This document shows, piece after piece, positions 1 to 64,000 of a stretch of 64,000 nucleotides of DNA (position 1 is the first letter of the stretch; every line of letters starts with the position of its first letter). A program made the position numbers and the translations under genes. The stretch is from NCBI RefSeq assembly GCF_024228675.1, contig NZ_CP100461.1, positions 2,167,398-2,231,397 of the forward strand, given 5' to 3'. The notes under the pieces were generated by a model. That model was not told the DNA's origin. It did not search any database and saw nothing but the letters and a program-made list of their open reading frames with translations. This stretch comes from Salinigranum marinum (lineage in GTDB: Archaea > Halobacteriota > Halobacteria > Halobacteriales > Haloferacaceae).

Positions 1-470
1 ACGTCGCAGGCGACGTCGGCGGGGCGGAGCGGCGAGCAGAAGTCGAGGTCGAACGAGTTTCCCTCGGTGGTCACGTAGTCGACTTCCAGCGCTCGACACC
101 CCGAGAGCCGGTGTTCGGAGACGTGGACGACGCTCCGCTCGAAGTCGGTCTCGCGCAGGAACGACCGCGCCTCGTCGATCCCCCCGACAGCGGTGGCAAA
201 AGAGATCCGGTCGGCGTCGGCGGCCGTCGCGAGCGGCTGGCGGAGGAGTTCGTCCGGTTCGTCCTCGGAGCCGTATCCGACGAACGATTCGGCGGCGGGG
301 TTCCGCACGGTCACGGCGTCGTAGTCGAGCGTCGGCTGGACGGTCTCCGTCGGCGACGGGGTCTCGGAGTCGCCGCCGGTGATCGTCTCGTTGCAGCCGG
401 CGACGCCCACCACGGCAACGCTCGCGGCGGCGCGGAGGAGGTCTCGTCTGGAGGCGGTGCGGAGGACCAT
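1..470 (-). CDS. Tat-exported lipoprotein, C-terminus cut by window edge
   Basis: The ATG start is at 470 and the frame stays open to the window edge, so about 156 codons are visible and the end is missing. The N-terminus has a twin-arginine motif (SRRDLLR, residues 7-13), a short hydrophobic stretch and a lipobox ending VAGC (Cys at about 26), followed by a Ser/Thr/Pro/Glu-rich linker. This is a typical haloarchaeal lipoprotein exported folded through Tat and anchored outside the membrane. The mature part has three more cysteines near its visible end and no family I recognise. It is divergent from nothing visible upstream, and the next gene downstream of its start is on the same strand at 569-847. 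Function unknown. Confidence 0.75.
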   Translation of the reverse strand, partial: MVLRTASRRDLLRAAASVAVVGVAGCNETITGGDSETPSPTETVQPTLDYDAVTVRNPAAESFVGYGSEDEPDELLRQPLATAADADRISFATAVGGIDEARSFLRETDFERSVVHVSEHRLSGCRALEVDYVTTEGNSFDLDFCSPLRPADVACD

Positions 471-568
471 GGTTCGGCCCAAAGAACCCGGACACATCAA
501 CCATCGGGTTCTCGCCGCCGGTAGGTTCGTCGCACGACCGGCATGCCTCCGCTGCCGGTCGGCGGCGG

Positions 569-847
569 TCAGACGACGGTCGACAGGAGGAAGACGGTCA
601 CGGCGATGCCGAGGAGGATGAAAAAGACGTTCTCGGCGGAGGGACGGCCGGGTTCGAGCGGCTCCGGTTCGGACTCGACGATCCCGTCGGGGCCGACCTC
701 GTCGAGACCGAACTGCCACTCGCTCTCTTCGGTCACCGTGCCGTCGGTCGGATCGGCCGCGTCAGTCGCGTCGGTGTCGGACTGCTCGTCGTCGACGCGC
801 GACCGAAAGGTGTCGTCCGTCTCGCTGTCGGGACCGGACTGTGCCAT
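569..847 (-). CDS. Small acidic single-pass membrane protein
   Basis: This 92-residue protein has a very acidic, Asp/Glu/Thr-rich N-terminal half (about residues 1-70) and one C-terminal membrane helix (about 72-92, starting ENVFFILLGI) that runs to the last residue. The core reads EWQFGLDEVGPDG, which I associate with haloarchaeal proteins of the DUF7312 type; that assignment is from memory. It lies about 70 bases downstream of pyruvate kinase on the same strand and could be co-transcribed. The likely topology is a cytoplasmic acidic domain anchored by the tail helix. No function can be assigned. Confidence 0.7.
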   Translation of the reverse strand: MAQSGPDSETDDTFRSRVDDEQSDTDATDAADPTDGTVTEESEWQFGLDEVGPDGIVESEPEPLEPGRPSAENVFFILLGIAVTVFLLSTVV

Positions 848-920
848 TGCCCCCGAGTTCGTCGTGGAACGGCAAAGGCCTACCGCACTCGGACGCGAGG
901 ATCGCCGGGCGGGGTGGCCG

Positions 921-2702
921 TCACGCCTGGCCGTTCACGATGGCTTGGCGGTCGCGGTCCTCGGTGGCGAGGATGTCGCCTTCGTAGACGATGCCGCGTT
1001 CGGCGTGGAGGGTGACGACCGTCCCGTCCTCGATCGCGTTGGGGACGGGCGCGCCCGAGATCATCGGGATGTCGAGTTCGCGGGCGACCATCGCTGGATA
1101 CCCCGTGAGGCCGGGCCTGGCGTCGACGATGGCGGCGAGTTTGCGGGCGTCGCCGTCGAACTCCCCGTCGAAGTCCGCTCCGAGGTACAACACTGCGCCC
1201 TCGGGGACGGCAGTGAGGTCGCCGTCGGAGGTCCGGTAGAGCGGGCCGGCGACCCGCCCGCCGACGATCTTCCGCCCGTTGGCGACCGATTCGGCGACAA
1301 CGTGCACTTTCAGCATGTTCGTCGTGTTCGTCTCTTCGAGTTCGGTCATCATCCCAGAGAGGATGACGATGGTGTCGCCGCTCTCTGCGACCCCGGCGTC
1401 GAGCGCCGCGGTGACCGCGTCGTCCATGACCTCGGCGGCGCTCGTGCGGTACTCGGAGAAGCGGGCGTCGATCCCCCAGGAGATGGAGAGCTGGCGGCGA
1501 ACGCGGTCTTTCGGCGTCGTCGCGATGACCGGGACGCCGGGGCGGAACTTCGCGGTCTTCCGGGCCGTGTACCCCGACTCGGACGCCGCGACGACGGCCG
1601 ACGCCCCGACGTCGCGCGCGAGGTACCGCGCCGACCGGGCGAGCGCCTCGGTTCGGGAGTCGGTGCTGGCCGTCGGGACCCGCTGTTCGCGGCTCTCGCT
1701 GTACTCCTCGCTCGCCTCGATCTCTTGGACGATCCGGGCCATCGTCTCGACGACCCGAACGGGGTGGTCGCCGACGGCCGTCTCGCCCGAGAGCATGACC
1801 GCGTCGGTGCCGTCGAGCACCGCGTTGGCGACGTCCGAGGCCTCCGCGCGCGTCGGCCGGCGCGCGTGGACCATCGAGTCGAGCATCTCGGTCGCGGTGA
1901 TGACCGGCACGCCCGCGGCCTGGCACTTGCGGATCGTGCGTTTCTGGATCATCGGCACGTCCTCCAGCGGGCACTCCACCCCTAAATCGCCGCGGGCGAC
2001 CATCACGCCGTAGGCGGCTTCGACGATCTCGTCGAGGTTCTCGACGGCACCCGCCCGTTCGATCTTCGCGATGACGGGGATCTCCGCGCCGTGCTCTTCG
2101 AGGAAGTCGGAGATGGCGTAGATGTCGCCCGCCGAGCGGATGAACGAGGCGGCGACGAAGTCGACCTCCTTCTCGGCGGCGAGTTCGAGGTTCCGGCTGT
2201 CGCCCTCGGTGATCAGGTCGATGTCGAGGTCGACGCCGGGGACGTTCACGCCCTTGCGTCCGCTGAGGTCGCCGCCGGAGTTGATACGGGCGACGACCGC
2301 GTCGCCCTCGACGCGTTCGACGGTCGCGTCGATGCGACCGTCGTCGAGCAGGATGACGTCGCCCGCCGTCGCCGCCGAGATCGAGTACGAGAGGCCGACC
2401 TCCGTCGGCGTCGCCTCGTCGCCTTCGACGAAGCGGACCTCGCTCCCGGTTTCGAGGTGGATCGGTTCCTCGAGCGGCGCGGTTCGTACCTCTGGCCCCT
2501 TGAGGTCGATCATCGCCGCCAGCGGGGTCTGGCTCTCCGCGTCGACTGCCCGGATCCGGTCGATCACCGCCGATCGGTGTTCGACGGTTCCGTGACTCGC
2601 GTTGAGCCGGGCGACCGACATTCCGGCCTCCGCGAGCGCTCCGATTGTTTCCTCGTCGTCCGACGCCGGTCCCAGCGTACAGACGATTTTCGCGTTTCTC
2701 AT
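921..2702 (-). CDS. pyk: Pyruvate kinase with C-terminal swivelling domain
   Basis: Converts phosphoenolpyruvate and ADP to pyruvate and ATP at the end of glycolysis, in the cytosol. The 593-residue protein starts MRNAKIVCTLGP; an in-frame start 69 bases upstream would only add a non-conserved tail. Visible features are the substrate-binding RLNASHG (about 31-37), DLKGPEVRT (about 64-72), MVARGDLGVE, and the active-site signature ITATEMLDSM. The C-terminal ~110 residues form an extra domain (GYPAMVARELDIPMISGAP) resembling the PEP-utiliser mobile domain of PEP synthase, but the position of the phospho-histidine is not His, so it is probably structural or regulatory. The opposing enzyme PpsA is encoded at 8248-10554. 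Confidence 0.95.
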   Translation of the reverse strand: MRNAKIVCTLGPASDDEETIGALAEAGMSVARLNASHGTVEHRSAVIDRIRAVDAESQTPLAAMIDLKGPEVRTAPLEEPIHLETGSEVRFVEGDEATPTEVGLSYSISAATAGDVILLDDGRIDATVERVEGDAVVARINSGGDLSGRKGVNVPGVDLDIDLITEGDSRNLELAAEKEVDFVAASFIRSAGDIYAISDFLEEHGAEIPVIAKIERAGAVENLDEIVEAAYGVMVARGDLGVECPLEDVPMIQKRTIRKCQAAGVPVITATEMLDSMVHARRPTRAEASDVANAVLDGTDAVMLSGETAVGDHPVRVVETMARIVQEIEASEEYSESREQRVPTASTDSRTEALARSARYLARDVGASAVVAASESGYTARKTAKFRPGVPVIATTPKDRVRRQLSISWGIDARFSEYRTSAAEVMDDAVTAALDAGVAESGDTIVILSGMMTELEETNTTNMLKVHVVAESVANGRKIVGGRVAGPLYRTSDGDLTAVPEGAVLYLGADFDGEFDGDARKLAAIVDARPGLTGYPAMVARELDIPMISGAPVPNAIEDGTVVTLHAERGIVYEGDILATEDRDRQAIVNGQA

Positions 2703-2845
2703 GCGTGCAGGTACACTCGAACAGATAAAAAGACCGGCGATGGAACCCCCGAGCGAGTAAAAGTCTCTCACGAACGCTCCGGAAACCGTGTCGTTCTCCC
2801 TCCGCGCACGTGCGGCTTATCTCCGCTGGCCGCCTTCTGATCGGT

Positions 2846-3625
2846 ATGGAGCCGGACGACTCGCCGTCCCCCGAGACCCCCCCGGCCACCGACGGTGGGG
2901 GGCTGGTACGCCCGGTATCGCCGGACGACGAGACGCCGACGTGGGCCGAGCGCAAGGCCCGAACGACGGGGCTCGCGCGGCTCACGTACGAGTACTTCGA
3001 GCGGGCGCGGTACGAGGACCAGACGCTCCGTCAGGCGTCGACGTACGTCGAACGCGACGTGCTCGGCTTCCCGACGTGGCCCCACGAGACGGTGCGAAAC
3101 GCCTCGATCGCGTCGTTTTTCGTGGGGATGATCCTCTTCCTGTCGGCGACGATGCCGCCGCACATCGGCCCGCCGGCGGACCCCTCGACGACCCCGCCGG
3201 TGATCCTGCCCGACTGGTATCTGTACTGGTCGTTCGGCCTGCTCAAACTCGACCCGCTCAACCCCGAACTCGCCGTCCTCGGCGGGCAGAAGCTCATGGC
3301 CGACCGGACGTTCGGCGTCGTCGCCAACCTGGTCGTCGTCGGCATCATCGCGATCGTTCCCTTCCTCAACAAAGGGAGCGCGCGCAGACCCGTCGAGCAG
3401 CCGTTCTGGGCCGCTGTCGGCATCGGCGGCGTCGTCTTCGCGTTCAGCATCTCCGTGCTGTCGGTCCAGAACCTCGTGCCCATGGACGCCAAGTTGCTGT
3501 TCGATCTGACGTTCCTCCTCCCGATCGTCGCGGGGATCGTCGCCTACGCGGTGCTGAAGACGATGCGCGAGGGGTACACGTACGACCTCAACCGCCGATA
3601 CTACCGCCTGCGTCCGCCGAAGTAA
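2846..3625 (+). CDS. Cytochrome b C-terminal-type (subunit IV) membrane subunit
   Basis: A 259-residue protein with an acidic N-terminal region, a stretch rich in aromatic and charged residues, then four likely membrane helices (about residues 89-108, 160-180, 193-213 and 222-240). The motif ILPDWYLYWSFGLLKL corresponds to the PEWY region of the quinol-oxidation site in cytochrome b/subunit IV, here PDWY. That is the C-terminal half of the cytochrome bc/b6f cytochrome b. The ATG at 2846 is chosen because an upstream start would add only a short non-acidic tail. No cytochrome b N-terminal, Rieske or halocyanin gene is adjacent; the neighbours are pyk (divergent) and metG (convergent). It presumably joins a quinol-oxidising complex encoded elsewhere. 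Confidence 0.85.
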   Translation: MEPDDSPSPETPPATDGGGLVRPVSPDDETPTWAERKARTTGLARLTYEYFERARYEDQTLRQASTYVERDVLGFPTWPHETVRNASIASFFVGMILFLSATMPPHIGPPADPSTTPPVILPDWYLYWSFGLLKLDPLNPELAVLGGQKLMADRTFGVVANLVVVGIIAIVPFLNKGSARRPVEQPFWAAVGIGGVVFAFSISVLSVQNLVPMDAKLLFDLTFLLPIVAGIVAYAVLKTMREGYTYDLNRRYYRLRPPK

Positions 3626-3672
3626 CGCCGCGGCGGGGTGGCGCGAGTCGACGACGAGAAGCGAGAGTGGCG

Positions 3673-5742
3673 CTACCGCACCTTCTCGCCCGGCACCGCG
3701 TCGCCGAGCGTCGTCAGGAGGTCCGCCTCCTCGCCCGCGGCCAAGAGCATCCCGTTCGACTCGACGCCGAACAGCTCCGCCTTCTCCAGGTTCGCGAGGA
3801 TCACCACGCGCTCGCCGACGAGCGCGTCGAGGTCGTGGAGCTGTTTGATGCCCGCGACGACCTGCCGCTGTTCGACGCCGATGTCGACCTCCAGGCGGGC
3901 GAGTTTGTCCGCACCCTCGATCCCTTCGGCCGCGAGAACCCGCCCCACGCGGATGTCGAGGTCCTGGAACTCGTCGAAGCTGATCCGCTCGTCGGCGAGC
4001 GGTTCGAGGTCCGCGACGGGAGCGTCGGCGTCATCCCCGGCCTCTGTCGCGTCGTCCGCGTCCGCGGCTTCGGCCTCCTCGACCCGCGCCTGGAGCTTCT
4101 CGTTCAGCTCCTCGACCCGCTCATCGGGGATCTTCTCGAACAGTTCGGTGGGCTCGCCGAACTCGTCCGCGGGCGGGGCGAGCGCGGCGGCGAGTTCGGC
4201 GTCGTGGACCGAGTCCGGCTCCGAGAGGCTCGCCCAGAGCCGCTCCATCGCGTCGGGGGCGATCGGCTCGAAGAGGACGCCGACGGCCTTCGCGATCTGG
4301 ACGCAGTCGCGGATCACCTGCGCCTTCTCGGGGTCGTCGTCGGCCAGCTTCCACGGTTCGTGACGCTGGATGTACTCGTTGCCGAACCCCGCGAGCCGGA
4401 CGGCTGCGTTCCCCGCCTGCCGGATGGAGTAGTCGTTGACGCCCGCACGGAAGTCGTCGACCGCCTCGTCGATCCGCTCGCGGACCTCCCCCGAAAGCTC
4501 GGCGTCGGGCGTCCCGCCGAACTCCCGGTACGCGAACAGCAGCGACCGGTAGAGGAAGTTACCCACGGTCCCGACGAGCTCGTTGTTGACGCGCTCGCGG
4601 AACCGGTCCCACGAGAAGTCGACGTCCTGCTGGAAGCCGCCGTTCGTCGCGAGGTAGTAGCGCAGGGGGTCGGGATGAAAGCCCTCGTCGAGGTACTCGT
4701 CGGCCCAGACGGCGCGGTCCCGGGAGGTCGAAAAGCCCTTGCCGTTGAGCGTGATGAAGCCGCTGGCCATCACGGCCCGGGGCTCGTTGAAGTCGGCTCC
4801 GTGGAGCATCGCGGGCCAAAACACCGTGTGGTGCTGGATGATGTCGCGGCCGATGACGTGGACGATCTCGCCGTCGACCTTCCACACGTCTTCCCAGTCG
4901 TACTCGTCTGCGCCGACGCGCTCTGTGTACTGCCTGGTCGAGGAGATGTACTCGATGGGCGCGTCGACCCAGACGTACAGCACGAGGTCGGTGTCCGCTT
5001 CTGGGTAGTCGATCCCCCAGTCGAGGTCGCGGGTGATACACCAGTCTTTGAGCTCGCCTTCGATCCACTCCCGGGGCTGGTTGCGGGCGTTCGACGTCCC
5101 CTCCAGCCGACCGATGAACGACTGGAGGTACTCCTGGAAGTCGGAGACGCGGAAGAATTTATGAACTCTATCGCGGTACTCGGCGGGGTTGCCCGTCAGC
5201 GTCGACGTGGGGTCTTCGATCTCACCGGGTTCGAGGTGTCGCCCACAGCCCTCGTCACACTCGTCGCCGCGGGCGTGCTCGCCGCAGTACGGACAGGTGC
5301 CCTCGACGTATCTGTCCGGAAGGGGCTGTTCTTCGACCGGGTCGAACGCGACCTTGATCTCCTTCTCGTAGACGTGGCCGCCCTCGACGAGCCGACTGAC
5401 GATGTCGGTCGTCACCGCCGTGTTGGTCTCGTCGTGGGTGTGGCCGTAGTTGTCGAACTCGACGTTGAACTTCGGGAACGTCTCCGCGTAGCGCTCGTGG
5501 TACGAGAGGGCGAACTCCTCGGGCGTGACGCCCGCCTGCTCGGCGTTGACCGCGACGGGCGTACCGTGCATATCGGACCCCGAGACGAAGGCGGTCTGCT
5601 GGCCGAGTTTCCGGAGGGCGCGTGCGTAGACGTCCCCTCCGACGTACGTCCGCAGGTGGCCGATGTGCAGGTCGCCGTTGGCGTACGGCAACCCACACGT
5701 CACCACCGCCGGACTGTCCGTGGGAAAGTCCTCGTGGCTCAT
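3673..5742 (-). CDS. metG: Methionyl-tRNA synthetase with tRNA-binding C-domain
   Basis: Charges tRNA-Met with methionine. The 689-residue protein starts at the ATG at 5742 (MSHEDFPTDSP). It shows the class I HIGH motif at residues 26-29, a zinc-knuckle insertion with Cys 150, 153, 162 and 166, and the archaeal KMSKS equivalent FSTSR at 337-341. An acidic linker rich in Asp/Ala/Glu joins the anticodon domain to a C-terminal OB-fold tRNA-binding domain (about 590-689, ISFDEFQDLDIRVGRV). In many archaea that domain is a separate protein; here it is fused. It converges on the cytochrome b-type gene with a gap of under 50 bases. Confidence 0.95.
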   Translation of the reverse strand: MSHEDFPTDSPAVVTCGLPYANGDLHIGHLRTYVGGDVYARALRKLGQQTAFVSGSDMHGTPVAVNAEQAGVTPEEFALSYHERYAETFPKFNVEFDNYGHTHDETNTAVTTDIVSRLVEGGHVYEKEIKVAFDPVEEQPLPDRYVEGTCPYCGEHARGDECDEGCGRHLEPGEIEDPTSTLTGNPAEYRDRVHKFFRVSDFQEYLQSFIGRLEGTSNARNQPREWIEGELKDWCITRDLDWGIDYPEADTDLVLYVWVDAPIEYISSTRQYTERVGADEYDWEDVWKVDGEIVHVIGRDIIQHHTVFWPAMLHGADFNEPRAVMASGFITLNGKGFSTSRDRAVWADEYLDEGFHPDPLRYYLATNGGFQQDVDFSWDRFRERVNNELVGTVGNFLYRSLLFAYREFGGTPDAELSGEVRERIDEAVDDFRAGVNDYSIRQAGNAAVRLAGFGNEYIQRHEPWKLADDDPEKAQVIRDCVQIAKAVGVLFEPIAPDAMERLWASLSEPDSVHDAELAAALAPPADEFGEPTELFEKIPDERVEELNEKLQARVEEAEAADADDATEAGDDADAPVADLEPLADERISFDEFQDLDIRVGRVLAAEGIEGADKLARLEVDIGVEQRQVVAGIKQLHDLDALVGERVVILANLEKAELFGVESNGMLLAAGEEADLLTTLGDAVPGEKVR

Positions 5743-5840
5743 GTGTTGGGTATGAAACGGGTGAGAGTCTAAAGGCCGCTGGTTTCCGAACGGCCGCGTC
5801 ACGACCGTCCATCGCGCTCGCGTCGAACCGAGCGGCCGAC

Positions 5841-6431
5841 TCAGAACAGGTAGAAGAACGCCTCGACGCCGACGATGGTCACGACGAGCCGCCCGACGCT
5901 GCCGACGAACGTCGCCAGCGCGAACTTCGCGTAGTCCTCCTCGAGCACGGAGAAGGCGTAGATCGACAGGGTGTCGGGAAAGCCCGGCACGCAGAGCGCG
6001 ATAGCGAGCCCGCCGTAGCCGTACTGCTGGGCGAGCTGGACGGTCTTCTTCTCGGACCACGCGACGACGTCGATCGGCGACCGACGCAGGGCGCGGATGA
6101 CCGGCCCGGACTCCTTGGCCTCCTGGCCGATGTGGAACGCGAAGACGCTCCCCGCGGCCTTCCCGACGCCCGACGTGAGGATGATGAGCGTCGTGTTCAC
6201 CCATCCCGGCAGCCCGAGGTTCAACGGTGCCAGCAACACGATCTCGCTCACGCCGGGGAGAGCGAAGGCGATGAGGAACGAGTAGCCGAAGATGATGCCG
6301 AGCCCCGGCCAGCCCGTCGCCGTCCGCACGAGCGAGGCGAACCACCCGCTGTCGGTGAACGCGGCCAGCAGGAGTGGGTCGGCGGCGATCGGAATCGGGG
6401 CCGCGGGGGACACGACCAAGAGTGGGGCCAC
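5841..6431 (-). CDS. VTT/DedA-type (SNARE-associated) membrane protein
   Basis: A 196-residue polytopic membrane protein. The core has the glycine/proline-rich re-entrant pattern of the VTT (YqaA/DedA-like) family: PGVSEIVLLAPLNLGLPGW, then SGVGKAAGSVFAFHIG, then a basic amphipathic segment and three further hydrophobic segments up to the C-terminus. Members are implicated in lipid scrambling or membrane homeostasis; the substrate here is not known. It lies about 100 bases upstream of metG on the same strand and could share a transcript. The region upstream (6432-6676) is divergent with the histidine kinase gene. Confidence 0.8.
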   Translation of the reverse strand: MAPLLVVSPAAPIPIAADPLLLAAFTDSGWFASLVRTATGWPGLGIIFGYSFLIAFALPGVSEIVLLAPLNLGLPGWVNTTLIILTSGVGKAAGSVFAFHIGQEAKESGPVIRALRRSPIDVVAWSEKKTVQLAQQYGYGGLAIALCVPGFPDTLSIYAFSVLEEDYAKFALATFVGSVGRLVVTIVGVEAFFYLF

Positions 6432-6676
6432 CGCCGACCTAAGTCTTGAGATTTTCCATCACCGTCGACCGACGAGTGGACCGACTGTCGTGCGGGGGCG
6501 ACACCGACCGAGGGGCGACGGCCGATTCCGGCGGCGGTGCGAGCCGACGGCGAGAGCCCCCACCGGTCGACCCGACCGCCCGAACAAGTGTTACCTGGAG
6601 AGAAATTCGCCCAAACGACTGTTTGTCGGCATCATTATATTGGCAGGCGAAATAAATAGCGTGAGCACCGACATCC

Positions 6677-8239
6677 ATGCTCCCGTCGACACGTCGCGGC
6701 ACCCTGTTGTACATCTCTGACCGCGTCGGTCACACCGAGACGTTTGTCGACATTCAGACAGACAGCGTGTTGACACGATCGGCGGCGACACTCGGCGCGG
6801 ACGGGGACGTTCCCGCGGCGGAGTGGGTCGTCGTCGACGCCGGGGTCCTCGACGCGACCCCGCCACCGTGGCTCGACTCACTCACCGGAGACGTGTACGT
6901 CCTCGCCCCGACACAGCTGTCCGTCCCCGACTGGGTGGACGACGCCGGCATCCCGGTACTCGACCCGACACTCGCGCGGCTGGTCGCGAGCGCGACGACG
7001 TCCGAAACCGGCGATACCGACGATGTTCGTGACGCCGACGCCAGCCGTGACGCCGACGCCAGCCGTGACGCCGACGCCACCGCCGCCCCGCCCGACGATA
7101 GCGCCGGTCCTCCCGACGCCACCGCCGCCGGACCGGCGGGTAACGGCTCCGCTCCCGACCCCCCCGACGCCGCGAGCACCGACGCCGCCGGTTCGGCGGC
7201 CGGAAGCTCGACCGCCGACCGCATCGACTCGCTGTCGGCGGTCCCGTTCCCCGTCGCCCTCCTCGACGGCGACGGCGTCGTCCGGCTCGTCAACCCCGCG
7301 TGGGAGGAGTTCGGCGTGGAGAACGAGCGCGATTCGGACGATGTCGACGTCGGCACGAGCTACTTCGACGCCTGCGAGCGGGGCGACGACAGGTTCTCGG
7401 CGGCGGCCGCCAAGGCCATCCGCCGCGTCATCGACGGCGAGAGCACCGGCGAGCGGGTCGAGTACCCCTGTCACGGCCAGCACGAGAAGCGATGGTTCTC
7501 GATGGGCGTCATCCCGCTCGAGGCCGATCCCGTCCGGGCGGCGGTCGTCCACTACGACGTCTCACACTACAAACAGCGGATCAACGTCCTCGACCGGGTC
7601 CTCCGGCACAACCTGCGGAACAAGGCGAACATCATCCTCGGACACGCGGCCGCGCTGGCGAGCGCGCGGGACGACGAGACGGCGACCGCGGCGACGACGA
7701 TCGGGGCGGCCGCGCGCGAACTGCTCTCGTTGAGCGAACAGGCGCGTCGCTACCGCGAGGTCAGCGCGGACGACCGCCCGACGACGCCCATCGACGTGGT
7801 GTCGGTCGTCTCGGAAGTGACCGAACGACTGAGTGACCGCCACCCGCGTGCGGTCATCGAGACGACGCTCCCCGCCGTGGCGGTCGTCCAGGGGACGCAG
7901 TCGCTCTCGCTGGTCGTCCACGAACTCGTCGAGAACGCGATCGTCCACAACGACTCACAGGACCCGTGGGTTCGGGTCGAAGTCGTCCGCGTCCACGAAG
8001 GGGGTGACGAACGGGTCTCCGTCCGCGTCGTCGACGACGGGCCGGGCATCCCCGAACAGGACCGCCGCCTCCTCACCGGCGGCCTGGAGGAACACCCGAT
8101 CCGTCACGGCTCCCAGCTCGGCGTCTGGGTCGTCAGTAGCCTCGTCACCTCGCTCGACGGGAACGTCACGGTCGAACCCCGCACGCCCCGCGGAAGCGTC
8201 GTCACCACGACGTTCCCGTGCGTGACCGTCGAGGACTGA
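6677..8239 (+). CDS. PAS-domain sensor histidine kinase
   Basis: A 520-residue soluble kinase. Residues 1-105 look like a receiver-like alpha/beta domain. An Ala/Asp/Pro-rich linker follows (110-180) with an 18-bp tandem repeat in its DNA, then a PAS domain (about 183-300). The histidine-kinase core has phospho-acceptor His311 in LDRVLRHNLRNK, the form common in haloarchaeal kinases. The ATP-binding domain shows the N-box (HELVENAIVHN), the G1 box (VVDDGPGIP) and a G2-like GSQLGVWVV. No membrane segment is visible, so it senses a cytoplasmic signal. A TATA-like element (AATAAATAG at 6651-6659) lies about 20 bases before the start. It converges on ppsA with a 9-base gap; no response regulator is adjacent. 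Confidence 0.88.
   Translation: MLPSTRRGTLLYISDRVGHTETFVDIQTDSVLTRSAATLGADGDVPAAEWVVVDAGVLDATPPPWLDSLTGDVYVLAPTQLSVPDWVDDAGIPVLDPTLARLVASATTSETGDTDDVRDADASRDADASRDADATAAPPDDSAGPPDATAAGPAGNGSAPDPPDAASTDAAGSAAGSSTADRIDSLSAVPFPVALLDGDGVVRLVNPAWEEFGVENERDSDDVDVGTSYFDACERGDDRFSAAAAKAIRRVIDGESTGERVEYPCHGQHEKRWFSMGVIPLEADPVRAAVVHYDVSHYKQRINVLDRVLRHNLRNKANIILGHAAALASARDDETATAATTIGAAARELLSLSEQARRYREVSADDRPTTPIDVVSVVSEVTERLSDRHPRAVIETTLPAVAVVQGTQSLSLVVHELVENAIVHNDSQDPWVRVEVVRVHEGGDERVSVRVVDDGPGIPEQDRRLLTGGLEEHPIRHGSQLGVWVVSSLVTSLDGNVTVEPRTPRGSVVTTTFPCVTVED
7031..7079 (+). repeat. 18-bp in-frame tandem repeat in kinase linker
   Basis: An 18-bp unit (GACGCCGACGCCAGCCGT) occurs at 7031-7048 and 7049-7066, and a third copy breaks off at 7079. 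It encodes the six-residue unit DADASR inside the disordered linker between the N-terminal domain and the PAS domain. Because the unit is a multiple of three, copy-number change would alter linker length without breaking the frame. Confidence 0.9.
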
Positions 8240-8247
8240 CGACTCTT

Positions 8248-10554
8248 TCAGCGCACGGAGTCGAGGAGGAGTTTCTGCTCGACCCGCTTGACCTCGTGTT
8301 GGACGTCGCGGACGGCGTCGATGTTCGCGGAGATCGACGAGATCCCGTGTTCGACGAGGAACTGCACCATCTTGGGCTTCGAGCCGGCCTGCCCGCAGAT
8401 GCTCGTGTCGACGCCGTGCTCGCGGCAGGTTTCGATCGTCGACCCGATGAGTTCCAGCACGGCCGGGTGGAGTTCGTCGTAGACGCTCGCGACGTTCTCG
8501 TTGTTGCGGTCGACGGCCAAGGTGTACTGGGTGAGGTCGTTCGTACCGAACGAAGCGAAGTCGATCCCCGCATGCGCCATCTCCTCGACCTGGAGCGCCG
8601 AGGCGGGCGTCTCGATCATCACGCCCCACTCGCGTTTGTCGGGGTCGATCCCCGCCTCCTTCATGTGTTTGCGGGCGCGGATGACGTCCTCGGCGTCGTT
8701 GACGAGGGGGAACATCACTTCGAGGTTGTCGTAGCCCATGTCGTACAGCCGCCGGAACGCCTCCAGTTCGAGCTTGAACACCCGTGGCTTCCCGAGCGAC
8801 CGCCGGATGCCGCGGTAGCCGAGCATCGGGTTGTGCTCGCGGGGGACGTCCTCGCCGCCCTGTAACTGGCGGAACTCGTCGGAGGGAGCGTCGAGCGTCC
8901 GGGCGCGGACAGGTCGGGGGTAGAACTCGTCGGCGACGGTCCGGACGCCCTCGATGATCTCGTCGACGTAGGCGCGTTCGCCGTTGTCGTCGATGAACCG
9001 CTCGGGGGTCTTGCCCAGCGAGAGCACCATGTGTTCGATCCGAAGGAGGCCGACGCCGTCCGCACCCGTCGCCGCGGCCCGCTCGGCGGCCTCGGGGATC
9101 GAGACGTTCACCTTCACCTCCGTGGCGGTCATCGGCTTCACTGGTGTTTTCGGCCGAGCGTCCTCGACCGGCTGGCGCTGTTTCTCCTTCGACTCGACGC
9201 CCTCACGGATCGTCCCCTTGTCGCCGTCGATAGTGATCGGCTGGCCGTCGTCGAGCTGGCGCGTGGCCGAGCCGCTCCCGACGACCGCCGGCACGCCGAG
9301 TTCCCGCGAGACGATGGCCGCGTGGGAAGTCATTCCGCCCTCGTCGGTGACGATGCCCGCGGCGCGCTTCATCGCCGGCACCATGTCGGGCATCGTCATC
9401 TCGGCGAGGATGATGTCCCCCTCCGCCACCTGATCGAGGTGGTCGAGCTTGGTGACGATACGGGCCGGACCGGAGGCGATTCCCGGGCTCGCCCCCAGGC
9501 CGCGCAGGAGCACCTCGCCGACCGCGGTCTCGCCGTCGCCGGCCGTGGCGTCGCCCGTCTCCCCGTCCGTGACCCCCGAGCCGACGTCCTCGACGTTCGA
9601 GACCGCGGTGTCGGAGATGGTCGTGATGGGGCGTGACTGGAGCATGAACACCTCGCCGTCGACGATGGCCCACTCGACGTCCTGCGGCTGGCCGTAGTGG
9701 GTCTCGACCTCCTCGCCGAGATCGACGAGCCGAGCGATCTCCTCGTCTGAGAGCACCCGCTCTTCGCGGCGGTCGTCGGGTACCTCGCGTTCGACGGTCT
9801 CGCCCGTCTCGGCGTCTTTGACGTGCATCAACTTCTTGTCCGCGACGGTCACGTCCTCGGTGCGCTGGGTCGCGCGGTTGACGACGTAGTTGTCGGGCGA
9901 GACAGCCCCGGAGACGACCGCTTCGCCGAGCCCCCACGCCGCCTCGATGATGATTCGCGGCTCGCCCGTCGAGGGGTGAGAGGTGAACATCACGCCCGAC
10001 TTGTCGGCGTCGACCATCCGCTGGACGACGACCGCGATGTCGACCGTGTCGTGGTCGAACCCCTTCTGGTTGCGGTAGTAGATCGCCCGCTGGGAGAACA
10101 GCGAGGCCCAGCACTCCTTGACGCGGTCGAGGAGGTCGTCCTCCCGAACGTTGAGGAACGTCTCCTGCTGGCCAGCGAAGGAGGCGTCCGGGAGGTCCTC
10201 CGCGGTCGCGGAGGAACGGACGGCGACGAACGCCGCCCCGTCGTCGATCGAGCGGTAGGCGTCGAGGACCTCCGTCTTGACGTCCTCGGGGAGCGGCGTC
10301 TCGACGATGAGTTCGTGGGCCCGCTCGTGTGCCCGCGAGAGCGCCTTCGAGTCCTCGGAGTCGACGTCGACCGCCGCGAACAGTTCGTCGTCGATTCCAG
10401 CGTCCTCGATGAACGTCCGGTAGGTTCCGGCGGTGACGACGAACCCTGGCGGAACCGGCAGGCCGGCCGCCGTGAGTTCGCCCAGAGAAGCCGCTTTCCC
10501 CCCCACTGTCGCTAGATCGTCGGACCGCACCTCGTCCAACCAGAGCACTGCCAT
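8248..10554 (-). CDS. ppsA: Phosphoenolpyruvate synthase
   Basis: Makes phosphoenolpyruvate, AMP and phosphate from pyruvate and ATP, the gluconeogenic bypass of pyruvate kinase. The 768-residue protein has the N-terminal ATP-grasp domain (GGKAASLGEL at 18-27, VRSSATAEDLPDASFAGQQ at 112-130), then an acidic low-complexity insertion (about 322-347), then the phospho-histidine swivelling domain GGMTSHAAIVSRELG with catalytic His411. A C-terminal PEP/pyruvate-binding barrel ends with ICGQAGSKP. The start ATG at 10554 is followed by AVLWLDEVRSDD, as expected for the family. Pyk lies about 5.5 kb away on the same strand, so the two opposing enzymes are separate units. Confidence 0.95.
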   Translation of the reverse strand: MAVLWLDEVRSDDLATVGGKAASLGELTAAGLPVPPGFVVTAGTYRTFIEDAGIDDELFAAVDVDSEDSKALSRAHERAHELIVETPLPEDVKTEVLDAYRSIDDGAAFVAVRSSATAEDLPDASFAGQQETFLNVREDDLLDRVKECWASLFSQRAIYYRNQKGFDHDTVDIAVVVQRMVDADKSGVMFTSHPSTGEPRIIIEAAWGLGEAVVSGAVSPDNYVVNRATQRTEDVTVADKKLMHVKDAETGETVEREVPDDRREERVLSDEEIARLVDLGEEVETHYGQPQDVEWAIVDGEVFMLQSRPITTISDTAVSNVEDVGSGVTDGETGDATAGDGETAVGEVLLRGLGASPGIASGPARIVTKLDHLDQVAEGDIILAEMTMPDMVPAMKRAAGIVTDEGGMTSHAAIVSRELGVPAVVGSGSATRQLDDGQPITIDGDKGTIREGVESKEKQRQPVEDARPKTPVKPMTATEVKVNVSIPEAAERAAATGADGVGLLRIEHMVLSLGKTPERFIDDNGERAYVDEIIEGVRTVADEFYPRPVRARTLDAPSDEFRQLQGGEDVPREHNPMLGYRGIRRSLGKPRVFKLELEAFRRLYDMGYDNLEVMFPLVNDAEDVIRARKHMKEAGIDPDKREWGVMIETPASALQVEEMAHAGIDFASFGTNDLTQYTLAVDRNNENVASVYDELHPAVLELIGSTIETCREHGVDTSICGQAGSKPKMVQFLVEHGISSISANIDAVRDVQHEVKRVEQKLLLDSVR

Positions 10555-10637
10555 TGTGTGTCTGATGCGTCCCGGGAGTCGGTAAAGAAGGTTCCGGACC
10601 TGTCAAACGGCGAATATCGTTAACTCGCCCCCGAGTA

Positions 10638-10886
10638 CTACTGTTCGGGGGGTGCCGGGCCGTGGTCGACACAGCGCAGGTCCCCCGTCTCGGGGTCGAG
10701 GAAGAACGCGTCGCCCGCCTCGACGGCGGTTCCACAGACCGCACAGCCGTCGTCGTGTCGGAGGGCGTACTTGCCGACGTCGTGGCCGGTTTCGAGCCGC
10801 CCCGTCGCGCGGGCGATGCGTGTGAGTCCCTCCCCGATCTGCGTGTAGTCGTCGGTGTCGGCCGCCTCGAACCGGATCGGCTTCAC
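10638..10886 (-). CDS. Small protein with CxxC zinc-finger-like motif
   Basis: An 82-residue protein read from a GTG start at 10886 (MKPIRFEAADTDD). It has one CAVCG motif at about residue 48 and a later RCVDHG, a Cys/His arrangement that could bind one zinc ion. No family function is known to me. It lies about 80 bases upstream of ppsA on the same strand. Its codon usage matches its neighbours, which supports it as a real gene. Confidence 0.6.
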   Translation of the reverse strand: MKPIRFEAADTDDYTQIGEGLTRIARATGRLETGHDVGKYALRHDDGCAVCGTAVEAGDAFFLDPETGDLRCVDHGPAPPEQ

Positions 10887-10978
10887 ACGGTACCGATCGG
10901 TTCACGGCCACAAACCGGTTGTGGTCGCACGCTCGCCGTGCCCGTGCCGACCGGTCGCGTCGGCAGTTTCGGTATCGC

Positions 10979-11155
10979 TCACCCGATCCAGCCGCCGGCG
11001 ACGTCCTCGCTGACGCGGGTCCGCCAGGTCCCGAACGCCTCCTCGCAGTCCGGTCGTTCCGCGACGTGTGCGATGAAGCCGGCACCGGGCGAAGTAAGCG
11101 TCTCGCCACAGAACGGACAGCGGTCAGGGTCGCCCCACGTTTCGGTCGTTGCCAT
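10979..11155 (-). CDS. 58-residue zinc-finger protein
   Basis: The ATG at 11155 gives MATTETWGDPDRCPFCGETL and a stop at 10979-10981. The protein has CPFCG near the N-terminus, then HVAERPDCEE and a Trp-containing C-terminus (GGWIG). The CPFCG, His and second Cys could form a C2HC-type zinc site. It resembles a widespread family of haloarchaeal small zinc-finger proteins (I believe DUF7501), whose role is unknown. It is separate from the GTG-started gene downstream. Confidence 0.7.
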   Translation of the reverse strand: MATTETWGDPDRCPFCGETLTSPGAGFIAHVAERPDCEEAFGTWRTRVSEDVAGGWIG

Positions 11156-11399
11156 ACGCGGACGTGAGTCGGTGAGGAGTACTTATTCTTTGGCTAAACA
11201 TCATACTAGGACTTTTGAGATTATGTACCAATAATATAGATCTGACAGAATTCGACTGTCGGGCGTGAGATCGCGTCGGTGTGAACGGGAGAGTCCCAAA
11301 CACTGCTCAATTACGCGCTCGAACGATATTGTATGTCCTAATATTCTGAAGCCAATATTATACGAACCTTCTTATTATCCGACCGACTGCGTTCCGGCA

Positions 11400-11528
11400 A
11401 TGGCAACGCAACAGCAGACCGCAACCGAAACGTACCGTTGTCCCGAATGCGGCGGCCTCCTCGTGTGCACCGACGGCTCGTGGGGCTGCACCGACTGTCG
11501 TCACGTCCCGCGACACGGCGCGGACTGA
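11400..11528 (+). CDS. 42-residue double CxxC zinc-ribbon protein
   Basis: The ATG at 11400 gives MATQQQTATETYRCPECGG, and the protein ends 42 residues later. Two knuckles, CPECG and CTDC, are about 15 residues apart, forming a compact zinc ribbon of the kind common among haloarchaeal microproteins. A TATA-like stretch (TTCTTATTAT, about 11368-11378) lies about 25 bases before the start, consistent with a leaderless transcript. The 5' AT-rich region (11160-11399) holds no other gene I can support. Function unknown. Confidence 0.7.
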   Translation: MATQQQTATETYRCPECGGLLVCTDGSWGCTDCRHVPRHGAD

Positions 11529-11792
11529 CCGCTGCCCGACTGCCCGGGTCCGACTGTGTCGAAGCCGCATCGACCACCGATTACTGACCGCCGACCGTCG
11601 ATTACCGACCACTGACCACCGACCACCGATCGTCACCGTGAGCCCCCTCGGGGGATCACGATGATCCTCCCGCAGCGAGCCGACCGGGCGACCCCCTGGG
11701 TCACAGGGATCAACGAGCGACGGACGACGGAGCCGTACGCCCCGACGACCCCACGCCGAGAGCTTCTTTACCGTGGACGCCAAGCCACAGAC

Positions 11793-12410
11793 GTGCTTCC
11801 GGAGTGGTTGTCCCTGTTCCCGCCGTGGCTACTCGCCGGGGTGGTGCTCGGCTCTGCGGCCTCCTGCTGCGTCGCCGTCGTCTTCGTCGTCGGCGACCGG
11901 CTGTTCCCGGCGTCGTCCGTCGAGAGGGGTCGGCGCATCGACGGGACGGTTCGTCGCCGCGGTGAGATCCGTCAGTACCTCGTCGACATCGACGAGCGCT
12001 TCTTCGAGGACCACGCGGTCCACGGCGAGACGGTCGCCTTCTACCTCCCCGAGCGCGACGTGGCGATCACGTTCGACGCGAAGGCGTACTTCCGCATCGA
12101 GGAGGCCGGCACGTACACGGTGCTCTGCGAACACGAGATGCCGGGGCGTGGGCTGGGTCGTCGGCTCCCCTTCGACGTGCCCGAACTCGAACCCGACCCC
12201 GTGATGACCGACCCGATCACCACCGCGTTCGCCGAACTCGACCTCGAACCGGCGGCGTCCGCCGACGAGGTTCGGTCGGCGTACCGCACGAAGATCAAGC
12301 AGGCCCACCCCGACCACGGGGGCGACCGGGAGGAGTTCAAACGGCTCCAGGACGCGTACGCGACGGCGCGGGACCACGCGGACGCCGACAGCGCCGCGGT
12401 CGAGGCGTAA
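11793..12410 (+). CDS. Membrane-anchored J-domain protein
   Basis: A 205-residue protein with a GTG start at 11793 (LPEWLSLFPPWLLAG follows). The CTTCTTTA element at about 11763-11770 sits at TATA distance, so the upstream in-frame ATG is not used here. An N-terminal membrane helix (about 10-38) precedes a beta-rich domain, then a C-terminal J domain (about 145-195) with the HPD tripeptide in KQAHPDHGGD. J domains stimulate Hsp70 (DnaK) ATPase. The membrane anchor suggests recruitment of DnaK to the membrane, which is inference. Downstream gene converges at 12442. Confidence 0.78.
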   Translation: MLPEWLSLFPPWLLAGVVLGSAASCCVAVVFVVGDRLFPASSVERGRRIDGTVRRRGEIRQYLVDIDERFFEDHAVHGETVAFYLPERDVAITFDAKAYFRIEEAGTYTVLCEHEMPGRGLGRRLPFDVPELEPDPVMTDPITTAFAELDLEPAASADEVRSAYRTKIKQAHPDHGGDREEFKRLQDAYATARDHADADSAAVEA

Positions 12411-12441
12411 TCGGTCTCCGGCGCCCGCCGCGACGCTCGCC

Positions 12442-13230
12442 TCAGCTCCCGGCCGTGTCGACCAGTTCGTACGTCACGTCACGGTCGCGCAGCGTGTCGG
12501 TCACGCGACCCACTTCGTCGACGCTCGCGACCACCACGACGTCCTGACCCTTCGTCGCCGCCTCCGCAGCGACGGCTCCGGCCGCGACGCGAACCGCCGG
12601 TTCCGCGTCGATTCGTCGGAGCGCCGCGACCGCCTCGACGCCCGCGGCGACGACCAACCCGGTGGTGTCGACCACCGCGCCAAGCGCGTCGGTGCCGACC
12701 GCGCGGCTCCCGCCGTTGCGCGCCCGCGGCACCTGGTAGATCGCCACCGAGCCCGGTGACATCTCGATGACCCCCTCGAAGCCGGTGACCGAGACGTCCG
12801 CGCCCGCCTCGGCAGACGTGGTCGCGGTCCCGGTCGCCGGTCCCGCGTCCCCCGGGGTCGCGTGGAGGAGCCCCTCGCGTAACGAGAGCGTGACCGTCTC
12901 GCCCGCCTCGATCCGGTCCGTCGCGAGGGCGGCGTCCTCCTGGACGGACTGGAGCACGTCCTCCGTGACGTGATCGGTGAACCGGCGGATCGCCTTCACC
13001 TCGCGGAAGAGCCAATCGACGCCCTCCTTCGTGACGCGGTAGCGCGAGCGACCCTCCTTCTCGACGAAGCCGTCGTCGACGAGATCGCGGATGTACTCGC
13101 TCACGGCCTGGGAGGTGACGCCCACCGCGTCGGCGATCTCGCCCTGGCTCACCGCCGGCTGGCGGTCGGCGATCTCGACGAGCACGCGGAGGCGCGTCGC
13201 GGTCCGCTTGTCCTCCAGAGCCTTACTCAT
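12442..13230 (-). CDS. Winged-helix transcriptional regulator (MarR/TrmB-like)
   Basis: A 262-residue protein with an N-terminal winged helix (about residues 10-75; VSQGEIADAVGVTSQAVSEYIRDL carries the recognition helix) and a long alpha/beta C-terminal domain. The C-terminal part reads like a ligand- or nucleotide-binding domain (GVIEMSPGSVAIYQVP; AVVDTTGLVVAAGVEA). I recall this architecture from haloarchaeal regulators annotated as MarR-like with DUF7839. It is divergent from the phosphoesterase at 13322, with about 90 bases between the starts, so it could regulate that gene or itself. The ligand is unknown. Confidence 0.78.
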   Translation of the reverse strand: MSKALEDKRTATRLRVLVEIADRQPAVSQGEIADAVGVTSQAVSEYIRDLVDDGFVEKEGRSRYRVTKEGVDWLFREVKAIRRFTDHVTEDVLQSVQEDAALATDRIEAGETVTLSLREGLLHATPGDAGPATGTATTSAEAGADVSVTGFEGVIEMSPGSVAIYQVPRARNGGSRAVGTDALGAVVDTTGLVVAAGVEAVAALRRIDAEPAVRVAAGAVAAEAATKGQDVVVVASVDEVGRVTDTLRDRDVTYELVDTAGS

Positions 13231-13321
13231 ACCCGTGGCGAGGGACGGCGGCGGTAAAACTATACTGTCGGCCGTTGCTCGGGCCGCGCGGTTTTTGTCC
13301 GCCCTCGCCTACGCTTCCGAC

Positions 13322-14041
13322 GTGCTCGACGCCGCGTTCCGCGACCGTGCTGTCTACCTCCCCGGGCCCTCGGCGCTCGTCGTCGCCGATCTCCACGTCG
13401 GCCGGGCCGAGGCCAGCGAGGTACAGGTCCCCCTTGGCGAGCGCGCGGACCTCACGGAGCGGCTCGGGGCGCTCGTCGACCGCGTCGTGCCCGAGACGGT
13501 CGTGGTCGCGGGCGACGTGCTCCACTCGTTCGGTCACGTCTCCCGCCGGGCGACCGAGACGCTCGCCGGCCTTGCCGCGGTGTGCCGCGACGCCGGGGCT
13601 CGCCCCGTGCTCGTCGTCGGCAACCACGACGCGATGCTCTCGACCGCGTGGGACGGCGCGGTCCACGACGCGTACGTCCTCGACGGCGGCGAGACGGGCG
13701 ACGTGGTGGTGTGTCACGGCCACAAGCAGCCGGAGCGCGGGGGGCGAGACCTGGATCCGGGGCTGTACGTCGTCGGCCACGACCACCCCGCCATCACCAT
13801 CGAGGGGCAGAAACGCCCGTGTTTCCTCTACGGCGAGGAGTGCTATCGAGGAGCGGACCTGTTGATGCTCCCGGCGTTTTCACGAGTGGCCGCGGGCGTG
13901 TCGGTCAACGGGATGCGGGCGGGGGATTTCCAGTCGCCGCTGGTCCGGGACGCGGACGCGCTTCGGCCGGTCGTGTGGGACGAGTCGGCCGAGGAGGCAC
14001 TGACCTTTCCGCCGCTGGGGCGGTTCCGCAGGCTGTTGTAG
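13322..14041 (+). CDS. Metallophosphoesterase (ICC-like, COG1407 type)
   Basis: A 239-residue calcineurin-like phosphoesterase. It shows the metal-binding motifs in order: DLHVGRA, VVAGDVLHSFGHVS, VVGNHDAML, CHGHKQP and GHDHPAI. These form the two-metal site of the family; the substrate is unknown. The GTG at 13322 is chosen because it precedes the conserved core and has a T-rich TATA-like stretch (GGTTTTTGTC) about 27 bases before it. An in-frame upstream ATG would extend through the divergent promoter region and is rejected. It is divergent from the winged-helix regulator. Confidence 0.85.
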   Translation: MLDAAFRDRAVYLPGPSALVVADLHVGRAEASEVQVPLGERADLTERLGALVDRVVPETVVVAGDVLHSFGHVSRRATETLAGLAAVCRDAGARPVLVVGNHDAMLSTAWDGAVHDAYVLDGGETGDVVVCHGHKQPERGGRDLDPGLYVVGHDHPAITIEGQKRPCFLYGEECYRGADLLMLPAFSRVAAGVSVNGMRAGDFQSPLVRDADALRPVVWDESAEEALTFPPLGRFRRLL

Positions 14042-14164
14042 GTCTGGGGCGCCCGGACGACGAACGAGCGCGCGTTCGCTCCCGTGGGCCCTCCACAGCT
14101 GCCGTTGCGGTGGCGCGCGGCCGTCGCGGCCTCCGTGCCGCGACGACGTCGTGCGAGGGATGAG

Positions 14165-14237
14165 CGACCGAACGAAGCGGAGCGAGTGAGGGAGCGAATC
14201 GGTTGGGGAGGGCGTGGCATAACTGCCCTGGCGATCG
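14165..14237. other. Intergenic repeat element, copy A
   Basis: A GC-rich stretch with GAG-rich runs followed by a core (14200-14237) that reads CGGTTGGGGAGGGCGTGGC and ends CTGCCCTGGCGATCG. The same core recurs at 38380-38418 with about 80 percent identity by eye. It lies between the phosphoesterase stop and the 28-bp array, and the array starts inside its last bases. It contains no gene. Confidence 0.55.
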
Positions 14238-14472
14238 ACGTGCACGAGTCCAGTCACACCGATCGACGTGCACGAGTCCAGTCACACCGATCGACGTGCA
14301 CGAGTCCAGTCACACCGATCGACGTGCACGAGTCCAGTCACACCGATCGACGTGCACGAGTCCAGTCACACCGATCGACGTGCACGAGTCCAGTCACACC
14401 GATCGACGTGCACGAGTCCAGTCACACCGATCGACGTGCACGAGTCCAGTCACACCGATCGACGTGCACGAG
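14233..14472. repeat. Perfect 28-bp tandem array, 8 full copies plus 16 bp
   Basis: Eight identical 28-base units run without interruption from 14233 to 14456, followed by the first 16 bases of a ninth (14457-14472). Each unit begins GATCGACGTGCACGAG and ends CAGTCACACC. It contains the 8-bp palindrome CGTGCACG. There are no spacers, so it is not a CRISPR array. The unit length is not a multiple of three, and open frames through it just cycle through 28 residues. The array ends 35 bases before the TATA-like element of the downstream gene. Confidence 0.95.
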
Positions 14473-14506
14473 AGCCACGAACGAGTCGATGGACGAGAGC
14501 CGAACG

Positions 14507-14518
14507 TTCAATAGCCCC
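14507..14518 (+). promoter_or_regulatory. TATA-like element of the E1-alpha gene
   Basis: The CGTTCAATAGCC stretch lies about 25 bases before the GTG start at 14536, the spacing expected of a haloarchaeal TATA box for a leaderless message. It directly follows the 28-bp array, which would therefore occupy the usual position of an activator or repressor site. Confidence 0.4.
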
Positions 14519-14535
14519 CCACGACACCCCCACAC

Positions 14536-15621
14536 GTGAGCGCGGACCACTACGCCGAGGCCGACTTCGTTCGCACGCTGGACCCCGACGGACGCGTCGT
14601 CGGCGACGTTCCCGACCTCGCCGACGAGCGCCTCCTCGCCATCTACCGCGACATGAAACTGACGCGGCATTTCGACGAGCGGATGGTGAGCCTCCAGCGA
14701 CAGGGCCGGATCGGCACGTACGCCCCCGCCGCGGGACAGGAGGCGTCGCAGGTGGGGTCGACCCACGCCCTCGCCGACGACGACTGGATCGTCTACCAGT
14801 ACCGCGAACACGGTGCCGTCGTCGTCCGCGGCCTCTCGGCGGCGTATCTCACCTACTGGATGGGCCACGAGGCCGGAAACGCCTCGCTGATCGACCAGCA
14901 CGTCGCGCCGCTCAACATCACCATCGCGGACCAGATCCCCCACGCCGTCGGCATGGCGTGGGGGGCGAAGCTGAAGGGCGACGACACGGTCGTCGTCTGT
15001 CACTTCGGCGACGGGGCGACCTCGGAAGGGGACTTCCACGAGGCCGCCAACTTTGCCGGTGTGTTCGAGACGCCCTGCGTCTTCTTCTGTAACAACAACG
15101 GCTGGGCGATCTCCCACCCCGCCGAGCGACAAACCGCCGCCAAGACGTTCGCGGCGAAGGCCGACGCGTACGGCATCGAGGGCGTTCGAGTCGACGGGAT
15201 GGACCCGCTCGCGACGTACCGGGTCACGCGTGACGTCGTCGAGCGCGCCCGCCGCGGCGAGGGCCCGACGCTCGTCGAGGCGGTCCAGTACCGCTTCGGC
15301 GCGCACACCACGGCGGACGATCCCTCGGCGTACCGGGACGAGGCGGAGGTCGAGCGGTGGCGCGAGCGCGATCCCCTGGATAGGTACGAGACGTTCCTCC
15401 GCGACCGCGACCTCGTCGACGATACCGTCATCGAGGAGATCGAGGCGGAGGCACGCGAGACGGTCGCGGGGGTCATCGACGAGGCCGAATCGTTCGAGCC
15501 GGACCCGCGAGCGATGTTCGACGACGCGTTCGCCGACGCCACGCCCGGCATCGACGCCCAGCGCGAGGCGTTCGAGCGAGCCCTGGACGAACACGGCCGC
15601 GATTCGTTTCTGCGCGACTAG
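14536..15621 (+). CDS. 2-oxoacid dehydrogenase E1 component, alpha subunit
   Basis: A 361-residue thiamine-diphosphate-dependent subunit of the pyruvate/branched-chain 2-oxoacid dehydrogenase type, which decarboxylates a 2-oxoacid for transfer to lipoyl-E2. The ThDP motif is visible as GDGATSEGDFHE ... FFCNNNGWAIS, with the two elements about 26 residues apart. The TSEGDFHEA region also carries the usual phosphorylation-loop-like sequence. The start is GTG. Normally E1-beta, E2 and E3 genes follow; here the next gene is an unrelated oxidoreductase on the other strand, so this alpha subunit is isolated. It may be a paralogue with its own partner elsewhere. Confidence 0.9.
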   Translation: MSADHYAEADFVRTLDPDGRVVGDVPDLADERLLAIYRDMKLTRHFDERMVSLQRQGRIGTYAPAAGQEASQVGSTHALADDDWIVYQYREHGAVVVRGLSAAYLTYWMGHEAGNASLIDQHVAPLNITIADQIPHAVGMAWGAKLKGDDTVVVCHFGDGATSEGDFHEAANFAGVFETPCVFFCNNNGWAISHPAERQTAAKTFAAKADAYGIEGVRVDGMDPLATYRVTRDVVERARRGEGPTLVEAVQYRFGAHTTADDPSAYRDEAEVERWRERDPLDRYETFLRDRDLVDDTVIEEIEAEARETVAGVIDEAESFEPDPRAMFDDAFADATPGIDAQREAFERALDEHGRDSFLRD

Positions 15622-15688
15622 TCCTCGGCGTCCCCGTGCCGTGCGTTCGGGTGGGATCCGGAGTCGACTCGACTGAACAGATGACCGA

Positions 15689-16969
15689 CTACGCGAGGTC
15701 GGCCTGCACCGCCTGCGCCGCGACCCGGCCGCTCTCCAATGCGCCCTGGATCGCCGACCACTGGGTGTAGTCGCCGGCGAGGTACACCCGCCCGTCGGGC
15801 GCACGGGCATCCGGGAGGGTGTCGTGGATCCCGGGGGGCTGGTCGAACTGCGCGAACTCGATCCGGTCCGTCGCCAGCGGTTCGAGCCCGCCGAACTGCC
15901 GCTCGGGGTACCACGACTCCAGCGCCGCCTGCGTCTCCGCGGCCAGCGCGTCGTCGTCCATCGAGAGCGGCTCCTCGCCGAGGAACGTCGCGTTGAGCAA
16001 CTCGGCGTCGGCGGGGGCGTACTCCGGGGCGACCTCAGAGAGCGGGACGACCGCGTTCGGGCTCGCCGACGCCGCGTTGAGCAGGATCCGTTTCTTCGTT
16101 CCGAGGCTGGTTCCGCCCGGGAGCCGGTAGTACTGGGTGGTCGACGGGCGCGCCGCCGTCGGGATCGACGCGACGGCCGTCAGCTCCCCCGCCGTCCGAG
16201 GGTCGGTTGCGACGACGACCGCGTCGACGTCGACCGTCTCGCCGTCGGCGTGGACCGTCGCCCCGTCGCCGTCCCCATCGACCGCCTCGACCGTCGCTCC
16301 GGTCCGCACGTCGGCACCCGCCGCCCGCGCCTTCGCGGCGAGTTGGTCGGCGATCGCCCCCATCCCGTCGGCCGGGACGGCCGTCGACCCGTCGCCGAGC
16401 ATCCGGAACGTGTACTCGAAGACGCGTTTCGAGGTCGACAGCGAGCGGTCGAGCGTGATCCCACCGTAGAACGGGGCGACGAAGTTCTCGGCGAACTTCG
16501 CTGAGAAACCCCAGTCGGAGAGGTACTCGCGGATGGTCGTGTCCGGCCCGGTGAACAGTTCGTCGAGCGAACGCGTCCCGAGGTCCTGTCTGAGCGCCAG
16601 GGTTCGGAGCTTGTCGCTCGTCGTCACCTCGCGGTTGAACAGCGACTCGAAGGCGGCCGTCGGATCGCGCAACGGATCCGAGAGAACGGACCGTTCGCCG
16701 GCACGGGCGATGACGGCACCGGGGGTGAACGTGCGGAGGTCGAGGGCGTCGAAGTCGAGTTCCCGGCGGGCGGCGGGGTAGGCGGTGAAAAGCACCTGGA
16801 ACCCGCGGTCGAGCGTGAAGCCGTCGTGCGTCCGCGACCGGACCCGGCCGCCGACGTGCTCGCGTTCCTCGTACACGGTGACGTCCGCGCCGGCGGCCGC
16901 GAGGCGACGGGCCGTGACCAGCCCAGCCAGTCCCGCGCCACACACCACGACGGATCGCTCTTCGTCCAT
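15689..16969 (-). CDS. FAD-dependent amine-oxidase/protoporphyrinogen-oxidase-like oxidoreductase
   Basis: A 426-residue flavoprotein. The N-terminal Rossmann motif is CGAGLAGLVTARRLAAAG (about 10-27), followed by the second GG motif EREHVGGRVRSR (about 34-45). The C-terminal FAD-binding signature is GRVYLAGDYTQWSAIQGAL. The fold matches the NAD(P)/FAD-dependent oxidoreductases that include protoporphyrinogen oxidase and phytoene desaturase-like enzymes; the substrate cannot be told from sequence. No signal peptide is visible. It converges on the E1-alpha gene and is upstream of nothing on its own strand for about 140 bases. Confidence 0.85.
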   Translation of the reverse strand: MDEERSVVVCGAGLAGLVTARRLAAAGADVTVYEEREHVGGRVRSRTHDGFTLDRGFQVLFTAYPAARRELDFDALDLRTFTPGAVIARAGERSVLSDPLRDPTAAFESLFNREVTTSDKLRTLALRQDLGTRSLDELFTGPDTTIREYLSDWGFSAKFAENFVAPFYGGITLDRSLSTSKRVFEYTFRMLGDGSTAVPADGMGAIADQLAAKARAAGADVRTGATVEAVDGDGDGATVHADGETVDVDAVVVATDPRTAGELTAVASIPTAARPSTTQYYRLPGGTSLGTKKRILLNAASASPNAVVPLSEVAPEYAPADAELLNATFLGEEPLSMDDDALAAETQAALESWYPERQFGGLEPLATDRIEFAQFDQPPGIHDTLPDARAPDGRVYLAGDYTQWSAIQGALESGRVAAQAVQADLA

Positions 16970-17112
16970 GCGGCGGGCTTCGGGGGGCGGTTACAAAGAG
17001 ACTGTGCGTTCGTCGACACGCCCACGGCGACCACGCCGGGTCGGCAAGTCGTCGTGACCGCCGTCGCCCACGGTGGAGGGGGGTATCGGCTCCCCGCGCC
17101 TGCCGGACGTTC

Positions 17113-17952
17113 TCAGATGAACACCTGTCCCTCGATCAGCCGCTGGGAGTCCGACACCGCCAGTGCCGACGCCGTCCGGCTGTTGCGGTAGACGGCGTAC
17201 ACCGCCACGACGCTCTCTAGCCGGTCCGGGTCCGCGACGATCGACTCGCGGACGTCGTCGGCAACCTCGACCTCGGCGTCGGCCGCCTCGCACAGTCCGT
17301 CGAGCGTCTCCGCGCGACGCGTCTCCCCCTCGTCGCCGCCGTCCTCGTCTCCGGTGTCGAACAGGTCGAGGTCGACGAGCGTCCCCGTGGGGTACACCTC
17401 GACGACGAACGGTCGGTCCGAACGGGGGTCCGTCATCGGCGGCACCCGAACGCTGTCGCTCAGCACGAGCGGCCTGAGGACGTCCCGGAGGCCGTAGAAC
17501 GTCGACGCGACGATGGGATCGGCGAACGGCGACATCGTGCTCAGCGGGCCGTCGGTCGCGCGGAACCGGGCGTCCGACGAGCTGTCCGTGCGCCGGACGC
17601 GCCGCTCGCACCGCCGACGGAGGTCGTCCGGGCTGTCATACCACGAAGGGAGGTCGCGGACGAACGCCGCCCAGCTCTCCTCGGCGACGACGCCCGCGGG
17701 GAGGCCGAACGGGAAGTCGAGGCCGACGGCGGCTGTCGACGGCAGGTCGGCGAGGAACGTCGTGAGTGTCGGCGTTCCGGGCGACGCCGCCGTCGTGTCG
17801 AACCACTCCTCGACCGGGGCACACCGGTCGACCGAGAGGGTCCCGTCGGTGACGACCCCCCGGGAGACCCACGTCCGTCCCCCCGACTCGCGTTCGTCAC
17901 CGCCGTAGACGATTCCGTAGACGACGGACGGTGGTGTGAAACTCTCACACAT
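17113..17952 (-). CDS. DUF429-like predicted nuclease
   Basis: A 279-residue protein (ATG at 17952; an upstream GTG/ATG would add seven residues). It shows the RNase-H-like pattern of DUF429 proteins: an N-terminal strand with VYGIVYGG, VGLDFPFGLP (about 85-94) with an acidic residue, and a conserved EVYPTGTL (about 190). Other members are proposed nucleases, but no substrate is known. A TTAAGA stretch upstream could be its TATA element. It is the last gene before the integrative element, and its start region faces the split zinc-finger gene. Confidence 0.65.
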   Translation of the reverse strand: MCESFTPPSVVYGIVYGGDERESGGRTWVSRGVVTDGTLSVDRCAPVEEWFDTTAASPGTPTLTTFLADLPSTAAVGLDFPFGLPAGVVAEESWAAFVRDLPSWYDSPDDLRRRCERRVRRTDSSSDARFRATDGPLSTMSPFADPIVASTFYGLRDVLRPLVLSDSVRVPPMTDPRSDRPFVVEVYPTGTLVDLDLFDTGDEDGGDEGETRRAETLDGLCEAADAEVEVADDVRESIVADPDRLESVVAVYAVYRNSRTASALAVSDSQRLIEGQVFI

Positions 17953-18132
17953 TATATCGTATTGATACATCACGGCGTCTTAACCGTACTGGCTCGGCCG
18001 TCCGGCCGTGACGGCGGATTCGGCGACGTCACCGCGACGGCGACACCCGGTGGCGGTCCCCGGTCCCGCCGTCGGTTTCCGCCGACCCGCCGCTCCGAAA
18101 AGCGTATCCGCCTCTCCCCGCAACCGGGAGCT

Positions 18133-18210
18133 ATGCCGAAGACAGAGGAGATCAGGTGCCGCAACGCGGACTGCGAGCTGGACATGTTCGAGAACCATTA
18201 CAACAGTTAA
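18133..18210 (+). pseudogene. 5' half of zinc-finger microprotein gene split by insertion
   Basis: The ATG at 18133 reads MPKTEEIRCRNADCELDMFE and then NHYNS and a stop. The first 23 residues match the intact protein at 19375-19533 at 20 of 23 positions. The part that should follow (TYDVPDDL...) is found 3.1 kb away at 21339-21434. The promoter motif TCCGAAAAG is 39 bases before the ATG, exactly as in the intact copy. The gene is GC-rich like the host DNA, so it is the resident copy, broken by insertion at about 18196-18202. The stub has lost the second metal-binding pair (CPYCG). Confidence 0.85.
18196..18202. repeat. Putative attL core
   Basis: CATTACA, within codons NHY of the split gene. 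Left of it the sequence matches the gene; right of it, it does not. It differs by one base from the candidate right core. Confidence 0.5.
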
Positions 18211-18427
18211 ATAAAGTGTGTATCAGATGCACACCTTGCTCTCAGTTCTTCGGTAATTAAATACAGGGAATATGAAGTAGTCTATCCTCTCTCGACGGAA
18301 AAGGCTCTCTACCATCTGTGTAGACGATATACCCTGAAGAAGTATGAATTCACATCACCAAGTGAAAAGTATCATATGTGAAATTCTAGTCAGCAAGTAC
18401 ATTAGCGAGAACGCCTCTGTTTCTGAT

Positions 18428-18895
18428 ATGAATGCAGACCGACAGCGGAGAAGAACCACACGAAGCCGGCGCAGTATAATGAAAATAGTTGGTTTAGGCA
18501 TATCTGTTGCAATCGCAGGGTGTTCAGGCGATGGAAGACCGGGCGATGGAGAAATAGACGACGGAGGAACAAACGGTAGCGAGTCGACGAACGAGCCCAA
18601 GACTGTAATTGAGATATATCTGAACACATTCTTTGGAGGTGACCCTACGGGATTCAACAAAATACGCCATTCGGATAGCCCGATTTCCGCAGTTGAAGAA
18701 GATCAGCAACTCATCGACATCAACGTCTCTATTGATAACGTAGTCTATATCGTGGAAGAAACTGACCGAATACTGGCTGAAGTCACAACGGTTTCAGATG
18801 GAGAAGATATGGAACCGGTCACTGCCACCCGTGAGATAGAATTACGGACCGAAGATGGACAGTGGAAGTTCTGGTACGATAGTGCACTTGACTAA
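18428..18895 (+). CDS. Tat-type lipoprotein, element cargo
   Basis: A 155-residue protein from the ATG at 18428 (MNADRQRRRTTRSRRS); a further upstream start would place 28 extra residues before the signal. The signal is Arg-rich (TRSRRSIMKI), with a hydrophobic run and the lipobox AIAGC (Cys at about 34). A Gly/Asp/Glu/Ser/Thr linker follows, then a domain of about 100 residues beginning TVIEIYLNTFFGGDP and ending GQWKFWYDSALD. That pattern recalls NTF2-like lipoproteins of haloarchaea, but the match is weak. Codon usage is AT-richer than the flanking genes, in keeping with its place inside the element. Its role is unknown. Confidence 0.65.
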   Translation: MNADRQRRRTTRSRRSIMKIVGLGISVAIAGCSGDGRPGDGEIDDGGTNGSESTNEPKTVIEIYLNTFFGGDPTGFNKIRHSDSPISAVEEDQQLIDINVSIDNVVYIVEETDRILAEVTTVSDGEDMEPVTATREIELRTEDGQWKFWYDSALD

Positions 18896-19374
18896 CTTGC
18901 TCTCCAAACATCAATTGTCTCGTTAATCAAACGAATCGGCATCACATACCCCCTCATTTTTCTATCATTTTGCTCACCTATGTCCATCAAGAGTCAATCA
19001 AGAGTCAATCAGTTATGCTATCATCAATGAATTTCAGTACCAAAACTTCATACAACGGATAGTCACTAGCACGGACATGGATAAAGGCGAACAGCGAGGA
19101 GACCCCCACGACGGTTTGTATTACCCGATGAATCCTTCAGCACCGCTCTGACCGGCTATTTTGAGCTGATATAAGGCCGAATACGGGGCTTATTCACTCG
19201 TCTTTTATATACAGATAGCCGATTGAGCCGACCTTTCGTGAGGGAAATCTGTGTGGCTTGGTGCTGTTTTTGAGGACTGAATCAGGATGGTGTGACCCCT
19301 ACCGGGTGTGGCATTGTAAACGCTACTCATCAGTCTCCGAAAAGAGTATCCGCTGGCCGCCAGTATGTTCACGT
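18896..19374. other. Gene-poor AT-rich stretch of the element
   Basis: No gene is convincing. It contains an 11-bp tandem repeat (AAGAGTCAATC at 18989-18999 and 19000-19010) and a 24-codon open frame at 19077-19151 (MDKGEQRGDPHDG...) that may be a small peptide or a gene fragment. The promoter region of the intact zinc-finger copy (from 19336) closes the stretch. Confidence 0.4.
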
Positions 19375-19533
19375 ATGCCTAAGACTGAGGAAATCAAGTG
19401 CCTCAACACCGACTGTGAGTTAGATATGTTCGAGAATCACTATACATATGATATCCCAGACGACCTCAGTATTGAACACCTACGTTGCCCATACTGCGGG
19501 GAGACAGATTATCTCGAACTAATTGAACTTTAG
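19375..19533 (+). CDS. Zinc-finger microprotein, intact copy carried by element
   Basis: A 52-residue protein (MPKTEEIKCLNTDCELDMFE...) with CLNTDC near the N-terminus and CPYCG near the C-terminus, which together can form a four-cysteine zinc site. It is the complete homologue of the host gene split at 18133/21434: 20 of 23 residues match the left half and 21 of 29 the right half. Its DNA is AT-richer than the host halves, so it is a diverged, imported copy rather than a recent duplicate. The motif TCCGAAAAG at 19336-19344 lies 39 bases before the ATG, as in the host copy. Its stop overlaps the integrase stop by three bases, tail to tail. It probably replaces the lost host function. Confidence 0.85.
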   Translation: MPKTEEIKCLNTDCELDMFENHYTYDIPDDLSIEHLRCPYCGETDYLELIEL

Positions 19534-20708
19534 TCGGGTTTCCAGCCACGTTCCATCGCTTGTTCGCGGGTCTCGTCCGGCTCTAAATGCTCTAAATCGT
19601 CTCCGTTCGTAATCCGGTTGTGGCAGCTACGGCAGACGTCAATGGTCTCTTCCGGAGTGTAGGAGATATGGTGAGTCTCTAATATTTTCCCGCGCTCGTT
19701 ACAGACCGCACAGATTTGCTCCTTGCTGGCCTGCCTTGTGTCGTAATCCACAGTTGGAGCACTAGCGTTGTATGCCTCGTCAACCTGTTCTGAGACGATA
19801 TCTGCGTAAATCTGAGTAGTTTGAATGTCTTCATGAGCCAAAATCTGCTGGAGGTCTTCAAGCGTACCCTTCTTCGGAGGCTGTAAGTAGTGGACACCGA
19901 AAGAGTGACGAAGTGAATGACTGGTCACTCTTCTCCGTTTATTTCCAGCCTTGTCTACGTATAGAACGTCCTGAATACCCGCTCTCTCGGCAGCGTTCCT
20001 AATTATCCGTGAGATATGGTTAGGGTGAATCTTCTCGTTCTTCTGCGTCACAAAGAGATATGAGCTATCAGCAGCGGTGATGTATGAGTCTCGGTAGTTA
20101 TTTTTCCACTCCGTGAGCAGCGGGTCGAGACTGGGCTGCCAGCGGACAGTAATGGTTTTGTCAGTCTTTGGAGAGTATACATCCACTTTCCGGTCATCCC
20201 AGTTCATCTCCTCTAACAGCACATTGGAAACTTCGCTGCGACGGCACGCAGTATAATACATGAACAAGATGATGCAGCGGTTCCTCACTATCGGCTGAGG
20301 AGCATTTTGAACGAGGTCTCTGACCTCATCAATACCGTCCTCTGGGTCTTTCTTCAACCAGACACGCTTCTGTTGTGCTTTTTCCTCTCGCTTGTTCTTT
20401 CGAGAGGCGAAGTCACCCAGTTTCACATCCTCGGTAGGGTTTTTATTCACTACACTATCCCTCTTCAGGAACTGGTACAGTACACGGAGAGTGTTAAAGC
20501 GATTTCTAATGGTATTGTTTGCGTAGTCGTCCTCCCCGAGCTGATACAGATAATCCTCTATCTCCTTCCAAGTTACTTCATCGACCTCAAGACCCTCTGA
20601 ATCAAGGAATTCTGTGTAGTCCCTAAGGTCAGTTCGCTTGTTTCGGACCGTACTTTCGGCACGCTTCTTCCGGTAGTGACGGAGGAAGTCCTCACCTTCT
20701 GGAATCAT
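19530..20708 (-). CDS. Tyrosine recombinase with C-terminal HNH-type domain
   Basis: A 392-residue site-specific recombinase that would integrate and excise the element. The N-terminal SAM-like core-binding domain spans about 1-100, and the catalytic domain about 125-310. Visible catalytic residues are Arg156 (TACRRSEVS), His264 and Arg267 (SHSLRHSFG), His292 (LAHEDIQTTQIY) and nucleophile Tyr301. After the catalytic domain, residues 330-370 form an HNH-like zinc module: Cys333/Cys336, His346-His347, Cys359, Cys362-His363. That addition is unusual for a phage- or plasmid-type integrase. Its start overlaps the stop of the upstream coiled-coil gene (ATGA at 20705-20708), so the two are co-translated. 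AT-rich codon usage marks it as imported. Confidence 0.9.
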   Translation of the reverse strand: MIPEGEDFLRHYRKKRAESTVRNKRTDLRDYTEFLDSEGLEVDEVTWKEIEDYLYQLGEDDYANNTIRNRFNTLRVLYQFLKRDSVVNKNPTEDVKLGDFASRKNKREEKAQQKRVWLKKDPEDGIDEVRDLVQNAPQPIVRNRCIILFMYYTACRRSEVSNVLLEEMNWDDRKVDVYSPKTDKTITVRWQPSLDPLLTEWKNNYRDSYITAADSSYLFVTQKNEKIHPNHISRIIRNAAERAGIQDVLYVDKAGNKRRRVTSHSLRHSFGVHYLQPPKKGTLEDLQQILAHEDIQTTQIYADIVSEQVDEAYNASAPTVDYDTRQASKEQICAVCNERGKILETHHISYTPEETIDVCRSCHNRITNGDDLEHLEPDETREQAMERGWKPD

Positions 20709-21139
20709 ATTCTCTCATCTTGCTTCAGATAATGTTTGTAGCCTTCCTCGCCGATGATTTCGTAGGTAGGGAGGAAATTAGATTTGAGATGCTGTATTGC
20801 GTCCTTGACTTCTCCTCGGTCGACTTCCAATTCTTGTGCTAGCCCGGAGAGGGTCGAAGGGGAGTCAGTATGGCTCAGTGCGTTATGTGCGTGCATCTCG
20901 TCAAGTTCGTCGGAGTTCATATCCGAGTTGGTAATCTCGGCACTATTCGCAGTCGGAGCTACAGGAATCGCATCTAGTACATCTTGAGCGAGTTCCTCGG
21001 TATCTCTACTGTCGTCCGCAAGGTTCGCATTGAGAGACCTGAGCTCCTGATTAACCTCTCGCATCTCGGCTTCCAGTCGTTCGACCTTTTTTATCACCTC
21101 TGGTGAAGGAGAATGGTCTCTTTCAAACTCGCCGGCCAT
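20705..21139 (-). CDS. Coiled-coil protein co-transcribed with integrase
   Basis: A 144-residue protein read from the ATG at 21139 (MAGEFERDHSPSP); the frame stays open upstream to a TTG at 21166. Residues about 18-50 are a heptad-rich coiled coil (VIKKVERLEAEMREVNQELR). The C-terminal 55 residues look like a small helical, winged-helix-like domain (TLSGLAQELEVDRGEVKDAI). Its stop overlaps the integrase start. The position fits an excisionase, accessory DNA-binding protein or integrase regulator; this is inference from context and the DNA-binding-like tail. Confidence 0.7.
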   Translation of the reverse strand: MAGEFERDHSPSPEVIKKVERLEAEMREVNQELRSLNANLADDSRDTEELAQDVLDAIPVAPTANSAEITNSDMNSDELDEMHAHNALSHTDSPSTLSGLAQELEVDRGEVKDAIQHLKSNFLPTYEIIGEEGYKHYLKQDERI

Positions 21140-21338
21140 CTCCTTATTAACCGCTGCTCTGAACAACTGCGATACGCTCTCGTACTTTACGCTGTTCTCC
21201 GCGTACTACTCAATTTCTTCTTTTTTCTCGCCATCTGTTACGATAGGTATTCGAGCCACGGTAGAAGCGCTCTTTCACCAAGCGAATATAAAAATAGGTG
21301 TCGACTACACATTAAATGTGTACTAAAATATAGACGTC

Positions 21339-21345
21339 CACTACA
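21339..21345. repeat. Putative attR core
   Basis: CACTACA, in the HYT codons of the right half of the split gene. An eleven-base sequence that contains it (GTCCACTACAC, 21337-21347) has a near copy just inside the element (GTCGACTACAC, ending at 21310), and a CACATT/AATGTG inverted repeat sits between them, as in integrase arm sites. Confidence 0.5.
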
Positions 21346-21434
21346 CGTACGACGTCCCCGACGATCTCATCCTCGACGACCTTCGGTGTCCGTACTGTGG
21401 GGAGACCCAGTCGCTGGAGCGCATCGAACTCTGA
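21339..21434 (+). pseudogene. 3' half of split zinc-finger microprotein gene
   Basis: The frame reads HYTYDVPDDLILDDLRCPYCG and ends GETQSLERIEL at the stop 21432-21434. There is no start codon; an in-frame stop (TAA) lies just upstream at the element edge. It is the missing second half of the gene that starts at 18133, and it is GC-rich like the host. Together the two halves give a 52-residue protein. Confidence 0.85.
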
Positions 21435-21514
21435 GCCGGCGTCCCGCTCGCGCCACCGCCGCCCGCGTCGAACAACGCTTTTCTCCCGGCGGCCACTACC
21501 GCCTGACACGAGCA

Positions 21515-21961
21515 ATGACAGGAATTCGCGAGATCGGAGAGTCGGTCGCTAACACCGTGCTCGAACGGGTCGGTCGCGGGATGAGTCGGGTCCAAGAGCG
21601 AAAGCCCCTCCCGCACGACCTCCTCGAGAGCGACGGCGCCTATCTGATCGTCTTCGACACGCCGGGCGTCCAGCGCTCGGACGTCCAAGTCCGCTTTCTC
21701 GACGGCGAGGTGCAGGTCAGGGTCGACCGCTTCCGGGAGTTCTACGAGGACTTCGAGATGCGCTTTCCCGGGCGCGGGCTCTCGCTCGACGGCCAGGTGA
21801 CGCTCCCTGACGACGCCGCCGTCGACGCCGGCGGTGCCTCGGCGACGCTCGCCGACAACGGCACCCTCCGCATCCAGATCCCCAAGGACGACCGGGCGAC
21901 CGACGTGGAAGTCGTCGACGAGGAAGGCGACGGAGACGCCGAAGACGCCGGCGAGTCGTAG
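21515..21961 (+). CDS. Small heat-shock protein (Hsp20/alpha-crystallin)
   Basis: A 148-residue protein starting MTGIREIGESVANTVLERVG. A longer frame upstream runs back through the split gene and is rejected. Residues 45-130 form the alpha-crystallin domain: strands around YLIVFDTPGVQRSDVQVRFL, then LSLDGQVTLPDDAAVD, then the terminal strand motif GTLRIQIPKDD. The last 20 residues are acidic. Members hold unfolding proteins in oligomers without ATP. It lies about 80 bases after the 3' remnant of the split gene. Confidence 0.85.
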   Translation: MTGIREIGESVANTVLERVGRGMSRVQERKPLPHDLLESDGAYLIVFDTPGVQRSDVQVRFLDGEVQVRVDRFREFYEDFEMRFPGRGLSLDGQVTLPDDAAVDAGGASATLADNGTLRIQIPKDDRATDVEVVDEEGDGDAEDAGES

Positions 21962-22008
21962 CCGTCCCCCGTGGCGGACGCCGATCAGTCCGTCTCTCGT
22001 CCGACGAC

Positions 22009-22776
22009 TCAGCGGTAGTCGGCGGGCAAGAGCGACGCGAACTCCTTCGATTCGAGCCACGCACAGAGCGCGTCGAGATCCGCGACCGCACCGTCGAGCA
22101 GTCGCTCGCCCGCCGCGGCGGAACCCTCGGAGGGGACGCCCACGACGCCGTTGTCCGAGAAATCCGTGGTGTCGTCCAGCACCATCGCGCCGGCGACGTG
22201 GACGCCCCACACGTCGCCCGCGCCGGCGTCGGCGTCGTCGATCGCGCCCTCGTCGACGAGGTCGGGCGCGAGCGTCCGGACGACGCTCGTCTCCGCCGCA
22301 CCCGCGTGACCGACGTGGGACCGACCGAACAGTTCCTCGTGGTCGGCGTCGCGGTTCGACCACCAGTCCCAGGGGACGACGAACGCCGTCCCGTCGGCGC
22401 GAAGCGCCCGGGCGACCCGGCGGAGCGCGTCGTCGTTCCCGCCGTGGCCGTTCACGACGACGACCTTCCGGAGGCCGTGAGCGGCGAGGCTCTCGACGGT
22501 CTCTCGGACGTAGGCGGCGAACGTGTCGGGCGAGACCGACAGCGTCCCCGGGAACTGGCGATGGTGGCCGCTCACACCGACGGGAACCGGTGGGAGGACG
22601 ACACAGCCCTCGCGGTCGAGTCGGGTGGCGACGGCCGTGGCGGCCCGCGTGTCGGTTCCGAGCGGGAGGTGCGGGCCGTGCTGTTCGGTCGCGCCGGTCG
22701 GAAGGAGGGCGATCTCCGCGTCGGCGAGAAGCGCGGCGGCGTCGGCCGTCGAGGCGTCCGCGAGCGGTGTGCTCAT
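22009..22776 (-). CDS. Creatininase-family amidohydrolase (ArfB-like)
   Basis: A 255-residue metal-dependent amidohydrolase. The metal-binding motifs of the family are visible: TEQHGPHLPLGTD (about 30-42) and VVVNGHGGND (about 105-114), with HVGHAGAAETS later. In archaea, members of this family include ArfB, which deformylates an intermediate of F420/riboflavin synthesis. The assignment to ArfB rests on family resemblance only; a creatininase-like or MftE-like role is possible. It converges on Hsp20 and is about 90 bases downstream of the next gene, which has LLM-like features. Confidence 0.8.
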   Translation of the reverse strand: MSTPLADASTADAAALLADAEIALLPTGATEQHGPHLPLGTDTRAATAVATRLDREGCVVLPPVPVGVSGHHRQFPGTLSVSPDTFAAYVRETVESLAAHGLRKVVVVNGHGGNDDALRRVARALRADGTAFVVPWDWWSNRDADHEELFGRSHVGHAGAAETSVVRTLAPDLVDEGAIDDADAGAGDVWGVHVAGAMVLDDTTDFSDNGVVGVPSEGSAAAGERLLDGAVADLDALCAWLESKEFASLLPADYR

Positions 22777-22865
22777 ACTGGTCGCTCGACGGGGAGCGAT
22801 TTACTGCTTGGCGTCGCGGAACGGGGCGAAGCGGCGTGGTGAAGCGAGCCGCCGGTGGTGGTCAG

Positions 22866-23648
22866 TCAGCCGCAGAACTCGTCGACGCCGCGGGCGGGGT
22901 AGCCGACGACCACGTCGACGCCGGCGTCTTTGAGCGCTCGGATCTGGTCGGCCACCTGGTCGGGGCCGCCGACGAGCGCGTAGTCGCGGACGGCCGCCGA
23001 GAGTACCTCGCGGGCACGGCCCGTCGCGCCGGCGTCCGTGGCTGCGTCGTCGGGGAGCGCACGGGCGACGGGACGGCGACGGGCGGCGTACGCCCCCACC
23101 GCGTCGAGCGCGGCGTCCTCGTCGTCGGAGAGCACCGTCGGCGCGTACACCGCCACCCGGCCGTCGAACCCCGCGGCCCGGAGCGCGCGCACGTCACGAA
23201 CCGTCGAGCGCGAGAGGAGTTCGTACTGCGTCCCGCCGGCGGCCAGCGCGAGCCGTTCGATGCCCTCGGTGCCGACCCACGCGTCCGGCACCCGGTCGCG
23301 CGCGGCGCGGAGGCGAGGGGCGACCGCTCGCCGGCGTTCCTCGTCGGAGAGATACGCGCCGTGGCCGGCCACGAGGACGCGCCGGACCGCAGACGGCACC
23401 GTCTCCCACAGCGAGTCGTCGCCGAGCGGGTCGAAGCCGTCGGCACGGACCGGCGTAGTGAGCCGGAGTCGCTTCTCGGCGGCGACCTCGGCCAGTACGT
23501 CGGGGTCGGGGAGGTGGTCGCGCCCCTCGTAGTCGACGGCAACGGTCGGAAGCGGGACGTCGAGCGCGCGGCGGACGTCACACTCGGCGGGCTTCAGCGC
23601 GACGGCGTCGAGGCCCGTTCGTGCGACGGCACGCTCACCGGTCAACAC
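22866..23648 (-). CDS. LLM-like (luciferase-like) haloarchaeal protein
   Basis: A 260-residue protein with a GTG start at 23648. The C-terminus (DYALVGGPDQVADQIRAL, then KDAGVDVVVGYP) matches the end of luciferase-like F420/FMN-dependent oxidoreductases, where it closes the TIM barrel. The N-terminal half is less typical and the usual coenzyme motifs are not obvious. It lies upstream of the creatininase-family gene on the same strand, about 90 bases away; if that gene is ArfB, an F420 link would make sense, but this is only a context argument. Confidence 0.6.
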   Translation of the reverse strand: MLTGERAVARTGLDAVALKPAECDVRRALDVPLPTVAVDYEGRDHLPDPDVLAEVAAEKRLRLTTPVRADGFDPLGDDSLWETVPSAVRRVLVAGHGAYLSDEERRRAVAPRLRAARDRVPDAWVGTEGIERLALAAGGTQYELLSRSTVRDVRALRAAGFDGRVAVYAPTVLSDDEDAALDAVGAYAARRRPVARALPDDAATDAGATGRAREVLSAAVRDYALVGGPDQVADQIRALKDAGVDVVVGYPARGVDEFCG

Positions 23649-23918
23649 GTCGGCCCACCTCTGAGAACGAGTTCACTGTCGTCGCGGAACGCGATCCATC
23701 GTCTGTGCGACCATACGATGCGTATCGACGTTCGAGACAAAACGCTGTCGTTCCTCGGTCACGTCCGGTGCGTCGCGAGCGGAAGCCACGTGCCGGATTA
23801 ACGGATCGTGTACCACGAAACGCACGCCCTGCGCCTCGAAACGTCCGTTTCCCGGAAGCTGGGAGTAACAATCGGTATATACGATGTGTCGTCGAGAAGG
23901 AGGAAGTGGAGAAGGATC

Positions 23919-24452
23919 ATGACTACCAACAGCGTCGAGTGGTTTGGCAAGCCCATCGAGTTCGCGTACGCCGAATCGACCACCGGATACCTGACGGTCC
24001 TTCTGCGTCTAGTCACCGGCTACTGGTTCCTCCACGCCGGCGTGACCAAGTTCGCCTTCGTCGCCGGCGAACCGTTCAACGCCGCGGGCTGGCTCGCGAA
24101 CGCGACGGCCGCGAGCCCCATCCACGGCTTCCTCGTCTTCGTCGCGGAGACTCCCTGGCTGTTGGGGTTCACCAACTTCGCCATCCCGGTCGGCGAGGCG
24201 CTCATCGGCCTCGCGCTCATCGTCGGTGCCTTCACCAGGTTCGCCGCGTTCTGGGGCGCGTTCCTGATGGTGTTCTTCTACCTCGGGAACGCCGACTGGG
24301 CCCACGGTTACGTCAACGGCGACCTGTTCGGCCTCCTGATGTTCGTCATCATCGGCACCCTCGCCGCGGGCCGTATCCTCGGCGTCGACACGGTGCTCGA
24401 GCAGACCGAGACCGTCCGCCAGCGCCCCGCGCTGAAGTACTTCCTCGGGTGA
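23919..24452 (+). CDS. DoxX-family membrane protein
   Basis: A 177-residue integral membrane protein from the ATG at 23919 (MTTNSVEWFGKP). Four hydrophobic segments are visible (about 27-45, 78-98, 100-118, 130-148), with GYWFLHAGVTKF (about 34-45) and NADWAHGYVNG (about 125-135), typical of DoxX/DoxD proteins, which are linked to terminal oxidases or thiosulfate:quinone oxidoreductase. A GGAGG stretch lies about 20 bases upstream and a TATA-like GGTATATACG at about 23873-23882. A longer upstream reading start would add a basic, non-family tail. Confidence 0.8.
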   Translation: MTTNSVEWFGKPIEFAYAESTTGYLTVLLRLVTGYWFLHAGVTKFAFVAGEPFNAAGWLANATAASPIHGFLVFVAETPWLLGFTNFAIPVGEALIGLALIVGAFTRFAAFWGAFLMVFFYLGNADWAHGYVNGDLFGLLMFVIIGTLAAGRILGVDTVLEQTETVRQRPALKYFLG

Positions 24453-24594
24453 GCGGCACCCGAAGAGCCCGCGGGTTCTCATCGACGTCACCAGTCCGAG
24501 AGCGACGCCACTCTCGGTTCACTCTCGGTTTACTCTCGCTTCGTTCTCGTGTTCGCGGCGGCTCGGCCGTCGAACCGGACGGTGACTCTTCGTT

Positions 24595-25194
24595 TCAGAC
24601 CGGCAGGTCCGCGTCCGGGTCGACGACGCGGTCGACCTCCGGCGGCATCCGCCAGTCGGTCGTGAGTTCCAGCAGTTGGACGAGGATCCTCCCCGTCGCC
24701 CCCCAGACGGTGTATCCGTCGACGTGGAAGAAGTGGATACGGATGTCGCCGTAGTAGGGGTGGTCGCGCCGTTCGGACTCGTAGTTCGCGAGATCGGTGA
24801 GCTCGTCGATCGAGAGGACGGCGATCTCGGCCACCTCGCGCTCGTCGGGCGTGTACTGGCGGGCGGGGACCCGGCCGACGAACGGCCGCACCGAGTAGTC
24901 GGTGACGGTCTCGATGTCGTCGAGCCGGCCGTACAGTTCGACCTCCTCGGGCCGGAGACCGATCTCCTCGCGCGCCTCGCGGAGCGCCGTCGCTTCGAGC
25001 GACTCGTCGCTCGGCTCGCGGCCGCCGCCGGGGAAGCTCATCTGTCCGGCGTGTTCGCCCAGGTGATCCGCACGCTTCGTGAAGAGGAGGTGGTCCTCAC
25101 CGTCGCGGTCGACGACGGGCGCGACGACCGCCGCCTGCCGCGTCGCCCCCTCGAACGGGACGGGCGTGTGCCGACCGACGCCGGAGAGGTCCAT
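24595..25194 (-). CDS. NUDIX hydrolase, CoA-pyrophosphatase type
   Basis: A 199-residue NUDIX protein. The Nudix box is complete: G58, E64, R72-E73, E76-E77 and G79 in GGREPSDESLEATALREARE (57-76). Just before it is LLFTKRADHLGEHAGQMSFP, the signature of CoA diphosphatases (NudL/UPF0035), which cut CoA to 3',5'-ADP and 4'-phosphopantetheine. Substrate preference is inferred from this motif. It ends about 140 bases from the DoxX gene (convergent) and starts about 50 bases downstream of the 25246-25830 gene on the same strand. Confidence 0.88.
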   Translation of the reverse strand: MDLSGVGRHTPVPFEGATRQAAVVAPVVDRDGEDHLLFTKRADHLGEHAGQMSFPGGGREPSDESLEATALREAREEIGLRPEEVELYGRLDDIETVTDYSVRPFVGRVPARQYTPDEREVAEIAVLSIDELTDLANYESERRDHPYYGDIRIHFFHVDGYTVWGATGRILVQLLELTTDWRMPPEVDRVVDPDADLPV

Positions 25195-25245
25195 ACACGA
25201 TACAACGGGTCGAAGGTCTTAATCCTGTATGGAACGCGGGATGTC

Positions 25246-25830
25246 TCAGCCCGTCTCCGGGTCCGACGCCGAGCGCGCGTCGTCGAGCCGCTCGCGGATC
25301 TCGGCGACGTCGACCGGTGCCCACGCCTCCAGATCGTACGTCACGTCCAGTAGGTGCTCGATCCGGGCGTCGTTCTCGGCGGCGACCGCCCGAGCGGCGT
25401 CGCCGCGCAGTCGCCCCTCGACCGACCGCGCGAGCGCCCCCCGCGAGACCGACCGCGTCGGGTAGTCGAGGATGTGCGGGAGGTCGTCGGCCGCCGCGGG
25501 GAGCGCCGGGAAGGCGACGGGGCCGACGGTCACCAGCGGTTCCGGGTCGGGCGCTTCGTCCCCGTCCGCGCCGTCGGCCGGCGTGTACTCGACGAGGAAG
25601 TAGCGGTCGACGGCCGACGCGACGGCGGCGTCGACCGCGGACGCGACCGCCGACTCGTCGGCGGCGGCGTCGCCGCGCTGGCGGTAGGCGAGTTCGACCA
25701 GCGCCTGCGTCAGTTCCTCGCGGGCGAGCGCGCCGAACATGTCGACGACGCCGGCGAGTTCGTCGGGATCGGCGACCGGCAACGTGGGCGCGGCGAAGGG
25801 GTCGCCGGCGTCGTCCGTGGCGTCGGTCAC
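25246..25830 (-). CDS. Conserved haloarchaeal protein, partner of GpgS-like gene
   Basis: A 194-residue soluble protein from a GTG at 25830 (VTDATDDAGDPFAAP) that overlaps the stop of the glycosyltransferase gene by four bases (GTGA). That overlap decides the start; the frame is open further upstream but only through the neighbour's coding sequence. It is mostly helical, Ala/Asp-rich, with AREELTQALVELAYRQRG and YFLVEYTPA. I recall related proteins (possibly DUF7109) beside this glycosyltransferase in haloarchaea. No domain of known function is visible. The coupled translation suggests a role with the glycosyltransferase. Confidence 0.65.
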   Translation of the reverse strand: MTDATDDAGDPFAAPTLPVADPDELAGVVDMFGALAREELTQALVELAYRQRGDAAADESAVASAVDAAVASAVDRYFLVEYTPADGADGDEAPDPEPLVTVGPVAFPALPAAADDLPHILDYPTRSVSRGALARSVEGRLRGDAARAVAAENDARIEHLLDVTYDLEAWAPVDVAEIRERLDDARSASDPETG

Positions 25831-26927
25831 TCGCGGACCTCCCGGAGGTCGGCCGCGGCGCGTTCGCACACCTCGTCGGGGTCGATCGGCGCGTCGGCCC
25901 ACGCCGGCAGGCGGTCGTCTCCGGCGGGGGGGACGATGGCTTCGGCGTACCGGTCGACCTGTGAGCGCTCCTCGTCGACCGGGTAGTCGAGCCCGTTGAA
26001 CGCCGCGTCCGCTCCGTATGCGCGGACGAACCGGCGGGCCGTCTCGCGGTACCGCGCCGGAAGGGTCTCGTAGGCGGGGTGGACCCCCTCAGCTTCGACC
26101 ACGGCGAACAGCGCCATCCCGACCTGTCGGGACATGTCCGACAGGCCCGTGGGCCCAGAGACGGCGCGGTGGTCGTGTTCGTACGCGCCGAGGTCGACCT
26201 GTGCGCTCCCGTCGAAGCCGACGTGGGCGAACGCGTCGCCGAGCGTCCCGACTTCGAGCCCCCACGACCGCTGCATCCGGAGCCGGGCGGCGAGGTCGCG
26301 CGTCGCGGCGAACTCCCCGGCGAGGGCGTAGCGGAACGAGGCCAGGTAGTCGAGGACCGCTGCGTCGTGGTCGGCGGCGAGCGCGCGGACGAGCGGCGCG
26401 TAGAACAGCCGAAACAGCCGGCCGTACAGCCGGCGGTTCTCCACCCGTGCGTAGTAGCCCTTCGAGAACGAGTGCCCCCGCGCGAGCGGGAACAGCAGTC
26501 GGGGGACGTACGTCCGGTCGTACGTCTTGGTGTCGGCGTCGTGGAAGACGACGTACTCCTCGTCGCCGGCGAGGGCGGCTCCGAGCGCGAGCCACACGTC
26601 GCGTCCCTTGCCGCGCTCGCCGGCGAGGCCCCCGTCGCGGAGGAGCGTCTCGACGCCCGGGCCGTCACACCACAGGAGTGTGAGCGGGAGGTCGTAGTCG
26701 GCGAGCCACTCGGCGAACGCGTCGACCCGCGAGGCGGACGCTCGGAGCGGAACGACGACGCGGCCGGGGGCGATCCGCTCGAGCGTCGAGAGGACGCGTT
26801 CGGCGGCGAGGCCGGCGTACTCGCGTTCCGTCATCGGCACGACCACCGCGGCGCGATCGACCGGGGCGTCGGGCGTCGCCCCGCCGAGGTCGTGGAGCGT
26901 CGTGACACGCTCTTGGACGTACTCCAT
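25827..26927 (-). CDS. Glucosyl-3-phosphoglycerate synthase-like glycosyltransferase
   Basis: A 366-residue GT-A glycosyltransferase from the ATG at 26927 (MEYVQERVTTLHDLGG). An upstream start is rejected because a CTTTTGCC TATA-like stretch falls between the two. The nucleotide-sugar metal motif is VFHDADTKTYD; family-typical GKGRDVWLALG and SFSKGYYARVENRRLYGRL are also present. Members of this GT81-type family join glucose to 3-phosphoglycerate as the first step to glucosylglycerate, a compatible solute. The substrate is inferred from family. It shares a four-base overlap with the downstream conserved gene. Confidence 0.8.
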   Translation of the reverse strand: MEYVQERVTTLHDLGGATPDAPVDRAAVVVPMTEREYAGLAAERVLSTLERIAPGRVVVPLRASASRVDAFAEWLADYDLPLTLLWCDGPGVETLLRDGGLAGERGKGRDVWLALGAALAGDEEYVVFHDADTKTYDRTYVPRLLFPLARGHSFSKGYYARVENRRLYGRLFRLFYAPLVRALAADHDAAVLDYLASFRYALAGEFAATRDLAARLRMQRSWGLEVGTLGDAFAHVGFDGSAQVDLGAYEHDHRAVSGPTGLSDMSRQVGMALFAVVEAEGVHPAYETLPARYRETARRFVRAYGADAAFNGLDYPVDEERSQVDRYAEAIVPPAGDDRLPAWADAPIDPDEVCERAAADLREVRE

Positions 26928-27083
26928 CACCCGTGTCACGGGTTCGGGAGGCAAAAGTCCCGCGAACACGGTTCGGCGGCGTGGAACCGGCGCGGAGCCG
27001 ACGCAGAGCCGACATGGGAACCGTCGAGCGCGACGCGACAGGGCGCGGCCGTCGCGCGGGATCTCGACAGCCCCACGACACCG

Positions 27084-28286
27084 TCACTCGGGATCGCTCG
27101 ACACCGACTCGGCGGCTCTCCCGCGGGCGGTTCCCGGGAGCAGCCCGGCGAGTCGGAGCGCGCCGAGCACCGCGACCACCGCCCCGAGGCCGACCGCGAA
27201 CGTCGAGAACACGGCGTCGTACGCGAGACCGCCCTCGACGAGCGTCCCGACAGCGCTGGAGCCGCCGGCCTGCGTGAGCATCATCGCCCCGGAGTACGCG
27301 GCGTAGGCGCTCCCGCGCGTCTCGTCGGGGAGCGTGTCGAGCAGGAAGGTGTCCATCGCGGGGAACAGGCTGTGGATGACGTAGCCCACGACGGCCGTGA
27401 CGACGAGGAGGGCGAGGAGTCCGGTGGTTCTTGTGAGGAGGAAGACGCTCCCGGCGAACGCGGCGACGACGCCGAGCAGATACGGCACGTGCGGGAGGCG
27501 GTCGGCGAGCCGTCCGGAGACGACGAACGCGGGCACGCCCGCGGCGAACACGACGGTGAGCGTGTTCTTCGCCATCGTGGGCGAGAGGCCCTTCGTCCGC
27601 ATGTAGAGTTCGTAGAAGTTGAACAGCCCCTGCCAGACGAAGCCGGTCACGCCCAGGATCACGACGCCGACGGCGATGAGTCGCCACTCGCGTCTGATGC
27701 CGGCCAGGAGGTCCCGGTCCGCGACGCCGGCGTCCGGGAGGTCGGTCCGGCGTGCGGTCACGACGAGGGCGAGCGTGACGAGGAAGGCCACGACGCCGGT
27801 GCCGACGAAGACGACGCGCCACGAGACGACGAGGGCGAGCGTCACGAGCGGGGCAGCGGCGACGGCGGCGATCTGCGACGCCGTGCCGTGCGTTCCCATC
27901 GCGCGGCCCACCCGTTCGGGGTACAGTTCGCTCACGAGCGGGTTGGCGGCGACGAAGTAGACGCCCGACGAGAGCCCCATCAGGAGCGCACCGGCACCGA
28001 CGGTGACGACCGTGTCCGCCGCGGCGGTGAACAGCGACGCGACGGTGAGTACGACCCCCGTCCCGAGGACGACGCGGTGTCTGGGGACGCGGGTGAGCAG
28101 CCACCCCGCCGGGAGTCGCGGGAGGGCGCTCCCGAGCCAGACGAGAGTCGCGATGGTCCCTGCCGTGGCCTCGCCGACGTCGAAGACGACGATGAACTGC
28201 CCGACGAGCGGGGCGAAGACGACGCGTGCGAGGTTCACTAAGAACGCCATCGCACAGAGGGTACCGAAGAGGGGGCGTCTGGACAC
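27084..28286 (-). CDS. MFS transporter
   Basis: A 400-residue membrane protein from the GTG at 28286 (VSRRPLFGTLCAMAFLVNLA). About twelve hydrophobic segments are visible, with the typical MFS loop between helices 2 and 3 (WLLTRVPRHRVVLGTG) and a charged central loop (TARRTDLPDAGVADRDLLAG). An upstream in-frame extension is Arg/Pro-rich and not plausible. The carried substrate is not known. Upstream, the divergent zinc-finger gene at 28515 starts about 230 bases away, and downstream is the GpgS-like gene. Confidence 0.85.
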   Translation of the reverse strand: MSRRPLFGTLCAMAFLVNLARVVFAPLVGQFIVVFDVGEATAGTIATLVWLGSALPRLPAGWLLTRVPRHRVVLGTGVVLTVASLFTAAADTVVTVGAGALLMGLSSGVYFVAANPLVSELYPERVGRAMGTHGTASQIAAVAAAPLVTLALVVSWRVVFVGTGVVAFLVTLALVVTARRTDLPDAGVADRDLLAGIRREWRLIAVGVVILGVTGFVWQGLFNFYELYMRTKGLSPTMAKNTLTVVFAAGVPAFVVSGRLADRLPHVPYLLGVVAAFAGSVFLLTRTTGLLALLVVTAVVGYVIHSLFPAMDTFLLDTLPDETRGSAYAAYSGAMMLTQAGGSSAVGTLVEGGLAYDAVFSTFAVGLGAVVAVLGALRLAGLLPGTARGRAAESVSSDPE

Positions 28287-28514
28287 GGGGGAACGTCGCT
28301 GGGACGGACGACAAGCGTTCCGACTTCGGCGCACGAGACCGGGCGGCGGCGGCCTCGCCGGTGGCCTCGGTGCAGGGCGACGGGGCGGCCCCGACGGTCG
28401 GCGGAGTGCGCCCGGATCCGGTGTCTCGGGCCGCCTCTGTGGGATGATACGCTGTCGGCCCCGCGTCAGACGCCGTGTGGGGTCTTTTTCCCCAGGGGTC
28501 TCCAACGGCCGCAC

Positions 28515-28685
28515 ATGAAATCGACACGGAAGGGACTTCGTGACGGCGAACTGTCCAAGGACAACTACGAGCGGCTCAACTGTGTCGAGTGCGAGAAGAC
28601 GCTGAAGAAGAAGAACGACCCCGACGAAGTGTTCTCCGTCCGAACCTGTCCTGAGTGCGGCCGACAGTGGAAAGAGCTGAGATAA
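28515..28685 (+). CDS. 56-residue zinc-finger microprotein (HVO_0758-like)
   Basis: The ATG at 28515 gives MKSTRKGLRDGELSKDNYER, with CVEC and CPECG knuckles about 21 residues apart (NCVECEKTLKKK; RTCPECGRQWKELR). This closely recalls the haloarchaeal microprotein HVO_0758 of Haloferax, a zinc-binding protein studied for its effect on motility and biofilm; the match is from memory. The short basic N-terminus and zinc ribbon suggest a regulatory or translation role. Its stop abuts the convergent aldo/keto reductase gene. Confidence 0.75.
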   Translation: MKSTRKGLRDGELSKDNYERLNCVECEKTLKKKNDPDEVFSVRTCPECGRQWKELR

Positions 28686-29804
28686 CTACTCGAACACCGC
28701 ATCGAACGCCCGCGCCCCGAGCGGATCGAACGTCCCCGCGGCGACGTTCTCCGCGACGTGATCCGTCCGGGAGGCACCGACGAGCGCCGCCGTCACCCCG
28801 GGTGCCGACCGCGCGAAGTTGAGCGCGCGCTGGGCCGGCGTGTCACCGGCGAGTTCGGCGTCGACCGCCGCAGGGATCGACCGCGCGAGGTCCCCCTGGC
28901 CGATGCTCGCCGACGTGAACACGTCGAGCCCCCGCTCGTGGGCGTACCGGAGCGCGCTCTGCCGTCCGTCCTCGTCGCCATCGCCGTCACTGCCGCGGTG
29001 TCCATCACCGTGTGCCGCGACGGTGAACGCGTCGGCCATCGTCACGTTGAACGGGAGCTGGATCGCCGCGAGCCCCGACTCGGACGCGCCGGCGGCGTCG
29101 GCGGCGGCCTCCGCGCGGGCGACGACCTCCGCGAGCGAGAGGTACTGGTCGTGGGCGGGCGGCACCCGGAACGCGGTCCACGTCGCGACGCCGTACGCGC
29201 CGACGTCGCCCGTCGCCCGTCGCTCCTCTAAGCGCGTGAAGCTCCGTTCGAGCAGGTCGTACACCTCGTCGCGAGAGCGGGCGGCCAGTTGCGTCTCGGG
29301 GTTGTGCAGGTAGTAGAGGTCGATCTGGTCGAGCCCGAGGTTCGACAGCGAGCGGTCGAGCATCGCGTCGACGAACGCGGGGGTCAGACAGTGGCTCCCG
29401 CGGGCAAGGTCCGCGGGCGAGGCGAGCCCCGTGTCGAGGAACTCCCGGCGGACGTAGTCGGCGGGGTCGGCCGGGTGCGCGCCGTCGAACGGGACGAACC
29501 CGCCCTTCGTGGCGACGACGACCTCGTCGCGGTCGACGTCGGCGTCCGAAAGCGCCCGGCCGACGACGCGTTCCGAGCGCTGACAGCGGTAGTTGATCGC
29601 GGTGTCGACGAGGTTGACGCCGTGTTCGAGTGCCGCGACGAGCGCCGCGTAGTAGCGGTCGTCGACGGCGTCGGTGGGGTCGCCGAGGTAGGTGCCGATG
29701 CCGATCGAGGAGACGACGCCGGGCCCGAACCGGCGGAAGTAGGTGCGGCCGAAGCTGTCGCCAAAGCGGTCGCGGTAGCGCCAGGTTCCTTCGCCGGTGG
29801 CCAT
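28686..29804 (-). CDS. Aldo/keto reductase
   Basis: A 372-residue NADPH-dependent oxidoreductase with the TIM barrel pattern of the family. The motif INLVDTAINYRCQRSERVVG (here NLVDTAINYRCQRSERVVGR, about 75-94) holds the Asp and Tyr of the active site; VVATKGGFVPFDG follows, and IDLYYLHNPETQL carries the strand-end His. The C-terminus has the cofactor-binding LVGASRTDHVAENVAA. An acidic insertion (HGDGHRGSDGDGDEDGRQ, about 265-282) is a haloarchaeal-type addition. The substrate is unknown. Confidence 0.85.
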   Translation of the reverse strand: MATGEGTWRYRDRFGDSFGRTYFRRFGPGVVSSIGIGTYLGDPTDAVDDRYYAALVAALEHGVNLVDTAINYRCQRSERVVGRALSDADVDRDEVVVATKGGFVPFDGAHPADPADYVRREFLDTGLASPADLARGSHCLTPAFVDAMLDRSLSNLGLDQIDLYYLHNPETQLAARSRDEVYDLLERSFTRLEERRATGDVGAYGVATWTAFRVPPAHDQYLSLAEVVARAEAAADAAGASESGLAAIQLPFNVTMADAFTVAAHGDGHRGSDGDGDEDGRQSALRYAHERGLDVFTSASIGQGDLARSIPAAVDAELAGDTPAQRALNFARSAPGVTAALVGASRTDHVAENVAAGTFDPLGARAFDAVFE

Positions 29805-30042
29805 ACCGATACGAACGAGGTCGGCGGGGTTAGGCGTTGATATCTGGCACTGGTCGGTCCGTGTGTGCGATGAGTTGTGGGACGGCCGAGCGAACGAGGC
29901 GGCCGGGGAGGTTCAGGGCGGTCCCGCCGCGCCCAGCTACCGTCTCCGTCGTCACGAGCGCCTCGACACGATCAACTCACGCGTCCCCACTGGACACCGC
30001 CTCGACGAAATCCGACTCGCGATCGGGACCGTTCAGACCGCC

Positions 30043-31266
30043 TCACGTCTCGCCGGACATCGAGTCGAACAGGCGCTCGACGAGCGCCTCGCGCTCGACG
30101 CGGAGGCCGCCGTCGGTGTCGACGACGCCGTCGTTCTGCGTGATCTGCGCGCCGCCCATCCGCGCGTGACCGCCCGCCGACGACCCGGGGACGTCAGCCA
30201 GCGCCGCCTCCAGCGTCCGGCCCATGTGGACCCGGTCGTCCCGCGATCGCCCCGAGAGGTAGATGTTCCCGCTCTTCTCGCCGACGACCACCGTGGCCGT
30301 CACCCCCTCCATCTTGATGAGTTCGTCCGCGGCCTGCGGGATCGCGTCCAGGTTCGACAGCGCGCCGATGTCGCTGACGAGGAACGGGCCGCGCACCTGC
30401 TTGCCGGCGATGGCGCGCGCTTTCGCCTCCAGCACCTCCTTCGACACCTCGGGGTTGGCGATCCGGTTGAGGAGGTCCTCGTCGACCCCCGGGTAGAGGT
30501 ACGCCGCCGCCGAGAAGTCCGGGGCCGAACAGCCCGCGGTGAGCCGGTTGGTGTCGGTGAGGATCCCATAGAGGAGCCCCGTCGAGACGTCCGAGGGGAG
30601 CGTGTACTCGGCGGCGACCTCCGATGCGTGCATGTCGGGCGGGACGGGCGTCGCGCCCACGTCGCGGAAGTACTCGGCGATGATGCTCGAACAGGCCCCG
30701 TAGTCCGTACGGACGTCGGTGAACGCCTCGCCCGTGCCGTCACCGGGGTGGTGGTCGACGACGGCAAAGGGGAGGATCCCCTCGGCGCCGGCGAAGCCCC
30801 GTGGCTCGTTGTGGTCGACGAGGACGACCGCCTCGGCGGCGAGTTCGGAGACGTGGTCGATGTCGGCCATCTCGATGTCGAGTACCGTCCGAAAGGCACG
30901 GTTCTCCTGGTGGCGGATCTGTCCCGTGTACTGGAGCGTCACCGCCGTGTCGACCTGGCGCGCGAGGCACGCGACGCCGATGGCCGCGGCCATCGCGTCG
31001 GGATCGGGGTTCGGGTGCATCAACACCGCGACCTCGTCTCGGCTCTCGATCGTCTCCAAGAATCGCGTCCCCGTCGGTCGCTTGAATCGCAGGAGGGCGT
31101 ACGTGCCACCGACGAGCGCGACGGCCGCGAGGACGACGGCCGCGGCGAGTTCCGGATACATCCGCACGAACGACTCGGCCTCGTCGAGCGCCGAACCGGC
31201 GTCGGGGACGAAGACGACGGCGTCCGTCCGTGGCGGCATACCCGCCCTGTCAATGTCGAAGGTCAT
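30043..31266 (-). CDS. Membrane-anchored DHH/DHHA1 phosphoesterase
   Basis: A 407-residue protein (ATG at 31266; an upstream start would add four residues). A membrane helix near the N-terminus (AAAVVLAAVALVGGTYALL) precedes the DHH domain: HPNPDPDAMAAAIG, VVLVDHNEPRGF and VVDHHPGDG supply the metal ligands. The C-terminal DHHA1 domain contains GGHARMGGAQI. These proteins are nanoRNases or pAp phosphatases (NrnA type) or RecJ-like nucleases; the membrane anchor points to GdpP-like relatives that cut cyclic dinucleotides. The exact substrate is not determinable. It ends about 240 bases from the aldo/keto reductase start. Confidence 0.85.
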   Translation of the reverse strand: MTFDIDRAGMPPRTDAVVFVPDAGSALDEAESFVRMYPELAAAVVLAAVALVGGTYALLRFKRPTGTRFLETIESRDEVAVLMHPNPDPDAMAAAIGVACLARQVDTAVTLQYTGQIRHQENRAFRTVLDIEMADIDHVSELAAEAVVLVDHNEPRGFAGAEGILPFAVVDHHPGDGTGEAFTDVRTDYGACSSIIAEYFRDVGATPVPPDMHASEVAAEYTLPSDVSTGLLYGILTDTNRLTAGCSAPDFSAAAYLYPGVDEDLLNRIANPEVSKEVLEAKARAIAGKQVRGPFLVSDIGALSNLDAIPQAADELIKMEGVTATVVVGEKSGNIYLSGRSRDDRVHMGRTLEAALADVPGSSAGGHARMGGAQITQNDGVVDTDGGLRVEREALVERLFDSMSGET

Positions 31267-31307
31267 GAAGATTCCCACATCGTGTCGTTCAGCGAGCGAC
31301 GAATTAC

Positions 31308-32183
31308 TCAGTGTTCCGCACGGTAGGCGTCGATCGCGGCCCGGTACCCCTCGCGGAACGTCGGGAAGTCGAACCCGTAGCCGAGCTCCCGGAGCCGTCG
31401 GTTCGAACAGCGCTTGCTCGTCAGGATCCGCCGCCGGGCGGCCTCCGACAGGTCGCCGTCGGCGAGCCGCTCGTCTTTCGTCCGCTTCGGCGGGCGGTCG
31501 ACCCCGCAGGCGTCGGCGAGCCAGTCAGCGAACTCCCACTTCGAGACGGGTTCGTCGTCGACGACGAGCAGGACGCCGTCGACGTCGTGTTCGAGGGCGA
31601 ACACGACCGCGCCGGCGGCGTCCTCCCGATGAACCATGTTGAGGTAGCCCTCGGTCACCGGCCCGTCGAGGTAGCGTTCGAGTCGGTACCGGTCCGGGCC
31701 GTAGAGCCCGGCGAAGCGCGTGACGGCCGACGGCATCGGTGCCGAGAGCGCCACCGCCTCGGCCTCGGCTAGGACGCGCGTCTTCTCCGTCGTCGGCTCC
31801 AGCGGCGTCTCCTCGTCGACCCAGTCGCCGCCGTGGTCGCCGTAGACGCCCGTCGACGAGGTGTACACCAGCCGCTCCGGTGGGGCGTCGCGGCCGGCGA
31901 ACTCGTCGACCGCGTTCTGCAGCCCGTCGACGAACACCTGGCGGGCAGCGCCGGCTCCCCGGCCCCCGGAACTCGCCGCGAAGACCAGCCAGTCGGCGTC
32001 GGGAACGGCCGAGAGCGACTCGGGATCGGTGACGTCCGCGCGGACAGGGTCGAGCCCCGCCTCGGCGACGGCGTCGAGGCCCTCGTCGGAGCGGCGGACC
32101 CCGACGACGTCGTGGCCGCGGTCGTCAAGCTGGCGGCCGAGTGCGAGACCGACGTAGCCACAGCCGAGCACGACAGTTTTCAT
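31308..32183 (-). CDS. NAD(P)-dependent sugar-epimerase-like SDR
   Basis: A 291-residue extended SDR protein. It starts MKTVVLGCGYVGLALGRQLD with the N-terminal NAD(P) motif GCGYVGLALG (8-17). The active-site Tyr is in VYTSSTGVYGDHGG, the reduced YxxxK form seen in atypical SDRs of the YeeZ type. The C-terminal half has YGPDRYRLERYLDGPVTEGY and EDAAGAVVFALE, the substrate-binding region. Its stop is about 40 bases from the start of the DHH gene on the same strand, so a shared transcript is likely. Substrate unknown. Confidence 0.8.
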   Translation of the reverse strand: MKTVVLGCGYVGLALGRQLDDRGHDVVGVRRSDEGLDAVAEAGLDPVRADVTDPESLSAVPDADWLVFAASSGGRGAGAARQVFVDGLQNAVDEFAGRDAPPERLVYTSSTGVYGDHGGDWVDEETPLEPTTEKTRVLAEAEAVALSAPMPSAVTRFAGLYGPDRYRLERYLDGPVTEGYLNMVHREDAAGAVVFALEHDVDGVLLVVDDEPVSKWEFADWLADACGVDRPPKRTKDERLADGDLSEAARRRILTSKRCSNRRLRELGYGFDFPTFREGYRAAIDAYRAEH

Positions 32184-32192
32184 CGGGACCTC

Positions 32193-32618
32193 CTACTCGT
32201 TCCGGACGGCGATGACGCGGTGGATGGCCGCGAGTTCCGCGAGCGTCGTCGTCCGACGGCCCTCGAGCGACTGCTGGACCTCCTGGCCGGAGATGTCGAG
32301 GCCCGTCTCGGCGGCGAGCGTGTCGACGTCGAGCACCCCGGTCGTCATCCCCATCAGGAGTCGGTCGCGGAGTTCGAGCGTCATCGTCTCGGCGTCACGG
32401 TCGGCGTCGACCGCGAGGACGGCCATCGCCTCCTCGACGCTCAGCGTGACTTCGTCGTCCGCGGCGAGCGCTTCGAGGCGCGCCTCGTCGACGCCAGCGT
32501 CGGTCGCGACACGCGCGACGCCGTGTGCGTCGACGACGTCCGCGAGCGCTCGCTCGTACGCAGCCCGGAGTTCGGGGGCCGCGCGCGACGCCGGGTCGTC
32601 GACCACGTCGTAGAGCAT
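32193..32618 (-). CDS. Conserved haloarchaeal protein (DUF5791-like)
   Basis: A 141-residue protein from the ATG at 32618 (MLYDVVDDPASRAAPELRAA); upstream in-frame residues are not conserved-looking. It is helical, with LSVEEAMAVLAVDADRDAET, then LLMGMTTGVLDVDTLAAETG, a pattern like a small helix-turn-helix or dimerisation protein. I recall DUF5791 for this family. It sits ten bases upstream of the epimerase-like gene, so probably in one transcript with it. Confidence 0.6.
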   Translation of the reverse strand: MLYDVVDDPASRAAPELRAAYERALADVVDAHGVARVATDAGVDEARLEALAADDEVTLSVEEAMAVLAVDADRDAETMTLELRDRLLMGMTTGVLDVDTLAAETGLDISGQEVQQSLEGRRTTTLAELAAIHRVIAVRNE

Positions 32619-32773
32619 GGCTATGTGTCGACGGGGCGGGGCCAAAACGGTTGTCACTCCCCCGAGCGTGGAAGTCAAACGCCCGGAACGGTCAGTAGAA
32701 CGGCCACGGCCGCCCCGAACCCCCGAATCGACGGACGCGAGGGAACCGACCGCCGTCGGGAGAGCCGGGAGGG

Positions 32774-33715
32774 TCACTCCTCCCACCCCGGCGACGTCTC
32801 CTCGGTCTGCCCGTCGACGTCACCGACACCCGTCCGCCCCGGCGGGACGGCCACGAGGACCACGGTCCGGACCGAGAAGTCGATGCGGTCGGCGTGTCCG
32901 AGCGGTTCCGTGTTCCCGTCCCCGTCGATATCGAGTTCGGCCCGGCCGCCGTCGCGGACGTACGTGACCGTCTCGCCGGGCGTTCCCCGGTTCGTCCGGA
33001 CGGCGAACCGCGAGTAGTGCCCCCGGACATCGACGTCCCAGACGTTCACCGTGACGTACCAGTTCGTCGGCGTCGGGAGGAGCGGGAGCCCCGCGGGGAG
33101 GACGACGACGTCGTCCTCGTAGCGGTCGGCGAGTCGGTCCGTCCCGTTCGCGACCACGCTCCCGGCCGCCGCGGTCAGGGCGGTCGTCGAGACGCGACGG
33201 ACCGCGCTTGCGGTGTCGTTGACCGGGGCGTACGCGACGCGCGTCTCCGGGGAGGCACGCGCCTCGGCGACGGCGACGCGGAGGTGAACCCGGAGGCGGT
33301 CGGCCGCTCGGCCCTCGACGCCGGCGGCGTCGACGACCGCCGGCACGTACGAGCCGTTCGTGACGGCCAGCGCCGTCGTCGAGGGTCGGCTCCACTGCCC
33401 GAGCGCGGTGTCGATGGCGTCGTGGCGCTCGTCGGAGTCGAGCGACGTCTCGCGCGCGAGGACGACGTGCGTTCTGGCTTCGATCGCGTTCAGCGCCTTG
33501 CCGACATCCGCTTCGAGCCGCTCTCGCTCGTCCCGCGTCACGGGCGTGTCCGGGCCGGTGGCGTTCTCGGCCGCACGGAGCGTCGCGCGCCGGTCGTCGA
33601 GCGCCGTCGCGAGTCGAGCGGCCGGGTTCGACCGCCCCGTGGCGGCGTCGCCCATCCGGACGGCGACGGAGACGTTTCGAACTTCGCCGCGGAGGGCCAT
33701 GAGGTCGGCCGACAC
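32774..33715 (-). CDS. C-terminal part of a large pilus-locus protein, truncated
   Basis: A 313-residue reading from a GTG at 33715 (MSADLMALRGEVRNVSVAVR). The coding frame continues upstream without a start to about 33844. The sequence ends with GDVDGQTEETSPGWEE, and LPAGLPLLPTPTNWYVTVNVW and DGGRAELDIDGDGNTEPLGH look like the C-terminal part of the large haloarchaeal proteins (DUF7286, by memory) encoded in TadA-type pilus/secretion loci. Those are usually about 800 or more residues, so roughly the first half is missing. No signal peptide is visible, consistent with truncation. Confidence 0.55.
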   Translation of the reverse strand: MSADLMALRGEVRNVSVAVRMGDAATGRSNPAARLATALDDRRATLRAAENATGPDTPVTRDERERLEADVGKALNAIEARTHVVLARETSLDSDERHDAIDTALGQWSRPSTTALAVTNGSYVPAVVDAAGVEGRAADRLRVHLRVAVAEARASPETRVAYAPVNDTASAVRRVSTTALTAAAGSVVANGTDRLADRYEDDVVVLPAGLPLLPTPTNWYVTVNVWDVDVRGHYSRFAVRTNRGTPGETVTYVRDGGRAELDIDGDGNTEPLGHADRIDFSVRTVVLVAVPPGRTGVGDVDGQTEETSPGWEE

Positions 33716-34482
33716 CCACGCGTCGAGGTCGTCCGGCCGGGCACCGGTGACCGTGCCGGTCCGGTCGAGCGCGTCGGGGCCGCCGATCGCACGCGTCGCG
33801 ACGACGCCGTCGACGCCGCCGCGCGCTCGAATCGCGCCCGGGAGACCGTCCCGTCGGCGGCCCCACCGTCGAGCATCGTGTGGGTCCGGCGCGGTGGGAA
33901 CAGCCCACGAACGGTGCGCCCGGCGACGACCGCTGCGACGCGGTCGAACCCCGTCGGCGCGGCGGCGACGGCGGCGTCGCGCGCCGGCGGAACGCCGCTG
34001 TCGACGACGAGGGTCGCAGCGTGGACCGTCGCGTCGGCTGGCGGGGTGGGGCCGACGCGAACGCGTCCACGAAGGCTAGACCCGGGGTACCGTGACCAGG
34101 TCGCCACGATCTGGGTCCGGCCGTCGAGCGCCGGCCGGACGGCCTCGCCGACCGCGGCAACGAACCCTCCGGCGTACGGCGACACCCGCTCGTCGTCGAC
34201 CGCGAGCGAGACGAGCGCTGCCTCCGCGAGGAGTTCAGCCAGCGTCCCGTAACTGACCCGTTGGACGGTGTCGTTCGTCCGGCGATCGACTCCCAGGTCG
34301 TACCGGACGGTCGCTGTCGTGGTCGCGAGCGTCTCGACGGCCGCCTCGTCGCGGCCGACGGTCCCGGGGTCGCTGGTCACGCTACCGCCGGCGGTGACGA
34401 CCGAGAGGACGGCCGCGCTGACGAGCAGGAGGAACAGCGTCACGTCGAAGATCGTGCTGATGCCGCGGGTTCGGCCTGTCAT
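33538..34482 (-). CDS. Pilus-locus membrane-anchored protein, C-terminus out of frame
   Basis: Starts at the ATG at 34482, which overlaps the previous stop (ATGA). It has a type IV pilin-like or anchored N-terminus GISTIFDVTLFLLLVSAAVL, then an extracytoplasmic domain (QRVSYGTLAELLAEAALVSL, GRTQIVATWSRYPGSSLRGR). I associate this with haloarchaeal DUF7284. Up to about residue 215 it reads like the family; the last 95 residues are Arg/Pro/Thr-rich and look like a wrong-frame extension. The frame used by the next protein runs in parallel from 33844. A deletion joining two genes out of frame would explain this. Confidence 0.55.
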   Translation of the reverse strand: MTGRTRGISTIFDVTLFLLLVSAAVLSVVTAGGSVTSDPGTVGRDEAAVETLATTTATVRYDLGVDRRTNDTVQRVSYGTLAELLAEAALVSLAVDDERVSPYAGGFVAAVGEAVRPALDGRTQIVATWSRYPGSSLRGRVRVGPTPPADATVHAATLVVDSGVPPARDAAVAAAPTGFDRVAAVVAGRTVRGLFPPRRTHTMLDGGAADGTVSRARFERAAASTASSRRVRSAAPTRSTGPARSPVPGRTTSTRGCRPTSWPSAAKFETSPSPSGWATPPRGGRTRPLDSRRRSTTGARRSVRPRTPPARTRP

Positions 34483-35300
34483 CGCCACACCACCACGCGT
34501 AGGCGGCCAACGCGGACGCGGCCCGGTCCGAGACGGACGCTCACGCGCCGCGTGGCGCGGTCGCCGTGGACGGCCGGCGTCGGGCCGACCGCCCACGCCC
34601 GGCTGTCGGTCGTGAGCGTGACGTTGAGCCGGGTGCCCGACGGACGGGCGTCGACCGCCCGATCGAGACGCGCGGGGTGTGCGACGCCGCTGACGGAGAC
34701 GGCGTCGTCGACGGCCGCGAGCGCCGGCTCTGCCAGGCCGCGGTCGGTCGGACGCCCCGCGTCGGCCAGGACGAGCGCGTAGACGGACAGCCCCACGCAG
34801 ACCGCGAACAGCGCCGCGAGCGCCGCCAGCGGCTCCACCTGTGCACGACGCCGAGCGCCCTCGGCGGCGGCTCGACTGCTCGGGTTCACGTTCGGGCCTC
34901 CTGTCCGCGGTCGTGGGTTTCCGTCTCGGTCGGCGTCGACGCTGTTGACCGTGTCAGCTGCGGGGTCGGCTCCGTCGACCGGGTCGGCGGCGGTGTCGGC
35001 TCCCGGCGCCGGCGCATCCGCGTCCGGGAGTCGCTCGACGGCGAGCCCGTCGCGCCCGTCGAACACCGCGTCTTCGACGGCTTCGGCCTTCGCCAGTGCG
35101 AGGTCCGCGCGGCGTTCGACCGCGTCCGAAACCCCGTCGACGCCGCCGAGGTAGCCGCGGAGCGCCTGCGTGGCCGCCTCCATCTCTCCGAGCCGCGTCT
35201 CCACATCGTCGAGGCGGCGTTCGACCGCGTCGAGTCGGGTCGCGACGTCGGTCGCGTCGGCGACGCTCGTGAGGTCCGTGTGGCCGTCCGTCACCGCCAC
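34479..35300 (-). CDS. Coiled-coil plus pilin-like fusion, possible frameshift at 5' end
   Basis: A 273-residue reading from a GTG at 35300. Residues 1-65 are a coiled coil (TRLDAVERRLDDVETRLGEM), then an acidic linker, then residues about 150-273 start RRAQVEPLAALAALFAVCVG, the N-terminal helix of DUF7285-like pilus-locus proteins. In the +1 frame, 40 bases upstream, lies an ATG (35340) reading MTDDLTRRLEAVER, which would join the coiled coil naturally (LEAVER then AVTDGHTDL) if one G were absent near 35302. So the gene is probably a DUF7310-like coiled-coil gene now fused to a DUF7285-like gene, with a frameshift at its start. Confidence 0.5.
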   Translation of the reverse strand: MAVTDGHTDLTSVADATDVATRLDAVERRLDDVETRLGEMEAATQALRGYLGGVDGVSDAVERRADLALAKAEAVEDAVFDGRDGLAVERLPDADAPAPGADTAADPVDGADPAADTVNSVDADRDGNPRPRTGGPNVNPSSRAAAEGARRRAQVEPLAALAALFAVCVGLSVYALVLADAGRPTDRGLAEPALAAVDDAVSVSGVAHPARLDRAVDARPSGTRLNVTLTTDSRAWAVGPTPAVHGDRATRRVSVRLGPGRVRVGRLRVVVWR

Positions 35301-35406
35301 GCTCGACCGCCTCCAGCCGTCGCGTCAGATCGTCGGTCATGCGCTCCGGTGGCCGCCTCCCCATCGATAAACTCTCGCCCCGATCGATCAGCCCGGATCT
35401 GAGATA

Positions 35407-35421
35407 ACGAAAGTATAAAAA
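35407..35421 (+). promoter_or_regulatory. TATA promoter of cetZ
   Basis: CGAAAGTATAAAAAG is a strong BRE-plus-TATA match about 24-30 bases before the ATG at 35445. The spacing implies transcription starting a few bases before the start codon, a leaderless message. Confidence 0.6.
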
Positions 35422-35444
35422 GCTGATAGAATCACGTACGGGAC

Positions 35445-36533
35445 ATGAAGTCCGCCCTGATCGGTGTGGGCCAGGCCGGCGGCAAACTCGTCAGCGCCCT
35501 CCACGCGTTCGACGCTGCCGAGAGCCACGGTGCCGTCCGCCGTGCCTACGCAGTCAACACCGCCACAGCCGACCTCCAGTCGCTCCCCAGCGGGATCGAG
35601 ACCCTCCTCGTCGGACAGTCACGCGTCTCCGGCCACGGGGTCGGTGGCGACAACGAACTCGGCGCGCAGGTGATGCGCGAGGACGCGACCGAGGTGCTCG
35701 ACGCCGTCACGATCACCTCGGAGATCGACGCGATCTTCGTCGTCGCGGGGCTCGGCGGCGGCACCGGCTCCGGCGGCGCGCCGGTGCTCGCCCAGGAACT
35801 CAAGCGGGTGTACGACCGCCCCGTCTACGGCATCGGTGTCCTCCCGGGGCGCGACGAGGGGGCGATGTACCAGGTGAACGCGGGCCGATCGCTGAAGACG
35901 CTAGCGCGGGAGGCCGACTCGGTCGTCCTCGTCGACAACGACGCGTTCCGGCAGGCGGGCGAGAGCCTCGGCGGGGGGTTCGACCGCATCAACGAGGCCA
36001 TCGCCACACGGCTGGGACTCCTGCTGGCGGCGGGCGAGACGACGGGCGACGGCGTCGCGGAGTCGGTCGTCGACTCGTCGGAGCTCATCAACACGCTGCG
36101 GAACGGCCAACTCGCCGCGGTCGGCTACGCGGACGCGGTGGCCGCACCCGACGCCGAGGAGAATGTCAACGTCGTGACGAGCATCACCCGGCGGGCGGTG
36201 CTGACGGGGACGAGCGTTCCCGACGCGGAGACGGCCGACGCGGCGCTCGTGGTCGTGGCGGGTCGCCCGGCGGCGATCCCGAGAAAAGGCGTCGAGCGGG
36301 CGCGCCGCTGGGTCGAAGACGAGACCGGCAGTATGCAGGTCCGCGGCGGCGACTTCCCGCTCGCCTCCGACTCGCTCGCGTCGCTCGTCCTTTTGAGCGG
36401 CGTCGAGCGGACCGAGCGCCTCCGGGCGTTCTTCGAGCGCGCACGCGAGGCACAGGCCGAACCCGCCGACCCGGTCGGGACGGCCGACGACGCCGCGGCG
36501 GGCTGGGCCGTCGACGAACTCGACGACCTGTAA
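35445..36533 (+). CDS. cetZ: CetZ-family tubulin-like GTPase
   Basis: A 362-residue protein of the archaeal tubulin superfamily branch CetZ, which forms cytoskeletal filaments that control cell shape. The N-terminal nucleotide loop is GVGQAGGKL (7-15) and the tubulin signature is GGGTGSG (104-110). The T7-like loop/catalytic region SLGGGFDRINEAIATRLGLL follows. Unlike FtsZ1 (62761-63894), it has no N-terminal acidic extension and no EGxxDIxF-like tail. Whether it is CetZ1 or a paralogue is not decidable from this window. It is preceded by a strong TATA element and followed tail-to-tail by the phosphatase-family gene. Confidence 0.9.
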   Translation: MKSALIGVGQAGGKLVSALHAFDAAESHGAVRRAYAVNTATADLQSLPSGIETLLVGQSRVSGHGVGGDNELGAQVMREDATEVLDAVTITSEIDAIFVVAGLGGGTGSGGAPVLAQELKRVYDRPVYGIGVLPGRDEGAMYQVNAGRSLKTLAREADSVVLVDNDAFRQAGESLGGGFDRINEAIATRLGLLLAAGETTGDGVAESVVDSSELINTLRNGQLAAVGYADAVAAPDAEENVNVVTSITRRAVLTGTSVPDAETADAALVVVAGRPAAIPRKGVERARRWVEDETGSMQVRGGDFPLASDSLASLVLLSGVERTERLRAFFERAREAQAEPADPVGTADDAAAGWAVDELDDL

Positions 36534-37919
36534 CTACTGCCTGACGAGGCTACCGCCGTCGAACTCGGTGCGCGTGTAGTCGAGTTCCATCAGGTCGAGG
36601 ATCGTCGGCGCGATGTCGAAGAGGTCGGCGTCCTCGACGACCACGTCGGGGTCGTCGACGATCAGAGACGCGTTGTCGAACGAGTGCATCCCGTTGCGCG
36701 GGCCCTGTGAGAACACCGACTCCTTGTGCTTGAAGCCGGATTTGAGGTCGAAGCCGTGGTTCGGGACGACGACGAGGTCGGGCGCGATCTCGTCGTGGTC
36801 GCCGCGGAACGCCTCCTCCTTCTCGACGACGCGGTCGGCGACCTTCTTCCCGTCGGGGCCCTCCCACGCCTCTAACTCCGATTTGAGTTCGTCGCGGGCC
36901 GCCTCGTACTCCGCTTGCGGGACCGACCCGCGGGGCTCTCTGCCTTCGAGGTTGATGTAGAACCGACCGGGGATGAGCGAGTACGCCCGGGTCTCGTCGG
37001 CGATATCGGCCAGTTCCTCGTGATCGTCGCCGTCGTACGAGAGCCACCCCTGCTCTTCGAGCCAGGTGTTGCAGTTGACCTCGTAGTCCAGGGACGTGAA
37101 GCCGTGGTCGGAGGCGACGACGAGCGTCACGTCGTCGGGGAGCATCGACCGGATCTTCCCGAGGTACTCGTCGACCTGGCGATAGAACTCGAGGAACAGT
37201 TCGCGGTTCTCCTCCTTGAGCCCCTCCGTGTCGCCGCTCGCGCCGGGTGCGAGCCGCTCGTAGTCCTTGAACAGGAAGTGGTTGACTCTGTCCGTGGTCA
37301 TGAAGACGCCGAAGAAGAGGTCCCAGTCGTCCTCGGAGAGGTAGTGGCTGAACGCCTCGAACCGCGCGTCGAGCGTGCGGTGGGCGTCCTCCATGAACTC
37401 GGTCTTGTCCTCGTCGTGGCCGAGTTTGGCGTTGACGTCGATGGCGTAGTCGATCGACTTGAGGTAGTTCGCGACGTCGTCGGGGAGCGCCGCCTTGTCG
37501 ACCGACGGCGAGAGGAAGCCCGAGACCATACGCTGGACGTTCCGCTGGGGCGGGAACGTGACGGGGACGTTGAACACCGTGGCGTCGCGGCCGTCCTGAC
37601 TCACGCGGTCCCACAGCCGCGTCGCCTGGACGTCCCGACCCATCGGAACGTAGGTGTCGTACGAACCGTTCTCGCGGTCTTGGAAGCCGTAGACGCCGGT
37701 CTCGCCGGGGTTCACGCCCGTGGTGAGCGCGGGCCAGCAGGCGCTGGATTCGGGCGGAACGATGCTGTCGATCGCTCCGGCGCTCCCCTCGTTGATGAGC
37801 GAGGCGACGTTGGGGAACTCCTCGGGGTGCTCGCTGAGCAGCGTGAACGGTACCCCGTCGATTCCGATGAAGGCGACGCGCGGGTTGTCGGTTCCGCGCA
37901 GTCGGTCGAACAGTCCCAT
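36534..37919 (-). CDS. Alkaline-phosphatase-superfamily phosphodiesterase
   Basis: A 461-residue cytoplasmic enzyme of the nucleotide pyrophosphatase/phosphodiesterase type. Metal-site residues are visible in FIGIDGVPFTLL (about 16-27) and VVASDHGFTSLDYEV (about 280). The nucleophile region is SSACWPALTTGVNPGETGVY. It has an insert with GREPRGSVPQAEYEAARDEL and ends with FDIAPTILDLMELD, the C-terminal metal-binding pattern. Substrate unknown; in archaea such enzymes handle nucleotides or sugar phosphates. Its stop touches the cetZ stop. Confidence 0.85.
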   Translation of the reverse strand: MGLFDRLRGTDNPRVAFIGIDGVPFTLLSEHPEEFPNVASLINEGSAGAIDSIVPPESSACWPALTTGVNPGETGVYGFQDRENGSYDTYVPMGRDVQATRLWDRVSQDGRDATVFNVPVTFPPQRNVQRMVSGFLSPSVDKAALPDDVANYLKSIDYAIDVNAKLGHDEDKTEFMEDAHRTLDARFEAFSHYLSEDDWDLFFGVFMTTDRVNHFLFKDYERLAPGASGDTEGLKEENRELFLEFYRQVDEYLGKIRSMLPDDVTLVVASDHGFTSLDYEVNCNTWLEEQGWLSYDGDDHEELADIADETRAYSLIPGRFYINLEGREPRGSVPQAEYEAARDELKSELEAWEGPDGKKVADRVVEKEEAFRGDHDEIAPDLVVVPNHGFDLKSGFKHKESVFSQGPRNGMHSFDNASLIVDDPDVVVEDADLFDIAPTILDLMELDYTRTEFDGGSLVRQ

Positions 37920-38599
37920 ACCATTTCATACCTGAGAGGGACACAAGAAGCTTCTTTTCCGGTGACGTTCTTGCGGAGACCTCGGGGAACAGGTGTAGAG
38001 TGATGGTTTTCCGTGCGGTGGGCGACGAGAGTCGGCCGACCTCCGGGGCAGGGAGGGACAGCGAGACGACCGTACGGGCACGGGTACGGCAGAGGAGACG
38101 TGACGGCCGGTAGTCGGTCGTCCGAGATAGCGGATCCTCAGTCGTGTGAGACCGTGAGACCACCGCACGACACGCGGGCGCGGTGGACCGCAGCCTCGTT
38201 CCACCCCAGCCGGGTCGCTCGCGGACGGAGCCGCGAGCAGGCCCCTCGCGCGCCGCTCGCTCACTCCGTTCACTCACTCCCGCGCGCCAACCGCAACCAC
38301 GCGGAGTGGTGGCGCGTGGCGTCGCGGCTGGCGGTCCGCGACCCGCGCGCGAGTGACACGAGCGTCCGAGTACCGCAGTCGGCTGGGGAGGTCTGTGGCG
38401 TCACCGCCCTGGCGACCGCGCGGGCAGGGTGCCGTTCACCTCCCTGGTGTGGCCCCGACTCGTTCGTCCCCTGCCGTCGACGACACAGCGCCACCGAGCG
38501 ATACCCGACCGTCGCAACCCCTTCGGTAGAAGACCGGACTTCGAGACGCTACCGGACCGGCGGCGAAGGAGCAAAGTCCGCCGCGGGGTAACGAGAACT
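37920..38599. other. 680-base gene-free region with intergenic repeat copy B
   Basis: No coding frame in it is convincing. It has GC-rich runs with CTCACTC and GCGCG stretches. At 38380-38418 there is a core reading CGGCTGGGGAGGTCTGTGGC and ending CGCCCTGGCGACCG that closely matches 14200-14237. The region upstream of the ATG at 37919 carries AT-rich sequence but no clear TATA match. Confidence 0.5.
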
Positions 38600-39037
38600 G
38601 TGAAAGAGTACCAGCAGAAGCAACTGTTGGAGCGCGTCAACAGGGAGGGCGCGACCGTCGGCGCGGACATTCCCGAGCGGATCGCCGTCCAGGGCGAGGA
38701 GATCAACCTCCGGGAGTTCGTCTTCGAGATCAAGCGCCGGGACACCATCCCCCCGGGCGAGCGCGACCGGGTCGAGCGCGCGAAGAAGAACCTCCGACGC
38801 GAGCGGCTCCAGCGGCTCCAGCGCATCGAACGCAACGAGGTCTCCTACGGAGAGGGCGAGCGACTGGTCGAGAGCATCGTCGGGATTGACCGGGCGCTGA
38901 ACGCCCTCGAACAGCTCCGGCCCGCAGACCTCGAACGCGAGGCGAAAGCGCAGAAGGCCGCCGACCAGAAGCGGTGGATGAAGTTCCTCCGGCAGGCGCT
39001 CGGCCGCGAGGACGCCACCAAGCCGAACAGACGATGA
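38600..39037 (+). CDS. Helical acidic/basic protein upstream of polX (DUF5788-like)
   Basis: A 145-residue protein from a GTG at 38600 (VKEYQQKQLLERVNREGATV). It is almost entirely charged helix: REFVFEIKRRDTIPPGERDR, then VERAKKNLRRERLQRLQRIE, then VESIVGIDRALNALEQL. I recall this as DUF5788, widespread in haloarchaea. The stop TGA overlaps the ATG of polX (ATGA at 39034-39037), so the two are coupled. The upstream region (37920-38599) is noncoding. A role with PolX is inferred from the coupling. Confidence 0.7.
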   Translation: MKEYQQKQLLERVNREGATVGADIPERIAVQGEEINLREFVFEIKRRDTIPPGERDRVERAKKNLRRERLQRLQRIERNEVSYGEGERLVESIVGIDRALNALEQLRPADLEREAKAQKAADQKRWMKFLRQALGREDATKPNRR

Positions 39038-40794
39038 GCCGGAACGACGAGGTCGCCGCGCTGTTCGAGGAGTTCGCCGACCTACTAGAGGCCCAGGACG
39101 TCTCGTACAAGCCACAGACCTACCGCCGGGCCGCCGAGAACATCCGCGAGTTCGGCCAGCCGATCGAGGCGGTCGCCGCGGAGGGCGAGTCCGCGCTGGC
39201 GGAGATCGACGGCGTCGGCGACGCCATCTCCTCGAAGATCGTCGAGTACTTCGAGGTGGGCGCGATCGAGGAACTGGAGGAGGCCCGCGCCGACCTGCCC
39301 GTGGAGATGGCGGCGCTGACCCGCGTCGAGGGCGTCGGCCCAAAGACCGTGGGCCGGCTGTACGAGGCGCTGGGCGTCGAGACGCTCGACGACCTCGAAA
39401 CCGCAGCCAGCGAGGGGAAGATCCGCGAGGTGAAGGGGTTCGGCGCGAAGACGGAGGAGAACATCCTCGAGAACATCCCCTTTGCACGCGAGGCGCGCGA
39501 ACGCTCACTGCTGGGTGAGGCACGCCCCGTCGCCGACGACCTGCTCGCGTTCCTCTCGGGCTACGAGGTCGTCGCCGAGGCGTCGGTCGCGGGCTCGATC
39601 CGTCGGTGGCGTGAGACCATCGGCGACGTCGACGTGCTGGTCGCCAGCGAGGACGCAGAGCGGGTCGTCGCGGCCTTCACCGACTGGGAGGACGCGACGA
39701 CGGTCATCGAGAGCGGGACGAGCAAGGCGTCGGTCCGCGTCGACGGACTCCGGGTCGACCTCCGCGTCGTCGTCCCCGGGGAGTACGGGGCCGCCCTGCA
39801 GTACTTCACCGGGAGCAAAGAGCACAACGTCACCCTCCGGAACCGAGCCATCGCACGCGGCCTGAAGATGAACGAGTACGGCGTCTTCGACGTCTCCGAC
39901 GTGGAAGAGCCCGACGCCGGCCAGCGCGTCGGCGAGCGGATCGCCGGGCGCACCGAGGAGGAGATGTACGCGGTGCTGGACCTGGCGTGGATGCCACCCG
40001 AACTCAGAGAGGACACGGGCGAGGTCGAGGCCGCCGCCGCCGACGACCTGCCGGCGCCCGTGACGACCGACGAGGTCCGCGGGGACCTCCACACCCACAC
40101 TGACTGGTCGGACGGACGCGCCACCCTCGACGAGATGCTCGCCGGCGCGGTGGAGCGCGGCTACGACTACTACGCCGTGACCGACCACGCCACGGGCCCG
40201 GGGATGGTCGGCGGCGTCGGCCTCTCCGACGAGGAGTTGGCCGAGCAGGCGTCGGTCGTGGCCGAGGCGGCCGCTTCGGTCGAGGCCGAGATCGAGGTGT
40301 TCCACGGCGTCGAGGCGAACATCGACGCCGAAGGTGAGCTTTCAGTCGGCGACGACCTCCTCGGCCGGCTCGACATCGTCGTCGCGTCGCCGCACGCCGC
40401 GCTCGATCAAGGGCGCGAGGAGGCGACCGACCGGCTCGTGCGCGCGGTCGAACACCCCGCGGTGGACGTTCTCGGCCACCCCTCGGGACGGCTGTTGAAC
40501 CGTCGCGCGGGGCTCGAACTCGACCGCGAGCGGATCGCCGCGGCCGCCGCCGCCGCCGGCACGGCGCTGGAGGTGAACGCCAACCCTCACCGCCTCGACC
40601 TCTCGGGGACGGGCGTCCGCGCGGCGGTCGACGCCGGCGCGGTCGTCGTCGTGAACACCGACGCACACGCGCCCTCGGAGCTGGACTACGTCCGGTACGG
40701 CGTCCACACGGCGCGGCGCGGGTGGGCCGAATCGGCGGACGTGCTCAACACCTGGCGCGCGGCCGACGTGCGGTCGTTCGTCGACGACGAGTGA
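39034..40794 (+). CDS. polX: DNA polymerase X with PHP exonuclease domain
   Basis: A 586-residue repair polymerase. Helix-hairpin-helix repeats are at about 54-70 (EIDGVGDAISSKI) and 95-112 (RVEGVGPKTVGRL). The nucleotidyltransferase palm carries GSIRRWRETIGDVDVLVAS (188-206) with the two catalytic Asp residues. A C-terminal PHP domain (from about 350; GDLHTHTDWSDGRATLDEML) supplies 3'-5' exonuclease and related activities. It acts in base-excision repair. The start is the ATG overlapping the upstream gene; the Mut7-C gene follows five bases later. Confidence 0.95.
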   Translation: MSRNDEVAALFEEFADLLEAQDVSYKPQTYRRAAENIREFGQPIEAVAAEGESALAEIDGVGDAISSKIVEYFEVGAIEELEEARADLPVEMAALTRVEGVGPKTVGRLYEALGVETLDDLETAASEGKIREVKGFGAKTEENILENIPFAREARERSLLGEARPVADDLLAFLSGYEVVAEASVAGSIRRWRETIGDVDVLVASEDAERVVAAFTDWEDATTVIESGTSKASVRVDGLRVDLRVVVPGEYGAALQYFTGSKEHNVTLRNRAIARGLKMNEYGVFDVSDVEEPDAGQRVGERIAGRTEEEMYAVLDLAWMPPELREDTGEVEAAAADDLPAPVTTDEVRGDLHTHTDWSDGRATLDEMLAGAVERGYDYYAVTDHATGPGMVGGVGLSDEELAEQASVVAEAAASVEAEIEVFHGVEANIDAEGELSVGDDLLGRLDIVVASPHAALDQGREEATDRLVRAVEHPAVDVLGHPSGRLLNRRAGLELDRERIAAAAAAAGTALEVNANPHRLDLSGTGVRAAVDAGAVVVVNTDAHAPSELDYVRYGVHTARRGWAESADVLNTWRAADVRSFVDDE

Positions 40795-40799
40795 GTCCG

Positions 40800-41249
40800 A
40801 TGCCCGACCGCCTCCTTCTCGATGCGATGCTGGGGAAGCTGGCCCGGTACCTCCGGATGTGTGGCTACGACGCGGCGTACGCGCTCGACCGCGGTGTCGA
40901 GGCCGACGACGATCTCCTCGCGGTCGCGACTGCGGAGGACCGGACGCTCGTCACCCGGGACCGCCAGCTGGCCACGCGGGCTCCCCGGGGGGTGCGCATC
41001 GACTCGCGGGAGGTCACGGACCAGCTCCGCGAGCTCCGACGGGCGGGATTCGAGCTGTCGCTCGCGGGGGAGCCAGCGCGGTGTGGGCGGTGCAACGGAC
41101 CGGTGGAGCCGATCGACGAGGACGCGTCGGTGCCCGATTACGCGCCCGAGCCGTCGGAGACTCCGTGTTACCGGTGTCGCGACTGCGAGCAGGTGTTCTG
41201 GAAGGGGAGCCACTGGGAGGACGTCAGAGAACGCATCGAAGGCTTGTGA
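40800..41249 (+). CDS. Mut7-C RNase domain protein
   Basis: A 149-residue protein from the ATG at 40800, six bases after the polX stop. It starts MPDRLLLDAMLGKLARYLRM, the Mut7-C/PIN-like RNase pattern with conserved Asp residues (RGVEADDDLL; LVTRDRQLATRA). A C-terminal zinc ribbon has CGRCNG and CYRCRDC (about 97 and 126). Family members are thought to act on RNA. It probably shares a transcript with polX and the upstream helical gene. Confidence 0.85.
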   Translation: MPDRLLLDAMLGKLARYLRMCGYDAAYALDRGVEADDDLLAVATAEDRTLVTRDRQLATRAPRGVRIDSREVTDQLRELRRAGFELSLAGEPARCGRCNGPVEPIDEDASVPDYAPEPSETPCYRCRDCEQVFWKGSHWEDVRERIEGL

Positions 41250-41313
41250 CAGGGTCGTCCGCCGCACAGTCACGGACGGACGGAGGCGCTGTCGCCGACG
41301 GATGGACGCGCGG

Positions 41314-41469
41314 TCAGGGAGACACCTCGAAGAACAGCATCACGACGAGGGGAAGGGCGCTCGCACCGCCGAAGGCGATGCCCGCCGCCGCGTTCGGTGG
41401 GGAGATCGCAGCGGCGAAGACGGCGAGGTGGCGGCCGACGACGAAGCCGAGTTCCGAGTTGCGTTTCAC
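41314..41469 (-). pseudogene. Small hydrophobic reading frame, possible 3' fragment
   Basis: A frame from a GTG at 41467-41469 (VKRNSELGFVVGRHLAVFAA) to a stop at 41314 gives 51 residues with two hydrophobic stretches (ending GASALPLVVMLFFEVSP). It is a C-terminal-looking fragment without a clear start of its own. The IS-like hairpin at 41488-41507 sits directly upstream, so it may be the 3' part of a membrane-protein gene cut by that insertion. It could instead be a small independent gene. Low confidence. Confidence 0.35.
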
Positions 41470-41470
41470 A

Positions 41471-41515
41471 GAAGTTCGAGGCGGAAGCCCACGACTTCAG
41501 TCGTGGGTAGCTTAC
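41471..41515. mobile_element. IS605/IS1341-type right-end hairpin remnant
   Basis: The stem CCCACGAC, loop TTCA and GTCGTGGG (41488-41507) lies between GAGGCGGAAG and TAGCTTAC. This arrangement is what I recognise as the subterminal hairpin at the right end of haloarchaeal IS200/IS605 (TnpB-type) elements. No tnpA or tnpB is nearby, so only the end remains. It lies between the 41314-41469 fragment and the 41619-42653 gene. Confidence 0.5.
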
Positions 41516-41618
41516 TCGAAAGCCGTACGCGTGGCGTACAAAGAGCGACGAGCCGTGCGCACACCGGCAGGCGGGAGAACGAGCGTCGTGAACGCGGTGA
41601 GGGTGTCTCGCGAAGGGG

Positions 41619-42653
41619 TCAACGAGGCGTCCACTCCTCGCAGGCTTCCATGTCGTCCATCAGGTCGTCGTGGAGGCCGCAGTACGGCTGGATGCCCGTG
41701 TCGGTGCGGACGTAGTCGAAGTGCTGGCAGCTACCGCAGTACGTGTCGCCGACCTGTCGAGGGGTCGGCTCGTCGCCCGAGTTGGGGACGAACTCCGTGC
41801 CGTCGTCACTGGCGTCGAGCGGCGAGCGGATGTCGGAGGCGGACGCGCCGCCGTCGGACGCCGTCGTCGAGTCGCCGGGAGAAGCCCGCACGCTCGACGC
41901 GCGCTGTGTGGCCGACCGGGACGAGGATTCCGACGCCGGCGCGGCCGTGGGCGGCGGAGACGAGGTCGGCTCGGGCGAGAACATTGACGTGCTCCACGAC
42001 GCACGGTCGCCGGTGCCGTCGGTCCCGTCAGAACCACCGGAGCCGGTCTGCGTCTCGACGCCGCCGTCGGGCTGCGAGCCGAGGAAGCCGACGCCGCTGG
42101 CTCCGCCCCGGGGAACCTCGACGATTTTCGTCTCGCCCTGCCGGGTGACCTCCATCCGCACCGTGCCGCCGGGCGCGTTCCGCGTCTTGAAGTTGGCGAT
42201 GCCGACGAAGAGCCACCAGAACGTCGTGATGAGCCCGAAGAAGTAGACGCCGACGGTGGGGAGCGTGAGGTCCATGAGGCCGGCCCCGCAGTTCGACCCG
42301 GACCACTGGCAGGGGTAGGCGTGCCAGAAGAGACCGACGCCGAGGACGGCGATGCTGGCCCCGAGGAGGGCGGCCGCACGCGTCCGTCTGGCCGACGGGA
42401 GGACGGTCAGGACGCCCAGGAAGACGGCCGGGACGCCGATCCCGCCGAGGACGCCGCCGACGTGCCGACTGTTCGTGATCCCTTCGACGGTCGCAGTCGT
42501 GTACAAGACGTCCGTCGCCGCAACGAGAATGCCACCCAGGACGAGCAACGCCCCGACGAGGAAGAGTCCGACTCCCGCGTACAGCCGCCGGAGGTCCGGG
42601 CGGTGTTCGCCCGACCGTCCCTCCCCTGTGTACACCTCCGAGAGACTGGTCAT
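41619..42653 (-). CDS. Four-helix membrane protein with zinc ribbon tail (DUF7139-like)
   Basis: A 344-residue protein from the ATG at 42653 (MTSLSEVYTGEGRSGEHRPD). Four hydrophobic segments lie in the first ~170 residues (RLYAGVGLFLVGALLVLGGI; then others ending with FFGLITTFWWLFVGIANF). A long Ser/Thr/Gly/Asp linker follows, and a C-terminal zinc ribbon (CGSCQHFDY ... CGLHDDLMDDMEACEEW, about 315-341). I associate this with DUF7139. Function unknown; the ribbon is cytoplasmic if the helix count is even. A TATA-like stretch is not obvious. Confidence 0.7.
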   Translation of the reverse strand: MTSLSEVYTGEGRSGEHRPDLRRLYAGVGLFLVGALLVLGGILVAATDVLYTTATVEGITNSRHVGGVLGGIGVPAVFLGVLTVLPSARRTRAAALLGASIAVLGVGLFWHAYPCQWSGSNCGAGLMDLTLPTVGVYFFGLITTFWWLFVGIANFKTRNAPGGTVRMEVTRQGETKIVEVPRGGASGVGFLGSQPDGGVETQTGSGGSDGTDGTGDRASWSTSMFSPEPTSSPPPTAAPASESSSRSATQRASSVRASPGDSTTASDGGASASDIRSPLDASDDGTEFVPNSGDEPTPRQVGDTYCGSCQHFDYVRTDTGIQPYCGLHDDLMDDMEACEEWTPR

Positions 42654-42841
42654 ACGCCCGAATACACCGCCCGCACACAAAACGCTACGTCAGACGGTCG
42701 CATGACACCGACGGCGACGGGCCGAACGCGACGGGGGGACGGCGGCCGGCCGTGGCGCGTCGGGCCGGCTCGCCGAGCGAACCCAGACGGGTCGAGACCG
42801 GAAGGGAAGGGATTATTGTCGGCGATGGCCAACCGTCGCGT

Positions 42842-43123
42842 ATGGCAGACGACGAAGAAGACGAGGGGCCTGTCGTCGAACTCGGCGAGCGCGAACCGGT
42901 CGACGGGCAGCCGCTCGCGCGGGTCGCGTCCAGGCTGACCTGGCCGAAGGAGAAGAGTCGCGTGGTCGAGAAGGAAGGCGACAGCATCGTCCGTACGCCG
43001 GAGGGGCCGCGCGAACTCGCCGCCGTTCTCGACGCAGTAGACGTGTCCTACTTCGACACGCGCGCGTCGTTCGTGACGGCCGTCACCGACGCCGTCGGAC
43101 ACGGTCCCGTCCGGACCGAGTAG
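42842..43123 (+). CDS. Small conserved acidic protein
   Basis: A 93-residue protein from the ATG at 42842 (MADDEEDEGPVVELGEREPV). The conserved-looking core reads RVASRLTWPKEKSRVVEKEG, then RTPEGPRELAAVLDAVDVSY, and it ends VTAVTDAVGHGPVRTE. It is acidic, small and soluble, typical of haloarchaeal proteins I know only as DUF5789-like. The membrane protease-like gene follows after four bases, so the two are probably co-transcribed. Confidence 0.6.
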   Translation: MADDEEDEGPVVELGEREPVDGQPLARVASRLTWPKEKSRVVEKEGDSIVRTPEGPRELAAVLDAVDVSYFDTRASFVTAVTDAVGHGPVRTE

Positions 43124-43126
43124 GGC

Positions 43127-43819
43127 GTGACGCGACTCGAACGGCTCTCTGTCGCCCGGCTCGAACACCTCTCGTGGGTACAGCGGACGCTGCTCGTCGG
43201 CGTCGTTCTCTCCGTTGTCTGGGGTGCCTGGCACGTCCCACAGGGGAACCTCACGATGCGTGCCCTGCGCGACGCCGTCGTCTTCGTGGCGGTGCCGGCC
43301 GCGCTCGCCGTCACCCACGGCCGGCATCTCGGCTGGCGGGTGGACCGGCGCGCGCTCCGAAACGCCGTGCTCGTCGCGGCGTTCGTCCTCCCGTTTTATC
43401 TCGTCGGCTCGTCGCTCCCGAGCATCCGTGCGTACTACCCGATGTGGCAGACGTCGACGGCGCTGGGGTCGTTCCTCCCCCACGCCCTCCAGCAGTTCGT
43501 CGTCGTCGTCGCCGCCGAGACGTACTACCGGGGGCTCCTCTGCGTGGGCGTGCGGGACGAACTCGGGTTCAAGAGCGTCTTCATCTCGCCAGTCGTGTAC
43601 GCGCTCCACCACGTCGGCAAGCCGCCGATCGAACTCCTCCTGTCGGGGCCGACGGACGTGCTGTTCGGGGCCGTCGACTACGACGCCAACTCGATCCTCC
43701 CCTCGGTCGTCGCCCACGGGATGGGTCTCGCGCTCCTCGACTGGCTCGTCCTCCACCCACCGCTGGTCCCCACGGAGCGGGTCGTCGAGTGGTTTTCGTT
43801 CCTCCCCATCCCGCTGTGA
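43127..43819 (+). CDS. CPBP-family intramembrane metalloprotease
   Basis: A 230-residue membrane protein from a GTG at 43127. Hydrophobic segments surround AETYYRGLLCVGVRDELG, the EExxxR-type motif of CPBP (Abi) proteases in modified form, and HHVGKPPIELLLSG and VAHGMGLALLDWL, the two conserved His-containing motifs. Such proteins process prenylated or other membrane peptides. The modified AETYYRG core means catalysis should be checked. It is translated right after the small acidic protein. Confidence 0.7.
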   Translation: MTRLERLSVARLEHLSWVQRTLLVGVVLSVVWGAWHVPQGNLTMRALRDAVVFVAVPAALAVTHGRHLGWRVDRRALRNAVLVAAFVLPFYLVGSSLPSIRAYYPMWQTSTALGSFLPHALQQFVVVVAAETYYRGLLCVGVRDELGFKSVFISPVVYALHHVGKPPIELLLSGPTDVLFGAVDYDANSILPSVVAHGMGLALLDWLVLHPPLVPTERVVEWFSFLPIPL

Positions 43820-43916
43820 GTGTGCTCCCGGTGTGTCGCGTGTGCTCCCCGAAACTGTCTTGCACTGCAGACACACTACCATACCTTTTCTTCGGTCGCC
43901 GACCAAACCGAACCTG

Positions 43917-44381
43917 ATGACGCTTCCGATCGATCCGTCCGTTCTCAGCGGCGACGACATCGGTGAACACCGCACGACGCTCCACATGGAGCACGAGGAG
44001 GCGATCGAACACGTCCGCGACGCGTTCAAGCGGGCGGGGTTCGGCACCGCGGTGGAGTTTTCCGTCTCCGACCTGCTGCACGAGAAGATCGGAGTCGACC
44101 GCGACCCGTACTACGTCCTCGGCGCGTGCAGCCCCGAGGTCGCGAACCGGGCGCTCGACGCCAGCGACGACGAACTCGGCGGGCTGATGCCGTGTAACGT
44201 CATCGTCCGGCAGACCGAACCCGGCGTGCAGGAGGTGTACCACGTCAGCATCATGCGCATCGCCCGGCTCGTCGGGATGGCCCCCGACGACGAGGAGATG
44301 GCCGACATCGTCGCCACCACGGGCGAGATGGTCGAGGACGCGTGGTCGAACCTCGACGCGACCGTGGAAGCCGACGACTGA
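43917..44381 (+). CDS. DUF302-family protein
   Basis: A 154-residue cytoplasmic protein from the ATG at 43917 (MTLPIDPSVLSGDDIGEHRT). The core EHEEAIEHVRDAFKRAGFGT and VGVDRDPYYVLGACSPEVAN, NRALDASDDELGGLMPCNVI are typical of DUF302, often linked with metal or sulfur handling; no function is proven. A TATA-like CCATACCTTTTC lies about 30 bases before the ATG. An extended upstream frame is Arg/Ser/Thr-rich and rejected. It converges on the TatA-like gene. Confidence 0.75.
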   Translation: MTLPIDPSVLSGDDIGEHRTTLHMEHEEAIEHVRDAFKRAGFGTAVEFSVSDLLHEKIGVDRDPYYVLGACSPEVANRALDASDDELGGLMPCNVIVRQTEPGVQEVYHVSIMRIARLVGMAPDDEEMADIVATTGEMVEDAWSNLDATVEADD

Positions 44382-44395
44382 GCCGCGGCCGCAGG

Positions 44396-44593
44396 TCACT
44401 CTTTTTCGTCGTCCTCTTCGAGTGCCGCCTCCAGTTCGCTGACGCGCGCTTCGAGGTCCTCGACGTCGTCTCCGCGGAGGTAGCGCCAGCCGAGGAGGGC
44501 GAGGACGACCGGGAGCCCGAACAGCGCGATCATGAGCAGGAGGATGACGAGCAGCTCCGGACCGCCCGGGACCCCGGGGAACAGTGGGACCAT
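44396..44593 (-). CDS. Small TatA-like single-pass membrane protein
   Basis: A 65-residue protein from the ATG at 44593 (MVPLFPGVPGGPELLVILLL). The PGGPEL and hydrophobic run are like the N-terminus of haloarchaeal TatA, but the amphipathic helix differs: it continues WRYLRGDDVEDLEARVSELE, a short coiled coil ending in acidic residues (EEDDEKE). It is often annotated as a TatA-like subunit. The stop lies 15 bases from the DUF302 stop. Confidence 0.6.
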   Translation of the reverse strand: MVPLFPGVPGGPELLVILLLMIALFGLPVVLALLGWRYLRGDDVEDLEARVSELEAALEEDDEKE

Positions 44594-44649
44594 GCTCGAC
44601 GGTGCGGTACCATCGATGATAGGTTTGTTCCTCGAACGGTCGACGACGG

Positions 44650-45921
44650 TCAGCCGTCGGCTCCGAAGTCGGCCAGCGTCGCCTGGAGCCCCGACACCAT
44701 CGTCGACTTCCGGCGCAACTGCTGGAGCGAGACCGGGAGATACGGGGCGACAGAGCGGACCGCGCCCCCGAGCGTCTCCGCGCGGCCGCCCTCCTCGTCG
44801 AACGCGTTCCGGACGCTCTCGCGGACCTGCCAGACGCCACAGGGACCCCAGTAGTCGTCGGAGACGTGTCTGAGGACCAGCACCTTCGCCTGTCGGCCCC
44901 GCGATTCGAGGTGTTCGAGCACGCCCAGCCGCGAGGCGTGGTACGCGCCCGCGGTCTCTTCGACGTAGCCCGTCCGGCCCTCCCGCCCCTCGCGGTCGGC
45001 GGCGAGCCACACACCCGAATCGGGATCGGGGTTCCAGACGCTTCCCGGGGCCTTCATCTCGACGAGTTCGAACTCCCACGCGCCGGGCGCGAGGACGACC
45101 CAGAACGCGTTGCCCAGGAACTCGTTGCGGTACACTTCGACGCGGTCCACGGCGGGGGCGTCGCGGATCCTGCCGCGGAGGTACTGCCCGAGGGTGTCGT
45201 CGACGGCCGTGATCGACCACCGGGTCGGGACGAGCCGTCGATTGTGTGCCTGCCCGAGCGCGCCGGCCGAGAGGATCGTGTTGATGTCGTACACGTCGAA
45301 GCCCCGCCGGTAGAGATACGTCATCGCCCCCTGTGCGTTCCAGTCGTCGTCCTCCAGTGTCTTCTCGACGGGCGAGGGGACGTGGGGGTTCTCGCCCAAC
45401 TCGGCCGATTGCGCACGGGCGCGCGGCCCCGTCGGGGTGGCGATGTCGTCTCGGCCGGGATCGAGATCGACGTCCGGGCGGCCGTCGAGTCCGATCTCCA
45501 CGGTCACGGGTCGGTCCGCGATCGCGACCTCGCGCTGGACGCCGAGGAAGCCGTCCCACGCGTCGTGGACGCCCTCGACCGCCGCCGACTGGTTCGAGTT
45601 CAAAAGCGAGGTGCGCCGCTGGAACACGTCCGAGATGGAGACGCCCTCGTGGTACCACTCCGCGCTCGTCTCGAACGCGGCCGCGTCCTCGTCGTGTCCG
45701 ACGGGCGAGAGGATGCCCGTCGACACGCGCGGGTAGTTCGCGCGACCGACGAAGATCGAGGGCGACACCCCGCCGTAGAGCGCGTCCCCCTGGACGACCT
45801 CGTCGAACCGGTCCTCGAAGCGCTGGAGGTGGTCGACGATGGCGTAGGACTTCTCTTCGGCGAGGCGGCGACGCTCGGCGCGCTCGTTCGCCTCGATGTC
45901 GAGGTAGTCGTCGAGGCGCAT
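44650..45921 (-). CDS. nreA: DNA repair protein NreA
   Basis: A 423-residue protein. The archaeal Nre family, tied to repair of mitomycin-type DNA damage, is recognised by YGGVSPSIFVGRANYPRVST (about 49-68), NSNQSAAVEGVHDA and the later DVYDINTILSAGALGQAHNR (about 210-229). The C-terminus ends STMVSGLQATLADFGADG, where QATLADF fits the PCNA-binding pattern Q-x-x-[LIM]-x-x-F, suggesting a PIP box that tethers it to the sliding clamp. The small TatA-like gene lies about 60 bases downstream. Confidence 0.9.
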   Translation of the reverse strand: MRLDDYLDIEANERAERRRLAEEKSYAIVDHLQRFEDRFDEVVQGDALYGGVSPSIFVGRANYPRVSTGILSPVGHDEDAAAFETSAEWYHEGVSISDVFQRRTSLLNSNQSAAVEGVHDAWDGFLGVQREVAIADRPVTVEIGLDGRPDVDLDPGRDDIATPTGPRARAQSAELGENPHVPSPVEKTLEDDDWNAQGAMTYLYRRGFDVYDINTILSAGALGQAHNRRLVPTRWSITAVDDTLGQYLRGRIRDAPAVDRVEVYRNEFLGNAFWVVLAPGAWEFELVEMKAPGSVWNPDPDSGVWLAADREGREGRTGYVEETAGAYHASRLGVLEHLESRGRQAKVLVLRHVSDDYWGPCGVWQVRESVRNAFDEEGGRAETLGGAVRSVAPYLPVSLQQLRRKSTMVSGLQATLADFGADG

Positions 45922-46006
45922 TCGCTTTCTCTAGAGGCGGTCCGCTGATAAGGGTTGTCGGCCGCGCGCTGCGCCGTTCGCCGTGCTGACGGCTTGCCCC
46001 GCCAGT

Positions 46007-46393
46007 TCACCCGCGTGCCCGCTCGACGATCGCGTCCCGGGCCCGCTTCGCACACTCCTTGTCACCCCAGCCGAAGTGGAGCGTGCGCTCGTTGACCGGG
46101 TCGGAGAGGAGTCCGCCGGTGTCGGGGGTGACGCCGACCAGTTCGAGTTGGATGTAGCCGATGGTGATCCCACCGGCGAAGTCGACGCCGCAGATCTCGT
46201 CGAAGGGGACCGTCCGGTCGTCGAACCGCGAGCGCGCGGTCCGCTCGACGACGACTCGGTCCTCGTACACCGCGAGGGTACCGTCTTGGAACACGCAGAC
46301 CACGACCGCCTCGGCGTGGGCCTGCTCGCCGACGCCGTCGGTTGAGGTGTCCCCTGCGTCGTCGCGGTCGCCACCCCAGGGCAGGTCTATCAT
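46007..46393 (-). CDS. PH-like domain protein of unknown role
   Basis: A 128-residue protein from the ATG at 46393 (MIDLPWGGDRDDAGDTSTDG). The beta-rich core (VVVCVFQDGTLAVYEDRVVV, then DFAGGITIGYIQLELVG) resembles a PH-like or DUF4429-like beta domain, often a protein- or lipid-interaction module. It ends with a helical ECAKRARDAIVERARG. The gene lies between nreA and tfb on the same strand, with more than 80 bases on either side. No function is claimed. Confidence 0.55.
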   Translation of the reverse strand: MIDLPWGGDRDDAGDTSTDGVGEQAHAEAVVVCVFQDGTLAVYEDRVVVERTARSRFDDRTVPFDEICGVDFAGGITIGYIQLELVGVTPDTGGLLSDPVNERTLHFGWGDKECAKRARDAIVERARG

Positions 46394-46561
46394 CGTCCCC
46401 CTGTACCGCGTGAGACGACAAGAAGCGTCGGGCCCGACCTCGTCGTACCGGCGTCGTTTCCGGGGCGTCGGCCGGCCGGCTCGAACGGACTGCTGTCAGT
46501 CAGGACCGGATCGATCACAGCTGTCCCGCGACCGGCCGGGACCCGGTGACAGCAGTTCGTC

Positions 46562-47533
46562 TCAGGCGTGGATGTCCATCGCCTCGATCTGTTCTTGGTA
46601 CCGGTTCCGGATCGTGACCTCGGTGACCTGCGCGACGTCGGCGACCTCGCGCTGGGTCTTCTTCTCGTTGCACAGTAGTGAGGCGGCGTAGATCGCCGCC
46701 GCGGCGAACCCTGTGGGCGACTTCCCCGACAGCAGACCCGCTTCGGCCGTGGTCTCGATGATCTCTTCGGCCTTCGACTGGACCTCCTTCGAGAGGTCGA
46801 GTTCGGAGCAGAAACGGGGGACGTACTTCTTCGGGTCGACGGGCTTCATCTCCAACCCGAGTTCCTGGGAGATGTACCGGTACGTGCGGCCGATCTCCTT
46901 CCGCTCGACGCGCGAGACGTCGGCGATCTCCTCGAGCGACCGTGGGATCCCCTCCTTCCGGCAGGCGGCGTACAGCGCGCTCGTGGCGACGCCCTCGATA
47001 CTTCGTCCGCGGATGAGGTCTTCGCCGAGCGCCCGTCGGTAGATGACCGACGCCACTTCCCGGACCGAGCGGGGGACCCCGAGCGCGCTTGCCATGCGGT
47101 CGATCTCGCTCAGCGCGAACTGGAGGTTGCGCTCGCCGGCGTCCTTCGTCCGGATGCGCTCTTGCCACTTGCGCAGCCGGTGCATCTGTGAGCGTTTCTC
47201 CGAGGAGAGCGACCGTCCGTAGGCGTCTTTGTCCTTCCAGTCGATCGTCGTCGTCAGGCCCTTGTCGTGCATCGTCTGCGTCGTCGGAGCCCCCACCCTC
47301 GATTTCTCCTGTCGCTCGGAGTGGTTGAACGCCCGCCACTCCGGTCCCCGGTCGATCTGTTCCTCCTCGACGACGATTCCCGTCGGTTCGTGGATGAGTT
47401 CGCCGTCGGCCGTCCGGACGAGTTCGTCGGAGTCCACCTCGTCGAGGTCGATCCCGTCGTCGTCCTCCGTCTCGTCGGCCTGCCATCGTCGCCGGTCCGT
47501 GTCGCGCGTTCGCTGACGGGTGGGCCGTGTCAT
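46562..47533 (-). CDS. Transcription initiation factor TFB without zinc-ribbon cysteines
   Basis: A 323-residue archaeal TFIIB homologue. The two cyclin folds are intact ([40 protein letters not shown]), with the B-reader/linker [20 protein letters not shown] and [20 protein letters not shown]. The C-terminal helix [20 protein letters not shown] binds the promoter DNA element. The region that normally forms the zinc ribbon (CxxCG ... CxxCG) instead reads [20 protein letters not shown], with no Cys pair. The start at 47533 ([10 protein letters not shown]) is chosen since a CTTAAG TATA-like site lies about 33 bases before it; in-frame starts exist at 47551 and 47563. Confidence 0.9.
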
Positions 47534-47647
47534 CACGTTTTTCACGTCCATCTCCACTGACACTTAAGCGTGGGGGCCGGTGCGGTCGCGTCACGGCCGG
47601 CGGACGGGAACGAACGGTCTTAGTGTCCCGCCACCGAGGTCGAGACG

Positions 47648-48241
47648 ATGCCGAGTGTCGAGTGTGACCCGGACGCGGCCCGACGACGCCTCGCAGCGGC
47701 GGACGTCGACGTCGAACCCGGGAACACCGAGTATGAACGGTGGCGAGCAGCACGCGGCGACGCGGTCGCCGTCGCCTACGACGACAAGGTGGTCGTCCAG
47801 GGAGCCCAGCCCGTCGATCTCCTCGCGCTCCTCCGGGAGGGTGGTGGGCGCGCCCACGTCTACTTCGACGGCGCGAGTCGGGGGAACCCGGGACCGGCGG
47901 CGGTGGGGTACGCCATCGTCACCGCCGACGGGATCGTCGCCGAGGGAGGCGAGCGGATCGGCGAGACGACGAACAACCGTGCGGAGTACGAGGCGCTCGT
48001 GCGCGCGCTGGAGGTCGCCCGCGACCACGGCTTCGACGAGGTGGACCTCCGCGGTGATTCGGAACTGATCGTCAAGCAGGTACGCGGCGAGTGGAACACC
48101 AACGACCCGGGCCTCCGCGAGCGCCGCGTCACCGTGCGGGAACTGCTGTCGGAGTTCGACCGCTGGTCGCTCGAACACGTTCCGCGGGAGATAAACGATC
48201 GCGCCGACTCGCTGGCGAACAGGGCACTCGACGATGGCTGA
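47648..48241 (+). CDS. rnhA: Ribonuclease HI
   Basis: A 197-residue protein that cuts RNA in RNA-DNA hybrids. Residues 70-197 hold the RNase H fold with the acidic residues in YFDGASRGNPGPAAVGYAIV, NNRAEYEALVRAL, LRGDSELIVKQV and NDRADSLANRAL. An N-terminal extension of about 65 residues has YDDKVVVQGAQPVDLLALLR. The last bases overlap the start of the next gene (48234), so the two are translated together. Its TATA-like region is not strong. Confidence 0.92.
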   Translation: MPSVECDPDAARRRLAAADVDVEPGNTEYERWRAARGDAVAVAYDDKVVVQGAQPVDLLALLREGGGRAHVYFDGASRGNPGPAAVGYAIVTADGIVAEGGERIGETTNNRAEYEALVRALEVARDHGFDEVDLRGDSELIVKQVRGEWNTNDPGLRERRVTVRELLSEFDRWSLEHVPREINDRADSLANRALDDG

Positions 48242-48788
48242 CGACGTTCCGGACGACCTGATCGAGGAGGCCGAACGACTGACGCGGCTGGCGCGCGACG
48301 TGCCGGACCCCGCCGAGGCGGCGGCCCACCGCGACCGACGCGACGAGATGCTCGCCGAGATCGGGTACACCGCGCGCTACCGCACCAACGACGACACGCT
48401 GGTGTTGAACCCCGCGGAGTGGTTCGAGGACGGCGTCGTCCGCACGGAGCGCATCGACGACCTCTCGCGCACCATCGAGCGGCCGCTGTCGGACGCCGGG
48501 GCGGACGACAAGTGGCGTGCCGTCGAGGAGCACAACGCCGCGCTGGTCGAACGGGTCGACGCAGAACACGGACCCGTCCACGCGGCGAACGGACGCGCGT
48601 TCGCCGACTTCATGGGGAACCACTACACGCGACGGGTCGAGACGGCGTCTCGGCGCGAGCTCCGGGAGTTCCTCGACGAGTACTACCCCAGGAACGCCTG
48701 GCCAAGCGAGCGTCAAAAAACGGTTGTCGAGGAGTCGTTGCGACTCCTGTTCGAGACGGCCGGAGCCGACCTGCCCGACTACAGGTGA
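48234..48788 (+). CDS. Conserved haloarchaeal protein paired with rnhA
   Basis: A 184-residue soluble protein overlapping the rnhA end by eight bases. It is helical and charged: DDLIEEAERLTRLARDVPDP, EIGYTARYRTNDDTLVLNPA, WRAVEEHNAALVERVDAEHG, and ETASRRELREFLDEYYPRNA. I recall a family (DUF7108) with this position next to rnhA in haloarchaea. Coupled translation implies a shared function in RNA-DNA hybrid processing, but that is inference. It converges on the PadR gene with a ten-base overlap. Confidence 0.65.
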   Translation: MADDVPDDLIEEAERLTRLARDVPDPAEAAAHRDRRDEMLAEIGYTARYRTNDDTLVLNPAEWFEDGVVRTERIDDLSRTIERPLSDAGADDKWRAVEEHNAALVERVDAEHGPVHAANGRAFADFMGNHYTRRVETASRRELREFLDEYYPRNAWPSERQKTVVEESLRLLFETAGADLPDYR

Positions 48789-49138
48789 GCGTCGATCAGT
48801 TCCTGGATCTCGTCCGCGCGCTCGTCACCGGTGACGAACTTCGACAGCATCCAGTTGAACCGGTCGAGAACTGTCTGGTGCCCTTTATCAGTCAGTTCGT
48901 ACTGGTTCGTTCGCTTGTCGAGTTCGCTCTTGTCGACGAGCTCCATCTCGACGAGGTCGTCGAGGTTGGGGTAGAGTCGCCCGTGGTTGACTTCGGTGCC
49001 GTAGTAGTCCTCGAGATGGCGCTTGATAGCCAGCCCGTACATCGGCTCCTCGGCGAGGATAACGAGGATGTTCTGCTGGAACGCGGTCAGATCGCGCGCC
49101 AAGCCAGATTCTGTGCCCAGTGATTGTGCCTCTGACAT
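48779..49138 (-). CDS. PadR-family transcriptional regulator
   Basis: A 119-residue repressor from the ATG at 49138 (MSEAQSLGTESGLARDLTAF). The PadR winged helix is clear: LVILAEEPMYGLAIKRHLED, then YYGTEVNHGRLYPNLDDLVE, then KSELDKRTNQYELTDKGHQT. The C-terminus forms a dimerisation helix. A TTAAG site lies in front of the start (about 49162). Upstream is the AT-rich divergent region shared with the pyrophosphatase gene, so regulation of itself or of ppa is possible. Confidence 0.88.
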   Translation of the reverse strand: MSEAQSLGTESGLARDLTAFQQNILVILAEEPMYGLAIKRHLEDYYGTEVNHGRLYPNLDDLVEMELVDKSELDKRTNQYELTDKGHQTVLDRFNWMLSKFVTGDERADEIQELIDAHL

Positions 49139-49425
49139 ACTACTCGAAATGTCACCGGGGCACTTAACACTTCGTATACCATTGTTTCTTTCGATAAATA
49201 TAAGTATAATAAAAGACAGAGTAACCGAGAACATTTGACTGAAACGGGCAAATTAGGCTGAATTTGCCGTATAGTGACTTACTAGGTCACTTGTGAGGGG
49301 GTTAGACGGTCATCGGGCAACGTTCGGACAGGAACGCCGTCAGCTGGAGTGACGCGGCCGCGAGACCGAGACCGAGAGGGAGAGGAGACCGACGGATTTT
49401 TGCGCCGGTCAGCGGAGAACCAGGT

Positions 49426-49959
49426 ATGGTTAACCTGTGGGAAGACATGGAGACGGGCCCGGACGCGCCTGATGTCGTCTACGCCGTCGTCGAGTGTCTG
49501 AAAGGTGAGCGGAACAAGTACGAGTACGACAAGGACGTCCCGGGCGTCGTCCTCGACCGCGTGCTCCACTCGAACGTCCACTACCCGTCGGACTACGGGT
49601 TCATGCCCCAGACCTACTACGACGACGGCGACCCGTTCGACGTGCTCGTGCTCGTCGAGGACCAGACGTTCCCCGGCTGTGTCATCGAAGCCCGCCCCGT
49701 CGCCCTGATGGGCATGGACGACGACGGCGAGAAGGACGACAAGGTCATCGCGGTCCCCACCGAGGACCCCCGGTACGACCACGTCGAGGACGTCGACGAC
49801 CTCACCGACCAGCAGAAAGCGGAGATCAGCGAGTTCTTCGAGACGTACAAGAACCTCGAGGAGGGCAAGGAAGTCGAAACGCTTGGCTGGGACGACGCCG
49901 CCGCCGCGAAGGAGGCCATCGAACACGCGATGGACCTCTACGAGGAGCAGTTCGCCTAA
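49426..49959 (+). CDS. ppa: Inorganic pyrophosphatase
   Basis: A 177-residue soluble family I enzyme that hydrolyses pyrophosphate to phosphate, pulling biosynthesis forward. The active-site signature is DDGDPFDVLVL (about 65-75) with the three Asp ligands, together with GERNKYEYDKDVPG and HSNVHYPSDYGFMPQTYYDD. The C-terminus is acidic as expected in halophiles. The start ATG at 49426 is preceded by a GC-poor region with an AT-rich promoter. A T-run at 49973-49979 follows the stop. Confidence 0.95.
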   Translation: MVNLWEDMETGPDAPDVVYAVVECLKGERNKYEYDKDVPGVVLDRVLHSNVHYPSDYGFMPQTYYDDGDPFDVLVLVEDQTFPGCVIEARPVALMGMDDDGEKDDKVIAVPTEDPRYDHVEDVDDLTDQQKAEISEFFETYKNLEEGKEVETLGWDDAAAAKEAIEHAMDLYEEQFA

Positions 49960-49971
49960 CCCGATCACCGA

Positions 49972-49980
49972 CTTTTTTTG
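49972..49980 (+). terminator. T-run terminator after ppa
   Basis: Seven T residues (49973-49979) occur 14 bases after the ppa stop, the oligo-T signal that ends transcription in haloarchaea. No stable hairpin is obvious before it. Confidence 0.45.
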
Positions 49981-50003
49981 GGCCGTTCGACGAGCTGAAG
50001 CGT

Positions 50004-51008
50004 ATGCCCTCCCTCCGAACGCCGCTCACCCGACAGCTCGGTATCGACGTCCCTGTCGTCCAGGCTCCGATCGGGAGCGCGACGTCCCCAGCGCTCGCCG
50101 CCGCCGTCGCCGAGGCCGGCGGGCTCGGGACGCTCGCCGTGACCTGGCGCGACCCCGCGGACGTCCCCGCGGCCGTCGCGGCGACCCGCCGTCGGACCGA
50201 CGGCCCGGTCGGCGCGAACGTCGTCGTCGACCCCGGCGCCACGGCGACGCCGACGGACGCGCTGGTCGACGCCTGTCTCGACGCCGGCGTCGACGTGCTG
50301 TCGCTCTCGTTCGGTGACGCGACGCCCTACGTCGGCCGGGCGCACGACGCCGGCGTCGACGTGTGGGTGACCGTCGGGAGCGCGGCCGAGGCCCAGGAGG
50401 CCGTCGCCGCCGGCGCGGACGTCGTCGTGACGCAGGGAGTCGAGGCCGGGGGACATCTCCAGAGCGACGTGTCGACGATGGCGCTCGTCCCCCGCGTCGT
50501 CGACGCCGTCGACGTCCCGGTCGTCGCCGCGGGTGGGATCGGCGACGGGCGCGGACTCGCGGCCGTTCTCGCGCTCGGTGCCGACGCGGGGTGGCTCGGG
50601 ACGCGCTTCGTCGCCACCGAGGAGGCGCGTGCGCACACCCGGTACCGTCGACGGATCGTCTCGGCGGCCGAGACGGACACCGTCTCCGGGACGCCGTTCG
50701 ACGAAGGGTGGCCGGACGTTCCCCACCGCGTCCTCCGCAACGCCACCGTGGACGAGTGGGACGCGAGGGGTCGCCCACCCCGCGGCGAGCGGCCCGGCGA
50801 GGGCGACGTGGTCGCCCGGGTCGACGGGACGGACGTCCGGCGGTACGAGGACTCGCTCGCTAGCCCCGAGGCGACCGGTGACGTCGAGGCGCTGCCGCTG
50901 TACGCGGGACAGAGTAGCGGTCTCGTCTCGGACGTGCGGCCGGCGGAGACGGTCGTCGAGCGACTCGTCACGGAGGCGCGCGAGGCGCTCCGGAGCCTCC
51001 CCGGGTGA
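50004..51008 (+). CDS. Nitronate monooxygenase-like FMN enzyme
   Basis: A 334-residue TIM-barrel enzyme of the nitronate monooxygenase (2-nitropropane dioxygenase) family. It starts MPSLRTPLTRQLGIDVPVVQ and has APIGSATSPALAAAVAEAGG, then VVVTQGVEAGGHLQSDVSTM and VPVVAAGGIGDGRGLAAVLA, the FMN-phosphate binding loop, and LGADAGWLGTRFVATEEARA. Family members also include enoyl-ACP reductase FabK-like enzymes, so the substrate is not settled. It lies about 20 bases after the ppa T-run. Confidence 0.85.
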   Translation: MPSLRTPLTRQLGIDVPVVQAPIGSATSPALAAAVAEAGGLGTLAVTWRDPADVPAAVAATRRRTDGPVGANVVVDPGATATPTDALVDACLDAGVDVLSLSFGDATPYVGRAHDAGVDVWVTVGSAAEAQEAVAAGADVVVTQGVEAGGHLQSDVSTMALVPRVVDAVDVPVVAAGGIGDGRGLAAVLALGADAGWLGTRFVATEEARAHTRYRRRIVSAAETDTVSGTPFDEGWPDVPHRVLRNATVDEWDARGRPPRGERPGEGDVVARVDGTDVRRYEDSLASPEATGDVEALPLYAGQSSGLVSDVRPAETVVERLVTEAREALRSLPG

Positions 51009-51099
51009 GCGTATACCCACCGGTTATCACTCGGCTCGCTGTCGATAAATTATGCGCATGAGTAATCTTTAGTGGTTGGCCCCTCGATAGGGAGACGAG

Positions 51100-51228
51100 A
51101 TGGCAGCCAGACACCACCACCTCGGCATCGACCACCTGACGGTCGTCCCCGCCCCCGCGCCGGTGGGCGGCGGGAACGGCGGCGGGGAGAACGGGTCGAA
51201 GACCGAGACACGCGACCGAGACGCCTGA
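51100..51228 (+). CDS. 42-residue hypothetical protein
   Basis: The ATG at 51100 gives MAARHHHLGIDHLTVVPAPA, then a Gly/Asn/Glu-rich tail ending TRDRDA. A GTAATCTTTAG stretch about 35 bases before the ATG could be a promoter, and codon usage fits haloarchaeal DNA. It is small and His-rich at the N-terminus. Its reality is uncertain; it fills an otherwise empty 290-base gap between the oxygenase and rhomboid genes. Confidence 0.4.
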   Translation: MAARHHHLGIDHLTVVPAPAPVGGGNGGGENGSKTETRDRDA

Positions 51229-51295
51229 GTTGCGGTGTGTAGCGGTGGTGCGCGGAGGGCAATCCCTTTTACCGTCACGCCGTTAAGCGTGCGTA

Positions 51296-52219
51296 ATGGC
51301 GAAGTGTGACGAGTGCGGCAAACACGAGAACTTGCCGTACCAGTGTCGGCGCTGCGGGCAGACGTTCTGCGGCGAACACCGCCTCCCGGAGAACCACAGC
51401 TGTCCCGGGTTGAACGAGTGGGATGACCCCGCGGGCGTCTTCGAGAGCGACTTCGACGACTCGGTCGACAAGCGGGGCGGAGGGTCGAAAGGCGTGCTCG
51501 ACCGGCTCACGTCGATGGGCGGTCCGCTGGGGTACTTCCGCGGGAACATGAGCTACCTCTTTCTCGGGCTGATGTGGATCACGTTCGCGCTGCAGTTCTT
51601 CGTCTTTCCGCTCTTCGGCTTCGGTCCTCGCTCTGCAGTCTGGCAGGCCGTGTTCGTCCTCAGCCCCGACCACATCGTGTACGTCTGGACCTGGTTCACC
51701 TCGATCTTCGCCCACGGCGGCTTCACTCACATCGCGTTCAACAGCATCGCGCTGTACTTCTTCGGGCCGGTCGTCGAGCGGTACATCGACACCAAGCGGT
51801 TCACCGGGCTCTTCTTCGGCGCGGGGGTGCTCGCCGGGCTCGCACAGGTCGGGACGACGCTCCTCACCACGGGACCGTTCGGCCCCGGCGTGGTCGGCGC
51901 GTCGGGCGCGATCATGGGCGTTCTCGGGGTGCTCACGGTACTGAACCCGAACCTGAAGGTGTACCTGTACTTCATCATCCCCATGCCGCTGTGGGTGCTG
52001 ACGTTCGGCTTCGCGGCGTTCAGCCTCGTCGCCGGCTTCGGCGACTTCGGTGGTGCCGGGGCGCTCGGTGGCAACGTCGCTCACTTCGCTCACCTCGTCG
52101 GCCTCCTGGTCGGCCTCGCGTACGGCGGTCGCGTGAAGGGATCGGTCGGCGTCCCGCAGTCGCTCCAGTTCGGCGGGGGGCGGGGCGGGCCAGGCGGCCC
52201 CGGTCGCGGGCGCTTCTGA
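51296..52219 (+). CDS. Rhomboid intramembrane protease with zinc-finger N-domain
   Basis: A 307-residue protein. Residues 1-36 form an AN1-type zinc finger (CDECGKHENLPYQCRRCGQT, then CGEHRLPENHSC). Residues 83-285 hold six membrane segments of a rhomboid protease: WTWFTSIFAHGGFTHIAFNS (131-150), the Ser203 nucleophile in GVVGASGAIMGVL, and the catalytic His (His266) in HFAHLVGLLVG. The C-terminus is Gly-rich (GGGRGGPGGPGRGRF). A CTTTTACC promoter-like site is about 28 bases before the ATG. The endonuclease V gene follows after four bases. Confidence 0.92.
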   Translation: MAKCDECGKHENLPYQCRRCGQTFCGEHRLPENHSCPGLNEWDDPAGVFESDFDDSVDKRGGGSKGVLDRLTSMGGPLGYFRGNMSYLFLGLMWITFALQFFVFPLFGFGPRSAVWQAVFVLSPDHIVYVWTWFTSIFAHGGFTHIAFNSIALYFFGPVVERYIDTKRFTGLFFGAGVLAGLAQVGTTLLTTGPFGPGVVGASGAIMGVLGVLTVLNPNLKVYLYFIIPMPLWVLTFGFAAFSLVAGFGDFGGAGALGGNVAHFAHLVGLLVGLAYGGRVKGSVGVPQSLQFGGGRGGPGGPGRGRF

Positions 52220-52223
52220 ACCG

Positions 52224-53009
52224 ATGGAGCCCCGTTTTCCGCGCTATCTCCCGGACCCCGCCGCCTCGCGCGCGGAGATGGAATCCCTCCAGCGCGCCGT
52301 CGCGGACGCGGCCTCGTTCACCGACGAGTTCGCCTTCGACCCCGAGGGAGTCTGCGGCGACCGCAAGCAGACCACGCTCGATCTCGACCGCTCGTCGCGC
52401 GCGGACGGCCCCGTCGTCGCCGGGATCGACCAGGCGTTCCTCGACGACGCGGCGGTCAGCGCGGTCGTCTGCCTCCAAGACGGAGAGGTGATCGAACGCG
52501 TCCACGCGGTCTCGGCGCTCTCGATCCCGTACATCCCGGGCCTGCTGTCGTTCCGCGAGGGCGGACCCATCGTCGACGCGCTCGCCGAACTCGACACCGA
52601 CCCCGATCTGCTCTTCTTCGACGGGAGCGGCCGCATCCACTACCGGGAGGCCGGTCTCGCCACCCACATGGGCGTCGTCTTCGACCGACCGAGCGTCGGC
52701 ATCGCGAAGTCCCTGTTGTGTGGACGACCGCGTGAGTCCGTCGACGGCCGGCCCGAAGGGTGGCGGACGCCGATCCTCTCGAACGCCGACGTGGACACGC
52801 CCGACGGCCGCGTCATCGGCTACGCCGTCCAGTCGCGGCAGTACGAGTCGAGTCGGACGATCAATCCACTGTACGTCAGCCCCGGCCACCGGGTCGCCGC
52901 CGGGACGGCCGCAGACCTCGTCTCGTCGTGCTGTGCCGGCTACAAACTCCCCGAGCCGACCCGCCTCGCGGACGCGTACGCGGACGAAGTGAAAGCCGAT
53001 TACGAGTGA
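52224..53009 (+). CDS. nfi: Endonuclease V
   Basis: A 261-residue repair nuclease that cuts next to deaminated bases such as hypoxanthine in DNA. The pattern is visible: VVAGIDQAFLDDAAVSAVVC (about 69-88) with the first catalytic Asp, PYIPGLLSFREGGPIVDALA, LLFFDGSGRIHYREAGLATH (about 132-151), and VGIAKSLLCGRPRESVDG. The start is four bases after the rhomboid stop, so they are probably co-transcribed. The DNA at its stop is duplicated in tandem (see 52991-53041). Confidence 0.9.
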   Translation: MEPRFPRYLPDPAASRAEMESLQRAVADAASFTDEFAFDPEGVCGDRKQTTLDLDRSSRADGPVVAGIDQAFLDDAAVSAVVCLQDGEVIERVHAVSALSIPYIPGLLSFREGGPIVDALAELDTDPDLLFFDGSGRIHYREAGLATHMGVVFDRPSVGIAKSLLCGRPRESVDGRPEGWRTPILSNADVDTPDGRVIGYAVQSRQYESSRTINPLYVSPGHRVAAGTAADLVSSCCAGYKLPEPTRLADAYADEVKADYE

Positions 53010-53041
53010 ACGCCGACTCCGAGTGAACGCCGATTACGAGT
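52991..53041. repeat. 17-bp tandem triplication at the end of endonuclease V
   Basis: Three copies of a 17-base unit (GAACGCCGATTACGAGT, with small differences in the first two) run 52991-53007, 53008-53024 and 53025-53041. The first covers the last codons of the gene, KADYE. The unit is not a multiple of three, and a stop (TGA) follows each copy. Confidence 0.85.
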
Positions 53042-53147
53042 GAGGCGGCGAGCGGGGCGAACCGAGCGGGTCGGGCGAGACGGCCGGACTCGCGTTCGAT
53101 CCGCCCGGATCGGTGGCACTTAACTGTCCGCGTTCCGACGTACCGCC

Positions 53148-53975
53148 GTGCATCCAAAGACGGTTCTCATCACCGGTTGCTCGTCCGGGATCGGTCGCGC
53201 CACCGCCCTCGCCTTCCTCGACGAGGAGTGGGAGGTGTACGCCACGGCTCGCAACCCGGCGGACATCGAGACGCTGGGCGACCGCGGCTGCGACATCTCC
53301 ACGCTCGACGTCACCGACGACGAGGACGTCGAGCGCGTCGTCTCCCGGATCGTCGACGAGCACGGCCGCATCGACTGTCTCGTCAACAACGCCGGCTACG
53401 CCCAGTTCGGCCCCGTCGAGGACGTTCCTGTCGACCGGGTCCACGACCAGTTCGACGTCAACGTCTACGGTCCCCACCGCCTGACACGAGCCGTGCTCCC
53501 GCACATGCGCGAGCAGGAGGAGGGGACGATCGTCAACGTCTCCAGCGTCGCCGGCCGCCTCGCCATCCCCGGCGGTGGCGTCTACTGCGCCTCGAAGTTC
53601 GCCCTCGAAGCGATGAGCGACGCGCTCCGCGTCGAAGTCGACGACAAGGGGGTCGACGTCGTCCTGATCGAACCGGGGCCGGTCGACACCCAGTTCGACC
53701 AGCGCGCCGCCGACGAAGTCGACGGCGAACTCGACCGCTCGGAGGCGTACGACTCGTTCTACAAGGCGTTCGACGACAGCCAGGCCGTCAGCGGGGGCGG
53801 GTTCTGGGAGGAGACCCCCGAACGGGTCGCCGAGGATATCGTCAACGCGGCGTCGGCGACGAAGCCCGCCGCCCGGTACCCCGTCGGGACCGTCGCCCGC
53901 GTGGGCGTGCTGGCACGGTTCGTCCCCGACTCGCTCCGCGACAAGGCGTTCGGCCTGGTTCGAAAGCTCTCCTGA
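53148..53975 (+). CDS. Short-chain dehydrogenase/reductase
   Basis: A 275-residue classical SDR from a GTG at 53148 (MHPKTVLITGCSSGIGRATA). It has the NAD(P) motif TGCSSGIG (about 9-16), NNAGYAQFGPVEDV, the active-site Ser and YxxxK in GGGVYCASKFALEAM, and a C-terminal GRVARVG-like tail. A substrate cannot be assigned. The region between it and nfi is only about 140 bases and holds the repeat above. The start lies after a TTAACTG promoter-like stretch. Confidence 0.85.
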   Translation: MHPKTVLITGCSSGIGRATALAFLDEEWEVYATARNPADIETLGDRGCDISTLDVTDDEDVERVVSRIVDEHGRIDCLVNNAGYAQFGPVEDVPVDRVHDQFDVNVYGPHRLTRAVLPHMREQEEGTIVNVSSVAGRLAIPGGGVYCASKFALEAMSDALRVEVDDKGVDVVLIEPGPVDTQFDQRAADEVDGELDRSEAYDSFYKAFDDSQAVSGGGFWEETPERVAEDIVNAASATKPAARYPVGTVARVGVLARFVPDSLRDKAFGLVRKLS

Positions 53976-54271
53976 ACGCCCAAACGACTAGGTTGCCGAC
54001 GCCTCATCCGCGGTCGGACCCCACCGACGGGTACCGCAGTCGACGCGCGTCGGGTGCCGACTACGTCCCCTGTCGTCGGCAGTCGCGTGCGATCGGTCCG
54101 CTCGCTTCCGACCGAATTGTCCGCTTGACCCGCACCTGAAGACGCGGGTATGCGCTCGCACTATGTATCAGGCGGCAGTCCCTCTCGGGTCTCGGACACA
54201 CGAAAAACATGTATCCGGCGGTCAAGCCCCGGGGAATTCTCCTCGACAGCCTGTAAAGAACTCGATCTGCG

Positions 54272-54466
54272 ATGGGCTGGTTCCTCCGTGACACGGCAGG
54301 TATCGCGATGGTGCTCGCGATCACGTTTGCAGCCGCGAGAGCCGTCGAAGGAATCGCTCAGGGGTTGATCGCATCGGCAGACGTGGTCGTCGCGTTGCTC
54401 TGGATCGGCAATTTCGTTCTCCGTGGCGACACGGACGCTATGCGAACACCAGAAACGAATAGTTGA
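54272..54466 (+). CDS. Small membrane protein of unknown role
   Basis: The ATG at 54272 gives MGWFLRDTAGIAMVLAITFA, with two hydrophobic segments (about 8-25 and 33-50) and a short polar tail (RGDTDAMRTPETNS), 64 residues in all. It could be a small membrane peptide; no homologue is known to me. The 296 bases before it (53976-54271) have no gene I can support. Confidence 0.4.
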   Translation: MGWFLRDTAGIAMVLAITFAAARAVEGIAQGLIASADVVVALLWIGNFVLRGDTDAMRTPETNS

Positions 54467-54594
54467 CTGCCGATCCGGAGGTCGTTGCCGACAGGTCCCT
54501 CGGTCGATCAATGGGACCTGCGTGCCGAGTTCGCGCGCCGTGTTCAGCGCAGTCCCTCGAACGCGTCCCGGACGGAAGTCGCTCTGCGCGTCGC

Positions 54595-55893
54595 TCACCG
54601 CAGACAGGCCGCGACGACTCTGAGAGCCGCCTCGCCCTGCACCTCGTCGGCCAGCAGGGGGACACGTTTGACGTCGTGTCCCCGGAAGAGCTCCATCGCC
54701 TCCGACAGCGCCCCCTGCTGGACCTTCCAGCGGCGCTGACAGAACTCACAGTGCTCCAGGTCGGGCGAGACGACCCACCCGGCGTCGACGTCGCTCGTGA
54801 CGTCGGCCAGATTCTCCATCACCTGGTTCACAACCACCGTCTGCACGGGGATTCCGAACTCGTCCAGCCGTCTGACGAGTCGCTCGGATTCGAGGACGCT
54901 CATCTTCTCGGGCACCATCACCACGCGGAAATCCGTGCGGGCGGGGTCCCGGAGCACCTCGCGGAGCCGCTCGATTCGCTCGGCGAGGTCCTCCAGTTCG
55001 GCCATCGGCCGCTCCGCGTCCGACCCGCCGCCGAACATCCCCTTGATGCCGTCCATCAGCCCGGAGAACTGCTCGCGCATCCGCAGCAGGCGGCCGACCA
55101 TCGAGTCCATCACCTCGGGGAGTTCGAGCAGGCGGAGCGTGTGGCCCGTCGGTGCCGTGTCGACGACGACGCGGTCGAACCGCGGGTCGTCGAGATACTC
55201 CAACAGCTGTTGCATCGCCGCCGCCTCGTCCGCGCCGGGCATCGGCCCGCTCAGCGGGGAGTCCCCCCCGAGGAGGTCGCCGAGGCCGCCCATCCCCATC
55301 GGGCCGCCGTCGCCACCCGCAAACGGGTTCCCCGTCGCGTCCGCTCCGGTGAAGGGGTTGTCCTCGGCGTCGGCGCTGGCATCGTCGGTAAAGGGGTTCT
55401 CGTCGCTCCCGGAGACGCCGCCCGGGCCGGCGGTCGCACCCGTCGGGCCCGTCCCGTCGTCGGGGCCGAAGCCAGGGTCGAACTCGCCGCCGGCGAACGG
55501 TCCCGCCGCGACGCTGTCGGGGTCGATCTCGGCGGCGTACAGCGGCACGTCGTCGCGGACCCGCGTCGGCTGTGCCGGGATGGCCACCTCGAGCGTGTCC
55601 GACAGCGAGTGGGCCGGGTCGGTCGAGACGACGAGCGTGGCCGTTCCCGCGGCCGCGGAGGCGAGCGCCGTCGCGGCGGCCATCGTCGTCTTGCCGACGC
55701 CGCCCTTGCCGCCGTAGAGGACGTACTCGGGCGCGTCGACCCCGACGGGCAGGTCGGCGTCGGCGTCCTCGATCGAGTCGGTCTCTACGTCGATCGACTC
55801 GCCGTCCGCGTCGTGCCCGTGCGCCTCGTCGCCCGCGTCGCCCTCGTCGGCGGCGTCGACGGAGTCGACCGGTTCGACGTCGATGTTCGTCAT
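54595..55893 (-). CDS. ArsA/GET3-type ATPase with NPF-rich insertion
   Basis: A 432-residue dimeric ATPase. The P-loop is GGKGGVGKTTM (61-71) preceded by a 50-residue acidic extension. VVDTAPTGHTLRLLELP supplies the switch and CEFCQRRW (near the end) a metal-binding pair typical of GET3. A 90-residue insertion (about 125-215) holds three NPF motifs (166, 179, 189) in an acidic, Gly-rich stretch with PMGMGGLGDLLGG, suggesting a flexible binding arm. Members insert tail-anchored proteins or act on arsenite; no ars genes are nearby. The aminotransferase gene lies about 50 bases upstream on the same strand. Confidence 0.88.
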   Translation of the reverse strand: MTNIDVEPVDSVDAADEGDAGDEAHGHDADGESIDVETDSIEDADADLPVGVDAPEYVLYGGKGGVGKTTMAAATALASAAAGTATLVVSTDPAHSLSDTLEVAIPAQPTRVRDDVPLYAAEIDPDSVAAGPFAGGEFDPGFGPDDGTGPTGATAGPGGVSGSDENPFTDDASADAEDNPFTGADATGNPFAGGDGGPMGMGGLGDLLGGDSPLSGPMPGADEAAAMQQLLEYLDDPRFDRVVVDTAPTGHTLRLLELPEVMDSMVGRLLRMREQFSGLMDGIKGMFGGGSDAERPMAELEDLAERIERLREVLRDPARTDFRVVMVPEKMSVLESERLVRRLDEFGIPVQTVVVNQVMENLADVTSDVDAGWVVSPDLEHCEFCQRRWKVQQGALSEAMELFRGHDVKRVPLLADEVQGEAALRVVAACLR

Positions 55894-55942
55894 ACGCGCT
55901 CTCTGCCGTCGAGCCTTGTGTACCCGTCGGTCCCGCGGAGGC

Positions 55943-57043
55943 TCACGCGAAGTACGCCGCCAGTCGCTCGGCGGCCTCCTCGGCGCGCGGCGTACAGAGC
56001 GCGAAGCGGATCCACTCGTCGCGAGCCTCCCCGAAGGCCTCGCCGGGCATCCCCGCGACGCCGCCGTCGTCGATGAGCGCCTTCACGTTCTCCATCGTCC
56101 CGGGGAAGCCGTCGAAGCGCGCGAGCACGTAGAACGCCCCCTCGGGCCGGGAGTAGTCGGCCCCGGCGGCGTCGAGGGCGTCACAGAACGCGTCGATCCG
56201 GGTCCGGAGCGTGTCGCGGACGTTCTCGTGGTACGCCGGGCCGGTGGCTTCGAGCGCGCTGAGGACGGCCGCCTGCGAGGGCCGACTCCCGGTCACGTTG
56301 ACGAGCATGTGCCGGGTCTTGGCTTTCTCGGCCAGCGGCTCGGGAAACACCGAGTAGCCGACCCGAAAGCCCGTGATCCCGAACGTCTTCGAGTACGAGG
56401 AGGTGACCACTCGGTTCGGGGAGTCGACCGTGAGCGCGGACTCGAACCGCCCCGAGAAGTCGAAGTGGTCGTACACCTCGTCGACGAGGAAGAGCGCGTC
56501 GTGGGCTTCGGCGAGGCCGGCGAGTTCCTCGATCGTCTCGCGGGGGTACACCGCCCCCGTGGGGTTGTTCGGTGTGTTGACCACGATGCAGGCCGTCTCG
56601 TCGGTGATCGCCGCGCGCATCGCGTCCATGTCGAGGTGGCCGTCCTCGTGGACGGGGACCGTGGTGGCCGTGCCGCCGAGCATCTGCGCCTTGCCGGGGT
56701 AGTAGGGGTAGACGGGATCGGTGAGAACGAACTCGTCGCCCGCGTCGCGCTCCATCGCCCGGGCCATCGCGAGGTAGTTCGCCTCGCCGCCGCCGTTGGT
56801 GACGATCACGCGCGCGGGGTCGACGTCGCGCCGGGCGGCGATCTCCTCGCGGAGGTCGCGGAGCCCGTCGCTCGGCGGGTACTGGAACGCTTCGGTGGGA
56901 GCGTCGGCGTACTCGTGCAACCCGTCGCGGAGGGCCGCCGGCGGGTCCCAGTCGGGGTTGCCGCTCACCATGTCGACGACGTCTCGGTCCGCCCGGTGGG
57001 CGTACTGGATGACGTGGAAGAACAGGGGCTCGTCGTAGTCCAT
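55943..57043 (-). CDS. Class I/II PLP-dependent aminotransferase
   Basis: A 366-residue enzyme from the ATG at 57043 (MDYDEPLFFHVIQYAHRADR); further upstream the frame is open but not conserved. PLP-binding residues are visible: NGGGEANYLAMARAMERDAG, VNTPNNPTGAVYPRETIEEL, DEVYDHFDFSGRFESALT, and the Lys in SSYSKTFGITGFRVGY. The C-terminus is EGAFYVLARFDGFPGTMENV. Substrate unknown; aspartate- or branched-chain-type. It is followed by the ArsA gene on the same strand. Confidence 0.88.
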   Translation of the reverse strand: MDYDEPLFFHVIQYAHRADRDVVDMVSGNPDWDPPAALRDGLHEYADAPTEAFQYPPSDGLRDLREEIAARRDVDPARVIVTNGGGEANYLAMARAMERDAGDEFVLTDPVYPYYPGKAQMLGGTATTVPVHEDGHLDMDAMRAAITDETACIVVNTPNNPTGAVYPRETIEELAGLAEAHDALFLVDEVYDHFDFSGRFESALTVDSPNRVVTSSYSKTFGITGFRVGYSVFPEPLAEKAKTRHMLVNVTGSRPSQAAVLSALEATGPAYHENVRDTLRTRIDAFCDALDAAGADYSRPEGAFYVLARFDGFPGTMENVKALIDDGGVAGMPGEAFGEARDEWIRFALCTPRAEEAAERLAAYFA

Positions 57044-57128
57044 ACCCCCCGATAGCAACCGAGGGTGTTGGTGTTTTCGTCCTCGCGCCGCGGGCGACAC
57101 ACCGAGACGACGACCGACCCTTCGTGGG

Positions 57129-58142
57129 TCAGTCCGCCGAACAGTCCGTGACGGTGTTTCGCACGACGTTGTCAGTCGAATCCGCGTCGATCCGGAACTC
57201 CTCACCCACGTCACACAGCCGGGTCCGCACGATCCGGTTCCGGTCCGCGTCGGTGAGTTGGACGCCGACCTCGTAGTCGGTGATCCGGTTCCGGACGAGC
57301 GTGTTGCGGTCGGCCGACGTGAGCGCGATCCCCGTCTGCTCGTCGGCTTCGATCCGGTTGCCCCGCAGGGAGTTTCGGTCGGCGTCCGAGAGTTCGATCC
57401 CGACGCCGTTGCCGAGGACGTCGTTGTCCTGGAGTTCGTTTCGCTCGGAGTCGCGAACGGTGACGCCGGTCGTGCTCACCTCACCGTTGATCGTGTTGTC
57501 GACGAGGCGGTTGCGGTTCGAGTTGACGAGAAGGACGTTCTCGTCTTCGGTGTCGGTCTCGTTGCCCGATAGCGTGTTCCCGTTGGAGTCACGGAGCGTG
57601 ATCGTCTCCACGCCCACGAGCGTGCTGTCGAGGACGCGGTTGTTGTCGGATCGCTCCAGGGTGAGCGCGCTCCCCTCCCTGGTTTTCGTGTTGTTGCGGA
57701 GGACGTTCCGGTTGGCGTCGGTGAGCGTGAAACCGTCCTCGCCGACGGTGCTGTCGACGACCCGGCAGCCGTCGACCGACTCGAGGGTGACCCCGCTGCC
57801 GACGAAGTCGATCGGCCCGCCGATGTTCCGGACGGTCACGCGGTCGGCGAGAACCGTCGTGCGGTTGACGCGGTTGCCGTCGGCGTCCAGCCGGACGTTG
57901 CTGGCGGTGATCTCCACGCAGTCGGTGTCCGCGTCCAGCGTGTACCGTCCGGACTGGTCGAAGACGAGACAGTCGCTCGAGGAGGAGGACTGCCCGCGCG
58001 CCGGGCGGACTCCCGCCAGCGCCAACCCGGCGACACCGACGGCACGAATCGCCTGCCGCCGGGTCCGTGTCGGCCGTGTCGACTCCGCTCCGGCGGCCCG
58101 TTCCGTTGGGCCGATCGAAGCGTCGGAGTTGGTGTGGTCCAT
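57129..58142 (-). CDS. Tat-exported right-handed beta-helix protein
   Basis: A 337-residue protein from the ATG at 58142 (MDHTNSDASIGPTERAAGAE). A Tat signal (TRTRRQAIRAVGVAGLALAG) is followed by a repetitive beta-helix (NosD/PbH1 type): the ASNVRLDADGNRV, DANRNVLRNNTKT, SNGNTLSGNETDT, DSERNELQDNDVL, DADRNSLRGNRIE and SADRNTLVRNRIT units recur every 22-25 residues. Such proteins lie outside the cell and bind or cut polysaccharide, or only coat surfaces. Cysteines at about 68, 86, 121 and two at the end may form disulfides. The palindrome at 58176 is just upstream. Confidence 0.8.
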   Translation of the reverse strand: MDHTNSDASIGPTERAAGAESTRPTRTRRQAIRAVGVAGLALAGVRPARGQSSSSSDCLVFDQSGRYTLDADTDCVEITASNVRLDADGNRVNRTTVLADRVTVRNIGGPIDFVGSGVTLESVDGCRVVDSTVGEDGFTLTDANRNVLRNNTKTREGSALTLERSDNNRVLDSTLVGVETITLRDSNGNTLSGNETDTEDENVLLVNSNRNRLVDNTINGEVSTTGVTVRDSERNELQDNDVLGNGVGIELSDADRNSLRGNRIEADEQTGIALTSADRNTLVRNRITDYEVGVQLTDADRNRIVRTRLCDVGEEFRIDADSTDNVVRNTVTDCSAD

Positions 58143-58175
58143 GACCGCACGGACGCGGACCGGACGGATTGTTAT

Positions 58176-58187
58176 CATAACGTTATG
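58176..58187. promoter_or_regulatory. 12-bp perfect palindrome CATAACGTTATG
   Basis: A perfect palindrome, 34 bases upstream of the beta-helix gene start and at the edge of its AT-rich promoter region. It overlaps the usual TATA/BRE position and could be a repressor site. No second copy was seen in the window. Confidence 0.4.
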
Positions 58188-58390
58188 GCCAGCTTGCTGT
58201 GCGGCTAAGTCATGTCAACTCTCGAGATAGTCTGGCAACCGCAGATCGGTCGGGGTCGGAGCGGCGCGCGGCCGCTGGCTAGGAACCGCGTACCGACAGT
58301 CGCTTCCATCGAAGCGCGAACGCAGGTCGAGGCGACCGCGCGGCCGGTCGGGACGAAACGCTTGAGTCCCCCGCGGGGACACGAACAGTC

Positions 58391-58933
58391 GTGAACAAGA
58401 AGGGCCACGTGCTGAACGCGGTACTGCTCGGGGTCGGACTGGGCGTTATCCTCACCGTCGACCCGACGACGCGAGCCACGACCGACGTCGTCGTCGACGG
58501 CCTCGCCCGCGTGGTCGAACTGTCGGTGCCCGTGACCCTCGGCGCGCTCTTTCCGGATGTCGATACGGCCTTCGGTAAGCACCGCAAAACCCTCCACAAC
58601 CTGCCCGTGCTCGGGGTCTTTCTCCTCTTCCCCGTGTTCTTCGGCAACCTCCAGTTCGTCTGGATCGGGATCGCCACGCACTACCTCCTCGACGTGGTTG
58701 GGAGCCGCCGCGGGATCGCGCTGTTTTACCCCCTCTCGAAGACGGAGTACAACCTGCCGACCGGCGTGACGACGAGCCACAGACACGCCGACGCGGTCAC
58801 CGTCGTCATCACCGTCGTCGAACTCGGCGTCCTCGGCGGGATCCACTACCTCGCGTTCCCGCTCGACGCGGGCGTCTCCGGCCTCCAGGAGACCGTGATG
58901 GCCTCGCTCGCGTCGCTCGCGCTTCTGGTCTGA
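58391..58933 (+). CDS. YdjM-like membrane-bound metal-dependent hydrolase
   Basis: A 180-residue membrane protein with a GTG start at 58391 (MNKKGHVLNAVLLGVGLGVI). The conserved core LGALFPDVDTAFGKHRKTLH, THYLLDVVGSRRGIALFYPL and TTSHRHADAVTVVITVVELG is that of the YdjM (LexA-regulated) family, whose His and Asp pattern suggests a metal-bound hydrolase. Four hydrophobic segments are visible. It is divergent from the beta-helix gene, with about 240 bases between them. Substrate unknown. Confidence 0.8.
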   Translation: MNKKGHVLNAVLLGVGLGVILTVDPTTRATTDVVVDGLARVVELSVPVTLGALFPDVDTAFGKHRKTLHNLPVLGVFLLFPVFFGNLQFVWIGIATHYLLDVVGSRRGIALFYPLSKTEYNLPTGVTTSHRHADAVTVVITVVELGVLGGIHYLAFPLDAGVSGLQETVMASLASLALLV

Positions 58934-58983
58934 CCCCGGCCGGGCCTCGGCTCACGCTCGCGTCGGCCCCGACGCCCGCCGGG

Positions 58984-59763
58984 TCAGTAGACGGCCACGT
59001 CGTCGAACCGGCCGCGGTAGGCGATGTGACGGGGGTGTGTCGGCTCCATCCCCGACAGCAGGAGTCGGTCGAGCTTCCCCCAGGTGTTCTCGTAGCCCAG
59101 ATGTGAGAACTCGACCAGACCGCGGAGTCGGTGGTTCGGACCGGACCGGCGCATCACGCGTCGCGGACGGCCCTCACGCAGGGCGCGGACGAGCGCCGTC
59201 TCGTCGTCGATCACGCCGTCGAACGCCGTCCACGCCTCGCCGACCGTCGCGTGCAGGTGGGCGTACGACGAGCCGAAGCCGGGGAGGCCCGTCTCGCGGA
59301 CGATCCGTCCCATCGCCCGGTTCTGCCACGGCAGGCACTTCGCGTTGTAGCGTTCGAGGGCGCAGATCGCGTCGCGGTTGGCCCGGACGTCCGCGGCGTC
59401 GAGGCTCACGTTCAGGAGTTCGGGATGCGGGACGAGGAGGGCCGCACCCTGGCGTCTGCACTCGTCGATCGCGCCGTCGAAGCTGATGAAGTCGGGGACG
59501 GGATCGGTGAGCCCCACCGCGAGGACGTGCTTGCGGTCGCGCCACGACCCGGTGAACAGTTCACGGCCGGGGACGACGAGCAGGTCGTCGTCGGTGAACG
59601 ACCGCGCGCGGGCGCGGATGTCGCCCAGTCGGGTGAAGTGGGGCGCGTAGACGAGGACGTCGAGGCCGCGGGCTTTCGCCCGCTCGACGACGCGGTCGTC
59701 GAGGATCTTCACGTGCATGTCGACCCGTGTCTCGCTCCCGTCCGCGTGCGCCTCGCGCGTCAC
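58984..59763 (-). CDS. PHP-domain phosphoesterase
   Basis: A 259-residue PHP-type hydrolase from the GTG at 59763 (MTREAHADGSETRVDMHVKI). Metal ligands are spread as in the family: VDMHVKILD, LVYAPHFTRLGDIR, VPGRELFTGSW, LLVPHPELLNVS and FGSSYAHLHATVGEAW. The C-terminus FSHLGYENTWGKLDRLLLSG follows. Family members cut phosphoesters on nucleotides or sugars; the substrate is not known. It converges on the YdjM-like gene with about 50 bases between the stops. Confidence 0.8.
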   Translation of the reverse strand: MTREAHADGSETRVDMHVKILDDRVVERAKARGLDVLVYAPHFTRLGDIRARARSFTDDDLLVVPGRELFTGSWRDRKHVLAVGLTDPVPDFISFDGAIDECRRQGAALLVPHPELLNVSLDAADVRANRDAICALERYNAKCLPWQNRAMGRIVRETGLPGFGSSYAHLHATVGEAWTAFDGVIDDETALVRALREGRPRRVMRRSGPNHRLRGLVEFSHLGYENTWGKLDRLLLSGMEPTHPRHIAYRGRFDDVAVY

Positions 59764-59925
59764 GACAGCCCCGTGGGACAGTCGGCAGTTAGTGGTTGCT
59801 ATTCGGGGCCGAACTCCGTGACGGCGACTGCCCGCTCGTCGTCACGAGAGCCGGGTCACGCCGGGAGCACGCAGCCCGACCGTGGCCGCGAAACCGTTTT
59901 CACCGCCGGCCGTAACGTCCAGTGT

Positions 59926-60225
59926 ATGTCCGCCTGGCAGTGCGCCATCCGCGGCTGTGGTGCGCAGTTCCCCGACGCCGAAGCGACGATCCGCCACCAG
60001 GCCACGGCACACGACACCCACACGTGTCGGATCTGCGACGCGGACGTCCCGGAGGGTTACTTCGCGATCCGCCACGCGCTCGACGAACACAGCCGCGCGG
60101 AGTACGTCCGCGCGTACGAGTTCGACGCCGACGCCGTCCGCGAGCGCGAGTGGGTGAAGACAGTGGTCGAATCCGCAGTCGACGTCGACGACCTGGCCGA
60201 ACAGTTGGCCGACGACGAGGGCTGA
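59926..60225 (+). CDS. Small C2H2/C2HC-like zinc-finger protein (DUF7565-like)
   Basis: A 99-residue protein from the ATG at 59926 (MSAWQCAIRGCGAQFPDAEA). It has CAIRGCG with a later HQATAHDTHTC and CRICDADVPEGYFAIRHALD, giving two adjacent C2H2-like zinc sites. The C-terminal half is helical and acidic. An AAACCGTTTTC stretch about 26 bases before the ATG fits a promoter. The related family in my memory is DUF7565. It may bind nucleic acid. Confidence 0.65.
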   Translation: MSAWQCAIRGCGAQFPDAEATIRHQATAHDTHTCRICDADVPEGYFAIRHALDEHSRAEYVRAYEFDADAVREREWVKTVVESAVDVDDLAEQLADDEG

Positions 60226-60400
60226 GCCGGGCGTCGACCCCGGTGCGTCGGTCTGCGGTGAACGCATTCGGCCCTCCACGGGTCGCGTCGGTCACGCCGA
60301 CGCCGGGCGGTCGACGACGGGCCAAACGGACGCCCCGTCGGTGGATGACTCTGAAGGTCGGAGACGACACACGGTGCGAAACGTGGACCGGACCGAGGAA

Positions 60401-60853
60401 CTACCGTTCTTCGCTGTCGAGCACGCGGATCTGGTCCCCGCGGACCGTCACCGGGATCGGGACGGTGGCCTCGTACAGTTCGACGGTGACCTGATCCTTG
60501 CCCTCGTCGATCCGCTGGACGCGTGCCTTCTCGCCCTTGAACGGGCCGGAGACGAGTTCAACGATGTCGCCCTCGGCGATCCCCTCGACGTCGGGCGTCG
60601 GCGAGAGGAAGTGCTCCACCTCGGCCATCGACGATTGTCCGACACTGCCCCCGGAACCGACGAGGCCGCGGGCGTGCGGGATCTCCTCCAGCACGCGCTC
60701 GATGACCGCGTTGTTGTCGGCCTCGACCATCACGTACGAGGTCAACGAGTCCGGCGCGAGGACGGCGTGGATCTCCCGCTCTTCACGGTTGGCGATCATG
60801 TCCGCGACCGTTCGCTCCTGGCTCGCGGTGGTCTTGACGGCGAAGATCGGCAT
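60401..60853 (-). CDS. spt5: Transcription elongation factor Spt5
   Basis: A 150-residue archaeal Spt5/NusG. The NGN domain (1-85; [40 protein letters not shown]) clamps RNA polymerase on DNA, and the KOW domain (about 90-130; [20 protein letters not shown]) follows. Its start is three bases after the secE stop (60856-60858 on the other reading), so the two genes are a tight pair, as is usual in archaea. Confidence 0.93.
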
Positions 60854-60855
60854 CG

Positions 60856-61029
60856 CTACACGCCCCCGGGAAGGAAGCTCATGATCGCGAAGATGAGAAA
60901 GCCGAGGAGCCCGACGAGGAAGATGCCGGCCCCGGCGATCTTCGAGATCTGGGAGAACTCTCCCCAGGAGGGCGTCGACGCGAGCTTCAACACCCGAACG
61001 TAGCTGTTGAGATCGTACTTGACGTCCAT
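60856..61029 (-). CDS. secE: SecE preprotein translocase subunit
   Basis: A 57-residue protein starting [20 protein letters not shown], with an amphipathic helix and one membrane helix (about 32-53; [20 protein letters not shown]). It is the small essential subunit of the SecYEG/Sec61 channel. Length and topology match archaeal SecE/Sec61-gamma. A TATA-like GATAGAAAAAG (61058-61069) lies about 30 bases upstream of its ATG. spt5 follows within three bases. Confidence 0.9.
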
Positions 61030-61057
61030 GGTCTGTTGCCAGCGCTAGGGTGGCGGG

Positions 61058-61069
61058 CTTTTTCTATCT
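61058..61069 (-). promoter_or_regulatory. TATA element for secE-spt5
   Basis: On the minus strand the sequence reads AGATAGAAAAAG, about 30 bases before the secE ATG, a haloarchaeal TATA match that would drive the secE-spt5 pair. Confidence 0.45.
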
Positions 61070-61707
61070 ATTGATGCGCGCGGCGGTCGGGCCGAACCGC
61101 CGGAGCAGGACGAACCGAATATCCGATCGAAGCGAACGTCTCGATTCGAGACGCATATCGTTAGTTACTCACACGGCTCCCGGTGACTGTCCCGTGGCAA
61201 CGCAAGACAGCGGCCGGGCGGTTTCCATCGCGTCTTTCCCCCGAGGCGAGACCGGTGATGGACCCCCCGGGTCATTCCCTCCCCCACTCGGTTAGCAGAT
61301 CGGAATGAGGCGCGGTCCGCTCAACGAAACACCCCTTTCCCCCCTTGTGACTCTGGTCACGGCCGGGGCCTCACTCCACATCACTCCAAGTCTTATGAGT
61401 AGATATACATTACTAGATTCACAATTAATACGTTGTAACAAACGGTGTATACCGGGTTGACGCTGTTTGTTCAACAGATGAAAGGTAATGAAGATACGAC
61501 TGTACTGACGAAGTAACACGCTAGACCAACGGCTGTGATGATTGGCGACGATGTCTGGACTAGTAATCTCGAGCCCCGAGTTCGGTTGGTTCGTCGGTCG
61601 TCCGCGCGAGATCTGTCGTATTCGTCGTGATTGTCTCGGTGTGGGTCACTCAAATGCGTGCTTGACCGTATCGAACGCATTTATCCGTGTAGCTGGTAGG
61701 CGCTCGT
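61070..61707. other. 638-base gene-free stretch with AT-rich part
   Basis: Nothing coding is convincing; small frames in it have no family pattern. The part from 61370 to 61530 is clearly AT-rich against the flanks. Since ftsZ1 and secE-spt5 are usually close neighbours in haloarchaea, this stretch and the next gene look like inserted material. Confidence 0.5.
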
Positions 61708-62214
61708 ATGGAACGCCGGTTCGTTCTGACTGTTTTAGCGACGGCGATTCTCCCCGCTGCTGGGTGTCTCGAAGCGCCGGTACGTGACGGTGGGTCGTCC
61801 ACCTGTGCCGGAACTGACGACCTCTCTCTGGAGGCGGAAACCGACGAGTTCGTGGTCGATACCGGAGACGATACTGTCGAAACCCTTACTTTCACACTCC
61901 GGAACCGAGCCTCGTGTTCGGTGACTGTCGCTCCCAGCGGTTGGCGGATCGAAGGCGAGGGGGCGAACGGAGAAACCGTCGCACGTGGAGACGGGAGTTC
62001 CAGCGAACGAACACTCGACACCGGTGAGACGCACCGGTGGTCGTTGAGCCTCACTCCGCACCCGACGCCGTACACAGAAGAAACGACGTACGTCGTGGCA
62101 GACCTCGAGGAGGGAACCTACGAGTTCGTCGTTACCTGCTCTCTCACGGGGCAGAATCGGGTGACACGGAAGGCCGGTTTCGGGGTCGTGAAACGGACGA
62201 GTACTCGACAGTAG
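61708..62214 (+). CDS. Secreted lipoprotein with beta-sandwich-like domain
   Basis: A 168-residue protein. The N-terminus MERRFVLTVLATAILPAAGC has a signal with lipobox PAAGC (Cys20). The mature part has a conserved-looking C(VTVAPSGWRIEGEG) region with a few Cys, ending CSLTGQNRVTRKAGFGVV, and is beta-rich like intracellular-proteinase-inhibitor-like or lipoprotein domains. Function unknown. It lies between secE and ftsZ1, in the atypical stretch of this region. Confidence 0.65.
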   Translation: MERRFVLTVLATAILPAAGCLEAPVRDGGSSTCAGTDDLSLEAETDEFVVDTGDDTVETLTFTLRNRASCSVTVAPSGWRIEGEGANGETVARGDGSSSERTLDTGETHRWSLSLTPHPTPYTEETTYVVADLEEGTYEFVVTCSLTGQNRVTRKAGFGVVKRTSTRQ

Positions 62215-62405
62215 CGGTCGCTCAGGTCCACCAAGCACTCGTGGGGGAATCGAATTCGGGCGTCACAGGCCAGCCCGTTCTCACCGTAGAAGCCGGGGCC
62301 GAACACGAACCGCGGGAGAACGACATCGGCCTCGTCCAGCGCCGCGGTGACAGCCGGGTGGTCACGTATCCGAAGCTCCTCACGGTGCCAGACGACGGCT
62401 CCCGA
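62211..62405 (-). pseudogene. Photolyase/cryptochrome N-terminal fragment
   Basis: On the minus strand the frame reads GAVVWHREELRIRDHPAVTA, then LDEADVVLPRFVFGPGFYGE, and NGLACDARIRFPHECLVDLS. This matches the first ~65 residues of DNA photolyases (the WHR.DLR..DN start, then VPVFVF, then RxxFLxEcLxdL). The FAD-binding C-terminal domain is absent, and the frame passes straight into unrelated sequence. It is a remnant of a light-dependent repair gene. Confidence 0.7.
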
Positions 62406-62760
62406 CACCTCGCCGTCCACGAACCGCTCCGCCGTCTTGCTATCGCCCCCACGCACTCTCGTGGTGAGGGGACTGTCGTCGGAACCGGCGGGTCCGGCTG
62501 GCCGTCGGTCACGGAACAGTCTGCCCCGTCGAACAGCAAAAGTCGTCGCATCCGGACAACGCCGTGCGGAGCTTCGAGTGCGGGAGCCGCTCCCTCGGAT
62601 CACGGTCGCGGTTGGTCGGGCCGATCGATGGATCGACCCGCTATCCGTACTCCCTGCGGAGACGATGGCTGCGCGTTGAATATGGTCGCGTCCGCAGCAC
62701 GCCCGTCGAAACGTCGGAGTGTCGGCCTCGAAGAAACGACGGGATGGATCGAGTGTCGCG
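62406..62760. other. 355-base stretch between photolyase remnant and ftsZ1
   Basis: No gene I can support. It reads like degenerate host-type GC-rich DNA and may hold more of the lost photolyase locus, but no motif could be recognised. Confidence 0.4.
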
Positions 62761-63894
62761 CTACTCGACGAAGTCGATGTCGTCCGCGGCGTCGACCTGC
62801 GGCTGGACGTCGCTCCGGCCGTAGATCTGCGGCGAGTCCACACCGGTGACGACGATCATCGTCCGCATCGAGCCGTCGAGCTCCTCGTCGATCGAGGTGC
62901 CCCAGATGATGCGCGCCTCGGGGTCGATCCGCTCGTAGATCTCCTCGACGACGCCCTCGGCCTCCTCGATGGACATATCGGAGCCGCCGGTGACGTTGAC
63001 CAGGGCGGAGTTCGCTCCGGAGATGTCCACGTCCAAGAGTGGCGAGCGGAGCGCGCTCTTGACCGAGTCCTGGGCCTTCTGTTCCGAGTCGGACTCGCCG
63101 AGGCCGATCATCGCAACGCCCCCGCGCTCCATCACGGTCTTCACGTCGGCGAAGTCGAGGTTGACGAGCCCGGGTTTCGTGATGAGCTCCGTGATGCCCT
63201 TCACCGAGCGCATCAACACCTCGTCGCTGACTTTGAACGCCTGCTTGACGGGGAGCTTCCCGACCGCGTCCAGCAGCCGGTCGTTCGGGACGACGATGAC
63301 GGTGTCGGCCACGTCGCGGAGCCGCTCTAACCCCGCTTCGGCGTTCGTCCGTCGTACTTCGCCTTCGGCGGTGAAGGGCGTGGTAACGATGGCGATGGTG
63401 AGCGCGCCGGCCTCGCGGGCGGCTTTCGCGACGACCGGGGCCGAGCCGGTTCCCGTGCCGCCGCCGAGTCCGGCGGTGACGAACACCATGTCCGACCCCT
63501 GGATCGAGTCGTGGATGTCCTCCTGGGACTCCAGCGCCGCCTCCTCACCCACCTGCGGCAGTGACCCGGCACCGCGCCCCTGGGTCTTCTGCTCGCCGAT
63601 CAGGATCTTGGTGTCGGCCTCGACGTTCACCAGGTGTTGGACGTCCGTGTTGGCGGCGACGAGTTTCGCGCCCTTGATCCCCTCCTCGGCCATCCGGTTG
63701 ACCGTGTTCCCGCCGGCACCGCCGCAGCCGACGACCGTGATGTTCGTCTGCAGGTCCCGGAGAACGTCCTGCAGTTCCTCGTCCGTCATCGTTCCCGTCG
63801 GTCCAGTCGAAGAAGACGGTCCGTCGACGTCGTGTGTCGTCCCATCCTCCATCCCTTCGGCCTCATCGATTGCGTTGTCGACGATGGAGTCCAT
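62761..63894 (-). CDS. ftsZ1: Cell-division GTPase FtsZ1
   Basis: A 377-residue archaeal FtsZ that polymerises at mid-cell to organise division. An acidic N-terminal extension (1-50; [20 protein letters not shown]) precedes the Rossmann nucleotide site ([20 protein letters not shown] at 54-73) and the tubulin signature GGGTGTG (144-150). The T7 loop is [20 protein letters not shown]. The C-terminus ends [14 protein letters not shown], like the short tail of FtsZ1. The ATG at 63894 is chosen because the acidic extension belongs to this branch. It is 1.7 kb from secE on the same strand. Confidence 0.93.
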
Positions 63895-64000
63895 ACGTTA
63901 TGCACCCCTGTTCCGGACGGAGCCTCATTACCTTTCCCCTGATGTCATACGCCCGTCTGACGCGCTCTCTGGCGATTAAGCGGAGCTTATACCCGGAAGT

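Follow-up and report, generated by a model that had tools for sequence, protein, structure and literature searches.

How does an integrating element come to lie in the middle of a conserved gene, and what becomes of the function of that gene? Integrating elements are generally thought to prefer tRNA genes or the ends of genes because these can be restored. In the stretch analysed here (64,000 nucleotides of Salinigranum marinum DNA, hereafter the window), a 3143-bp element (3.14 kb) splits a gene of the DUF7559 family (PF24440), a small haloarchaeal zinc-finger gene coding for 52 aa, at codon 22-24. The reading that we consider likely is that a small haloarchaeal element with a tyrosine recombinase inserted within this gene and compensates with a replacement copy; excision, expression and rescue are inferred.

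The split gene and its junctions

The N-terminal half of the host gene (18133..18202, + strand) comprises 23 codons, after which the stop codon is supplied by the element, and aligns without gaps to the uninterrupted gene of the congeners. The C-terminal half, including its own stop codon (21346..21434, + strand), was identified by the genome search, the junction and the alignment to congeners. The host halves join at CA(T/C)TACA to give a single frame of 52 codons, MPKTEEIRCRNADCELDMFENHYTYDVPDDLILDDLRCPYCGETQSLERIEL, which matches the DUF7559 profile (PF24440) over its full length (1.7e-29, positions 1-52 of 52). A 7-bp repeat, CAYTACA, is found at both ends, as CATTACA at the left att site (18196..18202), which is unbroken in the empty sites, and as CACTACA at the right one (21339..21345). 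Between them, the integrated element (18203..21345, 3143 bp) has a GC content of 0.469 (47%), against 0.70 on either side.

A genome-wide search with the copy of DUF7559 carried by the element found exactly three places, namely the carried copy itself and the two host halves. The halves were matched at E values of 1.2e-9 and 2.9e-12 and there were no other matches in the genome, so that their likeness to the carried copy is not due to chance. The two host halves and the single carried copy, as first described, are thus real. The promoter-like motif TCCGAAAAG starts exactly 39 bases ahead of the ATG both in the host gene (18094..18102, + strand) and in the carried copy (19336..19344, + strand), where it is identical.

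The locus is flanked by a DUF429 gene (17113..17949, - strand), a marker of synteny in the congener G350, and by an hsp20-family gene (21515..21961, + strand), which adjoins DUF7559 in many Halobacteria and also served as a synteny marker. The only tRNA gene in the window, a tRNA-Ala at 43979, lies 22 kb from the element, which does not meet the criterion of integration at a tRNA gene that characterizes SNJ2-type elements; that of an att repeat at both ends with an empty site in relatives is met. Elsewhere in the window (14232-14472), a 28-bp unit, CGATCGACGTGCACGAGTCCAGTCACAC, is repeated perfectly in tandem (8.6 copies, 100% identity) directly before a gene similar to 2-oxoacid dehydrogenase E1.

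Empty sites and distribution of the target gene

DUF7559 is uninterrupted in three congeners (G350, G323 and G423). In G350 the sequence on the left of the insertion, up to 18202, and that on its right, starting at 21339, match neighbouring stretches that overlap by the 7-bp core; in G323 the gene is likewise unbroken with hsp20 next to it, and the empty site of G423 reads GAGAACCACTACACGTACGACG. All three have a C at the core position where the left junction of the window has a T, which probably came from the element side or from a mismatch resolved in this way, as far as can be inferred.

The first-pass annotation had described the joining of the halves into one 52-codon frame and the motif exactly 39 bases before each ATG, and both descriptions held. 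Its claim of an insertion into a protein-coding gene also held, given the empty sites in congeners and the break in base composition. That the insertion is recent held only in part, as this fits the undecayed halves but the event remains undated. Halves existing as separate genes in genomes without the insert would have refuted the claim, and this is not what G350, G323 and G423 show.

The target is nearly ubiquitous. DUF7559 was found in 384 of 391 sampled genomes of Halobacteria and in 168 of 170 from the family of the host, nearly always as a single copy. Seven sampled Halobacteria genomes gave no match, and it is unproven that the gene is essential for the host. Both sampled genomes of genus g53 (G093 and G347) are without a DUF7559 match, yet G347 holds one of the nearest relatives of the integrase.

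Among about 425 genomes (some genomes of other families were outside the sample), a split DUF7559 was seen only in the window genome and no second element targeting this gene was found, so that the specificity of the integrase for the DUF7559 site rests on one event. No DUF7559 was detected in phage records and viral contigs. Three matches on plasmids were considered as possible elements and rejected, being ordinary genes on large replicons. In the five genomes with two copies (G046, G254, G258, G287 and G322), no relative of the integrase or of the accessory gene lay beside the copies in the regions retrieved.

Gene content of the element

The first gene (18344..18895, + strand) is a cargo ORF for a putative lipoprotein, with a lipobox-like signal (..AGC) and no confident family. 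The first-pass annotation had proposed an integrase pair further along, and this part failed: there is one integrase and one DNA-binding-like accessory gene broken by a TAG. The integrase (19530..20708, - strand) is a tyrosine recombinase of 392 aa with SAM-like domains and a PF00589 domain (8e-27). Its catalytic set is complete (R156, K181, H264, R267, H292 and Y301) and invariant in four members of the family. Over the C-terminal ~60 residues (fused domain at 325-392) there is a Cys/His domain that recalls HNH domains but has no confident family match. This HNH-like domain is fused to the integrase at 19533-19735 (- strand) of the window and occurs as separate 71-aa ORFs in loci L112 and L118 (genomes G037 and G048).

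The accessory gene (about 20705..21259, - strand) has an RHH-like start, a coiled coil and a winged-helix-like C terminus, and is interrupted by an in-frame TAG at 21206-21208. These fold labels were read from the sequence, since no Pfam family could be assigned with confidence. Among the nearest relatives, those for which sufficient sequence is present have in this position an ORF of 170-213 aa of similar make-up, often ending in ..YYKE. It is possible, by inference from the TAG, that this copy of the element is impaired or disabled. Single-sequence searches of genome and viral contigs found no close relative of the integrase (best about 40% identity), and an alignment-based search returned mostly the same loci again.

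The carried copy

The complete carried copy of DUF7559 (19375..19533, + strand, 52 aa) is the only intact copy in the genome; its end overlaps the convergent end of the integrase gene by 4 bases. It matches PF24440 over positions 1-52 of 52 (4.9e-28) and is identical to the joined host gene at 41 of 52 aa and 115 of 159 nt (stop included), with 20/23 identical residues against the N-terminal host half. Between the two genes about 30 of 30 synonymous sites have changed, compared with about 12 of 126 nonsynonymous ones; the dS of the host gene against its congeners is 0.5-0.9. Synonymous sites are thus saturated with the protein kept, and the carried copy is under strong purifying selection. Third codon positions have a GC content of 0.50 in this copy and of 0.79-0.88 in the hosts, which together with the synonymous saturation indicates a copy that has long resided in low-GC surroundings and is maintained by selection at the protein level.

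In a tree, the carried copy groups with the congener G423, inside the genus (support 95/86), and 47 of 52 residues are identical to G423; this tree has only 52 columns and has to be read with care. The upstream motif of the carried copy, TCCGAAAAGnGTATCCGC, resembles that of the host gene, G350 and G423, has a variant in G323 and is unlike the other genera inspected; likewise, TCCGAAAAG itself is present in G350 and G423 and has a variant in G323. The grouping with G423 and the genus-type upstream motif make it likely that gene and upstream region were captured from within the genus, within the limits of a short tree and one motif. Of the explanations that the first-pass annotation had left open, past gene capture held as the origin of the carried copy (which groups with G423) and a built-in rescue is supported by the sole intact copy, the purifying selection and the recurrence of the design, functional rescue remaining an inference.

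Related elements that split other genes

We screened 96 further loci around relatives of the integrase for unbroken genes inside an element that resemble two fragments on its outside, with the window as positive control, a design that detects only mid-gene insertions that have a spare copy. An earlier low-stringency self-comparison was discarded for its many composition artefacts.

Three elements (G146, G037 and G048) split a creatininase-family gene (PF02633, 3.5e-72) at one identical codon. In G146 the C half (8159-8461) and the N half (22529-22891, oriented locus coordinates) lie around a 14-kb element whose intact copy is 67% and 64% identical to the two halves. In G037 and G048 the N-terminal fragment stops at the same codon (..VEW|) and is followed by the accessory gene, the integrase, the separate 71-aa Cys/His ORF and an intact 256-aa creatininase copy. 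The accessory gene of the G048 element is intact. The missing C halves are elsewhere, on another contig in G048 and 830 kb off in G037. The two halves in G037 are at C1:1549486 and C1:719763 (L161 and L164) of one chromosome, possibly as if a rearrangement had run through the element. The carried copies of G037 and G048 are 89% identical in hosts from different families, which indicates that the spare travels with the element; the N fragments of the hosts themselves are only 79% and 68% like the query, and the nearest intact genes to the carried copies belong to a third group (86-89%).

In G246, a 4-kb element has split a gene for an AlkA-like DNA glycosylase (HhH-GPD, PF00730, 3e-15) at GTTCCTCATGT. 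Its genes run from the accessory gene through the integrase to, further on, an unbroken copy of 192 aa, whose identity to the two halves is 52% and 72%. The design of inserting into a gene and carrying that same gene is thus found in at least three unrelated targets: DUF7559, the creatininase family and the AlkA-like glycosylase.

Some genomes of genus g37 with high creatininase identity were considered as additional elements and rejected, as they have full-length genes without split partners. Nor do we claim a recoding of carried copies that would protect them from the integrase; this was seen for DUF7559 and AlkA but not for the creatininase of G146. An intact creatininase-family paralogue lies in the window itself (22009-22776), 0.6 kb from the DUF7559 element and belonging to the family split by the three related elements; this proximity is likely a coincidence.

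Other related integrases are found at gene ends. In G131, G145 and a second element of G246 the repeat lies over the start codon of a gene for an RHH-like protein of 58-60 aa, and in G365 that of a different gene. In these four genomes (L109, L114, L117 and L105 for G246, G131, G145 and G365) the 10-13-bp repeat on the start codon parts the host gene from its promoter. A 19-bp repeat in G327 lies over the stop-codon end of a gene, and G291 has a similar one of 21 bp. The screen of inner against outer fragments found no duplicated target in these start- and stop-codon elements. Insertion in the middle of a gene may be the sole case that calls for a spare, which would fit these relatives; mid-gene insertions without a spare are outside the reach of the screen.

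Alternative explanations

The carried gene might be ordinary cargo, its co-occurrence with a broken target being coincidental and involving no rescue. The copy does seem derived from a host of this genus and the element also bears an unrelated cargo ORF; against this, the coincidence would have to have happened for three unrelated targets, with the gene broken and the gene carried being the same in every element, and the carried copy is under purifying selection, leaving incidental capture very unlikely. Another view, proposed for the Vibrio recA element (PMC4405046), is that the carried version is selected as a superior or mismatched allele, with the resident copy broken so that the two do not interfere, and not as compensation for the damage done by insertion. 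The strong divergence of carried creatininase copies from the host fragments (64-80% identity) would agree with this. However, the targets are functionally unrelated (a small zinc finger, a creatininase family and a base-excision glycosylase) and there is no sign of new activities in the carried copies, and we give allele replacement very little credit too.

A cleave-and-rescue arrangement, in which imprecise loss leaves the host without the gene and so enforces retention, and in which the HNH-like domain might cut the empty target, has in its favour that the Cys/His domain is fused or adjacent in G000, G037 and G048 and that the carried DUF7559 differs from the host at the core. However, the domain has no confident HNH family match, none was noted in the G246 integrase, and the carried copy of G146 keeps the core GAGTGGATGTGG unaltered, so that recoding is not systematic; we regard this explanation as unlikely. 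Finally, an assembly chimera or a duplicated pseudogene in place of an insertion is supported only by the estimated contamination of the genome, which is 4%. The locus lies inside a contig of more than two megabases, and the short repeat, the in-frame rejoining and the empty sites in three congeners leave almost no room for this possibility.

A model for insertion with a carried replacement

The reading that we favour, insertion with compensation, would proceed as follows. The integrase is predicted to recombine a circular element, whose attP would contain ..GACGTCCAYTACAACAGTTAA.., with a short core within conserved codons of DUF7559, cutting the gene in two. The insertion and the empty sites are established, and the action of the integrase at this core is inferred; the shared core being of only 7 bp with one mismatch counts against the mechanism. 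The full DUF7559 gene of the element and the upstream motif in front of it, taken up in the distant past from a member of the genus, would stand in for the lost function. The host could then tolerate an insertion into a gene that is almost universal, and such a target would offer an attachment site in nearly every potential host. That the carried copy is the sole intact one, that it is under purifying selection and that the design recurs in relatives with two other, unrelated targets are established and strengthen the rescue reading; expression of the carried copy and rescue are inferred. The broken accessory gene may now limit mobility, which is also an inference.

In a bolder reading, which we hold to be possible but less likely than not, the specificity of the integrase and a complete spare of its target would form one moving module that lets the family switch among near-universal protein genes. 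The spare would remove the cost of insertion and also hold the host hostage, because a host that lost the element imprecisely would be left with no functional copy.

Related archaeal integrases use the middle of conserved protein genes, apparently paying with a full spare, in at least three unrelated targets. The switch of an integrase to a new target and the acquisition of the spare that goes with it become questions that can be tested. The design also opens a route by which horizontal transfer can swap core genes silently and distort gene trees, and is a natural parallel to engineered insert-and-rescue designs.

Comparison with known systems

At the domain level (no alignment to IntSNJ2), the SNJ2-type integrases (PMC8371274) are similar in being halobacterial tyrosine recombinases with a SAM-like N-domain and PF00589, next to genes with coiled-coil and HTH-type features. 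They differ in having two helper proteins and a target at the end of a tRNA gene, whereas here there is one helper and the targets are protein-coding. The same review of archaeal integrases gives protein-coding targets, without replacement copies in the relevant section. Thaumarchaeal elements (PMC6563490) also integrate into protein genes, including a zinc-finger gene, through short att sites, but at 3'-distal positions, and no complete replacement copy is described in the relevant passages. Phage 21 and e14 integrate into icd of Escherichia coli, and SXT integrates into prfC, all with compensation of a conserved coding gene; unlike here, those elements resupply only the missing end and not a separate full gene.

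The closest parallel is bacterial. In Vibrio cholerae S24, recA is interrupted by a genomic island that brings a divergent but functional recA of its own, which according to the authors of the study offsets the harm (PMC4405046, where a thymidylate synthase example from C. difficile is also cited), and V. parahaemolyticus 090-96 has a similar recA mobile element, or RME (PMC4334540). The Vibrio RME is like the DUF7559 element in interrupting a conserved gene within its frame (recA, 1065 bp, at bp 494), in bringing a divergent full-length copy together with a phage-type integrase and in having a lower GC content; its empty site and circle have been demonstrated. The DUF7559 element meets the recA-element criterion of a mid-gene insertion in a conserved gene with a complete divergent inner copy, but not that of recA as target. 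The RME is 32.8 kb long in V. cholerae, is bounded by 9-bp inverted repeats and has recA as its sole target, whereas the haloarchaeal elements are of 3-14 kb, have short direct-repeat cores and, for a single integrase family, use no fewer than three targets unrelated to one another. Within the literature searched, the principle is therefore known from a bacterial precedent, and what is new is its presence in archaea and in several targets per integrase family.

Follow-up and report, generated by a model that had tools for sequence, protein, structure and literature searches.

Which gene has been entered by the integrase encoded at this locus, and what does the extra module at its C terminus contribute? 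The window, the whole stretch of 64,000 nt of Salinigranum marinum DNA analyzed here, had been the subject of a preliminary description that singled out a tyrosine recombinase followed by an HNH-type module, an arrangement held to be rare among integrases, and that offered three roles for the module: cutting DNA, guiding target choice within coding genes, or serving as a zinc scaffold for DNA contact. We consider it probable that a small integrative element has broken the host gene DUF7559 and replaced it with a copy of its own, that the C-terminal tail is a fused HNH-like scaffold, and that this strategy is a repeated one in haloarchaea. The features concerned are listed below by window position.

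18133-18201, + strand: 5' part of the host DUF7559 gene, codons 1-23, GC-rich, cut by the insertion (tblastn; joins 21345 in three congeners)
18195-18202, + strand: left attachment core CCATTACA, 8 bp, directly repeated at 21338-21345 with 7 of 8 bases matching
18202-21344, no strand: integrated element, 3,143 bp (42-51% GC against 65-74% in the flanks; congener junctions)
18344-18895, + strand: 183-aa ORF with an RR...AGC lipoprotein-like signal, cargo (ORF; weak family matches only)
19335-19353, + strand: box CTCCGAAAAGAGTATCCGC upstream of the carried DUF7559, common to the host gene's upstream region (alignment with host and congeners)
19375-19533, + strand: intact full-length DUF7559, element-borne, putative replacement copy (PF24440 match; sole intact copy in the genome)
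19530-20708, - strand: tyrosine recombinase (integrase), 392 aa (ORF, family searches, and catalytic residues)
19533-19730, - strand: HNH-like zinc module, integrase residues 327-392 (homology to separate 71-aa ORFs of loci L108 and L109; AlphaFold2)
20705-21166, - strand: accessory gene overlapping the integrase start, coiled coil and winged-helix-like end (ORF; relatives' genes)
21206-21208, - strand: in-frame TAG in the ribbon-helix-helix-like start of the accessory gene (comparison with the upstream genes of L105, L106, L108, and L164)
21338-21345, + strand: right attachment core CCACTACA, an 8-bp direct repeat (7 of 8) matching the left core
21345-21434, + strand: 3' part of the host DUF7559 gene, codon 24 to stop (tblastn; congener junctions)

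The integrase matches PF00589 (Phage_integrase) with 94.5 bits against a cut-off of 27.1 (E = 8e-27, Pfam search), which upholds its identity as a tyrosine recombinase, and family searches place SAM-like domains at its N terminus. The catalytic set Arg156, His264, Arg267, His292, and Tyr301 is complete as first described; these residues and Lys181, previously unlisted, are invariant in an alignment of eight integrases, and the five are conserved to at least 90% in an alignment of 33 rows. The nearest relatives found, G304 and G146 (Halorubrum sp. JWXQ-INN 858), share 38-41% identity, and a single-protein search of genome contigs and viral contigs returned no close relative. The integrase gene is intact, with both junctions outside it. 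An assignment to the SSV-type (suicidal) archaeal integrases, whose gene contains attP and is split on integration, was rejected because the gene is uncut.

The boundaries of the element are defined by comparison with congeners. In G167 and G165, the left flank (17113-18201) abuts the right flank from 21345 exactly, leaving an empty site, and in G166 the flanks join at the same base; the empty-site sequence in the congeners is CCACTACA. The attachment core is short, matching at 7 of 8 bases, and a short direct repeat together with an empty site in relatives is what characterizes insertion of the tyrosine-recombinase type. Insertion within a coding gene, as had been proposed, is confirmed by the halves of DUF7559 at both junctions and by the empty sites in three congeners. 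Junctions and empty sites thus place the integration at the DUF7559 core, while the family of the integrase suggests that it catalyzes the recombination.

DUF7559 (PF24440) is a 52-aa protein with zinc-ribbon-like cysteine pairs and was found in 379 of 392 Halobacteriales genomes, almost always as a single copy. In its own genome, tblastn detected the two host halves and the element copy only. The carried copy covers residues 1-52 of 52 of PF24440 with 97.6 bits (cut-off 27, E = 4.9e-28); it is AT-rich, and its end overlaps the end of the integrase gene. Compared with a congener's gene, it retains 90% amino acid identity but only 40% identity at third codon positions, a pattern expected of a gene that has long resided on an AT-rich element with its protein under constraint. 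No close relative of the carried protein was found in genome contigs or viral contigs by a single-protein search. The attachment core is recoded in the replacement copy, where 6 of 21 bases differ; third positions elsewhere in the gene differ to about the same extent, and we therefore make no claim of immunity to self-targeting. The box CTCCGAAAAGAGTATCCGC, conserved upstream of both genes, is likely a promoter.

Second DUF7559-like copies in G259, G332, G381, G389, G406, G442, and G463 have no integrase alongside and were set aside, and no link was found between DUF7559 and HVO_0758 of Haloferax volcanii, considered as a characterized member. The copy in G442 (L102, 9856-10014, - strand) is truncated after residue 32, near the cut position of the window. 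G463 has one and the same DUF7559 gene close to the end of each of two contigs (L103 and L104), which probably reflects duplication in the assembly or on a plasmid. Secondary contigs of two genomes (L100, 9782-10036; L101, 9918-10079) carry a divergent DUF7559 paralogue (MPRPPHDVVCHNPDCGMDMFELHHSHEM...).

The accessory gene of the relatives combines a ribbon-helix-helix-like start, a coiled coil, and a winged-helix-like end, domain names that were judged from sequence, with no family reaching its cut-off. In the window, the ribbon-helix-helix-like start lies upstream of the ORF at 20705-21166 and is broken by a stop. The gene is possibly damaged, or its translation might begin downstream of the TAG; because the TAG interrupts the start of this gene, the element may now be immobile. 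Outside the element, a perfect tandem array with a 28-bp unit in 8.6 copies (14232-14472) lies just before a dehydrogenase-like gene.

The same design was sought around other integrases by comparing each locus with itself, empty sites having been observed for the window element only. Five further genomes carry a broken host gene together with an intact copy, namely G216, G095, G014, G080, and Halorientalis marina GDY88. In G216 and G095, the host creatininase is cut at about residues 133-136 with the core TCGAGTGGA, and in the elements the integrase and a 71-aa module are followed by an intact creatininase (Pfam E = 3.5e-72) that is richer in AT. The two carried creatininases differ with a dN of 0.07 and a dS of 2.5, indicating that the gene has been under purifying selection while element-borne. 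The same creatininase position is occupied in G014 by a 14-kb element of a different integrase lineage, again with an intact creatininase. In G080 and Halorientalis marina, an ABC-2 permease gene is cut at about residue 90 with the core GGAACGAGTACA, and the intact permease copy begins beside the junction. Creatininase is thus the target in three genomes and for two integrase lineages, and the ABC-2 permease in two genomes and for one lineage. The host halves are GC-rich and the intact copies lower in GC; the contrast is clear in all of these genomes but G014, which shows only a small difference.

The carrier integrases fall in separate places of the integrase tree, and therefore either the strategy arose more than once or its components were exchanged among elements. 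No such pattern was seen at about 60 other integrase loci within the DNA examined around each, a range in which larger elements may be missed, so break-and-replace is a minority strategy among integrase loci. Looser junction matches in L122, L123, L127, and L150 were off the junction or paralogue-like and were not counted. In G216, whose genome is a single contig, 830 kb separate the halves of the split creatininase (L108 and L191), and the element genes beside them are not the same, pointing to a later rearrangement; in G095, the halves are on different contigs. A second step or an assembly limit must therefore be assumed for these two genomes. On the sequences compared, breakage followed by whole-gene replacement appears to recur as a strategy among several haloarchaeal integrase lineages. 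The window itself also has a creatininase-family gene (22009-22776, - strand), about 600 bp away from DUF7559, and a creatininase-like gene is near DUF7559 in G463 (L103 and L104) as well; creatininase is a target of related elements elsewhere, and this proximity is possibly coincidental.

The tail of the integrase was aligned alone; in the large integrase alignment, the separate HNH-like ORF was drawn to the catalytic domain. With the 66-aa tail as the query, a separate 71-aa ORF directly after the integrase was recovered in G216 (E = 2.4e-10) and G095 (Halobellus salinus; E = 3.1e-9), beginning a few bases past the integrase stop in both. The tail and these ORFs share 37-42% identity and 24 invariant columns. 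Because of this homology to the product of a neighboring gene, the tail is more than a chance motif and looks like a gene fusion: the C-terminal module is most likely a former neighboring HNH-like gene, now joined to the integrase. The fused form is absent from about 70 related integrases examined, and the proposed survey for the same fusion, in which overlapping samples of 392, 146, and 125 genomes were searched with the tail, returned no further case, in agreement with the rarity initially claimed. Neither "HNH" nor "zinc" occurs in a FEMS review of archaeal tyrosine recombinases (PMC8371274). Modules of the CxxC...HHxSYxPE...VCxxCHxxIH type are also present in unrelated haloarchaeal and viral proteins, and therefore the module itself is common, its link with integrases being the unusual part. 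In G444, a single 344-aa frame joins a module of this type to a ribbon-helix-helix-like segment downstream of it, with no integrase nearby (L080, 1246-2277, + strand).

Cys333/Cys336, His346/His347, Cys359, and Cys362/His363 occupy the positions given in the preliminary description and, judged by the fold, would correspond to HNH metal ligands. The HNH-like Cys/His layout therefore stands. However, the Asn of HNH is absent throughout the tail group, and the final His of CHxxIH, kept by the relatives, is replaced by Thr367 in the window integrase. Membership in the HNH endonuclease family PF01844 was accordingly rejected, as the tail scores 14.6 bits against a curated cut-off of 21.4, with HH and CH present and Asn and the final His missing; a match to the NCBIfam IscB family has E = 0.011. 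An AlphaFold2 model of the tail alone yields a beta-beta-alpha core of two strands and a helix (pLDDT about 75-86), whereas the whole-integrase model generated without an alignment has a pLDDT of 37. The predicted fold is HNH-like (treble-clef type), but its structural matches are weak, including those to the Gme HNH enzyme 4h9d (probability 0.93, RMSD 2.2) and the IscB HNH domain (Z 4.0), and none is strong (best Foldseek E 0.19, best VIA-align Z 4.0). A search of PDB sequences with the tail profile returned chance zinc proteins only.

Loss of the catalytic Asn and of the last metal-binding His makes a zinc scaffold for DNA contact likelier than a nuclease, and the scaffold best fits of the three roles offered at the outset. 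From sequence and model, we infer that the tail probably binds zinc and has an accessory part in DNA contact or assembly rather than a nuclease function, and that it most likely helps to hold or position DNA or the recombination complex. That the tail is instead functionless, the remnant of a decaying HNH gene that came to be read through from the integrase and is tolerated at its end, is rather unlikely. While the fusion is known from a single occurrence, has lost its last His, and sits in an element whose accessory gene has an in-frame stop, its four zinc cysteines and His346, His347, and His363 are retained, as is the terminal TR..A..RG motif common to the separate ORFs.

The tail might otherwise guide target choice by recognizing the DUF7559 site, giving the element its unusual landing place. 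Zinc domains often contact DNA, and three elements with mid-gene insertion have an HNH-like module fused or adjacent to the integrase. However, G014, where the tail search of the genome sample detected no module, is hit at the same creatininase site as G216 and G095; none was detected near the integrase in G080 or Halorientalis marina; and the standalone modules accompany a target gene other than that of the window. Because these three elements insert mid-gene with no detectable module, the HNH module is needless for insertion inside coding genes in general, and we regard the guiding role suggested earlier as unlikely. Cutting by the tail, as an active HNH nuclease that nicks or cuts the target and helps the integrase to reach coding-gene sites, is very unlikely: the HH pair, the CxxC pairs, and the CH are kept, and the 4h9d and IscB likenesses point the same way, but the missing Asn, Thr367, and the subthreshold PF01844 score argue against activity, coding genes are entered just as well by elements without the module, and tyrosine recombinases make their own breaks. 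It is likewise highly improbable that the complete DUF7559 gene is on the element by chance, or was left by two integrations in succession, and replaces nothing, for although elements often carry host-like genes and the copy lies about 1.2 kb inside the element, off the junction, the intact carried gene is the split gene in six genomes and three target families, and the copies are full length, mostly AT-rich, and under purifying selection where measurable.

In the preferred reading of breakage and replacement, the integrase would recombine attP with the 8-bp core at codons ~22-24 of the host DUF7559, the insertion would cut the host gene, and the complete element-borne DUF7559 with its conserved upstream box would take over. 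This takeover is suggested by the intactness of the carried gene, its conserved protein, and the conserved box, and the carried copy would presumably be expressed and beneficial. We also lean toward a natural class of disrupt-and-replace elements, in which separate integrase lineages use conserved, mostly single-copy targets and carry complete, diverged replacements, with the HNH-like module as a recurring accessory that was fused once. If so, conserved genes would be opened as safe and widespread landing sites, and the integrases would offer new short target sites in conserved archaeal genes. In the usual account of integration into conserved coding genes, the gene end is repaired at the junction. 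Whole-gene replacement would lift this limit and predict where such elements can land, would make the host depend on an element-borne gene, and could account for the odd, AT-rich versions of conserved genes that haloarchaea carry. With the tail, the idea that a recombinase can acquire a zinc domain by fusing with a neighbor becomes testable.

Among known systems, the archaeal type II (pNOB8-type) integrases likewise leave their gene intact after integration and share the R-K-H-R-H-Y set, whereas the window integrase adds the C-terminal HNH-like zinc module and targets not a tRNA gene but a site in the middle of a protein gene. PF01844 and IscB-type HNH domains share with the tail the CxxC...HH...CxxCH layout, and the beta-beta-alpha fold predicted for the tail weakly resembles theirs, but the tail is without the Asn and last His and scores under the Pfam cut-off. 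In synthetic home-and-rescue gene drives, an insertion breaks a needed gene and a diverged rescue copy replaces it. The window element resembles them in this break and rescue; however, it is natural, uses a tyrosine recombinase instead of homing, and gives no evidence of drive. In the literature searched, no description of a whole replacement gene at a coding-gene att site was found, which is weak evidence as most subscription papers lie outside it. Archaeal insertion into coding genes is known, with the gene end repaired (PMC6563490) or the repair left uncommented (PMC8371274). In tRNA-gene islands (Islander, PMC4383910), the target is similarly split and its function restored by the island, but by an end fused at the junction, whereas a complete, separate, and diverged gene is present here. 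A further parallel comes from Thaumarchaeota elements in protein-coding genes, one of them a Zn-finger protein gene, which, like the window element, have a short att core inside a conserved gene (PMC6563490). Those elements insert 3'-distally and supply a new gene end, whereas the window element interrupts DUF7559 close to the middle and carries the whole gene together with an upstream box.
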